Origin: Ilumatobacteraceae bacterium
Lineage (GTDB): Bacteria > Actinomycetota > Acidimicrobiia > Acidimicrobiales > Ilumatobacteraceae
Length of the DNA stretch: 48,141 bases
Assembly: GCA_017859785.1 (NCBI GenBank)
Contig: JAFMMJ010000006.1
Span: forward strand, 1 to 48,141
Reading direction: 5' to 3'
Program-made: the position numbers and the translations under genes
Shown: one piece after another, positions 1 to 48,141 of the stretch
Numbering within the stretch: position 1 is the first letter of the stretch
Layout: every line of letters begins with the position of its first letter
Notes under the pieces: generated by a model
The model's database searches: none
Seen by the model: only the letters and a program-made list of their open reading frames with translations
What the model was told of the DNA's origin: nothing

Positions 1-1208
1 GGCATGGGCTCAACGGGCATGGGCTCGATCGACACCGGAATCTCCTCGACCAGGTACTCCTCGGTCACGGCGGGCACCGTGTAGGTCCCGCCGTCGTCGC
101 CGGTGAATGCGTAGGCGGGAAGGAGCCAGACGTTCCCTTCGACATCCGAGGTCCACCAGAGATCGGGCTTCACATCGACCAGGGTCACCACCACCTCGGT
201 AGGACGATCGGATCCGAGTTCCTCTTCAGCGGCATCCCGCGACACGCTCGAACCCGCATCAACGGCGTCGACCGAGGTCTCGTCGGCGGGCGCCGGCTCA
301 TCGATGGCCACCACCATGTCGTCGATGAACGCCGTCGGCCACGTGTGATATCGGCTGAGGCGCTTGAGGGCCTCCTCGATCCCGATCAGGGGATAGGGGC
401 CCGCCGGCTCGGGCCGCGAGAGCGTCCCACTCGCGTACTCGAGGACGCCGTTAGCACCGAAACCAACGGAGAGCCAGCCGGCGTTCGCCGACTGGACGGG
501 GCTACCTGGCAAACGGATCGAGCCGCTGACCGAGGCGTACCACTCGTCGGCCCAGACCTCGATCTCGACGGCCGATGTGTCGATACCGAGGCGACGCCAG
601 AGTTCGAGGGCTCTCTCGCGCGCCTCATCGGCGGTCGGGACGCCGGTTGGAGCGACGGGCTCCGGGCATTCGAAGAAGATTCCCTCCTCGGTCTCCACTT
701 CGATGCACGGATCGTTCATCTCGTTCGACCACCCGGAGTTGAACCACCAGTCCTGTTCCGCTCCGATGCCGAACATCAGCGATGGGCTGCTGCCGTCGTC
801 TGGTCCGAAGCCGTAGGTCGTCCAGTCAGCGTCTTGGCGGCCGGTAACGGGCGTCGGATCGACACCGAACACCTCGGCCATCCGGGTCGCGGTGTCGAGC
901 GGCACCGATCGACCCGCACGGTGCACCCAGCCCGTCGAGTCGGTGGGAAGCGCGGGGAGGGAGTCGGCGGCGACGAAGCCGGTGATCACCGTCCACGGGA
1001 CCATCATGCTGGAGGCCATCTCGTCGCCGGAGGCCTCGCTCGCCGCCTGATCGGCGGTCGCGAGGGCGGCACCCGACTCTGCGGTGCCGTTTGAGGCGAC
1101 GCGGATGACCTCGGGGGCGGCGAGCGGCGGGCCGTCGGTGTCGTCCGCGACACAGGCCGACGCGAGGAGAGCGAGGCTGAGTCCGATGGGGTACGCGAGG
1201 CGCTTCAT
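1..1208 (-). CDS. Putative secreted lipoprotein, 3' end outside the window
   Basis: The reading frame is open from an ATG at 1208 to the window edge, about 402 codons, so the C-terminus is missing. The N-terminus is a lipoprotein signal: a short MKR n-region, a hydrophobic stretch, and the lipobox LASAC with Cys19 as the likely lipidated residue. The mature part is acidic with many Trp residues, for example DWWFNSGWSN and DLWWTSDVEG, and ends in the window with a Pro/Met/Glu repeat (EPMPVEPMP). No catalytic motif or known domain was recognised. A GGAGAG ribosome site lies just before the ATG and the gene follows ftsY by 38 bp, so it may be cotranscribed. It is likely anchored to the outer face of the membrane; function unknown. 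Confidence 0.75.
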   Translation of the reverse strand, partial: MKRLAYPIGLSLALLASACVADDTDGPPLAAPEVIRVASNGTAESGAALATADQAASEASGDEMASSMMVPWTVITGFVAADSLPALPTDSTGWVHRAGRSVPLDTATRMAEVFGVDPTPVTGRQDADWTTYGFGPDDGSSPSLMFGIGAEQDWWFNSGWSNEMNDPCIEVETEEGIFFECPEPVAPTGVPTADEARERALELWRRLGIDTSAVEIEVWADEWYASVSGSIRLPGSPVQSANAGWLSVGFGANGVLEYASGTLSRPEPAGPYPLIGIEEALKRLSRYHTWPTAFIDDMVVAIDEPAPADETSVDAVDAGSSVSRDAAEEELGSDRPTEVVVTLVDVKPDLWWTSDVEGNVWLLPAYAFTGDDGGTYTVPAVTEEYLVEEIPVSIEPMPVEPM

Positions 1209-1246
1209 GCTCTCTCCGACGTTCGGTGGGCCGAAACGGTTCCCGG

Positions 1247-2344
1247 TCAGCGCCCGACCAGGGCGTCGACGAACTCGCTCGGGTCGAACGGAACCAAATC
1301 GCCCACGCCCTCGCCGACTCCGATGAGTTTGACCGGGATACCGAGTTCGGTCTCGATAGCGAAGACGATTCCGCCTTTCGCTGACCCGTCGAGTTTGGTC
1401 ACTACCACTCCCGTCACATCGGTCGCCTCGCGGAACTCGCGAGCCTGAACGAGACCGTTCTGACCGGTCGTCGCATCGATGACCAGCAACGTCTCGGTGA
1501 CGACTCCGGCACCCTTCTCAGCGACACGGCGCACCTTGGAGAGTTCGTCCATCAAGTTGCTCTTGGTGTGGAGGCGGCCGGCCGTGTCGGCCAGCACGAG
1601 GTCGATGCCGCGGGCGGCCGCCCGTTCAACGGCGTCGTAGACCACCGAGGAGGGGTCGCCCCCCTCGGAGCCCCGCACGACCTCAACACCCGCGCGCTCT
1701 CCCCACATCGTCAACTGCTCGGCGGCCGCGGCCCGGAAGGTGTCGCCGGCCGCGAGCAGGGTGGTCGTGCCGTCGGCCGTCTCGCGACTGGCCAGTTTGC
1801 CGATCGTCGTCGTCTTGCCGACACCGTTGACCCCAACGAAGAGCCAGATCGATGGACCGGCGTCGGCCCGTCGTGCGAGCGAGCGGTCGGCCCCGTCGAG
1901 GCGTCGCGTCATCTCAACGCGCAGGGCGACCACTAAGGATTCAGGGTCGGCGATCTCGCCAGACTCGACCGCCGAGCGCAGCCCGTCGAGGAGGTCGGTA
2001 GTGACGGCGATTCCGATATCGGAGAGCAGCAGCGCCTCCTCCAACTCATCCCAGGTGTCGGCGTCGATGGCGGAGCGACCGAGCACTGATCCGAGCGCCC
2101 CGCCGAGCGCCGCACGTGCCCGCCCGAGGCGCTCCCGCATGCTGCGCGGCGCGGGTTCGGGCTCGGCAGCGACCTCCTCCGGCTCAGTCTCGACAACGAC
2201 CGACGACTCCACCGGCCGTGTCGGCGAGGCGGACTCGCTCGGCCGGCCCGCCGATCGCTTCGACCACCAGAGCACCCCGAGTCCGAAGGCGATGACCCCC
2301 GCGATGAGGATGAGATAGATCCACTGGCTACCGGAGGCGTCCAC
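1247..2344 (-). CDS. ftsY: Signal recognition particle receptor FtsY
   Basis: SRP receptor GTPase that docks ribosome-SRP complexes at the membrane for cotranslational insertion. The 365-residue protein has an N-terminal membrane segment (about residues 8-27, then WWSKR), an acidic Pro/Glu-rich linker (40-65), the N domain, and a GTPase G domain with the P-loop GVNGVGKTTT (171-180), DTAGR (253-257) and TKLDG (316-320). A single transmembrane anchor is usual for actinobacterial FtsY. The start is GTG at 2344, supported by a -10 element TAGCGT seven bases upstream, which suggests a leaderless mRNA. The gene is divergent from the peroxiredoxin and upstream of the partial lipoprotein. Identification is secure. 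Confidence 0.97.
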   Translation of the reverse strand: MDASGSQWIYLILIAGVIAFGLGVLWWSKRSAGRPSESASPTRPVESSVVVETEPEEVAAEPEPAPRSMRERLGRARAALGGALGSVLGRSAIDADTWDELEEALLLSDIGIAVTTDLLDGLRSAVESGEIADPESLVVALRVEMTRRLDGADRSLARRADAGPSIWLFVGVNGVGKTTTIGKLASRETADGTTTLLAAGDTFRAAAAEQLTMWGERAGVEVVRGSEGGDPSSVVYDAVERAAARGIDLVLADTAGRLHTKSNLMDELSKVRRVAEKGAGVVTETLLVIDATTGQNGLVQAREFREATDVTGVVVTKLDGSAKGGIVFAIETELGIPVKLIGVGEGVGDLVPFDPSEFVDALVGR

Positions 2345-2351
2345 GCAACTG

Positions 2352-2363
2352 ACGCTACCGGTG
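2352..2363 (-). promoter_or_regulatory. ftsY promoter -10 region (leaderless type)
   Basis: On the minus strand CACCGGTAGCGT ends seven bases before the ftsY GTG. TAGCGT fits the TANNNT -10 pattern, so transcription would start at or next to the start codon. The same 12-base string precedes rpmB and the parvulin lipoprotein gene. No good -35 hexamer was seen. Confidence 0.5.
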
Positions 2364-2386
2364 GCTGATGACTGGAAGATGATAAA

Positions 2387-2405
2387 CCCGACTTGGTCAG
2401 TCGGG
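2387..2405. promoter_or_regulatory. Palindromic operator, IscR/Rrf2-like
   Basis: CCCGACT and AGTCGGG form a perfect 7-base inverted repeat with a 5-base centre, flanked by A/T-rich ends (ATAAA to the left, AATTAT to the right). The core YYGACT-N5-AGTCRR and its spacing match the E. coli IscR type 1 site. It lies between ftsY and the peroxiredoxin gene and overlaps the probable -35 of the latter, as expected of a repressor site. The sequence similarity is visible; the identity of the regulator is inferred. A plain hairpin is the alternative. Confidence 0.45.
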
Positions 2406-2422
2406 AATTATCGGGTTAGATT
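2393..2422 (+). promoter_or_regulatory. Peroxiredoxin promoter
   Basis: A -35-like TTGGTC (2393-2398) and a -10 TAGATT (2417-2422) are separated by 18 bases. A start near 2429 would give a leader of about 50 bases ending in the GGAG site before the ATG at 2479. This also argues against the upstream in-frame GTG at 2425. The -35 lies inside the inverted repeat at 2387-2405. Confidence 0.5.
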
Positions 2423-2478
2423 CCGTGCCAGCGCCTAAACCGACCAGCCGGTCGGCTGCAACAGAGGAGACATCGACC

Positions 2479-3105
2479 ATGGCACTGAGACTCGGCGACA
2501 CCGCACCCGACTTCCACGCTGACACCACCGACGGCGAGATCGACTTCCATCAGTGGAAGTCCGGTGCCTGGGCGGTCCTGTTCAGCCACCCGGCTGACTT
2601 CACCCCGGTGTGCACCACCGAGCTCGGCCGCACCGCCGCTCTGTCGAAGGAGTTCGCCGCCCGCAACACAAAGGCGATCGCGATCTCGGTTGACCCGATC
2701 GACGACCACCGCGCCTGGGCTCCCGACATCGGCGAGGTCGGCGGCGTGGATCTCAACTTCCCGATCATCGCCGACCCGGACCGCACTGTCGCCGAGCTCT
2801 ACGACATGATCCACCCCGGTGCAGGTGACGCCTCCACGGTTCGCTCGGTCTTCGTGATCGACCCTTCCGACAAGGTCCGCCTCACCCTCACCTACCCGAA
2901 GTCGGTCGGACGGAACTTCGACGAGTTGGTGCGCGTGATCGACGCCTTGCAGGCCACCGACGCCGCCCCGATCGCCACGCCGGCCGACTGGCGCCCCGGG
3001 GACCGCGTGATCGTCTCCCCGGCGATGTCGACCGAGGATGCTCGCGAGCGCTTGGCCAACGTCGAAGAGGTTAAGCCGTACCTCCGCTGGGCCGACCAGC
3101 CCTGA
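2479..3105 (+). CDS. 1-Cys peroxiredoxin (Prx6/AhpC-TSA family)
   Basis: Thiol peroxidase that reduces hydrogen peroxide and organic hydroperoxides in the cytoplasm. The 208-residue protein has the peroxidatic motif DFTPVCTTE with Cys45, an Arg in STVRSVFVID, and the C-terminal extension of the Prx6 class ending in VKPYLRWADQP. Cys45 is the only cysteine, so it is a 1-Cys enzyme that needs an external thiol. I chose the ATG at 2479, with AGGAGA upstream and the typical start MALRLGDTAPDF, over an in-frame GTG at 2425 that would precede the transcription start. It is divergent from ftsY and converges on smc across hairpin repeats. The palindrome over its promoter suggests redox or Fe-S control. 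Confidence 0.93.
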   Translation: MALRLGDTAPDFHADTTDGEIDFHQWKSGAWAVLFSHPADFTPVCTTELGRTAALSKEFAARNTKAIAISVDPIDDHRAWAPDIGEVGGVDLNFPIIADPDRTVAELYDMIHPGAGDASTVRSVFVIDPSDKVRLTLTYPKSVGRNFDELVRVIDALQATDAAPIATPADWRPGDRVIVSPAMSTEDARERLANVEEVKPYLRWADQP

Positions 3106-3120
3106 CGACGGGTTCGTAGT

Positions 3121-3230
3121 TCAACTGGCGGTGGTGACCCGCTCGGTCACCACGAAACTCAACTGGCGGTGGTGACCCGCTCGGTCACCACGAAACTCAA
3201 CTGGCGGTGGTGACCCGCTCGGTCACCACC
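3121..3230. repeat. Three 38-bp tandem repeats, each with a hairpin, at the smc 3' end
   Basis: The units are 3121-3158, 3159-3196 and 3197-3230 (the last is 34 bases). Copy three is the last 11 codons of smc with its stop; copies two and one repeat it downstream of the stop. Each unit contains the inverted repeat GTGGTGACC / GGTCACCAC with a 5-base loop (arms 3131-3139/3145-3153, 3169-3177/3183-3191, 3207-3215/3221-3229). The third stem extends to 10 bp. The array fills the space between the convergent peroxiredoxin and smc genes and probably acts as a bidirectional terminator or mRNA 3'-end stabiliser. No T-tract follows. Confidence 0.9.
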
Positions 3231-6200
3231 TTTGACGACCCGCCGGGTTGCATCGACACGCCGAGGAGCGAATCCCCCGCCTCCATCGTGCGCTTCTGGT
3301 GCGACACGACGATCAGCTGCGCCTCACGACGGAATTCCTGGATGAGCTGCAAGAAACGGTGCAAGTTCACGTCGTCGAGCGCGGCTTCCACCTCGTCCAT
3401 CACGTAGAACGGCGACGGCCGGCTCCGGAACACCGCGAAGAGAAACGCGAGGGCAGTCAACGACCGCTCTCCACCCGAAAGCAGCGAAAGTTTCTTCACG
3501 TTCTTGCCACCCGGCTTCGCCTCAACCTCGATCCCCGTGGCGAGCAGATCATCGGGAGCAGTGAGCTTCAGTGCCCCGGATCCGCCCGGGAAGAGACTCG
3601 CGAACAACTGGGTGAAGTTCGCGCTCACATCAGCGAAGGCCGAGGCGAACACCGTCTGAATCTCGCCGTCGATCGCGGCGATCACGCGGTTCAGGTCGCG
3701 CCGCGTCGACCGCACATCCTCCAACTGCTCCTCGAGGAACTGGTGACGCTGGTTGAGCTCGTTGAACTCCTCGAGAGCGAGCGGATTGATCGGGCCAAGC
3801 AAGCGGAGTTCTCGCTCAAGCTCGCGCACCCGTCCCGCGGCGGTCGCCCCCTCAGGGAGCTCAGGCAACGGCGCGGCCTCGGCTGCCTCGGGCTCGACAT
3901 CGAGATCGCGACGAAGGGTCTCAACGGCGGTCTCGAGCCTCAACCGGGCCTCGGCCTCATCGAGATCGGCGCGATGCGCCCGCTCTCGGGAGGCTTCGAG
4001 AGACTGCTCGGCCTCCACCCTCGCCCGCCGAACCTCGTCGAGCTTGGAGGTCATTTCGCGCACCTCGTCGCTCTGACGGCGGCGGCGCTCGCTCAGCTCG
4101 GCGTGGATCTCCTCGATCTCAGCGAGACGCGTCGACACCCATCCAGAGAGACGTTCCACCGCCACAACCGACCGCTCGAGATCGAGGCGACGCTGCTCGG
4201 CGCTACTCCGAGCCTCAAGGTCGGCATCGAGACGAGCCTCGGTCTCAGCGATACGTCGTCGGAGGAACTCCTCTCGCTCGCGGTGCCCGGCGGAGCGAAC
4301 CTCAAGATCGCGACGCCGTGAGGCGAGCACCGCGACCCTCGCGTCGACCTCAGCCTGCTCCTCCCGACGACGGCGCTCAGCCTCGGCCTCGGCCTGTTCA
4401 TCGGACTCAAGCGACGGCAGCACCGACTCCATCTCAGCCATGCGGACGCGTTCTGACTGGAGATGAGCGACCAAGCCCTCGAGGGAAGACGCGAGCGACT
4501 CGCTCTCACCGGCGAGTTCCCGTCGACGCGACTGAGCGCTCTCGAGCGCCTCGGAAGCCGCGTGGAATCGACCATCGTTCAGGTCGAGCCGGCGCCCCAC
4601 CTCCACCTCGGCGGAGCGGGCGCGCTCGAGCTCGGCGACCGCTGCCGACAGACCCTGCTCGGCCGCCTGCAGCGCGGCATCGGCGGTCTCCGCCGCCGCC
4701 ACCGCCTCCGCCAGCGCAGCAGCCGTCGCCCCACCCGATGACGTGCCGATGCGCCAGCCGCTCGGAGCGAACCGGTCGCCCTCGCGGGTCACCACGGTCA
4801 GCGACGGGTCGGCGAGCGCGATGTCGACCGCCCGATCCACATCTTCGGCGACCACCGCGCGGGCCAACAGCGAACTCAGGAGCTCTGGCACCCCGGTCGA
4901 CGAGGAACTGACGCGACCGAGCAGCGGCACTGCGCCATCGATCGCTCCAGCCGGCTCACGTGAGGCTCCGCCCGTCGCGATCACGGCGCCTGTCGTGCCG
5001 GCGCCGCGAAGGGTCGCGAGCGCTCTCCGAGCCGAACCCGGTCCGTCGACGACCACCGCCGCGAGCGCGTCGCCGAGCGCGGCCTCGACCGCGTCGGCCC
5101 AGCCGTCCTCGATCGTGACCAACTCGAGCAGGGTGCCGAGCACTCCCTCGACCCCAACCAGGCGTTCCGCACCGGCCTTCGCCCGCGCTGAGTCGAGGGC
5201 CATCTGGAGGGCCTCGGCTCGAGCGGAGGTCCGCGAGCGCGACTCAGCGCAACGCTGTCGCTCAGTTGTGGCCCGCTCCAACACGGCGGCCGCGGCCAAA
5301 CGCGCGGATTCGGCCGCGGTGAGTTCGTCCACCAACGGGCCCTCCCCAGCCGCTGCTTCGGCCACCTCGGTGCGGAGACGTTCGATCTCACCGTCGAGCT
5401 CGGCGAGTCGTCGGGCGGCCTGCTCGGCCCGGTCGGCGACACGACGGCGCTCGTTCTCGGACCGGTCCACCGAGGCGCGGACCGACCGCAGCTCTCCGCG
5501 AACCTCCGCGGCCGCGCTCGCGGCGCGCGACCCCGACTCGACAGCGGTGTCGGCGCTGTCCCGCTCGGCGGCGAACGCCTGCTCCTCCTCGGTGAGCTCG
5601 GCGAGGGCTGGTTCGAATCCGGCGAGACCTTCGAGCACCTCCGCGAGTTCCGCTCGATAGCCGGCGACGTCAGCCTCAAGTGTCGCCACCAGGCCAGCAT
5701 CCATGAGTTGGCCGCGATCGCGCTCGAGTCCGCGGCGGCGCTCGGCGAGGATGCCGACCAGACCACGCGCCCGCTCCCTCAGTTGCTCAGCAGCAACGAG
5801 TTGATCTCGGACATCATGCTCACCGCGCGCGGTGAGGCGAGCCTCGATGGCCAACGCCTCGGTGTCAAGGCGAGCGAGATCCGACTTGGCGGTCTGCTCG
5901 GAGCGGGAGGCCTCCATGCGAGCCGTCTCGATCGACTCGAGGCGGGCGCGCATCGCGGCGATCTCTCGACCAGCCACATGGATCCGGAGGGTGTCGAGTT
6001 CGGACTGCAGATCGCCGTGACGCTGGGCGGCCTGGGCCTGTCGCTCGAGCGGTCGCAGCTGACGACGCACCTCTCGCACCAGGTCCTGGAGCCGGAGGAG
6101 GTTCGCCTCGGTCGCGTCGAGCCGACGCTCCGCTTTCTCCTTCCGTTTCCGGAACTTCAACACCCCGGCGGCCTCCTCGATGATCGCGCGGCGATCCTCG

Positions 6201-6661
6201 GGGCGCGCGTTCAGCACGGCGTCGATCTGACCTTGGCTCACGATGACGTGCTGTTGGCGACCAACCCCCGCGTCCGAGAGCAGTTCCTGAACGTCGAGGA
6301 GTCGGCACGGCACGCCGTTGATCGCGTATTCGCTGTCACCGGAACGGAAGAGGATGCGGGTGACGGTGACCTCGTTGAACTCGACCGGGAGCAGTCCGGC
6401 CGAGTTGTCGAGGGTCAGGCTCACCTCGGCCCGACCAAGGGCCGGGCGCTTCGCGGTCCCCGCAAAGATGACATCGTCCATCTTCTGGGAGCGCACCGCT
6501 TTGGGCGCCTGAGCGCCGAGCACCCACGCGATCGCGTCGACGACATTCGACTTCCCTGACCCGTTCGGGCCGACGACAACGGTCACTCCCGGCTCGAGCG
6601 CCATTTCGGTCGCGTCGGCGAATGACTTGAAGCCCTTGAGGGTGAGACTCTTTAGGAACAC
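3197..6661 (-). CDS. smc: Chromosome segregation protein SMC
   Basis: ATPase of the bacterial condensin complex, which extrudes DNA loops and organises the nucleoid together with ScpA and ScpB. The 1154-residue protein has the full architecture: head N-lobe with Walker A GPNGSGKS (31-38), a long coiled coil, a hinge near residues 480-640, a return coiled coil, and a C-lobe with the signature LSGGERSLTALAF and Walker B FYVMDEVEAALDD. Length is normal for the family. The start is GTG at 6661 with a -10-like TAGATT ten bases upstream. mutM, rnc and acpP lie upstream on the same strand, an actinobacterial order. The final codons sit in the tandem hairpin repeat. Confidence 0.98.
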   Translation of the reverse strand: MFLKSLTLKGFKSFADATEMALEPGVTVVVGPNGSGKSNVVDAIAWVLGAQAPKAVRSQKMDDVIFAGTAKRPALGRAEVSLTLDNSAGLLPVEFNEVTVTRILFRSGDSEYAINGVPCRLLDVQELLSDAGVGRQQHVIVSQGQIDAVLNARPEDRRAIIEEAAGVLKFRKRKEKAERRLDATEANLLRLQDLVREVRRQLRPLERQAQAAQRHGDLQSELDTLRIHVAGREIAAMRARLESIETARMEASRSEQTAKSDLARLDTEALAIEARLTARGEHDVRDQLVAAEQLRERARGLVGILAERRRGLERDRGQLMDAGLVATLEADVAGYRAELAEVLEGLAGFEPALAELTEEEQAFAAERDSADTAVESGSRAASAAAEVRGELRSVRASVDRSENERRRVADRAEQAARRLAELDGEIERLRTEVAEAAAGEGPLVDELTAAESARLAAAAVLERATTERQRCAESRSRTSARAEALQMALDSARAKAGAERLVGVEGVLGTLLELVTIEDGWADAVEAALGDALAAVVVDGPGSARRALATLRGAGTTGAVIATGGASREPAGAIDGAVPLLGRVSSSSTGVPELLSSLLARAVVAEDVDRAVDIALADPSLTVVTREGDRFAPSGWRIGTSSGGATAAALAEAVAAAETADAALQAAEQGLSAAVAELERARSAEVEVGRRLDLNDGRFHAASEALESAQSRRRELAGESESLASSLEGLVAHLQSERVRMAEMESVLPSLESDEQAEAEAERRRREEQAEVDARVAVLASRRRDLEVRSAGHREREEFLRRRIAETEARLDADLEARSSAEQRRLDLERSVVAVERLSGWVSTRLAEIEEIHAELSERRRRQSDEVREMTSKLDEVRRARVEAEQSLEASRERAHRADLDEAEARLRLETAVETLRRDLDVEPEAAEAAPLPELPEGATAAGRVRELERELRLLGPINPLALEEFNELNQRHQFLEEQLEDVRSTRRDLNRVIAAIDGEIQTVFASAFADVSANFTQLFASLFPGGSGALKLTAPDDLLATGIEVEAKPGGKNVKKLSLLSGGERSLTALAFLFAVFRSRPSPFYVMDEVEAALDDVNLHRFLQLIQEFRREAQLIVVSHQKRTMEAGDSLLGVSMQPGGSSKVVTERVTTAS

Positions 6662-6671
6662 GGTGGAGCCG

Positions 6672-6677
6672 AATCTA
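6672..6677 (-). promoter_or_regulatory. Candidate -10 element of smc
   Basis: TAGATT on the minus strand, ten bases before the smc GTG, in the 45-base gap after mutM. It would give a leaderless or nearly leaderless smc transcript. Confidence 0.35.
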
Positions 6678-6706
6678 CTCCCCCGCCCCCGCGCGGAACG
6701 GGTACG

Positions 6707-7543
6707 TCAGCGTTGACAGACGGGGCAGTGGTAGGTGCCGCGCTGGGCAACCGTGGAACGCCGGATCCGACCTCGACCGCAGGTCGAGCAGCGCGCACCA
6801 GGCCGGGCGTGCACTCGGTGCTCGCGCTGGAACTCGCCGGGCCGCCCGTCGACCCCGACGTATTGGGCATCCGACAGCGTCGACCCCCCGGCGGCGACAG
6901 CCTCTCGCAGCACGTCCACGATCGCCGAGGCCAGTCGGCGCTCAGCGGCGAGCCCGAGACCGTCGCTACGACGAGTCGGTCGGAGACGAGCGCGGTGGCA
7001 GATCTCATCGGCGTAGATGTTGCCGATGCCGGCGATGAACGATTGGTCGAGGAGCAAAGGTTTCAACGCGCGACGTCGGCTCCGGAGGCCCGCTCGGAGA
7101 GCGGCGAGGTCAAGGCCGTCGCGAAGCGGATCCGGTCCGAGGCGCGCGAGCTCGGGCACCTCGTCGGCTACCCGCATCGGATCGAAGACGACGACCTCTC
7201 CGAAGGTTCTCGGATCCACGAAGAGCATGCGGCGCCCATCGTCAAGACGAGCGTCGACGTGGGTGTGCGCGGGCGCGCCGGCATCGCCGTCGACGAGGAG
7301 GACCTGTCCGCTCATGCGGAGATGGATCATCGCTGATCGACCGGTGTCGAGGCCGATGATCAAGTACTTGCCATGCCGGTCGACCTCGTCGACTCGGGCC
7401 CCGGTGAGGCCAGCGATGAGCGCCGTGCGGGACGTTCGTCGCACCACGCGATCACGGCCGACCGCGACCTCGGCGAATCGGCGGCCGGTCAGCCCCGAGG
7501 CGAGACCGAGGCGTACGACCTCGACTTCGGGTGCCTCGGGCAC
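6707..7543 (-). CDS. mutM: Formamidopyrimidine-DNA glycosylase (Fpg/MutM)
   Basis: Base-excision repair enzyme that removes oxidised purines such as 8-oxoguanine and nicks the abasic site. The 278-residue protein starts with PEAPEVE, where Pro2 is the catalytic nucleophile and Glu3 the acid; the usual form is PELPEVE. Lys59 lies in RHGKYL, the helix-two-turn-helix region is near SFIAGIGNIYADE, and the C-terminal zinc finger has C-STC followed by CPVC. The start is GTG at 7543, four bases after the rnc stop, so translation is probably coupled in an rnc-mutM-smc unit. No key residue is missing. Confidence 0.96.
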   Translation of the reverse strand: MPEAPEVEVVRLGLASGLTGRRFAEVAVGRDRVVRRTSRTALIAGLTGARVDEVDRHGKYLIIGLDTGRSAMIHLRMSGQVLLVDGDAGAPAHTHVDARLDDGRRMLFVDPRTFGEVVVFDPMRVADEVPELARLGPDPLRDGLDLAALRAGLRSRRRALKPLLLDQSFIAGIGNIYADEICHRARLRPTRRSDGLGLAAERRLASAIVDVLREAVAAGGSTLSDAQYVGVDGRPGEFQREHRVHARPGARCSTCGRGRIRRSTVAQRGTYHCPVCQR

Positions 7544-7547
7544 CGGA

Positions 7548-8240
7548 TCACCCGTCGAGTCCGTCGAGGGCGTCGAGAGCGGCGGCCTGCTCGGCGTCCT
7601 TCTTCGACCGACCCGAGCCCGAACCGAGAAGCGTTCCCTCGGAGAGCACTTGGGCGGTGAACACCTTGTCGTGATCGGGCCCGGTGGCCGAGGAGCGATA
7701 CTCAGGAGGCTCGCGACCGTCAGCGGCCAGCCGCTCCTGGAGAGCTGATTTGCGGTCGAGGCGATGCAGTCCGTCGAGGGCGCGCTCGAGGCGTGGCGCG
7801 ACCCGGGTCACGACGAGTCGTCGGGCGGCTTCCACTCCGCCGTCGAGATAGACGGCTCCAAGCACGGCCTCGAATGCGTCGGACAGGATCGAGTCCTTGT
7901 CCCCGCCCCCTGCGGCCTCTTCGCCGCGACCGAGGTAGACGTGGCCGCCGAGTCCGATCGATCGAGCCACCTCGGCGAGCGCCCGCTGGTTAACGACCGC
8001 CTTGCGGAGATCGGTGAGCGCCCCCTCCGCGCGATCGGCGTAACGGTGGTAAGCGAAGTCGGCGATCACCCAGCCGAGAACGGCGTCGCCGAGGAACTCG
8101 AGTCGCTCGTTGCTCTCCGCCGCCCCGTTCTCGGCCACCCAGGAGCGGTGACTCAGCGCACGCCGGAGCAGGCCGAGGTCGTCGAAACGATGCCCAAGAG
8201 CCTCCTCAAGGGCGGAGAGGTCATCAGGTCCGGAGACCAC
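7548..8240 (-). CDS. rnc: Ribonuclease III
   Basis: Double-strand-specific endoribonuclease for rRNA maturation and mRNA turnover. The 230-residue protein carries the signature RLEFLGDAVLG, the second acidic cluster DKDSILSDAFEAVLGA, and a C-terminal double-stranded-RNA-binding domain (from about residue 155) ending in GSGRSKKDAEQAAALDAL. The start is GTG at 8240, five bases after the acpP stop and without a clear ribosome site, suggesting translational coupling to acpP. The acpP-rnc-mutM-smc order is a common actinobacterial arrangement. Confidence 0.96.
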   Translation of the reverse strand: MVSGPDDLSALEEALGHRFDDLGLLRRALSHRSWVAENGAAESNERLEFLGDAVLGWVIADFAYHRYADRAEGALTDLRKAVVNQRALAEVARSIGLGGHVYLGRGEEAAGGGDKDSILSDAFEAVLGAVYLDGGVEAARRLVVTRVAPRLERALDGLHRLDRKSALQERLAADGREPPEYRSSATGPDHDKVFTAQVLSEGTLLGSGSGRSKKDAEQAAALDALDGLDG

Positions 8241-8245
8241 CGTGG

Positions 8246-8530
8246 TCAGGAGGTCGCGCGGTCGTGCACGTAGTCGACCGCGTCGCGGACGGTTTTGAGA
8301 TCCTCGAGGTCCTCATCGTCGATGCGGAAGTTCGCGATCCTGTTCGAGAGGGCTTCCTCGAGGGCCTCAACGAGTTCGATCAAGGCGAGGGAGTCGGCTT
8401 CGAGGTCGTCAACGAACGACTGACCCTCGCCGATGGCTGAAGGGTCGATCTCGAGGATGTCGGCGAGGCGGTCGCGAACGATCTCAAGGATCTCGTCGCG
8501 GGTGATCGTGGCGCTGCTGTCGTCGGACAC
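8246..8530 (-). CDS. acpP: Acyl carrier protein
   Basis: Carrier of acyl intermediates in type II fatty-acid synthesis and of acyl groups for phospholipid synthesis. The 94-residue acidic protein has the DSL motif; Ser47 is the expected 4'-phosphopantetheine attachment site. It sits between plsX, which makes acyl-phosphate from acyl-ACP, and rnc. CoaD, which makes the phosphopantetheine precursor, is encoded 2.6 kb away. The start is GTG at 8530, with TATGAT, a near-consensus -10, ending six bases upstream, so the gene probably has its own leaderless promoter despite the close plsX neighbour. Confidence 0.95.
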   Translation of the reverse strand: MSDDSSATITRDEILEIVRDRLADILEIDPSAIGEGQSFVDDLEADSLALIELVEALEEALSNRIANFRIDDEDLEDLKTVRDAVDYVHDRATS

Positions 8531-8536
8531 GTCTCG

Positions 8537-8542
8537 ATCATA
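8537..8542 (-). promoter_or_regulatory. acpP -10 element (leaderless)
   Basis: TATGAT on the minus strand, six bases before the acpP GTG. It matches five of six positions of TATAAT and lies in the 32-base gap after plsX. Confidence 0.5.
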
Positions 8543-8562
8543 GGTCGCGGCGACCCGTTGTC

Positions 8563-9558
8563 TCAGACCTCAGGCCGTATCGCGCGGCCGATCTCGCCGA
8601 CCACATCGGCCTCGACCATCTCCCTCGCGACCGACACCGCGTTCGTGATCGCACGCGCGCTCGACGAGCCGTGGGAGATGATGCAGACGCCATCGGTGCC
8701 GAGCAGCATCGCTCCGCCGTAGGTCTCCGGGTCGAGGCTCGCGTAGAGCGGAAGCAGCGATGGCATGAGCGCCTCGGCGTGCGCGGCGTTGGCCGGGTCG
8801 GCTCCGAACGCCCCAAGGAGCGCGCCGACCACCGTCTTCATGCCGCCCTCGAGGGTCTTGAGCACCACGTTGCCGGTGAACCCGTCGGTGACGACGACAT
8901 CGCAGGTGTCGGCCATCACGTCGCGCCCCTCGACATTGCCGATGAAGTTGAGCGATCCGTCATCGACCGCGGAGAGGAGGGCGAACGCCTCCTTGCGCAG
9001 CGAGTCGCCCTTGCCCGGCTCCTCACCGATCGAGAGAAGGCCGACGCTCGGATTCGAGAGGTTGAATCGATGGCGGGCGAAGACGGATCCCATGAGAGCG
9101 AACTGCACAAGCCAGTCGGCCTGCACCTCGGAGTTGGCGCCCGCGTCGAGCAACACGGTTGGGCGGCCGCCCGGGACGGGGATGATCGTCGCGATCGCCG
9201 GTCGGCCGACTCCCTTGATGCGACCCATCCGCAGCAGGGCTGAGGCCATCGTGGCCCCGGTGTTCCCGGCTGAGACCATCGCCGAGGCGACGCCATCACG
9301 AACGGCTTCCGCGGCGCGGACGAGGGTGGAGTCCTTCTTGCGACGCACACCGGCCGCCGGGTCGTCATCCATCCCGATGACCTCGGAGGCCTCGATCAGC
9401 GGCAGGTCGCCGGTATCGACGCGATCAGGAAGATCGGCGGGACCGACCAGCACCACGGGGGTGCCGCCCTCGGCGGCGATTCTCGCTCCCTCGACGATCG
9501 CGTCGGGAGCATTGTCTCCGCCCATCGCGTCGACGGCGATGGGGAGCATGGTCGTCAT
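8563..9558 (-). CDS. plsX: Phosphate acyltransferase PlsX
   Basis: Converts acyl-ACP and phosphate to acyl-phosphate, the donor for glycerol-3-phosphate acylation in membrane lipid synthesis; a peripheral membrane enzyme. The 331-residue product begins MTTMLPIAVDAMGGDNAPD, the conserved PlsX N-terminus, and has the family length. The open frame continues 129 codons upstream, but that part runs over rpmF in another frame and is Arg-rich, so the ATG at 9558 (or 9549) is the real start. It is 22 bp downstream of rpmF, the widely conserved rpmF-plsX pair, and upstream of acpP. Confidence 0.95.
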   Translation of the reverse strand: MTTMLPIAVDAMGGDNAPDAIVEGARIAAEGGTPVVLVGPADLPDRVDTGDLPLIEASEVIGMDDDPAAGVRRKKDSTLVRAAEAVRDGVASAMVSAGNTGATMASALLRMGRIKGVGRPAIATIIPVPGGRPTVLLDAGANSEVQADWLVQFALMGSVFARHRFNLSNPSVGLLSIGEEPGKGDSLRKEAFALLSAVDDGSLNFIGNVEGRDVMADTCDVVVTDGFTGNVVLKTLEGGMKTVVGALLGAFGADPANAAHAEALMPSLLPLYASLDPETYGGAMLLGTDGVCIISHGSSSARAITNAVSVAREMVEADVVGEIGRAIRPEV

Positions 9559-9580
9559 GGCCGACCTGAGTGTCGCCCGA

Positions 9581-9760
9581 TCAGGCGACGTCGACCACGA
9601 CGCGGTTCTTGTACCAGCCGCATGACTGGCAAACCGTGTGCGGGGTCTTCGCGCTTCCGCAGCGCGGGCAGGTGCTGCGCGCCGGGGCGTCGAGCTTCCA
9701 GTTGCCAGCGCGGCGACTGCGGGTCTTCGACTTCGACTTCTTCTTCTTCGGAACTGCCAC
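9581..9760 (-). CDS. rpmF: 50S ribosomal protein L32
   Basis: Small ribosomal protein of 59 residues starting with a GTG read as [12 protein letters not shown]. It has the two zinc-binding pairs CPRC (31-34) and CQSC (44-47) and ends KNRVVVDVA, so it is the zinc-containing C+ form. A GGAG site lies seven bases before the start. It precedes plsX as in many bacteria and follows the DUF177 gene, whose family is linked with 23S rRNA/L32. A -10 TAGTGT (9818-9823) would give a leader of about 50 bases with a 6-bp hairpin. Confidence 0.95.
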
Positions 9761-9817
9761 TTGGGTTCTCCGGACTCGTGTTCGACCTGACGCCGTGGTC
9801 CACCCACGGGCCGGGAC

Positions 9818-9823
9818 ACACTA
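9818..9823 (-). promoter_or_regulatory. Candidate rpmF -10 element
   Basis: TAGTGT on the minus strand in the 115-base gap between the DUF177 gene and rpmF. The predicted leader contains CCGTGG-N5-CCACGG, a short stem that might be an L32 autoregulatory structure. The latter is speculative. Confidence 0.35.
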
Positions 9824-9860
9824 TCGGTGACCTCGGGCAACGGCACCGGGCCGCGCTGGC

Positions 9861-9890
9861 TCAGTCCGAGTCGTCTCAGTCCGAGTCGTC
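9861..9890. repeat. 15-bp tandem duplication spanning the DUF177 stop codon
   Basis: GACGACTCGGACTGA (minus strand) occurs twice with no gap, at 9890-9876 and 9875-9861. The first copy encodes the last four residues DDSD and the stop of the DUF177 protein; the second is the exact copy after the stop. It is the same kind of event as at the smc 3' end. Confidence 0.9.
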
Positions 9891-10427
9891 GAGGACCACC
9901 CCGTCGAGCGCCGCCCAGCGTGGGTCGCGTCGCTCGGTCTCGCATCCGCAGGAATCAGTAGAGAGCTCGGCCCCGCACTGCGGGCACCAGCCGCGGCACT
10001 CCTCCCGGCACAGCGGAGCAGCGGGCAGTTCGAGCACGGCCACATCGCGGATGATCGGAGCGAGGTCGATCTGGTCACCTTCGATCACCGTCGTGCCGTC
10101 GGCCCGCTCGTCGACCGCGGGGTGTCCGGGAGAAACGAACCGCTCGGCGATCTCGACGTCGACGGTCCGCTCCACCTCGCTCAAGCACCGGCGGCAGGGA
10201 CCGATCCAGGTCAAGGTGATCGACCCGGTCACCCCGATGTCGTCCGCGCCCGAGGTGGCCGTGAGGTCGATACCCACCTGACCGCTCAGTCGAACACCGG
10301 GGACCGGCGACTCACAGCCGAGTTCCTCCGGATCGATCGCGGTGGCCACCTGACGAGAGGCGCCGGGCTGTCGGCGGAGTTCGACGGCGTTGACGAGCAG
10401 AGGTCGCAACGCCGGGGGGACACCCAC
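9876..10427 (-). CDS. DUF177 (YceD-like) metal-binding protein
   Basis: A 183-residue member of the DUF177 family. In other bacteria these proteins affect 23S rRNA accumulation, and the gene is typically next to rpmF, as here. Cysteine pairs are visible as PCRRCL near residue 78 and a C-terminal cluster CREECRGWCPQCG followed by CGCE, suggesting a bound zinc. The start GTG at 10427 lies 3 bases after the stop of the coiled-coil gene. The C-terminal DDSD is inside a tandem duplication. The family assignment is good; the biochemical role is not established. Confidence 0.85.
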   Translation of the reverse strand: MGVPPALRPLLVNAVELRRQPGASRQVATAIDPEELGCESPVPGVRLSGQVGIDLTATSGADDIGVTGSITLTWIGPCRRCLSEVERTVDVEIAERFVSPGHPAVDERADGTTVIEGDQIDLAPIIRDVAVLELPAAPLCREECRGWCPQCGAELSTDSCGCETERRDPRWAALDGVVLDDSD

Positions 10428-10430
10428 GGC

Positions 10431-11084
10431 TCAGCGGTCCTGATCGAAGAATCCGGCCCGCGCCTCGGCCTCGGCGACATCGGGGTCGCCGGTGGACGGG
10501 TTCTCGGCCGGCTCTTGGATACCGACGATCGAGAGTTTCTGGCGGCCGGTAGCGACCGTCTTGGAGAGCCGCTCCAGCAGGATCTCGAAACTGGCGAGCC
10601 GCTGGTCGAGGAAGTCCTCGGTCTCGAGCCGCAGCCTCCGCGACTCGCTGTTGGCGGTCTCCATGATGTGTCGAGCCCGCGCCTCGGCGGCGCGAACCAC
10701 CTCGGTGCGCTGCACCATGCGCTCGGCTTGGACTCGCGCGGCCTCAAGCACCTCATCGGCCTCGCGCCGTGTCCGAGCGATGAACTCGTCGCGCTCCTTG
10801 ATCATCCAGCGAGCCTCGCGAATCTCGTCGGGCAGTCGCTGAAGGGCCTCCTCGAGCAGTTCGACCATGTCGTCGCGGTCGATACGCGGCGAGGATGAGA
10901 GCGGCATCGTCGGAGCGGTCGCGACGATGTCGATCGCCCGCTTCAGCAGGGTCTGCGCGTCGCCCACGTAGGCGTTATGCACCTGGCCGGCGGCGTCGGG
11001 CTCGCCATAGCCGTCGTCGATCGGGCCGAGTTCGTCGTCGTACTCGTCGTGCCCGTCGTAGCGGTCGTCGTAGTGGTCGGTCAT
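10431..11084 (-). CDS. Coiled-coil cytoplasmic protein of unknown function (DivIVA/AtpF-like)
   Basis: A 217-residue protein with a very acidic Asp/Tyr-rich N-terminus, then from about residue 50 a long charged helix rich in Arg, Glu and Ala typical of a coiled coil (RREADEVLEAARVQAERM and following). It resembles the actinobacterial proteins found next to coaD that are annotated as DivIVA-like or ATP-synthase-b-like; the resemblance is mainly compositional. I chose the ATG at 11084, with GAGG six bases upstream, over a GTG at 11096 that overlaps the coaD stop. The gene lies between coaD and the DUF177 gene with minimal spacing. A role in cell-envelope or division scaffolding is possible but unproven. 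Confidence 0.75.
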   Translation of the reverse strand: MTDHYDDRYDGHDEYDDELGPIDDGYGEPDAAGQVHNAYVGDAQTLLKRAIDIVATAPTMPLSSSPRIDRDDMVELLEEALQRLPDEIREARWMIKERDEFIARTRREADEVLEAARVQAERMVQRTEVVRAAEARARHIMETANSESRRLRLETEDFLDQRLASFEILLERLSKTVATGRQKLSIVGIQEPAENPSTGDPDVAEAEARAGFFDQDR

Positions 11085-11092
11085 CGCTTCCC

Positions 11093-11575
11093 TCACCGTC
11101 CGCCAAACCTACCGGCGAGCGCGGCGGCGACGGGGGGCGGGACGAGGTGCTCCACCGAACGTCCGGCAGACGCGATCTCTCGGACGAAGCGGCTGGAGAT
11201 GTGGGAGAGATCGGCGCGGCAGGGAACGAAGACGGTGCGCACCCCGGTGAGCGCGATGTTGTTGTGCGCCATCTGCTGCTCGATCTCGAAGTCGCCTCCG
11301 TTGCGAAGGCCCTTCACGATGATCTCGGCGCCGACCGACTGGGCGGCGTCGACCGCCAGAGCGCCGAAAGCCTCAACCCGGACGCCCGTACGGGCGCCGA
11401 ACGACTCGACGGCGAGGGCGACCCGCTCATCCGGATCAAAGAGGCCGGACGGCTTCGACGGGTTGTGCATCACAGCGACGACGACATCTCCGAAGATGTC
11501 GATCGCCTGATCGACCACATCGAGGTGGCCGAGGTGCATCGGATCGAAACTCCCGGGTACGAGGACGGTGCCCAC
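11093..11575 (-). CDS. coaD: Phosphopantetheine adenylyltransferase
   Basis: Transfers AMP from ATP to 4'-phosphopantetheine, the penultimate step of coenzyme A synthesis. The 160-residue protein has the nucleotidyltransferase motif GSFDPMHLGHLD near the N-terminus, KGLRNGGDFEIEQQMAHNN in the middle, and ISSRFVRE near the end, where many homologues read ISSTLVRE. Length is normal. The start GTG at 11575 follows TAGGTT with a six-base gap; this -10 overlaps the stop of rsmD. The rsmD-coaD pair is conserved across bacteria. CoA made here feeds acpP maturation nearby. Confidence 0.96.
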   Translation of the reverse strand: MGTVLVPGSFDPMHLGHLDVVDQAIDIFGDVVVAVMHNPSKPSGLFDPDERVALAVESFGARTGVRVEAFGALAVDAAQSVGAEIIVKGLRNGGDFEIEQQMAHNNIALTGVRTVFVPCRADLSHISSRFVREIASAGRSVEHLVPPPVAAALAGRFGGR

Positions 11576-11581
11576 GCGGTC

Positions 11582-11587
11582 AACCTA
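11582..11587 (-). promoter_or_regulatory. Candidate coaD -10 element (leaderless)
   Basis: TAGGTT on the minus strand, six bases before the coaD GTG; its first three bases are the rsmD stop codon TAG. Confidence 0.35.
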
Positions 11588-12097
11588 CTCACGCTCGAGG
11601 AACGTCACCCACGTCCTGCCGTAGCGACGACTCCTCAGCTCTGTCCAGCCCTCGGGTGCGGTCACCGGCGACGGAGCCTCGGCGACGACGAGATCGACCG
11701 GGGTGACCGAGAGCAACTCGTCCCAGGGATCCACCCCATACGGCGGATCGGCCAACACGAGGTCGCCGGTGAGTGTTCGCGCTGAGGTGAGAGCGTCGCC
11801 TCGGATCACCCGAGCCCGATCGTCAACGCCGAGGTGCTCGATGTTGTGCCGGAGCGCCTCCAGAGCGGCTCGGTCGTTCTCGACGAACGTGCAGTGGGCA
11901 GCACCCCTCGACAGCGCCTCAAGCCCAAGAGCGCCGGTCCCGGCGTAGAGGTCGACAACCGCCGCATCCACGATTCGATCGAGTGATCCGAGGGCGTTGA
12001 AGACCGCCTCGCGAACCTTCTCCGTGGTGGGCCGGGTGTCACGCCCCTGCGGGGAGATGAGCCGTCGTCCTCGGAATTGCCCGGACACGACGCGCAT
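11585..12097 (-). CDS. rsmD: 16S rRNA (guanine966-N2)-methyltransferase RsmD
   Basis: S-adenosylmethionine-dependent methyltransferase acting on G966 (E. coli numbering) of 16S rRNA. The 170-residue protein has the conserved start MRVVSGQFRGRRL, the SAM-binding motif VVDLYAGTGALGLEALSRG and the catalytic DPPY in LVLADPPYG. I chose the ATG at 12097, since TAGCCT lies exactly six bases upstream; a GTG directly before it would add one residue. It is divergent from a small zinc-ribbon gene and is followed by coaD. Confidence 0.94.
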   Translation of the reverse strand: MRVVSGQFRGRRLISPQGRDTRPTTEKVREAVFNALGSLDRIVDAAVVDLYAGTGALGLEALSRGAAHCTFVENDRAALEALRHNIEHLGVDDRARVIRGDALTSARTLTGDLVLADPPYGVDPWDELLSVTPVDLVVAEAPSPVTAPEGWTELRSRRYGRTWVTFLERE

Positions 12098-12103
12098 CAC
12101 CTC

Positions 12104-12109
12104 AGGCTA
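12104..12109 (-). promoter_or_regulatory. Candidate rsmD -10 element (leaderless)
   Basis: TAGCCT on the minus strand, six bases before the rsmD ATG at 12097, in the 65-base divergent gap. Confidence 0.35.
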
Positions 12110-12150
12110 CGTCGGCCTTCGCCGCTGCGGGTCGCCGAGGCGGCGACTGG

Positions 12151-12156
12151 CACACT
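12151..12156 (+). promoter_or_regulatory. Candidate -10 element of the zinc-ribbon gene
   Basis: CACACT, six bases before the GTG at 12163. It is a weak -10 match, but the spacing is that of the other leaderless starts in this window. Confidence 0.25.
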
Positions 12157-12162
12157 GGCCCC

Positions 12163-12402
12163 GTGAGTGACCCATCCATGGACGACCCGGAGCGACTCGG
12201 AGACGCCGGTCGACGGGGCGCGCCGATCACCCCAGAGGAGCAGATCGAGTGCATCGACTGCGGTGGACGGGCCTTCTTGCTCAGTCGTCCCCGTGACGGT
12301 GACTCCCTGGACGATCCGTGGCTCCCCGGAGACATCGTCGCCTATCGATGTGAGGACTGCCTCGACCGCTGGGACCTGGTGTTACCCGAGCCTGAGGAGT
12401 GA
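12163..12402 (+). CDS. Small zinc-ribbon-like protein of unknown function
   Basis: A 79-residue acidic protein. It has CIDC near residue 30 and CEDC near residue 65, two CxxC pairs that probably bind one zinc ion, and ends in an acidic tail (LPEPEE). Trp residues follow the second pair (DRWDL). No family was recognised. It is divergent from rsmD and convergent with recG, separated from the latter by a perfect 16-base palindrome. The frame uses codons like its neighbours and has a plausible GTG start, so I accept it as a gene; function unknown. Confidence 0.65.
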   Translation: MSDPSMDDPERLGDAGRRGAPITPEEQIECIDCGGRAFLLSRPRDGDSLDDPWLPGDIVAYRCEDCLDRWDLVLPEPEE

Positions 12403-12405
12403 CGG

Positions 12406-12421
12406 GTCGGGTCGACCCGAC
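12406..12421. terminator. Perfect 16-bp palindrome between convergent genes
   Basis: GTCGGGTCGACCCGAC reads the same on both strands and sits in the 21-base gap between the zinc-ribbon gene and recG. It can form a 6-bp stem with a 4-base loop in either transcript, so a bidirectional terminator is likely. It has no T-tract. Confidence 0.5.
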
Positions 12422-12423
12422 GG

Positions 12424-14559
12424 TCAGGATTTCGTCAAGAACGACTCGTCCTCGTCGCTGAGCAGAAGGTCGAGCTCATCAGCCAGAAGTGGGTGATCCG
12501 CGAGACCGCGTTCGGCATCGACGAGATCGAAGGCGACCGCGCGGGCGAGTTCGACGAGTTCGCGGTCGCGACGAAGCGAGGCGAGCCTCAAATCGCTTCG
12601 TCCCTTCTGCGATGTCGACATCAACGTCCCCTCCCCCCGCAACTCGAGGTCGACCTCGGCGAGTTCGAATCCGTCGGTGCTGGCCACAAGCGCCTCCACC
12701 CGAGGGTTGGAACCGGTCTGCTCGGCGGTGACCAGCCAGCAGTTCGACTCGAGATGACCTCGACCGACGCGGCCACGCAGCTGGTGGAGCTGCGCGATAC
12801 CGAATCGGTCGGCGTCGAGGACCACCATGACAGTGGCGTTGGGAACGTCGACGCCGACCTCGATCACGGTGGTCGCCACGAGCACGTCGAGCGCGCCCTC
12901 ACGGAACGAGGACATGGTGGCCTCCTTCTCGGCGGAGGTCATCCGACCGTGAAGCAGTCCGAGCCGGCAATCAGCGAGTTCGGTCGCGCCAAGGCGGGCG
13001 AAGGTCTCCTCCGCGGAGGCGACCTCGAGCTTCTCGCTCTCCTCGACCAGCGGGCATACGACGTAGGCCTGCTGCCCGGCGGAGACGCGCTGTCGGACGT
13101 CCTGCCACACCATCTCCTCGTCGAGGGGTCCGTTCGCCCATCGGGTCGAGATGGGCGTTCGGCCGGGCGGAAGCTCGTCGAGCACCGAGACATCGAGGTC
13201 GCCGTAGACGGTCATTGCCGCGGTGCGCGGGATCGGCGTCGCGGTCATGACGAGCACGTCCGGAACGCGGTCGACGCCCTTGTCGCGAAGCGCGGCGCGC
13301 TGCTCGACACCGAATCGGTGCTGCTCGTCGACGACGACGAGTCCGAGGCTCGCGAAGTCGACCGCGTCTTGGATGAGCGCGTGGGTGCCGATCACCAGGT
13401 CGACGGAGCCATCGGCGAGGCCGGCGAGCACCTCTCGGCGATCCGCTCCGGTGACTCGGTTGGTGAGCAGCTCGACTCGGAGCGGACGGTCACCGAAGAG
13501 GTTTTCTCCGTCGGGCACCGTGACCCCGTCGAGAAGGCGCCGGATCCCCTGGTGGTGCTGCTCCGCGAGCACCTCGGTCGGCGCCATGAGCGCCCCCTGG
13601 TGGCCGCCCTCGACAGCGACGAGGAGCGCCGACACCGCCACGACGGTCTTGCCCGCGCCGACATCGCCCTGCAGAAGTCGGTGCATTGGATGGGCCGAGG
13701 CGAGGTCGGTGTCGATCTCGCTGAGCGTGCGCCGCTGCGCCCCGGTGAGCGGGAACGGCAGGGCGGAGTGGAAGCGCTCGACGAGGGCTCCCGACCGATC
13801 GTGGACCACGCCGCGGGCCGATCGTTCGAGTTCTCGCTTCCGGGCGACGAGCACGGCCTGCACTCTCAGTAACTCGTCAAAGGCCAGTCGCCGACGGGCC
13901 GCGTCCTTCGCCCTCATCGACTCCGGCTGATGAATCGATCGGATCGCCTCGGCGCGGTCGAGAAGATCGAGTCGATCTCGCACCCCCTCGGGTACCGGGT
14001 CGGCGATCCCTCGCTCCTCGCAGCGCCGAAGCGCCTCCTCGATCCACCCGGCGATCTCCCAGGTGGTGAGGCGCGCCTTCTCGCTCTGCGGGTAGACGGG
14101 AACGATCCGACCGGTTCGGTCGCCGATGAGGTCGACGATCGGGTTCGTCATCTGGCGCCCACCGGCGTATTCGTCGACCCGGCCAAAGAGCGCGACTTCC
14201 ATCCCCACCGCGAGTTGCTTGGCCCTCCACGGCTGGTTGAAGAAGACGAGCGAGATTTTGCCGGTCATGTCGCCGACGACCACCGACACCATCGTCCGGC
14301 GGTTGCGAGTCGTTCGCGAGTTCACCGAGCGGACCTCGGCGATCACCAACGCCTCCTCACCGAGCACGAGCGAGGCGATCGGGGCTTCGTTCGTCCGGTC
14401 GATCCAGCGCCGTGGGTACGTGGTGAGCAGATCGAGAACGGTCTCGATACCGACGGCGGCGAGGGCGGTGCGTCGCTTGTCGCCGACTCGTTTGAGACGG
14501 CCTACGTCGATCTCCGCGAGCTCACGGAGGGAGATCGGTTGGCTGGACCCGTCGCTCAC
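12424..14559 (-). CDS. recG: ATP-dependent DNA helicase RecG
   Basis: Branch-migration helicase that remodels stalled forks and recombination intermediates. The 711-residue protein has an N-terminal wedge/OB domain (about residues 60-160), then superfamily 2 motor domains with Walker A GDVGAGKT, motif II in VVDEQHRFG, motif III VMTATPIPRT, and motif VI QLRGRVGRG in the C-terminal half. Length is normal. The start GTG at 14559 overlaps the TGA of the DAK/FakA-like gene by four bases, so the two are translationally coupled. The recG-DAK-rpmB neighbourhood is typical of Gram-positive genomes. Confidence 0.97.
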   Translation of the reverse strand: MSDGSSQPISLRELAEIDVGRLKRVGDKRRTALAAVGIETVLDLLTTYPRRWIDRTNEAPIASLVLGEEALVIAEVRSVNSRTTRNRRTMVSVVVGDMTGKISLVFFNQPWRAKQLAVGMEVALFGRVDEYAGGRQMTNPIVDLIGDRTGRIVPVYPQSEKARLTTWEIAGWIEEALRRCEERGIADPVPEGVRDRLDLLDRAEAIRSIHQPESMRAKDAARRRLAFDELLRVQAVLVARKRELERSARGVVHDRSGALVERFHSALPFPLTGAQRRTLSEIDTDLASAHPMHRLLQGDVGAGKTVVAVSALLVAVEGGHQGALMAPTEVLAEQHHQGIRRLLDGVTVPDGENLFGDRPLRVELLTNRVTGADRREVLAGLADGSVDLVIGTHALIQDAVDFASLGLVVVDEQHRFGVEQRAALRDKGVDRVPDVLVMTATPIPRTAAMTVYGDLDVSVLDELPPGRTPISTRWANGPLDEEMVWQDVRQRVSAGQQAYVVCPLVEESEKLEVASAEETFARLGATELADCRLGLLHGRMTSAEKEATMSSFREGALDVLVATTVIEVGVDVPNATVMVVLDADRFGIAQLHQLRGRVGRGHLESNCWLVTAEQTGSNPRVEALVASTDGFELAEVDLELRGEGTLMSTSQKGRSDLRLASLRRDRELVELARAVAFDLVDAERGLADHPLLADELDLLLSDEDESFLTKS

Positions 14560-16232
14560 TCCGCTCCGAACAGATACGGGTAGAGCGGTTGGCCACCTCG
14601 ATGGACCTCCACCTGCACCTCGGGGTGCACGGCGGCGATGTGACCTTCGATCTCGGCGGTCACCGCGGTCGTCGCGTCGGCGCCGGTGATCACCGTGAGC
14701 AGTTCAGCGCCATCGGCCAGCAAGCGATCGACGAGGGCGAGGGTCGCCCCCACCACGTCGGGGGCGACCGAGGCGATGCCCTCGCCGCGGGTGATGCCGA
14801 TCCAGTCACCCTCGGCGATCTCGCCGACGTCGCTTCTCGAGGCGCGGACGGCTCGGGTGACCTCGCCGGTGGTGACCGACGCGATCGCCTCGACCATCTC
14901 GGCGGCGTTCTCGTCGGCATCGGACTCGGGGTCGTAGACGACGAGCGCGGCGAGCGCCTCGGGCATCGAGACCGTCGGCACGACGACGACGTTGCGTTCG
15001 CTGAGCGCGTCGACCTGCTCGGCCACCGGGATGATGTTCTTGTTGTTCGGGAGGATGATGACCTGGTCGGCGTTCACCCGGTCGACGGTCTCGAGTAGTT
15101 CGGCCGTCGATGGGTTGAGGGTCTGGCCGCCGGTGACGATGCCCTGAACGCGGAGGTTCGAGAAGAGCTCGGCGAGACCGTCGCCACTGCACACGGCGAC
15201 GACAGCGGTGGTGACCCGGGGAAGCCCTGCACCGTCTCGGGTGCGGGTGCGCCGTCCGCCCGTCATCGCGGCCTCGCGCATCTCGTGCTCCTCCGCGACC
15301 TCACTAAAGAGGTCGGTTACCCGAATCTCGCGCGGTCGCCCGTCGAGGCTGAGCGCCGCCTCGATTGCCGCTCCGATCTCGTTCGTGTGCACATGGCAGT
15401 TCCAGAGCCCGTCGCCTCCGACGACGACGATGGAGTCACCGATCTCGCCCCATGACCGCTTGAAGGCGTCGATGTTCTCGTCGGCGAGGTCGAGGAGGTA
15501 CATCACCTCGTAGCGCTGCTCGCTGACATCGAGACCATCCGCGCTCTCGCGGTGCGCGACAGCGGCGAGCGCCTCGGCGCTCGGGCCCTCGGTCTCGTCG
15601 GGCTCGGGCAGCGGTTCGCCGTCGACCACGTGCAGGGCGGAGTCGAGCAGCAATAGGTACCCAGCGCCTCCGGCGTCGACTACTCCGGCATCGGCGAGTA
15701 CGGGGAGCAATTCGGGAGTGCGAGCGAGCGAGGCTCGACCCGCTTCGCGGGCCGCTCGAATGACCTCGACCAGGCCAGCGTCGGCATCCGCCGCTGAGCG
15801 AGCCGCCTCCGCGCTCTCGCGAACGACGGTGAGGATGGTGCCCTCGATGGGACGCAGCACCGCTTGATAGGCCCCGGTGGCGGCCGCGCCGAGTGCGTCA
15901 GCGAATCGAGCGCCCGTGGTCTCGGCCTGGGACTTAATGGTGGTGGCCAGCCCGCGGAGGATCTGGCTGAGGATGACCCCGCTGTTCCCGCGGGCGCCCA
16001 TCAGCGAGCCGTGGCTGATCGCATCGCAGGTGGCGTCAAGCGTCTCGGGGGCGGACTCCATCTCGGTGACGACGGCATCGAGGGTCCGGGCCATGTTGGT
16101 TCCGGTGTCTCCGTCGGGAACGGGATAGACGTTGAGCCGGTTGAGGCCACCGGAGTGCGCGTTGACGGTGTCGCGGAAGGTGGTGACCACCGCCCGAAGG
16201 GCGTGCACGTCGAGTCGCTCGAGGGTGGGCAC
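14556..16232 (-). CDS. DAK2-domain (FakA/YloV-like) kinase
   Basis: A 558-residue protein with an N-terminal DhaL-like ATP-binding domain (about residues 10-200) containing [14 protein letters not shown] and [16 protein letters not shown], a middle region, and a C-terminal DegV/DAK1-like domain. The architecture is that of FakA, which in Firmicutes phosphorylates fatty acids bound to FakB for incorporation into phospholipids. Whether this protein does so is inferred from the family; no FakB (DegV) gene lies in the window. The start GTG at 16232 follows TAGATT by six bases. recG overlaps its stop. It is divergent from rpmB. Confidence 0.88.
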
Positions 16233-16238
16233 GGGCAG

Positions 16239-16244
16239 AATCTA
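16239..16244 (-). promoter_or_regulatory. Candidate -10 element of the DAK gene (leaderless)
   Basis: TAGATT on the minus strand, six bases before the GTG at 16232. recG is probably cotranscribed from it. Confidence 0.45.
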
Positions 16245-16290
16245 CACCGGCTTGCCAATGGGGTCGGGTGGTGCTCGGGCTGGTCACCGG

Positions 16291-16296
16291 TAGCGT
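16291..16296 (+). promoter_or_regulatory. Candidate rpmB -10 element
   Basis: TAGCGT within CACCGGTAGCGTG (16286-16298), the same string found before the parvulin lipoprotein gene. It would give a leader of about 80 bases with GCACCG/CGGTGC arms able to pair before the AGGAG site of rpmB. Confidence 0.35.
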
Positions 16297-16382
16297 GTTG
16301 TCGCCCGTGGCCGAGTCGTCGCACCGGTTCGGGAGGTTCGCAAGCGGTGCCCGAGATGGGCGCCTTCACAAGGAGTGTTCGG

Positions 16383-16574
16383 ATGGCATCGGTCTGTGAG
16401 GTATGTGGCAAGGGCCCGTCGTGGGGTATGTCGGTGTCGCACTCCCACCGTCGCACGAAGCGTCGCTGGAACCCGAATATCCAGCGGGTCCGCGCGGTCG
16501 TGAAGGGCTCTCCCAAGCGACTCAACGTGTGCACCGGCTGCATCAAGTCGGGCAAGGTCGTCAAGGCCGGCTGA
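16383..16574 (+). CDS. rpmB: 50S ribosomal protein L28
   Basis: Ribosomal protein of 63 residues, starting at an ATG ten bases after AGGAG. It has the L28 signature ([20 protein letters not shown], then [11 protein letters not shown]) and two zinc-binding pairs, C5/C8 and C50/C53, so it is the zinc-dependent C+ form. It is divergent from the DAK/FakA-like gene, the order seen in many Gram-positive bacteria. L32 in the same window is also of the zinc form. Confidence 0.96.
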
Positions 16575-16631
16575 TCGCGGTCTCCCGTCGCTCCGATGGA
16601 AGTCGAAGCGGTTCGCTGTACCTCCCTTCGG

Positions 16632-16637
16632 TAGAGT
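16632..16637 (+). promoter_or_regulatory. -10 element of the cold-shock-domain gene (leaderless)
   Basis: TAGAGT, with seven bases to the ATG at 16645. It gives a probable leaderless transcript separate from rpmB. Confidence 0.45.
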
Positions 16638-16644
16638 CCTCGGC

Positions 16645-16866
16645 ATGCAGGGCGTGATCAAGGCCTACGACCCCTCGTCGGGATTTGGTGTCGTGATGTG
16701 CGACTCCGACCTCGCCGACTACGACCTCGCGCCCGGCGCTCTCGAGGGGTCCGTGTTCCGAATGCTCCGTCAGGGGCAACGCGTGGTGTTCAACCTCGAT
16801 GAGGCCGGTCGTGCCACTGCTCTCCGCCTCGGTTCCGAGGTGGACATGGGTACCCCCGACGTCTGA
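16645..16866 (+). CDS. Cold-shock-domain-like protein
   Basis: A 73-residue protein with the beginning and end of a cold-shock domain: QGVIKAYDPSSGFGVVMCD resembles the first strands with the RNP1 region, and GQRVVFNLDEAGRATALRL the last. The usual KGFGFI RNP1 is replaced by SGFGVV and RNP2 aromatics are reduced, so nucleic-acid binding may be weaker or altered. The protein is acidic. Expression appears leaderless from TAGAGT. It lies between rpmB and pckG. A role as an RNA chaperone or translation modulator is inferred from the fold. Confidence 0.75.
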   Translation: MQGVIKAYDPSSGFGVVMCDSDLADYDLAPGALEGSVFRMLRQGQRVVFNLDEAGRATALRLGSEVDMGTPDV

Positions 16867-16926
16867 CCCTCCGTCGCGCTGCCTCTTTTCACGAGCGCTA
16901 ACGAGCGCGCGAGCATCGTCAAGAGT

Positions 16927-16971
16927 GATGGAGCGCTCTAATTTCCTATCGCTCCGAGCGATAACTCCATC
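16927..16971. promoter_or_regulatory. Nested inverted repeats in the csp-pckG gap
   Basis: An outer pair GATGGAG (16927-16933) / CTCCATC (16965-16971) encloses an inner pair TATCGCT (16947-16953) / AGCGATA (16957-16963) with a 3-base loop. All four arms pair perfectly. The 225-base gap holds nothing else coding. It could terminate the upstream transcript or be an operator for pckG, which starts 120 bases further on. The A/T-rich inner part argues for protein binding. Confidence 0.5.
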
Positions 16972-17091
16972 GTCACAAGCGCACAACCTCAGGCCTTTGT
17001 GATTCCTCCCCCGACCACCCGGTTCGTCAGACTGGAGCCAGACAGGTCACTCAGGGGCGGCCGGCGCGAGCCGGTCCGGTGAGGAGAAGCG

Positions 17092-18888
17092 ATGGCAGCC
17101 ACGACAGAGAACCAGCGACTCACGTCATGGGTCGACGAGTGGGCGAGCATCCTGCAGCCCGATGCCATCCACTGGTGCGACGGCAGCGCCGAGGAGTACG
17201 ACGCGCTCGCCGAGACCCTCGTGGCGAGTGGCACCTTCACCCGACTCGATGAAGCCAAGCGACCAAACTCGTACTGGGCGCACTCCGACCCCGCCGACGT
17301 CGCTCGAGTCGAGGACCGCACCTTCATCTGCTCAGCGGATCGTGACGACGCCGGGCCGAACAACAACTGGCGCGAACCCGCCGAGATGCGCGCCGAGCTC
17401 ACCCGCCTCTACACCGGGGCGATGCGCGGCCGCACGATGTATGTCGTTCCGTTCTCGATGGGCCCCCTCGGATCGCCGATCGCTCACGTCGGCGTCCAAC
17501 TGACCGACTCGGCGTACGTCGCCACCTCCATGCGGATCATGACTCGGATGGGTCAGGGCGCCCTCGACGCCCTCGGCCAGGGCGACTGGGTTCCCTGCGT
17601 CCATTCCGTCGGCGCCCCGCTCGAACCCGGCCAAGCCGACGTGCCCTGGCCCTGCGACGGCGATAACAAGTACATCGTCCATTTCCCCGAGACCCGCGAG
17701 ATCTGGTCGTACGGATCCGGCTACGGCGGCAACGCCCTCCTCGGCAAGAAGTGCTTCGCTCTGCGGATCGCCTCGGTGATGGCCCGCGACGACGGCTGGC
17801 TTGCCGAGCACATGCTCATCCTCAAGTTGACCGACCCCGCCGGTGAGAGCAAGTACATCGCCGCCGCATTCCCGTCCGCCTGCGGCAAGACCAACCTCGC
17901 GATGCTCGTCCCAACCGTGCCCGGATGGACGGCCGAGACCGTGGGCGACGACATCTGCTGGATGAAGTTTGACGACGAGGGACGCCTCCGCGCGATCAAC
18001 CCGGAGGCCGGGTTCTTCGGCGTGGCCCCGGGCACCGGTCACGACACGAACACCAACGCCATGGACACCCTGTGGGGCAACTGCATCTACACCAACACCG
18101 CCCTCACCGACGACGGCGATGTCTGGTGGGAGGGCATGAACGACTCCCCTCCTGCCCACGCCACGGACTGGCGCGGGCAGGACTGGACGCCCCACTCCGA
18201 CACCCCAGCTGCTCACCCGAACGCCCGCTTCACCGCCCCGGCCTCGCAATGCCCGTCGATCGCCGACGAGTGGGAGGACCCCGCAGGCGTTCCGATTTCG
18301 GCGATCCTCTTCGGCGGGCGGCGACGCTCAACCGTTCCGCTCGTCACTGAGGCCTACGACTGGGAGCACGGCGTCTTCCTCGGTTCGATCATGGCCTCGG
18401 AGACCACCGCGGCTCAGCAAGGTGCCGTCGGCAAACTGCGCTTCGACCCGATGGCGATGCTCCCCTTCTGCGGCTACCACTACGGCGACTACTTCCGTCA
18501 CTGGCTCGAGGTTGGCACCCGCGGCCAAACCGACCGCCTGCCGCGCATCTTCTTCGTCAACTGGTTCCGCCGTGACGACGACGGTCGATTCCTCTGGCCC
18601 GGGTTCGGCGAGAACTCGCGTGTGCTCAAGTGGATCGTCGAGCGGATCAACGGCACCGCCGAGGCGATCGACACGCCGATCGGTCGGCTGCCCGCACCCG
18701 GCGCGCTCGATACCGACGGACTCGACATCGCCGACGACGACCTCGCGGCGATCCTCTCGGTCGACGTTCAAGGTTGGCACTCGGCGATCCCCGAGATCCG
18801 CGAGCACCTCAACCGCTTCGGAGAACGTCTACCCGGCGAACTACTCGACGCCGTCGACCGACTCGAGCGCGACCTCCTCGACGCCTGA
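17092..18888 (+). CDS. pckG: Phosphoenolpyruvate carboxykinase (GTP)
   Basis: Interconverts oxaloacetate and phosphoenolpyruvate with GTP/GDP, at the entry to gluconeogenesis. The 598-residue protein matches the GTP-dependent class: substrate-site RFGG-type loop as [12 protein letters not shown], the P-loop with the reactive cysteine in [13 protein letters not shown], and the C-terminal signature [20 protein letters not shown]. The start ATG at 17092 has a good GAGGAGAA site. Enolase is encoded 3.8 kb downstream, but the genes are in different units. Preceded by nested inverted repeats that may control it. Confidence 0.97.
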
Positions 18889-18913
18889 CCGGCACCCTGT
18901 CGGGCGCGCACCT

Positions 18914-18925
18914 CACCGGTAGCGT
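18914..18925 (+). promoter_or_regulatory. Promoter of the parvulin lipoprotein gene
   Basis: CACCGGTAGCGT with the -10 TAGCGT at 18920-18925, ten bases before the ATG at 18936. The same 12-base string precedes ftsY and rpmB. Confidence 0.45.
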
Positions 18926-18935
18926 GCTCAGCACC

Positions 18936-19895
18936 ATGTCGAACGCCCACCGATCCCCCCGACGGTCGTCACGCCTGACCCTTAAAGCCGCAGCGCTCCT
19001 GTCGATGGTGCTCGTCGCCACCTCCTGCGCCACCTTCACCGAGGCCGACTCGGTGGCGACCATCGGCTCCACCACGATCAACCAGGAAACCTTCGACCGA
19101 CTGCTCGCCGAGTACCTCGAGCGCGGCGATGTCTTCGGCACCCTTCCCGCGATCGACGGCGAGGTTCCCGGTGGTGAGGCACGCCGATTGCTCTCAGCTC
19201 TCGTGCAGGTAGCGGCCACCAACGAAGTGCTCGACCAAGCCGGCCAATCGGTCACCGAGGCCGACCGGGCAACGGTCGACAACGAACTGCCACCTGAGCA
19301 CCCCTGGCGCACTCTCAGCCCCGAGTTCCTCAACGTGATCCTCGACCTTCAGCAGAGCGTCCGAGGCGCCGCTCTCTCGCGGGTGGACCCGCCATCGCCG
19401 GCGACCGTCGAATCGCTCTACCGAGTGTCGCCCGAGAGCACCGGCGTCGTCTGCCTGCGACACATCCTCGTCGACACCGAATCCGAGGCCGATGAGATCG
19501 TCGAACTGCTCGAGGCTGGCGCCGACTTCGCTGAGCTCGCCGCTGAGCGGTCAACCGAGCCGATCGCTGTGACCAGCGGAGGAGCCCTCGTCGGCAACGG
19601 CTCTCGGTGCCTCCCCGTCGCTCAGATCAACCAGACCTTCGACCCCCTCTTCGTCGCCGGTGCCTACGCGGCCCCAGCGGCCGGCTGGAGCGACCCGGTG
19701 GAGTCATCCTTCGGTTGGCACGTGATCATGCACCGACCGTTCGATGAGATCGGCGACGACGTGATCGCCATCCACTCCTCCTCCGACAGCGGCGGATTCC
19801 TCGTGGACGGACTCCTCGCCTCCGGCGGGGTTGAGATCGACCCCCGATACGGCACCTGGGACCCCGTGAGCAGTGGCATCGTTCCGATCGGCTGA
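18936..19895 (+). CDS. Parvulin-type peptidyl-prolyl isomerase lipoprotein (PpiC/SurA-like)
   Basis: A 319-residue exported foldase. The signal peptide has several Arg, a hydrophobic core and the lipobox VATSC with Cys31. A SurA-like N-terminal helical region (about 45-150) precedes a PpiC domain (about 165-270) with CLRHILVDTESEADEIVE, FAELAAERSTE and the closing FGWHVIMHRPF. I chose the ATG at 18936, where the signal begins and a promoter lies just upstream. The end overlaps the mazG start by 23 bases. The gene pair parvulin-mazG upstream of eno is known from other actinobacteria. It probably assists folding of secreted proteins on the outer membrane face. Confidence 0.88.
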   Translation: MSNAHRSPRRSSRLTLKAAALLSMVLVATSCATFTEADSVATIGSTTINQETFDRLLAEYLERGDVFGTLPAIDGEVPGGEARRLLSALVQVAATNEVLDQAGQSVTEADRATVDNELPPEHPWRTLSPEFLNVILDLQQSVRGAALSRVDPPSPATVESLYRVSPESTGVVCLRHILVDTESEADEIVELLEAGADFAELAAERSTEPIAVTSGGALVGNGSRCLPVAQINQTFDPLFVAGAYAAPAAGWSDPVESSFGWHVIMHRPFDEIGDDVIAIHSSSDSGGFLVDGLLASGGVEIDPRYGTWDPVSSGIVPIG

Positions 19896-21350
19896 CCGCC
19901 CAGTCGTCGACGTCGTCGGTCTCGGACCGGGCGACGCTCGACACACGACAGCCGCCACCCTCGAGGTGATCTCGCGGCATCGACACCGGTTCCTGCGCAC
20001 CGAGATACACCCCTCGGCGCACCTCGTCGAGAACGCGCACTCCTTCGACTACCTCTACGAGCAGGCCGACTCCTTCGAGGAGGTGTACCGGCAAATCGTC
20101 GAGCACCTCGCTTCACATGCCCACGAGCATGGAGAGCTTCTCTACGCGGTGCCGGGCTCGCCGCTCGTCCTCGAGGAGACCGTCTCAGCCCTACGGCGCC
20201 GCGACGACCTCGACGTTCGGGTTCACCCCGCGACCGGCTTCCTCGACCTCGTGTGGGCGGCCCTTCACATCGACCCGGTCGAGACCGGGGTGACCCTGAT
20301 CGACGGGCACCGCTTCGCGAACGCAGCCGCTGGGCTGCACGGCCCGCTCCTCGTGGCGCACACCCATGCCCCGTGGGTGCTCTCCGACATCAAGTTGTCG
20401 GTCGATCACGACGGCGACGGTGAGCAACCGGCCGATGACCTTCCCGTCACCCTGCTCATGTCACTCGGAACCGACGCTGAGCGACTCGTCGAGACCACCT
20501 GGTCGGAGATGGACCGAGTCGACGGCATCGATCACCTGACCAGCCTGTGGGTACCGCAACTCGGGACCCCAGTGGCCGCCGGGTATCAGCGCTTCCATCT
20601 GCTCGCTCGAACCCTTCGCGAACAATGCCCCTGGGACATCGAGCAAACGCATCGAAGCCTTGTGCCCTACCTCATCGAGGAGGCCTACGAAGTGGTCGAC
20701 GCGATCGAGGGCCTCGACCCCGACGACCCGGCGACCGACACGGAGCTCATCGGCGAGTTGGGTGACCTCCTCTACCAGATCGAGTTCCATGCGACGATCG
20801 CCGAACAGGAGGGGCGCTTCACGATCGCCGACGTGACCTCGGCGGTCCACGACAAGCTCGTGCGACGGCACCCGCATGTGTTCGGTGACGCGGTGGTCGC
20901 TGACGCCGATGCGGTGACCGCCAACTGGGAGCGACTGAAGCGAGCGGAGCGGTCACCCGATGCCTCCGTCTTCGACGGCGTGCCCGGATCGCTACCCGCG
21001 CTCTCGCTCGCCGACACCGTGCAGCGCAAAGCGGCCAAGGTCGGCTTCGACTGGCCCGATGTCGATGGTGCGCTTGCCAAGGTCAGCGAGGAGGCCGCCG
21101 AGGTGGTCGCTGCGCGCGATGATGACGAGGCTGTTCGCGAGGAGATGGGCGACCTGCTCTTCGCCGTCGTGAACGTGGCGCGACACCTCGGCGTCGACCC
21201 TGAGAGCGCCCTTCGCGCCGCGGTCGCGAAGTTCCGGCGGCGGTTCGACCTCGTCGACACCCTCGCCCGCGAACGCGGAATCGATCTCGCCACCAGCGGC
21301 CTCGAGGTGCTCGACGCCCTCTGGGACGAGGCGAAGGGTCAAACCTCCGG

Positions 21351-21354
<4 letters not shown>
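19873..21354 (+). CDS. mazG: Tetrapyrrole methylase-like/MazG fusion (YabN type)
   Basis: A 493-residue two-part protein. Residues 1 to about 220 form an SAM-type tetrapyrrole-methylase fold (VVDVVGLGPGDARHTT at the start, YAVPGSPLVLEETV). Residues from about 240 form a MazG nucleoside triphosphate pyrophosphohydrolase with two metal-binding helical repeats: YLIEEAYEVVDA with ELGDLLYQIEFHA, and SEEAAEVVAA with EEMGDLLFAVVN. MazG hydrolyses NTPs, including damaged ones, to monophosphates. The fused methylase part has no proven role in the family. The GTG start at 19873 overlaps the parvulin gene; the DUF4032 gene overlaps its stop. Confidence 0.9.
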
Positions 21355-23946
<2,592 letters not shown>

Positions 23947-23970
23947 CCCGAGGCCACCGCGGCCACCTGC

Positions 23971-23976
23971 GATGAT
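23971..23976 (+). promoter_or_regulatory. Candidate ftsB -10 element
   Basis: GATGAT, six bases before the GTG at 23983, with the spacing of the other leaderless starts. Confidence 0.3.
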
Positions 23977-23982
23977 CTCCAT

Positions 23983-24459
23983 GTGGCCGATCGAGCGAAA
24001 CAGACGCGCCTGCGCCGCCCGAAGAAGCCGGCGTCGAGCCGTGGTCGCTCTCGACTGAGCGACATCACACGACCCGTACCGCGCGACGCGAGGATCACCG
24101 AGAAAGGACGCTCGACGTTCTTCGTCACGGTGGTCGCCGTCATCGTCGTCGGCGCGGTGGTCGCCTCGCTCGTCGGTCTCCCCTTGCAGACCTACCTCGG
24201 CCAAGGGGATGAGATCGACCGTCTGACCGAGCAGGTTGAGCGGCTCGAGGAGGTCAACGCCGACCTAGCTGCCGAGGTCGACCGTCTTCGAACCGATGAG
24301 GGGATCATCGAGGCGGCGCGCTCCGAGCTTGGCTACGTGATCGACGGCGAGCGGCGCGAGACCCTGCTCGACCTGCCCGATCTTCCCGAGGATCTTCCGT
24401 CGGGATGGCCGTATGGCCCGGTCGGAGACATCCTCTCGGTTCGCCTCGCGACTCCTTGA
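23983..24459 (+). CDS. Septum formation initiator FtsB/DivIC-like
   Basis: A 158-residue bitopic membrane protein of the divisome. A basic N-terminal cytoplasmic tail (about 1-45, RLRRPKKPASSRGRSRL) is followed by one membrane helix (about 46-68) and a periplasmic coiled coil (IDRLTEQVERLEEVNADLAAE) and the conserved AARSELGYVIDGER region. It links FtsQ and FtsL during division. The place immediately after eno matches mycobacteria. In those genomes DUF501 comes next; here DUF501 is 17 kb away. Confidence 0.9.
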   Translation: MADRAKQTRLRRPKKPASSRGRSRLSDITRPVPRDARITEKGRSTFFVTVVAVIVVGAVVASLVGLPLQTYLGQGDEIDRLTEQVERLEEVNADLAAEVDRLRTDEGIIEAARSELGYVIDGERRETLLDLPDLPEDLPSGWPYGPVGDILSVRLATP

Positions 24460-24490
24460 GCCGACCTTCTCGCTCGAACGAGACCACGGC

Positions 24491-24496
24491 TACAGT
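24491..24496 (+). promoter_or_regulatory. Promoter of the first coxL-like gene
   Basis: TACAGT is a good -10; a weak -35 TTCTCG lies 18 bases upstream (24467-24472). It would give a leader of about 65 bases ending in AGAGGAGG before the ATG at 24568. It would drive the orphan coxL and the ABC exporter genes. Confidence 0.4.
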
Positions 24497-24567
24497 CGGC
24501 GGCGTCGTTCGACATCGGATCGTTCGGCACTGATTCGACGTCGCGTCGATCGACAGAGGAGGCTGAG

Positions 24568-26850
24568 ATGGCTGGCAGTGTGCTCGGAGAGAAGGTCCTG
24601 AGGAAAGAGGATCCGCGCTTCCTCACCGAGGGGGGCATCTATCTCGATGACCTCAAGCACCCGCTTCTCGAAGGGGCCGCTTATGTCGTGTACGCGCGCT
24701 CTCAGGTTGCTCACGGTGTGATCGTCGACATCGATATCTCCGAGGCGGAGAACCTGCCCGGGGTGATCGCCGTGCATACCGCGGAGACGCTCGGGCTCGA
24801 GCCGGCGCCCTCCAACTACAACCCGGCGGTCGCGAGGACGCTGCTCGCCCGCCAAGGCGACAAGGTGCGCTGGGTCGGCGAGCCGGTGGTCGCCGTGGTC
24901 GCCGAGACCTACGAGCAGGCCACCGACGCCGCCCAAGCCGTGTTCATCGACATCGATCCACTGCCCGCAGTGGTCGACCTTCGGGAGGCGCTCACCTCCG
25001 ATACCCATCTCTACGAGGCAGCCGGTGGAAACGCCGTCTTCGACTCGACCGTGTTCGGAGCCGCGGTCAACTCCGGCGAGGACTTCTTCGCCGACTGCGA
25101 GGTTGTGGTCACGGTCGACGCGTTGAATCAGCGGGTCGCCCCCTGCCCGATGGAGCCGCGGGCCGCCGCGGCCGCCTGGCAGGACGGACGTCTGCACGAG
25201 TGGGTGTCGACTCAGCACGCCCAAGGGGTGCGCGCCCAGGTCGCCAAAGCCAACGGGGTGACCGAGGAGGAGATCCACATCATCACCCCCGACGTGGGTG
25301 GCGGCTTCGGCGCAAAGATCGGCGTCTACTCCGAGGAGTTGCTCGTTGGCCCGCTTGCCCGCGCGATCGGTCGCCCGGTCCGTTTCCGCGAGACGCGGAG
25401 TGAGTCGATGATGAACCTCGGACACGGGCGCGCCCAGTTCCAGACCATCAAGATCGGTGGCCGTCGCGACGGCCGAGTCACCCACTTCCAGTTGGAGATG
25501 ATCCAGGACTCCGGCGGGTACTGCGAGGTCGGCACCATCCTCGGTGCCCTCTTCACCCGACGGATGGCATCCGGCGTGTACGCGTTCGAGAACGTCGAGG
25601 CCCACTGCACCTCCGTGGTCACCAACACCACTCCGACGGTGGCTTACCGCGGAGCCGGCCGTCCCGAAGCGACCGCCGCCACCGAGCGCGCCATGGATGT
25701 CTTCGCCCTCGAGATCGGCATGGATCCGGTCGAGGTGCGCCGCATCAACCTCATCCCCGAGTTCCACGAGCCCTACACCACCGCCATTGGCGAGGTGTAC
25801 GACTGTGGCGACTTCGAGGGCTCCCTCGACCGCGCCCTCGCCCAGGCCGGATACGACGACCTCCGCGCTGAACAGCGGCGTCGTCGGGAAGCCGGCGAGG
25901 ACCGCCTCCTCGGTATCGGCGTCAGCGCCTACGTCGAGATCACCGGCGGAGCGGGGGCACCCCAAGAGGACGCCAAGATCGTGATCCACGCCGATGGCTC
26001 CGGCACGATCTACACCGGCACCTCGCCGCACGGTCAGGGTCACGAGACCGCGTGGGCCCAGATCGCCAGCGCGAGCACCGGCATCGACATGTCGCGTCTC
26101 AACCTCGTGTGGGGAGATACCGACCTCACCCCGGTCGGCGGTGGGACGATGGGCTCCCGGTCGCTGCAGCAGGGTGGACTCGCGGTTCATCAGGCCGCGG
26201 CCGGCATCGTGGAGCAGGGGCGTCGAATCGCCGCTTCCCTCCTCGAGGCCGACGAGATCGACATCGTCCTCGACACGTCGACCGGCACCTTCCATGTCGC
26301 GGGCACCCCAGCGGTCTCCACCGATTGGGCGGCGATCGCGGCTGCCGCCGGCGACGAGGGACTGGTCGAGGCGACCACCTTCAAGACGTCAGGAGCCACC
26401 TACCCCTTCGGCGCCCACGTCGCGGTGGTCGAGGTCGATGCGGGCACCGGCAAGGTGACCCACCTGCGCCACATCGCCTGCGATGACGCGGGAACAATGG
26501 TGAACCCAATGCTGCTCGCCGGTCAGGTGCACGGCGGGATCGCTCAGGGAACGGCTCAGGCGCTGTACGAGGAGGTCCGCTACGACGAAGACGGCAACCC
26601 GATCACGTCGAACCTGGCCGAGTACGCGATGGTCACCATGGACCTGATGCCCCAAATCGAGCGGGTTCCGATGGAGACCGCGACCTGGGTCAACGAACTT
26701 GGCGCGAAGGGAATCGGTGAGTCGGGGACGATCGGCAGCACCCCGGCGGTTCACTCTGCGGTGGTCGACGCCCTCTCCCATCTCGGTGTGCGCCATATCG
26801 ATATGCCGTGCACTCCTGAGAAGGTCTGGCGCGCGATCGCCGGCGTCTGA
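24568..26850 (+). CDS. Form II CoxL-like molybdenum hydroxylase large subunit (orphan paralogue)
   Basis: A 760-residue large subunit of the xanthine oxidase/CO dehydrogenase superfamily that would hold the molybdopterin cytosine dinucleotide cofactor. The N-terminal aldehyde-oxidase domain a/b hammerhead (1-130) is followed by the Mo-binding domain with GGGFGAK, the loop AYRGAGR (359-365), which defines form II (form I has AYRCSFR), GMGSRS-type MGSRSLQQGG, and the catalytic Glu718 in GIGESGT. No coxS or coxM is next to it, so the small and FAD subunits must come from the operon 4 kb downstream or elsewhere. An ABC exporter begins 11 bases after it. The substrate is unknown. Confidence 0.88.
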   Translation: MAGSVLGEKVLRKEDPRFLTEGGIYLDDLKHPLLEGAAYVVYARSQVAHGVIVDIDISEAENLPGVIAVHTAETLGLEPAPSNYNPAVARTLLARQGDKVRWVGEPVVAVVAETYEQATDAAQAVFIDIDPLPAVVDLREALTSDTHLYEAAGGNAVFDSTVFGAAVNSGEDFFADCEVVVTVDALNQRVAPCPMEPRAAAAAWQDGRLHEWVSTQHAQGVRAQVAKANGVTEEEIHIITPDVGGGFGAKIGVYSEELLVGPLARAIGRPVRFRETRSESMMNLGHGRAQFQTIKIGGRRDGRVTHFQLEMIQDSGGYCEVGTILGALFTRRMASGVYAFENVEAHCTSVVTNTTPTVAYRGAGRPEATAATERAMDVFALEIGMDPVEVRRINLIPEFHEPYTTAIGEVYDCGDFEGSLDRALAQAGYDDLRAEQRRRREAGEDRLLGIGVSAYVEITGGAGAPQEDAKIVIHADGSGTIYTGTSPHGQGHETAWAQIASASTGIDMSRLNLVWGDTDLTPVGGGTMGSRSLQQGGLAVHQAAAGIVEQGRRIAASLLEADEIDIVLDTSTGTFHVAGTPAVSTDWAAIAAAAGDEGLVEATTFKTSGATYPFGAHVAVVEVDAGTGKVTHLRHIACDDAGTMVNPMLLAGQVHGGIAQGTAQALYEEVRYDEDGNPITSNLAEYAMVTMDLMPQIERVPMETATWVNELGAKGIGESGTIGSTPAVHSAVVDALSHLGVRHIDMPCTPEKVWRAIAGV

Positions 26851-26861
26851 TCGCCGACCCC

Positions 26862-27827
26862 GTGACTTCCCCGATCCTGGCAAGCGGCCTCGTCCGCACC
26901 TTCGGCAGTGGTGACGACGAGGTTCGCGCCGTCGACGGCGTCGACCTCGAGGTGCATCCAGGCGAGGTCTTCGGATTCCTTGGTCCTAACGGGGCCGGGA
27001 AGTCGACGACCGTCCGAATGCTGACGACGCTCCTCCGACCGACTGGAGGAACGGCCCGCGTGGCCGGGTTCGACGTGGTGACCGAGGCCGACTCGGTGCG
27101 GCGCAACATCGGTGTCGCTCTGCAAGACGCAGCGATCGATCCTTTGATGACCGGCCAGGAACTGCTGCGCCTGCAGGCGGTGCTCTACGGACTCCCCCGC
27201 TCGGAGCACAAGTCGCGTTCCGATGAGCTACTCGAACGTGTTGGGTTGTCGTCGGCTGGTGGACGGCGAGTCGGCACCTATTCGGGCGGCATGCGTCGCC
27301 GTCTCGATCTCGCGCTCTCCCTCATTCACGAACCGTCTGTCCTGTTCCTCGATGAGCCGACCACCGGCCTCGACCCGATGAGTCGGATGGCGCTCTGGGA
27401 CGAGATCCGTCGCCTAAACAGGGAAGGCACCACGGTGCTCCTCACCACCCAATATCTCGAGGAGGCCGACCAACTCGCCGATCGGGTCGCCATCATCGAC
27501 AACGGCCGGATCGTGCGAGAGGGAGCACCGGAGCAGTTGAAGGCTGGCGTCGGCTCGCCGACCCTCTTCGTGCGTGTCGCGACCGAACAGGAAGCCGCGG
27601 CCTCCTCAGTGCTCGCTCGATTCGGTGAACTGCGACCGACCGCGGAGGGCATGCTCGGCGTCGGACTGGGCGGAGGTGCGGGCGAGGTGTCCGCCGTCGT
27701 CCGCGCCCTCGACGAGCACGGTGTCGCGGTGGATCACCTCGAACTGAGCGCGCCGAGCCTCGACGATGTCTTCGCCGAAGCCACCGGGCACCGACTCGAG
27801 GGTGCCGAGTCTCCCGCCGAGGCATGA
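26862..27827 (+). CDS. ABC exporter ATPase (DrrA-like)
   Basis: ATP-binding subunit of an ABC-2-type exporter, 321 residues. Walker A is GPNGAGKST, the signature is YSGGMRRRLDLALSL, Walker B is LFLDEPTTGLDP, and the H-loop region is TTQYLEEADQLADR. The C-terminal 80 residues form the extra domain of the DrrA group (LSAPSLDDVFAEATGH). It starts with GTG 11 bases after the orphan coxL, so it is likely cotranscribed. Two permease genes follow at once. Family members export drugs or lipids; the cargo here is unknown. Confidence 0.93.
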   Translation: MTSPILASGLVRTFGSGDDEVRAVDGVDLEVHPGEVFGFLGPNGAGKSTTVRMLTTLLRPTGGTARVAGFDVVTEADSVRRNIGVALQDAAIDPLMTGQELLRLQAVLYGLPRSEHKSRSDELLERVGLSSAGGRRVGTYSGGMRRRLDLALSLIHEPSVLFLDEPTTGLDPMSRMALWDEIRRLNREGTTVLLTTQYLEEADQLADRVAIIDNGRIVREGAPEQLKAGVGSPTLFVRVATEQEAAASSVLARFGELRPTAEGMLGVGLGGGAGEVSAVVRALDEHGVAVDHLELSAPSLDDVFAEATGHRLEGAESPAEA

Positions 27828-27831
27828 GTCG

Positions 27832-28641
27832 ATGACGGCCGCACTCCGAATGAGACCCAAGGGGGCACGCCCCGCGCTCGAGCAGACGGCGGCGATGTCG
27901 CGGCGCGCCGTGACCGCTCTCGTCCGCCAACCGTCACTCATCGTTCCTTCGCTCGTCTTCCCACTGTTCTTCGCCGCCCTCGGCACGTCCTCATTCGGTC
28001 GAGCGATCTCGATCCCTGGCTTCCCCGAGGTCGACTCCTTTCTCGACTTCGCTCTCGCCGGTTCGATCGTTCAGGGAATCCTGTTCGGTTCGATCGTCAG
28101 CGCGACCGCGTTGGCCACCGACATCGAGACCGGGTTCTTCGATCGGCTCCTCGCTGCTCCGACCTCCCGGGTGAGCATCCTGCTCGGCCGGCTCGCCGGA
28201 GCGATGGCCTATGGAGCAGTCCAGACGGTGGTGTTCGTGCTCGTGCTGCTGCCCTTTGGACTCACGATCAAGGGCGGCGTGATCGCTCTCCTCGCGATGA
28301 TGGCTGGTGGGCTACTCACGGCCCTCGCGGTCGCCGCGGTCATGTCGACGATGGCCCTCCGTACCGGCTCAAGCGAGGCCGTTCAGGGCTCGTTTCCGCT
28401 GCTGTTCGTCATCCTCTTCTTCTCGTCGGCGTTCTTTCCTCGGCAGACGATGGACGGGGCCTACCGCTGGATCGCCACACTCAACCCGATCTCGTATCTG
28501 GTGGAGGGCTTCCGGTCGTTAACGATCGACTCCGTCTCGGCATTGGCGGTCGCGCAGACGGTGCTGATCCCGCTCGCGCTCGCGATCGGCGGAGTTCGAC
28601 TCGCATTGCGGAGTCTCAGGCGACGGGTGACAGCGGCATGA
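27832..28641 (+). CDS. ABC-2 type permease (DrrB-like), first copy
   Basis: A 269-residue membrane protein with about six predicted helices; hydrophobic segments include IVPSLVFPLFFAAL, GALIVQGILFGSI-like, VFVLVLLPFGLTI and LFVILFFSSAFF. The sequence FSSAFFPRQTMDGAYRWIATLNPISYLVEGFR is typical of the ABC-2 family. I chose the ATG at 27832, four bases after the ATPase stop. Its stop overlaps the second permease (ATGA). Together the three genes encode an exporter. Confidence 0.88.
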   Translation: MTAALRMRPKGARPALEQTAAMSRRAVTALVRQPSLIVPSLVFPLFFAALGTSSFGRAISIPGFPEVDSFLDFALAGSIVQGILFGSIVSATALATDIETGFFDRLLAAPTSRVSILLGRLAGAMAYGAVQTVVFVLVLLPFGLTIKGGVIALLAMMAGGLLTALAVAAVMSTMALRTGSSEAVQGSFPLLFVILFFSSAFFPRQTMDGAYRWIATLNPISYLVEGFRSLTIDSVSALAVAQTVLIPLALAIGGVRLALRSLRRRVTAA

Positions 28642-29429
28642 CGGCGGCGATCGTGGACAACCGGTCAGGAGGACTCGCCGCGGCGAACGGCCTGGCGCTT
28701 CGCAGCCTGCGGAACATCCGCCGACTTCCGTCGGCGTTCATTCCCGCGCTGCTCATGCCCATCGTTCAGGTGATCTCCTTCTCAGGCACCTACGCGGGGG
28801 TGACCGACATCCCCGGCTTCCCGACCGACCGCTCCATCAACTGGTATCTGCCGTTGGCCGTGACCATGGGCGCCTCCTTCGCCGGACTCGGCACCGGGTT
28901 CGCGATGATCCGCGACTTGCAGAGCGGGTTCTACGACCGGTTGCGCATGGCGCCGACGAGCCGACGCGCGCTCCTGCTCGGACCGTTCCTCGCAGCGTGG
29001 ACACGGGCCATGATCGCCGTGGTGCTGGTCAGCCTGGTCGGCCTCGCGCTCGGCGCGCGTCCCGTCGGCAACCCCGCCACCCCACTGCTCATGTTCGTCG
29101 CCGCTCTCGGGATGGCAACCGTCGGCACCGGATGGGGGCTTGGCCTGGCCTACCGGTTCCGAGACATGCGCGCCGCGGCGATCATGCAACTGACCCTGTT
29201 CCTCGGACTCTTCCTCACCGACGCGCAAACCCCTATCGAGATCATCGACGGATGGCTTCAGCCGGTCGCGACGTGGAACCCCCTAACACGAATACTGCAC
29301 CTCGCGCGCCAAGGTTTCGTCGAGGGCTTCGATCCGCGTGACACGGTCATCGGGCTCGTCGTCATGGTGGTGCTCGGCATCGGGAGCGTCGCCTTCGCGT
29401 TCACCGGCCTTGCGCGGCTCGACGACTGA
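28638..29429 (+). CDS. ABC-2 type permease (DrrB-like), second copy
   Basis: A 263-residue membrane protein related to the preceding one, with about six helices and the conserved stretch FYDRLRMAPTSRRALLLG after the second helix and QPVATWNPLTRILHLAR near the end. The ATG overlaps the previous stop, so the two permeases are translated together and probably form a heterodimeric pore. No export substrate can be inferred from the sequence. Confidence 0.88.
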   Translation: MTAAIVDNRSGGLAAANGLALRSLRNIRRLPSAFIPALLMPIVQVISFSGTYAGVTDIPGFPTDRSINWYLPLAVTMGASFAGLGTGFAMIRDLQSGFYDRLRMAPTSRRALLLGPFLAAWTRAMIAVVLVSLVGLALGARPVGNPATPLLMFVAALGMATVGTGWGLGLAYRFRDMRAAAIMQLTLFLGLFLTDAQTPIEIIDGWLQPVATWNPLTRILHLARQGFVEGFDPRDTVIGLVVMVVLGIGSVAFAFTGLARLDD

Positions 29430-29541
29430 TCGACCTACGCCCCGAGCCGCTCGCGCGGGTACCGTTGCGCGCCGTGGCCGCGAACCCGACGACTCGACGA
29501 CCGAGTTCCGATGTCGAGCGTGTCCGGAGAGGGCTGACGAG

Positions 29542-30225
29542 GTGAGCGTCCGCACCCATGTGCTCCTCGATCTCGACGGCACGCTGAGCGACTCAGAGCC
29601 GGGCATCGTCCGCTCGCTCCAATGGGCATGCGAGCTCGAGGGTTTCCCCGTGCCCGACGACGCGACAGTGCGCACCGTGATTGGGCCTCCCTTCGAGATC
29701 GGTCTGCCGATGATCGGAATTCCCGACGATGCCCTCGAGCGGGTCATCGACCGCTACCGCGAGCGCTACACAACGATCGGCGCCTACGAGAACACCCTCT
29801 ACGACGGCATCATCGAACTCCTCGACCGGCTACTCGACGACGGCCTCACCCTCGCCGTCGCCACGGCGAAGCCCGAGCAGACCGCCCACCCGATCCTCGA
29901 CTACTTCGGAATCAGCGACCGCTTCGCCGTGCGCGCCGGAGCCACCCTGACCCCTGAGCGACGCACGAAGGCCGAGGTGATCGAGTTCGCTCTGCGAGAG
30001 CTCGATATAGCCGCCGACCCCGATCTCGGAGCGCACGTCATCATGGTGGGCGACCGCGATCACGACGTCCACGGCGCACGAGCCCACGGCATCCCGTGCA
30101 TCGGCGTCAATTGGGGTTACGGCTCACCCGAAGAGCTTCTCGGAGCCGGTGCGGTCGTGCTGGCCGATCACCCAGCCGAGGTTGCCGCCCTCGCGCACGA
30201 CACCTACCGTGTCGACCACTGGTGA
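29542..30225 (+). CDS. HAD-superfamily phosphatase (phosphoglycolate phosphatase-like)
   Basis: A 227-residue haloacid-dehalogenase-type hydrolase. Motif I is LLDLDGTLSDSEPG with the nucleophilic Asp, motif II includes VATAKPEQT, and motif IV is MVGDRDHDVHGARAHG. The alpha-helical cap lies at about residues 20-80. Similar proteins dephosphorylate phosphoglycolate or 5'-nucleotides; this one is not distinguishable further. The start GTG at 29542 is preceded by GGAGAGGG. A 112-base gap follows the permease genes, with a possible promoter TACCGT near 29460. A small membrane protein overlaps its stop. Confidence 0.85.
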   Translation: MSVRTHVLLDLDGTLSDSEPGIVRSLQWACELEGFPVPDDATVRTVIGPPFEIGLPMIGIPDDALERVIDRYRERYTTIGAYENTLYDGIIELLDRLLDDGLTLAVATAKPEQTAHPILDYFGISDRFAVRAGATLTPERRTKAEVIEFALRELDIAADPDLGAHVIMVGDRDHDVHGARAHGIPCIGVNWGYGSPEELLGAGAVVLADHPAEVAALAHDTYRVDHW

Positions 30226-30650
30226 TGGACGCCGACACCCCCACTCCCGACGGCGCGACCGCCACATTGACCGGCGGATCGACACGCGTCGACTCACCAA
30301 CGGACCGCGCGATGAGGCGGTTGCTGCGACTGCCGGTCGACGGACCCTCGGCGTCTCCTGATGCCGCGCGACGGGCCTTTCAGACGTCGATCATGGTTGC
30401 GACTGTCCGCTGCCTGCTCATGTACATCGTCTTCCCGTTCGTACTCCCGGCCCTCGGGCTAGCGAGTGGGGTCGGCCCGTTGATCGGCATTCCGATCAGC
30501 GTCGTGGCCATGACCGCGATCGTGATGAGTATCCGGCGCTTCTGGCGAGCCGATCACTCCAAGCGTTGGCACTACACCGTGCTCGGAACGGTGGTAATCG
30601 CTTTTCTGATCGGCTTGGTGGTTGTCGATCTCGTCGAACTGCTCGGCTGA
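30225..30650 (+). CDS. Small membrane protein of unknown function
   Basis: A 141-residue protein with a polar N-terminal tail (1-50) and three likely membrane helices (about 57-79, 83-103, 117-137). The loop IRRFWRADHSKRWHYT between helices two and three is basic and aromatic. The ATG overlaps the HAD stop (TGATG), so it is translated with the phosphatase. A GTG three bases upstream is an alternative start. Similar three-helix proteins are common in Actinobacteria without assigned function. Confidence 0.75.
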   Translation: MDADTPTPDGATATLTGGSTRVDSPTDRAMRRLLRLPVDGPSASPDAARRAFQTSIMVATVRCLLMYIVFPFVLPALGLASGVGPLIGIPISVVAMTAIVMSIRRFWRADHSKRWHYTVLGTVVIAFLIGLVVVDLVELLG

Positions 30651-30660
30651 GATCCCCCGT

Positions 30661-30689
30661 TTCGCACCCCCTCGCGCTACGGCTATCTT
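30661..30689 (+). promoter_or_regulatory. coxSLM promoter
   Basis: -35 TTCGCA (30661-30666) and -10 TATCTT (30684-30689) are 17 bases apart, the best-formed promoter in the window. The start would fall near 30696, right at the inverted repeat 30697-30722, followed by the GAGGGGAG site and the GTG of coxS at 30745. Confidence 0.6.
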
Positions 30690-30696
30690 CTGAGTC

Positions 30697-30722
30697 GAGC
30701 CCCACCGGGGGACGTGGGGCTC
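30697..30722. promoter_or_regulatory. Inverted repeat at the coxS transcription start
   Basis: GAGCCCCAC (30697-30705) and GTGGGGCTC (30714-30722) pair perfectly over nine bases with an 8-base loop. It begins at the predicted first transcribed base. It can act as an operator for a dimeric regulator or as a 5' stem-loop that stabilises or regulates the mRNA. Confidence 0.6.
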
Positions 30723-30744
30723 ACGAGACCCGAGGGGAGTCAAC

Positions 30745-31203
30745 GTGGAGATCACCGTCACCATCAACGGCAAGTCGCACACCGCCGACGTCGAGCCGCG
30801 AACGCTGCTCGTGCAGTTCATCCGAGAACAGGTTGGACTCACCGGAACCAATATCGGCTGCGATACCTCCTCATGCGGGGCGTGCTCAGTGCACGTGGAC
30901 GGTGAGGCCGCGAAGAGTTGCACCCTTCTCGCGGTGCAGGCCGACGGCTCCTCGATCACGACCATCGAGGGGATGGCCTCGGCCGACGGCACCCTCCACC
31001 CGATGCAGCAGGCCTTCATGGAGAACCACGGTCTCCAGTGCGGGTACTGCACCCCGGGCATGGTGATGGCGGCCACCAGCCTCCTCGCCGAGAACCCGAA
31101 TCCGACCGAGGAGGAAGTCCGAATCGGTCTTGAGGGGAACCTCTGCCGGTGCACCGGCTACCACAACATCGTGCAGTCCGTGCTGGCCTGCGCCAAGTCC
31201 TGA
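30745..31203 (+). CDS. coxS: CoxS-type iron-sulfur subunit
   Basis: Small electron-transfer subunit of a form II molybdenum hydroxylase, 152 residues. The ferredoxin-like domain binds one [2Fe-2S] via Cys39, 44, 47 and 59 ([14 protein letters not shown]), and the helical domain the other via Cys99/102 (CGYC) and Cys134/136 (CRC). Electrons pass from the Mo site in CoxL to FAD in CoxM. The start is GTG at 30745 with GAGGGGAG upstream. First gene of coxS-coxL-coxM; form I clusters run M-S-L, so gene order agrees with form II. Confidence 0.95.
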
Positions 31204-31262
31204 CCGCGACAACAAAAGAACGAGACGACGTCAACCGACATCGAGAACTGGGGGGTTCAACG

Positions 31263-33650
31263 ATGACCATGACCGACGACACCACCGGGGTTCTCGGCCA
31301 GCGCCTGCTGCGCCGAGAGGATCCCGCTCTCCTGACCGGCGAGGCCCGCTACACCTCGGACCTGCCGATCCCCGGCGCTCTGCACCTCGCGGTGCTGCGC
31401 AGTCCATACGCCCGAGCGCGCATTGTCTCCGTCGATACCTCGGCTGCGGCATCCATGCCGGGGGTGACCGCCGTGTTCTCCGGCGCCGACCTCGCCGACA
31501 CCTGGGCAGGGCCCATGCCGTGCGCCTGGCCGGTCACCGAGGACATGAAGTCGCCCACCCATTACCCCTTGGCCGTCGGCCAAGCGAACTACGTCGGTGA
31601 TGGCGTCGCCTGCGTGCTGGCAAACTCAGCCACCGCAGCCCGCGACGCGCTCGACGCGATCGAGGTTGAGTACGAGCCGCTTGAAGCCGTCATCGATCTC
31701 GAAGACGCCTTGAGCGATCGGGTCGTCATCCACGACGAGATCGGCACCAACCGCTCTTACACCTGGGATCTCAAGATCGAGGAATCCGAGGGTCAGGTCG
31801 ACCAGGCCTTCGCCGATGCGGCCTACTCCGTCAAGGAGCGCTACATCCAGCAGCGGTTGATTCCCGCCGCCATGGAGCCGCGCGCGGTGGCGGCGATCCC
31901 GCAACCCTTCGGCGGCGATATGACCCTCTACTCCGCCACTCAGGTGCCGCACATCTTGAAGGTCATGACCGCGCTCACCCTCGGCATCCCCGAGCATCAG
32001 TTGCGCGTCGTGGCCCCCGCCGTCGGCGGAGGGTTCGGATCGAAGCTCAACGTCTACGCCGAAGAGCTGCTTTGCGTAGCGCTCGCCAAGCGGACCGGCT
32101 CCCCGGTCCGCTGGACCGAGACCCGCTCGGAGGGCAACCAGGCAACCATCCACGGCCGTGGACAGATCCAGGACATCGAACTCGCCGCCGACTCCGACGG
32201 GCGCCTTACCGCGGTGCGCGTCCGCCTGATCGGTGACATGGGGGCCTACCTGCAACTCGTCACCCCCGGCGTGCCGTTGCTCGGCGCGTTCCTCTACGCC
32301 GGCGTCTACGAGTTGCCCAAGGCGTACGACTTCTCGTGCACCTCGGTCTTCACCAACATGACACCGACCGACGCCTACCGCGGCGCCGGGCGGCCCGAGG
32401 CGACCTACGCGATCGAGCGGGCCATGGATGCCCTAGCGGCTGAGATCGGTATCGATCCGCTCGAGTTGCGTCGCCGCAACTTCATCCCGACCGCCTCGTA
32501 CCCGTATGAGGCGATGACCGGCCTGGTGTACGACTCGGGCGATCATGACCGCGCTGCGACGCTCGCTGCTGAGATGATCGACTACGCCGGTGTCCGCGCG
32601 CGCCAGGAGACTCAAAACGTGCCGGGTGCCACGAAGCGGCTCGGCATCGGCGTCTCGACCTACTTCGAGATGTGCGGCCTCGCCCCATCCCGCGTGCTGG
32701 CCTCACTCAACTACGGAGCGGGCGGTTGGGAGGCAGCGACGGTCCGCGTGCTGCCGACCAACAAGATCCAAGTGGTCACCGGGACCGCTCCGCACGGGCA
32801 GGGACACGAGACCGCTTGGTCGATGATCGTCGCCGAGAAGATGGGCGTCAGCCCAGATGACGTCGACGTGCTCCACTCCGACACGGCGATCGCGCCACTC
32901 GGCCTCGACACCTACGGATCGCGTTCGCTCTCCGTCGGCGGCGTGGCCATCGCGATCGCTTGCGACAAGGTGATCGACAAGGCGAAGCAGATCGCCGCCC
33001 ACCAACTTGAAGCCAACCCAGACGACCTCGAGTTCTCCGGCGGCGAGTTCCGTGTGGCGGGTTCCCCCGACCGCGCAATGCCACTCGCCGCAGTGGCCTT
33101 CGAAGCCTTCACTGCGCACAACCTGCCCGACGGCCTTGAGCCCAACCTCGAGGCGCACACCACCTACGACCCGCCGAATTTCTCGTGGCCCTTTGGCACC
33201 CACATGTGCCTGGTCGAGGTCGACACCGAGACCGGACAGGTCGATGTGCTGAAGTATGTGGCCGTGGACGACTGCGGCAATCAAGTGAACCCGCTGATCG
33301 TCGACGGTCAGGTGCACGGCGGTGTGGTCCAAGGACTCGCTCAGGCCCTCTATGAGGAGGCGGTCTACGACGCCGACGGCAACCTGCAGACGTCGACGCT
33401 GGCCGAGTACCTCGTGCCGGCGGCGAGCGATGTCCCGGCGATCGACACCGGGCACACGATCACCCCATCGCCGACCAACCAGCTCGGCGTGAAGGGCATC
33501 GGCGAGGCCGGAACGATCGCGTCTACACCGGCCGTGATCAACGCGATCGTCGACGCCCTCTCGGGCCTCGGCGTTCGCGACGTGAAGATGCCGGCGAGCC
33601 CGAACACCGTCTGGAGAGCAATCAACGAGGCACAAGGAGGCCAGCAGTGA
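31263..33650 (+). CDS. coxL: Form II CoxL-like molybdenum hydroxylase large subunit
   Basis: A 795-residue catalytic subunit with the Mo-molybdopterin cytosine dinucleotide site. The hammerhead domain (about 15-140) precedes VGGGFGSK, the active-site loop AYRGAGR (371-377) of form II, the TAPHGQGHET motif, and Glu748 in GIGEAGT, the catalytic general base position. Its loop lacks the Cys of form I enzymes that carries the Cu-S-Mo bridge in CO dehydrogenase, so CO oxidation is not assured. The ATG at 31263 is preceded by a GGGGGG site. The coxM start overlaps its stop. It is a distant paralogue of the orphan at 24568. Confidence 0.93.
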   Translation: MTMTDDTTGVLGQRLLRREDPALLTGEARYTSDLPIPGALHLAVLRSPYARARIVSVDTSAAASMPGVTAVFSGADLADTWAGPMPCAWPVTEDMKSPTHYPLAVGQANYVGDGVACVLANSATAARDALDAIEVEYEPLEAVIDLEDALSDRVVIHDEIGTNRSYTWDLKIEESEGQVDQAFADAAYSVKERYIQQRLIPAAMEPRAVAAIPQPFGGDMTLYSATQVPHILKVMTALTLGIPEHQLRVVAPAVGGGFGSKLNVYAEELLCVALAKRTGSPVRWTETRSEGNQATIHGRGQIQDIELAADSDGRLTAVRVRLIGDMGAYLQLVTPGVPLLGAFLYAGVYELPKAYDFSCTSVFTNMTPTDAYRGAGRPEATYAIERAMDALAAEIGIDPLELRRRNFIPTASYPYEAMTGLVYDSGDHDRAATLAAEMIDYAGVRARQETQNVPGATKRLGIGVSTYFEMCGLAPSRVLASLNYGAGGWEAATVRVLPTNKIQVVTGTAPHGQGHETAWSMIVAEKMGVSPDDVDVLHSDTAIAPLGLDTYGSRSLSVGGVAIAIACDKVIDKAKQIAAHQLEANPDDLEFSGGEFRVAGSPDRAMPLAAVAFEAFTAHNLPDGLEPNLEAHTTYDPPNFSWPFGTHMCLVEVDTETGQVDVLKYVAVDDCGNQVNPLIVDGQVHGGVVQGLAQALYEEAVYDADGNLQTSTLAEYLVPAASDVPAIDTGHTITPSPTNQLGVKGIGEAGTIASTPAVINAIVDALSGLGVRDVKMPASPNTVWRAINEAQGGQQ

Positions 33651-34471
33651 TCCCTGCAGCATTCGACTACGTCAGGGCCGGCTCCGCGGCTGAGGCGATC
33701 CAGCTCATCGGCCAGTACGGCGACGAGGCGAAGTTTCTCGCCGGCGGTCACAGCCTTGTGCCCGCAATGAAGCTCCGCCTGGCCCAGCCGACGGTGCTCG
33801 TCGACATCGGACGGGTTTCCGATCTGTCCTACATCCGAGACGGTGGCGACCACATCGCCATCGGTGCTCTCACCCGACACATGGATGTCGAGAAGTCGCC
33901 GGTGCTTGCCGAGCATGTCCCGCTCCTCGCCCACGCTGCCGGCCACGTCGGTGATCCGCAGGTGAGGCATCGCGGCACGATCGGCGGCTCGCTCGCCCAC
34001 GCCGATCCGGCCTCCGACCTCCCGGCGACGACCCTCGCCCTCGGGGCGACGTATGTGGCCGAAGGGCCCAACGGCACCCGCGAGATCGCCGCAGCCGACT
34101 TCTATCAGGGCTACTTCACTTCGGCCCTCGCCCCCGACGAGATGCTGACGGAGATCCGCGTCCCAAAGATGGGTGGAGCCGGCTGGAGCTTCCAGAAGTT
34201 CAACCGTCGCGCTCAGGACTGGGCGATCGTCGGAGTGGCCGCTTGGCAGCGGGGCTCGGAGTGCGGTGTGGGGCTCGTCAACATGGCCTCGACGCCAGTG
34301 CTCGCAAGCAGCGTCGCGGCCGCGATCGCCGGTGGGGCGTCAGCGGCCGAGGCCGCCGAGGCCGCTGCCAGCGAGGCCGACCCACAGGCCGACCTGAACG
34401 CCTCGGTTGAGTACCGCGTGCACCTCGCCAAGGTGCTCACCCGTCGCGCGTTGGAGGCGGCCGGCGGCTGA
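33647..34471 (+). CDS. coxM: CoxM-type FAD subunit
   Basis: Flavoprotein subunit of 274 residues that passes electrons from CoxS to the acceptor. FAD-binding motifs AGGHS (32-36) and TIGGS (111-115) are present, and the C-terminal CO-dehydrogenase flavoprotein domain runs from about 170. The GTG start overlaps the coxL stop (GTGA). A hairpin follows 3 bases after its stop, closing the operon. The Ala-rich segment near residues 225-250 is unremarkable. Confidence 0.94.
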   Translation: MIPAAFDYVRAGSAAEAIQLIGQYGDEAKFLAGGHSLVPAMKLRLAQPTVLVDIGRVSDLSYIRDGGDHIAIGALTRHMDVEKSPVLAEHVPLLAHAAGHVGDPQVRHRGTIGGSLAHADPASDLPATTLALGATYVAEGPNGTREIAAADFYQGYFTSALAPDEMLTEIRVPKMGGAGWSFQKFNRRAQDWAIVGVAAWQRGSECGVGLVNMASTPVLASSVAAAIAGGASAAEAAEAAASEADPQADLNASVEYRVHLAKVLTRRALEAAGG

Positions 34472-34474
34472 TCG

Positions 34475-34495
34475 GTCGGGTGCCTCCGCACCGAC
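34475..34495. terminator. Hairpin after coxM
   Basis: GTCGGGTGC and GCACCGAC pair with one bulged G and a 4-base loop, starting three bases after the coxM stop. It probably ends the coxSLM transcript, since the next gene has its own -10 element. No T-tract is seen. Confidence 0.4.
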
Positions 34496-34548
34496 TCGAC
34501 ATCACGTTTCACCCGCGACGGGTCACGCTGGGGGTTTCGCGGCCCCCG

Positions 34549-34554
34549 TAAGAT
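34549..34554 (+). promoter_or_regulatory. -10 element of the DAO-family oxidoreductase gene
   Basis: TAAGAT, 18 bases before the ATG at 34573. Just upstream GGGGG and CCCCC can pair (34531-34547 region), a possible terminator or operator. No -35 was recognised. Confidence 0.4.
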
Positions 34555-34572
34555 CCGCGCAGGTGATAACTC

Positions 34573-36000
34573 ATGACCTTCCATCACGACGACGTCGATC
34601 AGCGTCACCTCGACGCGATCGCCGACGCTGAACAGGTCGCCTACTGGCTCGACGGGGCCCACGTCCCCGAGACCAATCCCACGCTGGTCCGCAACGAGAG
34701 TTGCGACCTTTGCGTGATCGGAGGCGGCTACACCGGCCTGTGGACGGCCATCATCGCGAAGGAGCGAGATCCCTCGCGCGATGTGGTGGTGATCGACGCG
34801 CACGCGATCGGCAGCGCGGCGAGCGGACGCAACGGCGGCTTCATGGACGCTTCGTTGACCCACGGCATCTCGAACGGCTTCCGGCACTTCCCCGACGACA
34901 TCGAGATCCTCGAGGAACTCGGCATGAAGAATCTCGACGAGATCGAGTCGGCGCTTCGCCGCTACGGGGTTGACTGCAACTACGAGCGCACCGGCGTCAT
35001 CGAGGTTGTCGCCGAGCACCACCCGCCGAACTACGAGAAGGAACTCCACGAGGAGTACGCGCTCATGGAGCGCCTCGGTCACGAGGTGACCTGGCTCGAC
35101 CGCGAGCAGATCCAGTCCGAGGTCTCCTCCCCGACTTACACCAGTGGCCTTTGGGATCGCAACGGGTGCGCCCTCGTCGACCCCGCCCGATTGGTGTGGG
35201 GGCTGAAGGCGACCGCGGAGCGGCTGGGTGTGCGCATCTACGAGGACACGAAAGCGACTGACCTCGAGCGAGATGGGATCGGTGTGATGGTGACCACCCC
35301 GCTCGGCCACATCCGAGCCGGCAAGGTCGCCCTCGCGACGAACGCCTTCAAGCCGCTGCTGCGCCGCATCTCCAACTACGTGGCCCCGGTGTACGACTAC
35401 TGCATGATCACCGAGCCGCTCTCGGAGGCGCAGATGGCTTCCATTGGCTGGGCGAACCGGCAGGGCCTGAGCGATAACGCCAACCAGTTCCACTACTACC
35501 GACTCACCTCCGACAACCGGATCCTGTGGGGCGGCTACGACGCCATCTACTACTGGGGCGGCAAAGTGTCCGCCGAGCTTGAGAGCCGACCCGAGTCGTG
35601 GGCCCTGCTCAGCCAGCACTTCTTCGAGACCTTCCCTCAACTCGAGGGTCTCCGCTTCAGCCACATGTGGGGAGGCGCGATCGACACCTCCAGCCGATTC
35701 ACGGTGTTCTGGGGACGGGCGCTCGGTGGGCGGGTCGCCTACGCCCTCGGCTACACCGGCCTCGGGGTGGCAGCCTCGCGATTCGGCGCGGCCACCATGC
35801 TCGACCTCTTGCACGGCCGACGATCGGTCGCCACGCAGACCTCCATTGTTCGCGACCGGCCGTGGCCGTTCCCTCCCGAGCCGTTCCGATTCCTCGGCAT
35901 TCAAGCCACCCGCTGGTCGCTCGATCGGGAGGATCGCACAGGCAAGCGCAACCTGTGGCTCCGCGGTCTCGACCGGGTCGGTCTCGGCTTCGACTCCTGA
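34573..36000 (+). CDS. FAD-dependent amine/amino-acid oxidoreductase (DAO family)
   Basis: A 475-residue flavoprotein. A Rossmann FAD site CVIGGGYTGLWTA lies near residue 46, followed by VVVIDAHAIGSAASGRNGGF, and the DAO fold continues to a C-terminal FAD-contact segment (YALGYTGLGVAASRFGA). Similar proteins oxidise amines, sarcosine-like or putrescine derivatives; the substrate here cannot be told. It is placed between the coxSLM operon and the cox accessory genes but has its own promoter and no sequence tie to Mo enzymes. It could supply or remove a nitrogen-containing compound linked with the Mo enzyme; that is speculation. Confidence 0.85.
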   Translation: MTFHHDDVDQRHLDAIADAEQVAYWLDGAHVPETNPTLVRNESCDLCVIGGGYTGLWTAIIAKERDPSRDVVVIDAHAIGSAASGRNGGFMDASLTHGISNGFRHFPDDIEILEELGMKNLDEIESALRRYGVDCNYERTGVIEVVAEHHPPNYEKELHEEYALMERLGHEVTWLDREQIQSEVSSPTYTSGLWDRNGCALVDPARLVWGLKATAERLGVRIYEDTKATDLERDGIGVMVTTPLGHIRAGKVALATNAFKPLLRRISNYVAPVYDYCMITEPLSEAQMASIGWANRQGLSDNANQFHYYRLTSDNRILWGGYDAIYYWGGKVSAELESRPESWALLSQHFFETFPQLEGLRFSHMWGGAIDTSSRFTVFWGRALGGRVAYALGYTGLGVAASRFGAATMLDLLHGRRSVATQTSIVRDRPWPFPPEPFRFLGIQATRWSLDREDRTGKRNLWLRGLDRVGLGFDS

Positions 36001-36054
36001 GTCGACCGGCCCGATCCCGGGGGCACGGCCCGATGGGCCCCGGATACCTGCGGG

Positions 36055-36060
36055 TAGTGT
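36055..36060 (+). promoter_or_regulatory. coxD -10 element (leaderless)
   Basis: TAGTGT, seven bases before the ATG at 36068. It marks the start of the coxD-coxE unit. Confidence 0.45.
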
Positions 36061-36067
36061 CACCCCG

Positions 36068-36979
36068 ATGACGCCGACCGATGTTCGCGAGGCCCTCGGG
36101 CAGCACGGATACCTCGCCGACACCGGACTGTCGACCTCGGTGTTCCTCGCCCTCGACCTCGGGCGTCCTCTCCTGCTCGAGGGTGACGCGGGCGTTGGCA
36201 AAACCGAGCTCGCGAAAGCCATCGCCTCGTGGACGGGCGGGGAGTTGATCCGCCTCCAGTGCTATGAGGGCATCGACGCCTCGCAGGCGGTCTACGACTG
36301 GGACTACGCCCGCCAGTTGCTCCACCTCCGCGCCGCCGAGGCCACCGGTGAGACCTCGGGTCGCTCTGCAGAGTCGGTCGAGGCGGAACTCTACGACGAG
36401 CGGTTCCTCATCCGCCGAGCGCTCCTGCGCGCCCTCGAGCCGACCGATGGGGCGGTGCCCGTCCTGCTCGTCGACGAGATCGACCGGGCCGACGACGAGT
36501 TCGAGGCCTACCTCCTCGAAATCCTTTCCGATTTCCAGATCACCGTTCCTGAGATCGGTGTGTTCCGCGCTGAGCGGCCCCCCGTGGTGATCCTCACCTC
36601 GAACCGGACCCGCGATGTCCATGACGCACTCAAGCGCCGATGCCTCTACCACTGGGTGGAGCACCCCGACTTCGACCGCGAGGTGGAGATCGTTCGACTG
36701 CGCTCCCCTGAGGTCGATAAGCGGCTCGCGCGGCAGGTCGCCGCCGCCGTCGAGGTCATGCGAGATCTCGACCTCTACAAGCCGCCTGGTGTCGCGGAGA
36801 CCATCGACTGGGCCACCGCCCTCGGACGCCTCGGCGTTCGCGCCCTCGACGACGCCTCTGTGGCGGCGACCCTCGGCACGGTTCTCAAGTACCGCGAGGA
36901 TCAGCAGCGCCTTCAGGACCGCGGAATCACCAGCCTCCTCGAGCGCGTCGGCGTCCGAGTCGGCGATCGCTCGGCGTGA
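36068..36979 (+). CDS. coxD: CoxD-like AAA+ ATPase (MoxR family)
   Basis: ATPase chaperone of 303 residues. Walker A is GDAGVGKT (39-46), Walker B is LLVDEIDRAD, sensor 1 is LTSNRTRDV and the Arg finger region is LKRRCLYHW. CoxD of carboxidotrophs is needed to insert sulfur and copper at the CODH active site. The enclosed C-terminal AAA lid reads to GDRSA. I chose the ATG at 36068 because of the conserved start and the -10 seven bases upstream. The coxE start overlaps its stop. It works with the VWA protein CoxE, as MoxR proteins do. Confidence 0.93.
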   Translation: MTPTDVREALGQHGYLADTGLSTSVFLALDLGRPLLLEGDAGVGKTELAKAIASWTGGELIRLQCYEGIDASQAVYDWDYARQLLHLRAAEATGETSGRSAESVEAELYDERFLIRRALLRALEPTDGAVPVLLVDEIDRADDEFEAYLLEILSDFQITVPEIGVFRAERPPVVILTSNRTRDVHDALKRRCLYHWVEHPDFDREVEIVRLRSPEVDKRLARQVAAAVEVMRDLDLYKPPGVAETIDWATALGRLGVRALDDASVAATLGTVLKYREDQQRLQDRGITSLLERVGVRVGDRSA

Positions 36980-38124
36980 GCACCGGGCCCGACGCCCCGA
37001 TCGCCGCGCCGGCGTCGGCCTTGGCAGTGGCGTTCGTGCGAGCGCTCCGGCGCGAGGGGGTGACCGTGCCGATGAGCTCGACCGTCTCGTTCTCCGAGGC
37101 GCTCGCTTCCGTCGGACTCAGCGAGCGAGACCCGGCGTACTGGGCTGGCCGGGCGACGCTCGTGCGCCGACGCGAGGAAGTCGATATCTACGACCGCCTC
37201 TTCGCGGCGTTCTGGGAATCCCGAGCGACGGGGCGGATGGAGCGTTCGGAGACGACCGCGATCACGCTCGCGATCGACAGTGACGAGGACGACGACCAAG
37301 ACGACGACTCAACGGTCGACCAGCCAGATGACGAGGAACGGCTCGAGATGCGCTTCTCGAGGGTGGAGGTGCTGCGACACAAGGACTTCGCCGACTACGC
37401 GCCCGACGAGCTCGACGAGGCCCGCCGACTGATGGAGCGTTTCCGACTCGTCGGCGAACCACGACGGTCGCTCCGGCTGACTCCCGGCGACGGGCACCGG
37501 CCAGACCTGCGCCGCACCGTTCGCTCGGCCCTCGCCTCCGATGGCGAGCCGATCCGGCGCCATTGGCGACGGCGTTCGGTGAAACCGCGCCGGTTGGTGC
37601 TTCTCCTCGATGTCAGCGGATCGATGGAGCCATACGCGCGGGCACTCGTGCGGTTCGCCCACGCCGCGGTCGTCGGACGTCAACGCGTCGAGGTGTTCGC
37701 GCTTGGCACGAGGCTCACCCGGATCACCCGGGAGTTGAGCGAACGTGATCCCGACACGGCGGTCAACCGAGCAGGACGCACCGTCGTCGACTGGAGCGGC
37801 GGCACGAGGATCGGCGACGGATTACGTGAGTTCAACGACCGCTGGGGTCAGCGTGGCATGGCCCGCGGCGCGATCGTCGTGATCCTCTCCGACGGTTGGG
37901 ACCGCGGTGATCCCGAGGTGCTCGACGAGCAGCTGACCCGGCTTCGTCGGTTGGCGCATCGCCTCGTATGGGTGAATCCGCTGAAGGTGACACCCGGATA
38001 CGCCCCACTCGCGCGGGGGATGGCGACCGCGCTCCCCCATCTCGACGACTTCGTTGAGGGGCACTCTGTCGAGGCCCTTGAGCGGCTGGCAGCGGTGATC
38101 AGCGGTCGATCCGCTCGCCGCTAG
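36976..38124 (+). CDS. coxE: CoxE-like VWA-domain protein
   Basis: A 382-residue partner of CoxD. The C-terminal VWA domain has a MIDAS metal site DVSGSM (212-217) with downstream Thr in GGTRIGDG and Asp in SDGWDRGDP. The N-terminal half contains a highly acidic linker (SDEDDDQDDDSTVDQPDDEE, near 97-116). CoxE proteins assist CODH assembly, probably with CoxD. The GTG start overlaps the coxD stop. Next comes the XdhC-type gene after 45 bases. Confidence 0.92.
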   Translation: MSTGPDAPIAAPASALAVAFVRALRREGVTVPMSSTVSFSEALASVGLSERDPAYWAGRATLVRRREEVDIYDRLFAAFWESRATGRMERSETTAITLAIDSDEDDDQDDDSTVDQPDDEERLEMRFSRVEVLRHKDFADYAPDELDEARRLMERFRLVGEPRRSLRLTPGDGHRPDLRRTVRSALASDGEPIRRHWRRRSVKPRRLVLLLDVSGSMEPYARALVRFAHAAVVGRQRVEVFALGTRLTRITRELSERDPDTAVNRAGRTVVDWSGGTRIGDGLREFNDRWGQRGMARGAIVVILSDGWDRGDPEVLDEQLTRLRRLAHRLVWVNPLKVTPGYAPLARGMATALPHLDDFVEGHSVEALERLAAVISGRSARR

Positions 38125-38169
38125 CGGCCGAGTATCGGCCAGACTGTGCCCCGGACCTGAGGAGGGACG

Positions 38170-38487
38170 ATGAGGGAACTGCTCGATGATCTCGATCGCT
38201 GGCGCTCCGCCGGTGTGCGCGTCGCCCTCGCCCGCGTTGTCGATGTGGAGGGTTCTGGTCCCCGCGGACCGGGAGCCGCGATGGCGGTCAGCGAGCACGG
38301 TGAGGTGGTCGGCAGCGTCAGCGGCGGATGTGTCGAGGGTGCCGTGGTCACCGAGTCGCTCGCCGTGCTCGCCGGCGACCGCGAACCAGGGGTGATCACC
38401 TTCGGCTACAGCGATGACGAGGCATTCGCCGTCGGCCTGACCTGCGGGGGCACGATCCGCCTCTTCGTAGAGGAGTTCGACTGGTGA
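38170..38487 (+). CDS. XdhC/CoxF N-terminal domain protein
   Basis: A 105-residue protein equal to the XdhC_CoxI domain alone: VEGSGPRGPGAAMAVSEHG, GSVSGGCVEGAV and LTCGGTIRLFVEEF. XdhC proteins bind and sulfurate the molybdenum cofactor and hand it to the large subunit. In most bacteria this domain is joined to a C-terminal Rossmann domain; here it is split off, and the second gene follows with an overlapping GTGA. The start ATG has a GAGGAGGG site. Confidence 0.88.
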   Translation: MRELLDDLDRWRSAGVRVALARVVDVEGSGPRGPGAAMAVSEHGEVVGSVSGGCVEGAVVTESLAVLAGDREPGVITFGYSDDEAFAVGLTCGGTIRLFVEEFDW

Positions 38488-39290
38488 GCCTCTCCGCCGA
38501 GCTGGCGTCGAGGATCCGCGACGGGGTGCCGGTGGCGCTCGCCACGGTGATTTCCGGGCCCGGCATCGGCTCGAAGATGCTCGTGGCACCCGATAGTGAT
38601 CCCGCGCCGGCATCGCTCGGCGATTCCGAACTCGATCGCGTGGTGCGTCGCGACGCCCTCGCTGAGCTCGAGGCGGGTCGATCGGGTGTGCGTCACTACG
38701 GCACGGCGGGGCAGACCACCCCGGAGGATCTCGCCGACACCGACATTGTGACGGTGTTCGTGGAGAGCTGGGCCCCTCCCCCGCAGATGTGGATCTTCGG
38801 CGCGGTCGATTTCACAGCGGCATTGGCGCGAGTCGCGAAGATCCTCGGATTCCGGGTGCTGGTGTGTGACGCGAGGGAGATCTTCGCGACGGGTCGCCGC
38901 TTCCCGATGGCCGACGAGGTGCGGGTCGCTTGGCCCGGTCCGGTGTTCGCTGAGCGCGGGTCCGAGCTCGGCAGTCGCGATGTGGTGTGCATCCTCACCC
39001 ACGACCCAAAGTTCGACATCCCGGCGGTGAAAGGCGCGTTGGCGACCTCGGCCGGCTACATCGGGGTGATGGGGAGCCGCCGCACGCACGCGCACCGACT
39101 CGAGCGGCTTGGGGAAGCCGGTGTGGACGATCCTGCTGATCTGGCACGCCTGATGTCGCCGGTCGGACTGGATATCGGCGCTCGCACCCCCGAGGAGACA
39201 GCGATCTCAATCTGCGCGGAGATCATCTCCTCGCGCACCGGTCGCGAGGCTCGGCCTCTGCGCGACACCGAGGGTCCGATTCACCGCTAG
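38484..39290 (+). CDS. XdhC/CoxF C-terminal Rossmann domain protein
   Basis: A 268-residue protein. Residues 1 to about 100 resemble a degenerate first XdhC domain lacking the CGG motif, and the rest is the XdhC Rossmann fold (PPQMWIFGAVDFTAAL, LVCDAREIFAT, VCILTHDPKFDIPAV, GVMGSRRTHAHRL). The usual GAGH of the nucleotide loop is here GAVD. The GTG start overlaps the preceding stop, so the two halves are made together and probably form one cofactor-sulfuration complex. Confidence 0.88.
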   Translation: MSLSAELASRIRDGVPVALATVISGPGIGSKMLVAPDSDPAPASLGDSELDRVVRRDALAELEAGRSGVRHYGTAGQTTPEDLADTDIVTVFVESWAPPPQMWIFGAVDFTAALARVAKILGFRVLVCDAREIFATGRRFPMADEVRVAWPGPVFAERGSELGSRDVVCILTHDPKFDIPAVKGALATSAGYIGVMGSRRTHAHRLERLGEAGVDDPADLARLMSPVGLDIGARTPEETAISICAEIISSRTGREARPLRDTEGPIHR

Positions 39291-39298
39291 GGCGGCGC

Positions 39299-40060
39299 TC
39301 AGCCGATCGGGAGTTCGGCGAGTTCGACGGCGAGATCCCTGGTGTCATCGGTCGGGTCGGCAAAGCGCACCCAGCGACGACGACGGGCTGACAGCTCGCC
39401 GATCTCGACTCCGCGCCCGGGTTCGGGGCTATGGATGATGGCGTCGCCGACGCCGAGGTACATCATGATGTGACCCGGATACCAGACGAGGTCGCCCGCT
39501 TCCGCGGCTTCGTGATCGACCTCATTGGCTCGTCGGAACTGGCTGGTGCTGTAGCGGGGCAGTTCGACGCCCGCTCGCTCCCAGGCCCAACCGGTGAGGC
39601 CGGAGCAGTCGAATGCGGTTCCCGGGGCTTCGGTGTTGCGGCGGTAGGGCACTCCCACTTGCGAGAGCGCCGCGATGAGAGCCCCTTGGCCGTCGAGGTC
39701 GGTGGATGACCAGGCGGCGATGAGTTGTTCGACGTCGATGTCGACAGCGCCGCGTTCGGCGAGGCGGTCGACGACTTGGCCGGCCACTCGATCGCGGGCG
39801 CGGACGTAGCCGACGAAGTCTTCCGGGGCGCCGGTCTCCCACCATCGATCGAGCAGGTCGAGGGCGCGAGCCGCGCCGGAGGCGAGTGGATCGACGGTGG
39901 CGACCGTCGGCACCTCCGCCGCCATGTCGGCGTCGACGGTCCCTGCTCCGAGCGTGTGAAGGCCGGTGATGCCGGCCAGGAGCAGTCCGGCCACGCGCTT
40001 GCGCGAGCGGCGGGTGGGGCGACCAGACGGACGCTCGGAGGGGGAGTTTGGAGTGCTCAT
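39299..40060 (-). CDS. Secreted NlpC/P60 peptidase
   Basis: A 253-residue exported cell-wall hydrolase. The signal peptide has an extended basic n-region (RPTRRSRKR) and a hydrophobic core AGLLLAGITGL; cleavage is likely near VDADMA. The C-terminal NlpC/P60 domain has the catalytic Cys in FDCSGLTGWAW, His in YPGHIMMYLG, and a further His in IIHSPEPG. Such enzymes cut peptidoglycan stem peptides (D-iGlu-mDAP type). I chose the ATG at 40060, where the signal peptide starts; a longer open frame upstream is not signal-like. The gene lies opposite to the cox cluster and behind a strong leader hairpin. Confidence 0.88.
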   Translation of the reverse strand: MSTPNSPSERPSGRPTRRSRKRVAGLLLAGITGLHTLGAGTVDADMAAEVPTVATVDPLASGAARALDLLDRWWETGAPEDFVGYVRARDRVAGQVVDRLAERGAVDIDVEQLIAAWSSTDLDGQGALIAALSQVGVPYRRNTEAPGTAFDCSGLTGWAWERAGVELPRYSTSQFRRANEVDHEAAEAGDLVWYPGHIMMYLGVGDAIIHSPEPGRGVEIGELSARRRRWVRFADPTDDTRDLAVELAELPIG

Positions 40061-40071
40061 GGGATCCAGCG

Positions 40072-40108
40072 GGGGGTGCCCGGTCCGGGTGCGGGACCGG
40101 ACACCCCC
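40072..40108 (-). promoter_or_regulatory. Strong leader hairpin before the NlpC/P60 gene
   Basis: Arms of 15 bases at 40072-40086 and 40094-40108 pair with a single G-U wobble around a 7-base loop. On the transcribed strand the hairpin ends 11 bases before the start codon and would cover the ribosome site. It may be an attenuator or translational switch. Conserved segments of the c-di-AMP riboswitch, which often controls such genes in Actinobacteria, were not found. Confidence 0.6.
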
Positions 40109-40173
40109 TGCGGCTTGGGTGCGTCCGGTCGGCGCGAGGGTAGTGAGAGTCGCCAACAGGACACAACGTGACC

Positions 40174-40203
40174 GTCATATTTCCGTAATCGTTCTGTCAT
40201 ATT
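40174..40203. promoter_or_regulatory. Direct repeat GTCATATT in the NlpC-mobA intergenic region
   Basis: GTCATATT occurs at 40174-40181 and 40196-40203, 22 bases apart (about two helical turns), in an A/T-rich patch between the divergent genes. This arrangement suits a response-regulator dimer, perhaps of the MtrA type, which controls NlpC/RpfB genes in mycobacteria. The regulator is inferred. Confidence 0.4.
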
Positions 40204-40254
40204 ACAGCCCTGTTGTCCCACCCGCCACGTCAGGCCTTGAGCACGCCCCGCGGG

Positions 40255-40260
40255 CAGACT
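40255..40260 (+). promoter_or_regulatory. Candidate -10 element of the mobA-like gene
   Basis: CAGACT, six bases before the ATG at 40267; a weak -10 match with leaderless spacing. Confidence 0.3.
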
Positions 40261-40266
40261 GGGGAC

Positions 40267-40842
40267 ATGAACGCCCGCCACGTGATCCCGGTGCTCCTCG
40301 CCGCCGGCGGGGGAACGCGATGGAACGGCGAAGGGCACAAACTCCTCGCGCCCCTTGGCAGCCGTTCCGTTGTCGAGCACGCGCTTCGAGCAGCCGTCGG
40401 AAGCGGGCTTGGGCCCGTCATCGTCGTCACCGGAGCGATCGAGATCCCGACTCCCGACGACCTCATCGAGCAGGTGGTCACGGTCGAGAATCCGAGATGG
40501 CGCGAGGGACAGAGCACATCGCTCGCCGTCGCGGTGGGGCACGCCACCCAACTCGGCGGTGACGCCATCGTCGTTGGCCTCGGCGATCAGCCCGGCATCA
40601 CGTCCGCCGCCTGGAGCGCGGTCGGCGCCTCACCGAGTGCTCTCGCCGTGGCCACGTACGGGGATCGGCGAGGTCATCCGGTGCTGATCGCGCGCGAACA
40701 CTGGGGTGACCTTCCCGGCTCGGGCGACCTCGGTGCCCGCGACCTACTCCGCCGGTTCGACCACGCGGTACAAGCGATACCCTGCGATGGGTCGCCCGCC
40801 GACATCGATACGACGGAGGATCTCACCCCATGGCAGAACTGA
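40267..40842 (+). CDS. Molybdenum-cofactor nucleotidyltransferase (MobA/MocA-like)
   Basis: A 191-residue NTP transferase. The nucleotide loop LLAAGGGTRWNGEGHKLL is at the N-terminus, GLGDQPGITSAAW gives the metal-binding Asp, and YGDRRGHPVLIAREHW and GDLGARDLL follow. In the xanthine-oxidase family the cofactor is molybdopterin cytosine dinucleotide, made by MocA. Context in a cox cluster suggests CTP as substrate, but that specificity is inferred. I chose the ATG at 40267, with a possible leaderless start. Its stop overlaps the coxG start by 13 bases. Confidence 0.88.
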   Translation: MNARHVIPVLLAAGGGTRWNGEGHKLLAPLGSRSVVEHALRAAVGSGLGPVIVVTGAIEIPTPDDLIEQVVTVENPRWREGQSTSLAVAVGHATQLGGDAIVVGLGDQPGITSAAWSAVGASPSALAVATYGDRRGHPVLIAREHWGDLPGSGDLGARDLLRRFDHAVQAIPCDGSPADIDTTEDLTPWQN

Positions 40843-41510
40843 TCACCAACGAGTTCACGGTCAACCTTCCGATCGACGAGGCCTGGCCGATCATCTGCGA
40901 CGTCGAGCGCATCGCCCCCTGCCTCCCCGGAGCCGAGCTCCAAGAAATCGAGGGCACCACCTACCGCGGGGTCGTCAAGATCAAGCTCGGCGCCATCACC
41001 GCCAACTTCAAGGGCGAGGCCGAGTTCGTCGAGCGCGACGACACTGCCCACCGAGCCAAGCTCGCCGCCTCCGGGCGTGACACCGGCGGTCGAGGCAACG
41101 CCCGAGCCGACGTCACCGCCGAGGCTGAGTCCCTCTCCCCCACCAGCACCAAGTGCACGGTGACCGCCGAGTTGAACATCACCGGCAAAGTGGCCCAGTT
41201 CGGCCGGGGGATCATGGGCGACGTCTCCAAGAAGCTGATGGATCAGTTCTCCTCGAACCTGAACACCATGCTCGACGAGGAGCGTGCCGGAGTCGCCGAT
41301 GCGCCGGCTCCCGCCCCAGCCCCAGCATCCGACGAGACGCCATCGGACTCCTCCGAGCCCCAATCAACTGGCGGAGTGCGACGGATCGAAGGTCCAGCCG
41401 CCGAGCCGATCGACGTGGCCAACCTCGCTGGCGCGGCTGTGGCGAAGCGCGCGATTCCCGCGGTGCTCGCCGTGATTGTGCTGGTGCTCGTTATCCGACG
41501 CCTCTGGTGA
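40830..41510 (+). CDS. coxG: CoxG-like membrane-anchored SRPBCC protein
   Basis: A 226-residue protein with an N-terminal SRPBCC/CoxG domain (about 1-145, starting NEFTVNLPIDEAWPIICDVERIAPCLPG), a Pro/Ala/Ser linker (about 155-180) and one C-terminal membrane helix (about 205-224, IPAVLAVIVLVLVIRRLW). CoxG tethers Mo-CO dehydrogenase to the membrane and helps electrons reach the quinone pool. Its presence with a form II enzyme suggests the enzyme delivers electrons to the respiratory chain. The ATG at 40830 overlaps the mobA-like gene; the DUF501 start overlaps its stop. Confidence 0.92.
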   Translation: MAELITNEFTVNLPIDEAWPIICDVERIAPCLPGAELQEIEGTTYRGVVKIKLGAITANFKGEAEFVERDDTAHRAKLAASGRDTGGRGNARADVTAEAESLSPTSTKCTVTAELNITGKVAQFGRGIMGDVSKKLMDQFSSNLNTMLDEERAGVADAPAPAPAPASDETPSDSSEPQSTGGVRRIEGPAAEPIDVANLAGAAVAKRAIPAVLAVIVLVLVIRRLW

Positions 41511-42460
41511 CCGAGTCGACGGCGGAAGCCGATCACCGGCGGGTCGCCGAACTCCTTGGCCGCGAGCCCCTCGGGGCGTTCTCGGTCGTAGTGCGCGACA
41601 GCACCGGAGACCCCGTGGTCATCGAGAACGCGCCGCTGCTCACCGATGGGACACCGATGCCCACCGGCCACTGGCTCGTCGGGCATCGGGCCACCCTCGC
41701 CGTGAGCCGCCTGGAAGCCGACGGCGGGGTCGACGAAGCCGAGGCCAGCGTCGATGCAGCAGCGCTCGCCGCCACCCACGCCGAGTACGCCCGTCGCCGC
41801 GACACGCTGATCCCCGACGGAGCCGAGGGGCCGCTCCCCTCCGGCGGAGTGGCCGGCACCCGAACCGGGGTCAAGTGCCTTCATGCCCACTACGCCTGGT
41901 TTCTCGCCGGCGGTGACGACCCGGTCGGCCGGTGGGTTCATCAGCGGCTGACCTCTCGACTCGGGATCCGGGCCGAGATCGACGACCTTGAGACCCGCCT
42001 TACCGCCGAGCATCCGATCGACCCGGTCACGACCGCGATCCCGGTGGGTGCGGTGAATGGCTGGAGCGAGCACCTCGCCATCTCGGCGTCGAAGGCCGGA
42101 CGGGTCGACCCAGCCGACCTGACCAACCTCATCGGCCTCGTGACCGACGCCGTCGATGAGTTCGCGCTGCTCAACCCCGACCAGGTGGATACGGGTCGCC
42201 CACTGTCGATCGAAGGACCGAACTCGACCCTGCTGGCCCGACTCGAGATGGGTGACGACACCGGCACAACGGTCAAGCTCGACCGAGCGACCGTCGAAGA
42301 ACTCTTCCGGCTGCTCGCCACCGACGACCGTGCTGGACGAGCCTCCAACCCGGGCCTTCCCGAGTATGCCGCCGACGCCGTGCTCGCCGTCGCCTGCATC
42401 ACCGCAGCCCTGACCCGAACGCTCGACCCGAGTGAGTGCTCGATCGGAGGGTCGCGATGA
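41507..42460 (+). CDS. DUF501 protein with an extended C-terminus
   Basis: A 317-residue protein. Residues 10 to about 145 match DUF501: GREPLGAFSVVVRDSTGDPVVIEN, DGTPMPTGHWLVG and GVKCLHAHYAWFLAGGDDPVG with conserved Cys and two His. Usual DUF501 proteins end near residue 160. Here another 170 residues of unknown fold follow, including VGAVNGWSEHL and LPEYAADAVLAVACITAALTR. In mycobacteria DUF501 follows ftsB; here it follows coxG with GTG-TGA overlap. Function unknown; a link to division is guessed from the usual neighbour. Confidence 0.82.
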   Translation: MTESTAEADHRRVAELLGREPLGAFSVVVRDSTGDPVVIENAPLLTDGTPMPTGHWLVGHRATLAVSRLEADGGVDEAEASVDAAALAATHAEYARRRDTLIPDGAEGPLPSGGVAGTRTGVKCLHAHYAWFLAGGDDPVGRWVHQRLTSRLGIRAEIDDLETRLTAEHPIDPVTTAIPVGAVNGWSEHLAISASKAGRVDPADLTNLIGLVTDAVDEFALLNPDQVDTGRPLSIEGPNSTLLARLEMGDDTGTTVKLDRATVEELFRLLATDDRAGRASNPGLPEYAADAVLAVACITAALTRTLDPSECSIGGSR

Positions 42461-43113
42461 GCCTGCGACGCACCCCGCCACGAACGAGCTCGCTTCACCT
42501 GAGCGGCCGCCGCGTGATGCTTCGACCGATCGGCGACAACGACTTCTCAGCTTGGAGCGAGGTCCGGCGACGCAACGCCGACTGGCTCGAGCCCTGGGAG
42601 CCGCTTCGGCCGCCATACGTCACCGACCCCGCGGTGGATCGCTCCGCCTTCGTGGCCCGGTGTCGAGCCCGGGAGCGCGAGATCCTCTCGGACAGTGCCT
42701 ACCCCTTCGGCATCTTCGTCGAGCATCGTCTCGTGGGCGAGGTGAACCTCAACAACGTCGTGCGAGGGGCGCTCCAGACCGGCACGATCGGCTATTGGAT
42801 CGACCGTCGTCAGGCCGGCAACGGCTTCATCGCGGAGTCAGTGGCTGTCGTGCTCCGACACGCCTTCGATCGACTCGACCTCCATCGCGTGGAGATCTGC
42901 ATCGTGCCGAGAAACGCCAACAGTCGGCGGGTCGTAGAGAAACTCGGCCTTCGATGCGAGGGCACCGCCGAGCGCTATCTGCAGATCAACGGCGTCTGGG
43001 AGGACCACCTCCGCTTCGCGATGACCGCCGAGGAATGGCGGGAACGCCGCGCGGAGATGGCCTCCCGGTGGCTCGAGGCCGAGCCGCCGGACGCCTCAGC
43101 CAGCTTGAAGTGA
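42457..43113 (+). CDS. GNAT acetyltransferase (RimJ/RimL-like)
   Basis: A 218-residue N-acetyltransferase fold. The acyl-CoA loop is IDRRQAGNGFIAES, and the C-terminal strands read VEICIVPRNANSRRVVEKLGLRCEGTAERYL, as in RimJ-type enzymes that acetylate N-terminal amines. The acceptor is unknown. The ATG overlaps the DUF501 stop. Its 3' end overlaps the last 18 bases of the convergent small basic gene. Confidence 0.9.
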   Translation: MSLRRTPPRTSSLHLSGRRVMLRPIGDNDFSAWSEVRRRNADWLEPWEPLRPPYVTDPAVDRSAFVARCRAREREILSDSAYPFGIFVEHRLVGEVNLNNVVRGALQTGTIGYWIDRRQAGNGFIAESVAVVLRHAFDRLDLHRVEICIVPRNANSRRVVEKLGLRCEGTAERYLQINGVWEDHLRFAMTAEEWRERRAEMASRWLEAEPPDASASLK

Positions 43114-43416
43114 CCGAAGGGCCCGCGCCCGCTCCCGTCTGAGTTGGGTGCGGCGCTTCCACATCTTGGTCTTCCAGTGGCGCGTGTTGCGCTTGCGCTT
43201 CGCCTGCTTGGTCCGCGCGACCTCAGCATCATGATGATGCATCGGCTTCCACGCGCTAACAGGTTCGTGCAGGTCTTCCGGATCGGCGCCGGCGCTCACC
43301 AGGTGCGCGACCTGGTCGAGCTCGACATGGATCCGGTGGCGCTCACCGTGCGCGTGGGCGCGCCGCTCCTGCTTCGGCGGCAACGGCACCTCGGCGGTGC
43401 GATGACGCTGGCTCAT
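43096..43416 (-). CDS. Small basic, histidine-containing protein
   Basis: A 106-residue protein with a near-perfect ribosome site AAGGAGGT eight bases before the ATG at 43416, so it is clearly meant to be translated. The N-terminal half has HxH clusters (ERHRIHVEL, KPMHHHD). The C-terminal third is very basic (KQAKRKRNTRHWKTKMWKRR then RERARALRSL), suggesting RNA or ribosome binding. A loose likeness to small ribosome-associated proteins was considered but is unproven. The promoter carries a DosR-like palindrome. It overlaps the GNAT gene end on the other strand. Confidence 0.75.
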   Translation of the reverse strand: MSQRHRTAEVPLPPKQERRAHAHGERHRIHVELDQVAHLVSAGADPEDLHEPVSAWKPMHHHDAEVARTKQAKRKRNTRHWKTKMWKRRTQLRRERARALRSLQAG

Positions 43417-43460
43417 AGGGCTACCTCCTTGTCTGGTGGTCAGCTCCTCCCCCTGAGAGC

Positions 43461-43466
43461 ACCATA
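43461..43466 (-). promoter_or_regulatory. -10 element of the small basic gene
   Basis: TATGGT on the minus strand, about 45 bases before the start codon. No good -35 is present, as expected for a promoter that needs the activator site at 43491-43504, whose centre would lie near -43. Confidence 0.45.
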
Positions 43467-43490
43467 ACCCATCGGGAGGACCCGAGTGGA

Positions 43491-43504
43491 GGGACTTAAG
43501 TCCT
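43491..43504. promoter_or_regulatory. DosR/DevR-like palindrome
   Basis: GGGACTTAAGTCCT matches the core GGGACTWWAGTCCC of the mycobacterial hypoxia regulator DosR in 13 of 14 positions; the inner 12 bases form a perfect palindrome. The flanking TTS/SAA bases do not match. Its centre is about 43 bases upstream of the predicted start of the small basic gene, a typical activator position. The binding protein is inferred; no dosR gene lies in the window. Confidence 0.55.
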
Positions 43505-43507
43505 AAG

Positions 43508-43536
43508 GGCGCGCTATCGCGATCGGAGAGCGCGCC
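43508..43536. terminator. Hairpin after the enoyl-CoA hydratase gene
   Basis: GGCGCGCT and AGCGCGCC pair over eight bases around a 13-base loop, three bases beyond the stop at 43540. Probably the end of that transcript; there is no T-tract. Confidence 0.45.
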
Positions 43537-43539
43537 AGG

Positions 43540-44295
43540 TCAGGACTTGGAGGTGATGCGAGCCTTGAGCGCCGCGATGCGCTCCGCGAACCACGGCTGT
43601 CCCGCGGTCCACACCTGAGGGCCGAGCTCATCGGCGACGGCTTCGAGGTGGTCGGTGATCAGGGCCGTGCGCTTCATCGTCGCTTTGGTGATCTTCACGA
43701 GTTCCCGCGGGGCCGTGGCCGCTCCGGCGGCGAGGGCCCGAGCGGCGTCGAGCAGCGCGTCGTCGTCAACGCATCGGTGCACAAGCCCGGTCCGCTCCGC
43801 CTCAGCGCCGTCGACCACCTCCGAGAAAAGCACGGTGGCCGCGGCGGCCTGCGGGCCGACGATCCGTTGCTGCATCCACGTGTGGCCACCTCCGGGATGT
43901 AGTCCGATCTGCAGGAACCGGGTGTCGAATCGGGCGCGGCGAGCGGCGATACGCACATCGCATCCGAGGGCGAGGTTCATGCCGGCGCCGACGGCCGCTC
44001 CGTTCACGGCGGCGATGGTGGGCAAGGTCGAACCGGCGATGCGGAGAAACCCCTGGTAGATGCGGTTCAGGCTCTCCTCGGTGGCCGTCTGGAGATTGCC
44101 GAGATCAGCCCCAGCGCAAAAGGCGCTCCCGGCACCGGTCACGATCACCGCATGGACGGATTCGTCGGCTTCGAGAGCGTCCATCGCGGCGACGATCTCA
44201 TCGACCATGGGCAGGGTCATCGTGTTTCGAGTGTCGGGCGCGTTGAGCGTGAGCAGCGCAACCCCGTTTGAAACCTCACTCAGCAGAAGCGACAT
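43540..44295 (-). CDS. Enoyl-CoA hydratase/isomerase family protein
   Basis: A 251-residue crotonase-fold protein. The oxyanion-hole segments are GAGSAFCAGADLGNL and NGAAVGAGMNLALGCDVRIAA. The position of the first catalytic Glu of true hydratases is taken by a Gly-rich stretch (AAVGAGMNL), so hydratase activity is uncertain and another CoA substrate is possible. I chose the ATG at 44295 (MSLLLSEVSNGVALLTL); the open frame extends further upstream but is unlike the family. The gene is divergent from the BMP lipoprotein and has no acyl-CoA partner genes nearby. Confidence 0.88.
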   Translation of the reverse strand: MSLLLSEVSNGVALLTLNAPDTRNTMTLPMVDEIVAAMDALEADESVHAVIVTGAGSAFCAGADLGNLQTATEESLNRIYQGFLRIAGSTLPTIAAVNGAAVGAGMNLALGCDVRIAARRARFDTRFLQIGLHPGGGHTWMQQRIVGPQAAAATVLFSEVVDGAEAERTGLVHRCVDDDALLDAARALAAGAATAPRELVKITKATMKRTALITDHLEAVADELGPQVWTAGQPWFAERIAALKARITSKS

Positions 44296-44351
44296 GGAGT
44301 CAGTCTCACAGCCGGACCGTCGCGCGGTGAACTTGGAGGGGTCGACGGATG

Positions 44352-44376
44352 TAGTGTTCTGGACGTTCACGTGAAC
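44352..44376 (+). promoter_or_regulatory. BMP operon promoter with palindromic operator
   Basis: -10 TAGTGT (44352-44357) is followed by the perfect 12-base palindrome GTTCACGTGAAC at 44365-44376, which would cover the transcription start. This is a classic repressor position. Eight bases of it (ACGTGAAC) recur just before the downstream ATPase gene near 45538-45545. Confidence 0.55.
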
Positions 44377-44411
44377 ACCGAACACAACAACCTGCCCTAA
44401 GGGGGAACCAG

Positions 44412-45422
44412 ATGATCAAGTCCAAGCGCCTCATCGCAGGTGCGCTCACCGCGGCTCTCGCTCTCACCGCCGCTGCCTGTGGCGGCGACGATGCTGGTGG
44501 CGACCTGACCCTCGGCGTCGCCTTCGACACCGGCGGACGCGGCGACGGCACCTTCAACGACGCCGCTGGCCGTGGCGCCGACCAGGCCGAGTCCGACCTC
44601 GACTACACCGTCCAGGAGCTCGAGGCCACCACCGCCGACGACCGCGGTCCGAACCTCGAGGCGCTCGCCGGAGCCGAGAACAAGCTGATCGTCGCGGTCG
44701 GCTTCGCGTTCGGTGACGCTCTCGGCCCGATCGCCGAGGCGAACCCCGACACCTACTTCGGTTGGATCGACGGCTACTACGACGGCCCGAACATCATCAC
44801 GACGGCCTTCGCCGAGCACGAGGGCTCGTTCCTCGTCGGCGCCGCTGCCGCCCTGAAGAGCCAGTCAGGTCACATCGGCTTCATCGGTGGTCAGGAGATC
44901 GACCTCATCAAGAAGTTCGAGGCCGGTTACATCGCTGGCGCCAAGGCCGTGAACCCGGACATCGTCGTCGAGTCGCAGTACCTCGGCGCCGCCGGTGACA
45001 ACGCCGCTTGGGGCTCGCCCGACAAGGCCAAGGAGATCGCCCTCAGCTGGTACAACGCGGGCGCCGACGTGGTCTACACCGCAGCTGGCGGTTCCGGTCG
45101 CGGCATGATCGAAGCCGCGGTCGAGGCTGGTGACGGCAAGTGGGCCATCGGCGTCGACTCCGACGAGTACCAGTTCGACACGCCGGAGCAGCAGGCCCAC
45201 CGCCTGACATCGATGCTCAAGCGCGTCGATGTCGCCGTGTACGAGATGGCCAAGAACGTCAAGGAAGGCACCGCTGCCGGTGGCTTCTACCCGTTCAACC
45301 TGGCCAACGACGGCGTCGGCTACGCCACCTCCGGTGGACACGTTGACGACATCGTCGACCAGCTCGAGGACTTCAAGAAGCAGATCGTGGCCGGCGACAT
45401 CGTCGTCCCGACCGCTCCCTGA
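44412..45422 (+). CDS. BMP-family substrate-binding lipoprotein
   Basis: Solute receptor of 336 residues for an ABC importer. Signal peptide with lipobox TAAAC, Cys23, then a Gly/Asp-rich linker. The PnrA/BMP fold shows LTLGVAFDTGGRGDGTFND, ADDRGPNLEALAG, GWIDGYYDGPNIITT, HIGFIGGQEIDLIKKFEAGY and VVYTAAGGSGRGMIEA. Relatives bind nucleosides (purine or pyrimidine) with nanomolar affinity. The first aromatic position that stacks on the base could not be assigned. The ATPase and permease genes follow after two hairpins. Confidence 0.93.
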   Translation: MIKSKRLIAGALTAALALTAAACGGDDAGGDLTLGVAFDTGGRGDGTFNDAAGRGADQAESDLDYTVQELEATTADDRGPNLEALAGAENKLIVAVGFAFGDALGPIAEANPDTYFGWIDGYYDGPNIITTAFAEHEGSFLVGAAAALKSQSGHIGFIGGQEIDLIKKFEAGYIAGAKAVNPDIVVESQYLGAAGDNAAWGSPDKAKEIALSWYNAGADVVYTAAGGSGRGMIEAAVEAGDGKWAIGVDSDEYQFDTPEQQAHRLTSMLKRVDVAVYEMAKNVKEGTAAGGFYPFNLANDGVGYATSGGHVDDIVDQLEDFKKQIVAGDIVVPTAP

Positions 45423-45432
45423 TCCAACAATG

Positions 45433-45452
45433 TCCGTCGTCTGAGCGACGGA
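45433..45452. terminator. Hairpin 1 after the BMP gene
   Basis: TCCGTCG and CGACGGA pair over seven bases with a 6-base loop, 10 bases after the BMP stop. Confidence 0.4.
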
Positions 45453-45467
45453 CCGAGCACCGAACGA

Positions 45468-45499
45468 GGATGAGCCCGGGCTTCGGCCCGGGCTCATCC
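45468..45499. terminator. Hairpin 2 (14-bp stem, TTCG loop) between BMP and ATPase genes
   Basis: Arms at 45468-45481 and 45486-45499 form a perfect 14-bp stem closed by a TTCG tetraloop, an unusually stable RNA hairpin. It should reduce readthrough or protect the 3' end of the BMP mRNA, so the receptor is made in excess over the ATPase and permease, as in many importers. Confidence 0.7.
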
Positions 45500-45563
45500 C
45501 GTCATGGGGGGCGGTGGTGATACAGCCCCTCTGCTAGAACGTGAACCGCATGGGGGGACGCGA

Positions 45564-47096
45564 ATGAGTGATGTATCGGGCATTGTCGCCGTCGAACTGA
45601 GGGACATCTCGAAGCGATTCCCCGGGGTGATCGCGAACCACGACGTCGACCTCACCGTGCGGCGGGGCACGATCCACGCTGTCGTTGGAGAGAACGGGGC
45701 CGGCAAGTCCACGCTGATGAAGACCCTCTACGGGATGCATCAGCCCGATACGGGAAGTATCGCGATCAACGGCGAACGGCTGCAGATGCGCTCGCCGAGC
45801 GACGCCATCGAGGCCGGCGTCGGCATGGTGCACCAGCACTTCATGCTGGCCGACAACCTCACGGTGCTCGAGAACATCATTTTGGGAAGCGAACCGGCGA
45901 ACCGCGGAGTGATCGATATCCGGGCGGCCCGTTCGCGGCTCAACGAGTTGATGGCGAGCGTCGGCACCGAGCTCGACCTCGACACCGAGGTGTCCGAACT
46001 TGGCGTGGGCGAGCGCCAACGGGTCGAGATCCTGAAGGTTCTCTTCCGCGGCGCCCAAATCCTCATTCTCGACGAGCCGACCGCGGTGCTCGTTCCCGAC
46101 GAGGTTGATGAGCTGTTCGACACCTTGAAGCGCCTAGTCGCTGACGGAGCGACCGTCATCTTCATCTCGCACAAACTCGACGAGGTGCTCCAGGTCTCCG
46201 ACGACATCACCGTCATGCGTCAGGGGACCACGGTCGCCCACACGACCCCCGCCCAGATCGACCGATCGGGCCTCGCTGAACTCATGGTGGGATCCGAACT
46301 CCCCTCCCCCGCTGGGCGCACGTCAACCATCTCCGAGACGATTCGCCTCGAGGTGCGCGATCTCTCGGTGCCGGGTCCGGAGGGACGCCCGGCCGTCGAG
46401 TCGGCATCGTTCACCGTGCGCGCCGGAGAGATCGTCGGCGTGGCCGGCGTGGAAGGCAACGGGCAGTTCGAACTGTGCACGGCCATCGTCGGCCTACGAC
46501 CCTCCTCCGGATCGGTCATCGTCGACGGCAACGACCTCACCCACGCCAACACCCGCGAGCGCCACCGAGCCGGCCTCGCCTACATCCCCTTCGATCGTCA
46601 ACGCGAGGGCCTCATGCTCAACGCGCCGCTTTGGGAGAACACCCTCCTCGGACGAGAGCACGAGGAATCGCTCTCTAAGGGCCCGTTCATCGATGGCGCC
46701 GCTGCCCGCGCCTCCTCGGTGTCCATCATCGAGCGCTTCGGGGTGCTCACTCCGAACGAGACCGTGCCCGCCTTCGCCCTCTCCGGCGGCAACCAGCAGA
46801 AACTCGTCGTCGGACGCAATCTCGTCACCGAGCCGGCGGTGCTGATCGCGGCCCACCCCACTCGGGGTATCGATGTCGGCGCCCAAGCCGCCGTCTGGGA
46901 CGAGATCCGCCAGGCGCGGGACTCGGGAATGGCGGTGTTACTGGTGTCAGCCGACCTCGAGGAGCTGATCGGCCTGTCCGACTCACTCCTTGTCATGTTC
47001 GACGGGCGCATCACGGCCCGGCTAGACCCCGACTCGATCACGCCGAGCGAACTCGGTACCCACATGACTGGAACCCACCGGGAGGTGGCCTCATGA
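45564..47096 (+). CDS. BMP-type ABC importer ATPase (two ATP-binding domains)
   Basis: A 510-residue fused ATPase. Domain 1 (about 1-240) has Walker A GENGAGKST, the Q-loop VHQHFML, signature LGVGERQR and Walker B LILDEPTAVL. Domain 2 (about 260-505) has a degenerate Walker A (GVEGNGQFEL) and a Walker B with His in place of Glu (LIAAHPTRGID), so only one site likely hydrolyses ATP, as in nucleoside and simple-sugar importers. I chose the ATG at 45564 with GGGGGGA upstream. The permease start overlaps its stop. Confidence 0.93.
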   Translation: MSDVSGIVAVELRDISKRFPGVIANHDVDLTVRRGTIHAVVGENGAGKSTLMKTLYGMHQPDTGSIAINGERLQMRSPSDAIEAGVGMVHQHFMLADNLTVLENIILGSEPANRGVIDIRAARSRLNELMASVGTELDLDTEVSELGVGERQRVEILKVLFRGAQILILDEPTAVLVPDEVDELFDTLKRLVADGATVIFISHKLDEVLQVSDDITVMRQGTTVAHTTPAQIDRSGLAELMVGSELPSPAGRTSTISETIRLEVRDLSVPGPEGRPAVESASFTVRAGEIVGVAGVEGNGQFELCTAIVGLRPSSGSVIVDGNDLTHANTRERHRAGLAYIPFDRQREGLMLNAPLWENTLLGREHEESLSKGPFIDGAAARASSVSIIERFGVLTPNETVPAFALSGGNQQKLVVGRNLVTEPAVLIAAHPTRGIDVGAQAAVWDEIRQARDSGMAVLLVSADLEELIGLSDSLLVMFDGRITARLDPDSITPSELGTHMTGTHREVAS

Positions 47097-48141
47097 CCGA
47101 TCGCGAGCGTCCGGGCGGCTTAGCGGGCCTCCTGTCGCGCATCACCACCGGTAGCGACGCCACCGCGCTTCGCACCTCGCTCACCACCATCGGCAGCTCG
47201 CTCGCCGCGGTGCTCATCGCCCTCACGATCAGCGCGGTGCTGCTGGCGGTCGCGGGTAAGAACCCCTTCGACGCCTACGCGACGATCGTCGAGACCGGGG
47301 CGAGCGGCAACAAGTTGCTCGAGATGCTGCGTCGCGCCACCCCGCTGATCTTCTCAGCGACCGCGGTGGCAATCGGGTTCAAGATGCTGATCTTCAACAT
47401 CGGTGTGGAGGGCCAGTACCTCTTCGCCGCCCTGATCGCCGCCGAGGCGGGAAGTCGTGTGTCCCTCCCGATGGCTCTCCATATCGCCTTCATCCTCGCT
47501 ATCGCGGTGATCGCCGGAGCGTTCTGGGCCTCGATCGCCGGAGTGCTCAAGGTCCGCAAGAACGTCCACGAGGTGATCTCGACGATCATGCTCAACTACA
47601 TCGCGCTCTCGGTCATCCAGTGGTTGTTCGAGAACTTCTTCCGCGACGACGAGGTGGAGGGCCTCAACATCAAGACGACCCTCCTGCCTGAGAGCGCCCG
47701 AATGCCCGACATCGTGGACGGACGCCTCAACGGGATGTTCCTCGTCGCTCTAGCGACCGTCACCGGATTCTGGGTGCTCGTTTACCGCAGCCGCTTCGGG
47801 TTCCGGCTGAGGGCTTCCGGTTTCAACGCGACCGCCGCCGAGACCGCCGGCATCAGCGCCCGCAGGATGACGATCATCGCGATGATGCTCTCGGGGGCCG
47901 TCGCCGGGATGGTCGCTATGCCGAGCGTTCTCGGCGAGGCCTACGCCTACGGTCCGAACGCGACCCCCATCGGCTTCGGTTTCGCCGGCATCACCGTCGC
48001 GCTGCTCGGCAGAAACCATCCGGTCGGCATCGTGGTGGCCGCCTTGCTGTTCGGTTTCCTCGACTCGACGTCCGCTGAGCTTCAACTCGCCGACGTCCCG
48101 AACTCGATCGTCAAGGTGATGCAGTCGATCATCGTGCTGAC
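47093..48141 (+). CDS. BMP-type ABC importer permease, 3' end outside the window
   Basis: The frame starts at an ATG overlapping the ATPase stop and is open to the window edge (349 codons). It is a polytopic membrane protein with about eight to nine helices in view; the family-specific segment FKMLIFNIGVEGQYL follows the second helix, and RKNVHEVISTIMLNYI is the cytoplasmic coupling loop. A second permease gene usually follows in such operons. Some helices carry Gly/Ala-rich motifs. The substrate, nucleoside or sugar, is not decided by the sequence. Confidence 0.92.
   Translation, partial: MTDRERPGGLAGLLSRITTGSDATALRTSLTTIGSSLAAVLIALTISAVLLAVAGKNPFDAYATIVETGASGNKLLEMLRRATPLIFSATAVAIGFKMLIFNIGVEGQYLFAALIAAEAGSRVSLPMALHIAFILAIAVIAGAFWASIAGVLKVRKNVHEVISTIMLNYIALSVIQWLFENFFRDDEVEGLNIKTTLLPESARMPDIVDGRLNGMFLVALATVTGFWVLVYRSRFGFRLRASGFNATAAETAGISARRMTIIAMMLSGAVAGMVAMPSVLGEAYAYGPNATPIGFGFAGITVALLGRNHPVGIVVAALLFGFLDSTSAELQLADVPNSIVKVMQSIIVL

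Follow-up and report, generated by a model that had tools for sequence, protein, structure and literature searches.

We identified, between the convergent genes for the chromosome condensation ATPase Smc and a 1-Cys peroxiredoxin, an array of three 38-bp units arranged head-to-tail (positions 3121-3229) that spans the smc stop codon and takes in the convergent gap and the 3' end of smc. The triplicated array is real within the assembly and probably represents a local, recent duplication. We favor, as the probable reading, a young minisatellite observed in just one lineage, with two-step slippage as its likeliest origin. Selection for an effect on transcription is unnecessary to explain the array, and nothing in the evidence calls for a new class of element.

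Structure and gene setting of the array

The window (the whole 48,141-nt stretch of DNA analyzed) is one entire contig of the assembly of G000, the genome that contains it (1.96 Mb in 114 contigs, 98.81% complete), and the copy number comes from this single metagenome-assembled genome (MAG). The smc gene (3197-6661, minus strand; Pfam SMC_N and SMC_hinge) encodes a protein of 1154 amino acids. Upstream of it is a mutM-like gene used as a synteny marker (6707-7543, minus strand; Pfam Fapy_DNA_glyco and H2TH). The peroxiredoxin gene (2425-3105, plus strand; Pfam AhpC-TSA and 1-cysPrx_C) sits between smc and ftsY (1247-2344, minus strand; Pfam SRP54 and SRP54_N) on the strand opposite to both. 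The gap separating smc from the peroxiredoxin gene measures 91 nt, of which the two extra units account for 76 nt. The earlier note had placed the array across the smc stop codon, and this location holds. It had also described exact tandem copies of the last 38 bases of smc; the tandem triplication of the smc 3' end stands, yet the copied portion of smc spans 33 nt, encoding VVTERVTTAS and the stop TGA, to which a 5-nt linker is added. The source copy, made of the last ten smc codons and the stop (3197-3229, TGA at 3197-3199), shares these 33 nt with the other copies and then diverges from them (CTTTG vs GAAAC). The non-coding copy farthest from smc (copy 1, 3121-3158) comprises the 33-nt core and the linker, and the second non-coding copy (copy 2, 3159-3196) matches it at 38 of 38 nt; both linkers are identical and read GTTTC on the smc strand. 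One copy is thus coding and two are not, as previously noted, except that the coding copy is last only on the plus strand and is the first met by the smc transcript. The TGA codons of the three copies fall in three different frames because 38 is not a multiple of three.

Each copy carries the stem of 9 to 10 bp already reported for it. The arms GTGGTGACC and GGTCACCAC pair over 9 bp around the 5-nt loop gagcg in copies 1 (3131-3153) and 2 (3169-3191) and over 10 bp in the smc copy (3206-3230). Tandem Repeats Finder scored the array at 218, the maximum for the window, with a runner-up of 74. Further, no exact repeat in the window exceeds the 71 bp of the array; with the array excised the longest is 20 bp, compared with 15-19 bp in 20 Markov-1 simulations. 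Simulated windows contain on average 5.35 stems of at least 9 bp, so it is the tandem copying, rather than the stem itself, that goes beyond chance. We also sampled 299,086 bases of G000 (the window and 20 further stretches, 15% of the genome), which held four tandem arrays with a period of at least 12 and a score of at least 80; only the array at smc has a period that is not a multiple of three. Other repeats and stems were noticed as well: at 45468-45499, in the gap just ahead of a predicted gene at 45504, a perfect stem of 14 bp closed by a TTCG loop and lacking a T-tract; in the gap between two same-strand predicted genes (L167, 1127-1159), a perfect stem of 15 bp with a loop of 3 nt; and at a contig end (L156, 3-211, the start of contig C4), 11.6 tandem copies of an 18-bp unit at 97% identity.

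Near-identical tandem units at one locus fit a minisatellite. Like bacterial minisatellites and VNTRs, it consists of short identical units placed head-to-tail in an intergenic gap, with one unit in the sister species and three here. It differs from them in having only three units, in its hairpin-forming unit overlapping a stop codon, and in that the difference is seen between species rather than strains. An assembly artefact, in which the true locus would have one copy or another copy number, is improbable. The source is a single MAG in 114 contigs and the assembly of a near relative, G003, is interrupted on either side of the junction, yet the entire array (109 bp) is shorter than a 150-base read and the contig continues for 48 kb. 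Moreover, the two identical linkers are unlike both flanks, and mistaken joining of one copy would not yield them.

Distribution among relatives

The expansion looks lineage-specific, because the sister genome G009 has the same pair of peroxiredoxin and smc genes with one copy and a 7-nt gap. Its Smc is 90% identical over residues 31-1153, and subtracting two units from the window would leave a gap of 15 nt. Copy number thus differs between species, from three in G000 to one in G009. Read by eye, the G009 hairpin shares the 10-nt arms, in which one position is mismatched and another forms a wobble pair, and it is weaker than that of G000. G003 is the nearest genome, its Smc being 96% identical over residues 1-1033, and its assembly lacks the stretch from smc residue 1033 to peroxiredoxin residue 144. 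The two G003 contig ends (L006 and L047), one within smc and the other within the peroxiredoxin gene, lie on either side of this very junction, a pattern that could reflect chance or strain variation.

We searched 16 genomes of the genus, 11 of which have a readable smc-ftsY stretch besides G000, G009 and G003; no smc match was found in two of the 16 (G002 and G010). The search of these stretches covered four proteins. In 10 of the 11, ftsY follows close behind smc on the same strand; the eleventh, G008, carries between them a ferritin-like gene convergent with smc. The peroxiredoxin gene adjoins ftsY in G000, G009 and G003 (in G003 with the contig ending inside the gene) and in none of the 11. 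Two different head-on genes have reached the smc-ftsY junction, the 1-Cys peroxiredoxin gene in G000, G009 and G003 and the ferritin-like gene, Dps-like by eye, in G008 (L015, 940-1476).

A wider survey of smc ends returned 111 distinct hits, five without a readable stop and 106 readable, the window included. No comparable tandem array was present at the 105 other ends, where the longest exact tandem match was 24 nt, versus 71 nt in the window, for periods of 12-89 and a span of -100 to +203 nt around the stop (two rows had just 22 and 6 nt downstream). A 23-mer from the array, allowing up to 2 mismatches, matched 7 of 221 genomes of the family, many of them incomplete, and occurred more than once only in G000; the matches in G001 and G023 lie at the smc end. 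Titles and abstract openings of the papers found in literature searches revealed no report of such an array, nor of a tandem repeat at Ilumatobacter smc.

REP and MIRU repeats are palindromic or stop-overlapping intergenic repeats, at times in tandem. The array resembles them in being palindromic, stop-overlapping and tandem, but it differs in that it is not dispersed and occupies one locus in the genome. That the array belongs to a dispersed repeat or a protein-binding palindrome (REP-like, MIRU-like or operator) is highly implausible, even though each of the three copies contains a perfect inverted repeat of 23-25 bp and the pattern GTGACC-N5-GGTCAC, with one mismatch allowed, turns up 34 times in G000, compared with 6 for the backwards pattern. 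The exact pattern is found at just two places outside the array, and a 24-mer with up to 3 mismatches nowhere in G000 outside the array's three places. Furthermore, the excess of short palindromes is codon-like: once the array was masked in the 299-kb sample, matches with at most 2 mismatches were most numerous at spacings 2, 5, 8 and 11 (58, 69, 59 and 59) and numbered 22 to 37 at the other nine. Codon usage is the likelier cause, because the excess recurs at every third spacing. We rejected a dispersed repeat, operator or mobile element on the single-locus 24-mer, the 23-mer repeated only in G000 and the three-base spacing rhythm. A known RNA family was also discarded, as positions 2000-4500 gave two sub-threshold matches, neither overlapping the array.

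Hairpin folding and the terminator question

The array folds strongly, with z -3.50 on the plus strand and z -6.88 on the minus strand, where the minimum free energy (MFE) structure nests the copies rather than forming three separate hairpins. In the comparison of gene junctions described below, its local folding energy is -19.9 kcal/mol on the plus strand and -21.2 kcal/mol on the minus strand. Valine codons (GTN) come close to being reverse complements of threonine codons (ACN) and, going by the genetic code, a VVT-ER-VTT stretch would thus tend to form a hairpin with itself. The 3' segment of smc in the window nonetheless folds better than random synonymous codons (z -2.89 and -3.05 in two runs). 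Codon-adjusted z values ran from -3.0 to -3.8 in G009, G011 and G012, were intermediate (about -1.6) in G004, G006, G014 and G015 and indicated no effect (-0.4 to +0.5) in G001, G005, G007, G008 and G013. The genus mean of -1.64, from 13 rows of close relatives, three of them identical in the segment, ranks fifth of 691 overlapping smc windows. These values hint that the coding hairpin is favored beyond codon usage in some genus members; we take them as a hint only, because four of the other smc windows score higher. A conserved 3' hairpin across the order, also considered, is not general (mean codon-adjusted z -0.05, 94 distinct segments), and the 12 order segments with TERV averaged -1.21. 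Among 11 distinct genus segments, 5 cells changed on both sides of a pair; the covariation score was reached by 9 of 500 shuffles, the paired cells by 22, the cells changed on both sides by 56 and the pairs with such a change by 398.

Could the array be a selected bidirectional terminator, a hairpin copied past the stop, free of ribosomes and shielding smc and the inserted peroxiredoxin gene, each against transcription coming from the other? We consider this unlikely, though not negligibly so. The array lies exactly in the convergent gap, folds strongly on both strands and gives the longest perfect stem of 39 sampled convergent junctions, itself included (10 bp; next 7). Against this, its folding energy is surpassed at several other junctions, it is present in one genome only, the sister species G009 manages without it and rho is present in G000. 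Ju and colleagues reportedly described, in 2019, bidirectional terminators between convergent genes. The array resembles these as a palindrome placed in a convergent gap and potentially usable on both strands, and is unlike them in having no T/A tracts flanking the stems. The G+C-rich hairpin of a canonical bidirectional Rho-independent terminator, readable on both strands, is present (perfect stems of 9-10 bp), but the T-tract is missing on both strands. Indeed, a scan of both strands from 2400 to 7600 found no terminator-like site with a T-tract, and the tails that follow the stems are GAAACTCAAC (copies 1 and 2) and TTTGACGACC on the plus strand and CGCCAGTTGA (copies 1 and 2) and GCCAGTTGAG on the minus strand. 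The genome sample held 26 perfect stems of at least 9 bp, three of them within the array, compared with 16-23 in three simulations; one of the 26 has a T-rich tail.

Within the sampled 15% of the genome, convergent ends show little or no enrichment of hairpins. The best stem averaged 5.28 bp at convergent ends (n = 39), 5.47 bp in same-strand gaps and 4.76 bp in coding controls (n = 209), and folding of -18 kcal/mol or lower was found in 36, 32 and 29% of them, respectively; these figures come from a home-made gene caller and stretches of unequal length and are descriptive, without a significance test. No clear enrichment at gene ends emerged from this comparison. The proposal in the earlier note that a single copy is a terminator strengthened by copying is therefore unsupported, given the missing T-tract sites, the little enrichment at convergent ends and the one weaker copy in G009. 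A strengthened bidirectional terminator would be a possible role for the array, U-less hairpin clusters having been described in actinobacteria. Gupta and Pal (2021; PMC8355165) define hairpin clusters as hairpins less than 15 bases apart and state that tandem hairpins downstream of gyrA in Mycobacterium smegmatis terminate better than single ones. The array is like these clusters in its stems of 9-10 bp, set 14-15 nt apart and at most 80 nt from the stop codon, without a U-tract. Its spacings of 15 nt (3154-3168) and 14 nt (3192-3205) straddle the limit of less than 15, and the minus-strand structure nests the copies. It also differs from those clusters in being built of identical duplicates of coding sequence, with one stem inside the gene. 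Similarly, U-less structured ends and bidirectional ends have been described in Streptomyces clavuligerus (PMC8269248).

The same hairpins might instead act after transcription, without ending it, by protecting either mRNA (smc or peroxiredoxin) against degradation by 3' exonucleases. Both transcripts carry strong 3' hairpins that lack T-tracts, which would suit this role, but the array was not seen in relatives and the points raised against a terminator apply equally; we regard this alternative as quite improbable.

Origin and significance of the array

The identical linkers, which match neither flank, lead us to infer two events in the favored reading of a young minisatellite. The coding hairpin GTGGTGACC-gagcg-GGTCACCAC, which arises from the codons for VVTERVTT, would cause pausing or slippage of the replication fork. 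The first of the two events would then produce a second 33-nt copy plus the 5-nt filler GTTTC, and a second, exact 38-nt slippage would duplicate unit and filler together. The first duplication would not be plain slippage, because the linker matches neither flank. Ku-dependent end joining is an unlikely source of the filler, since no Ku match was found in G000 (a MAG 98.81% complete). Likewise, no MutS_V match was found in G000, and NucS was. NucS is not known to mend loops. The lack of a MutS_V match and the presence of NucS are thus consistent with poor repair of slipped loops.

Once formed, the array would give both mRNAs out-of-frame, ribosome-free hairpins at their 3' ends, the smc copy being translated and copies 1 and 2 not. 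The resulting U-less hairpin cluster, a modest one, could pause or end transcription on both strands or shield the 3' ends; a modest effect on transcription is plausible. The codon-adjusted strength of the hairpin in the genus and the 5 cells changed on both sides of a pair hint, against this reading, at selection on the hairpin itself. A bolder reading, in which coding sequence gave rise to a terminator, seems distinctly unlikely. It holds that a palindrome favored at the smc end in part of the genus (z about -3 or below in G000, G009, G011 and G012) was copied out of frame past the stop, beyond the reach of ribosome melting. With the peroxiredoxin gene already inserted head-on between smc and ftsY, the lineage would in this way have acquired a bidirectional cluster of U-less hairpins, whose copies were kept by selection.

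If the array is functional, it would illustrate how duplicating coding sequence beyond a stop codon can create a non-coding termination element, the sister species still showing the single-copy state. If it is neutral, it would be a small minisatellite specific to this lineage that might serve as a strain marker.
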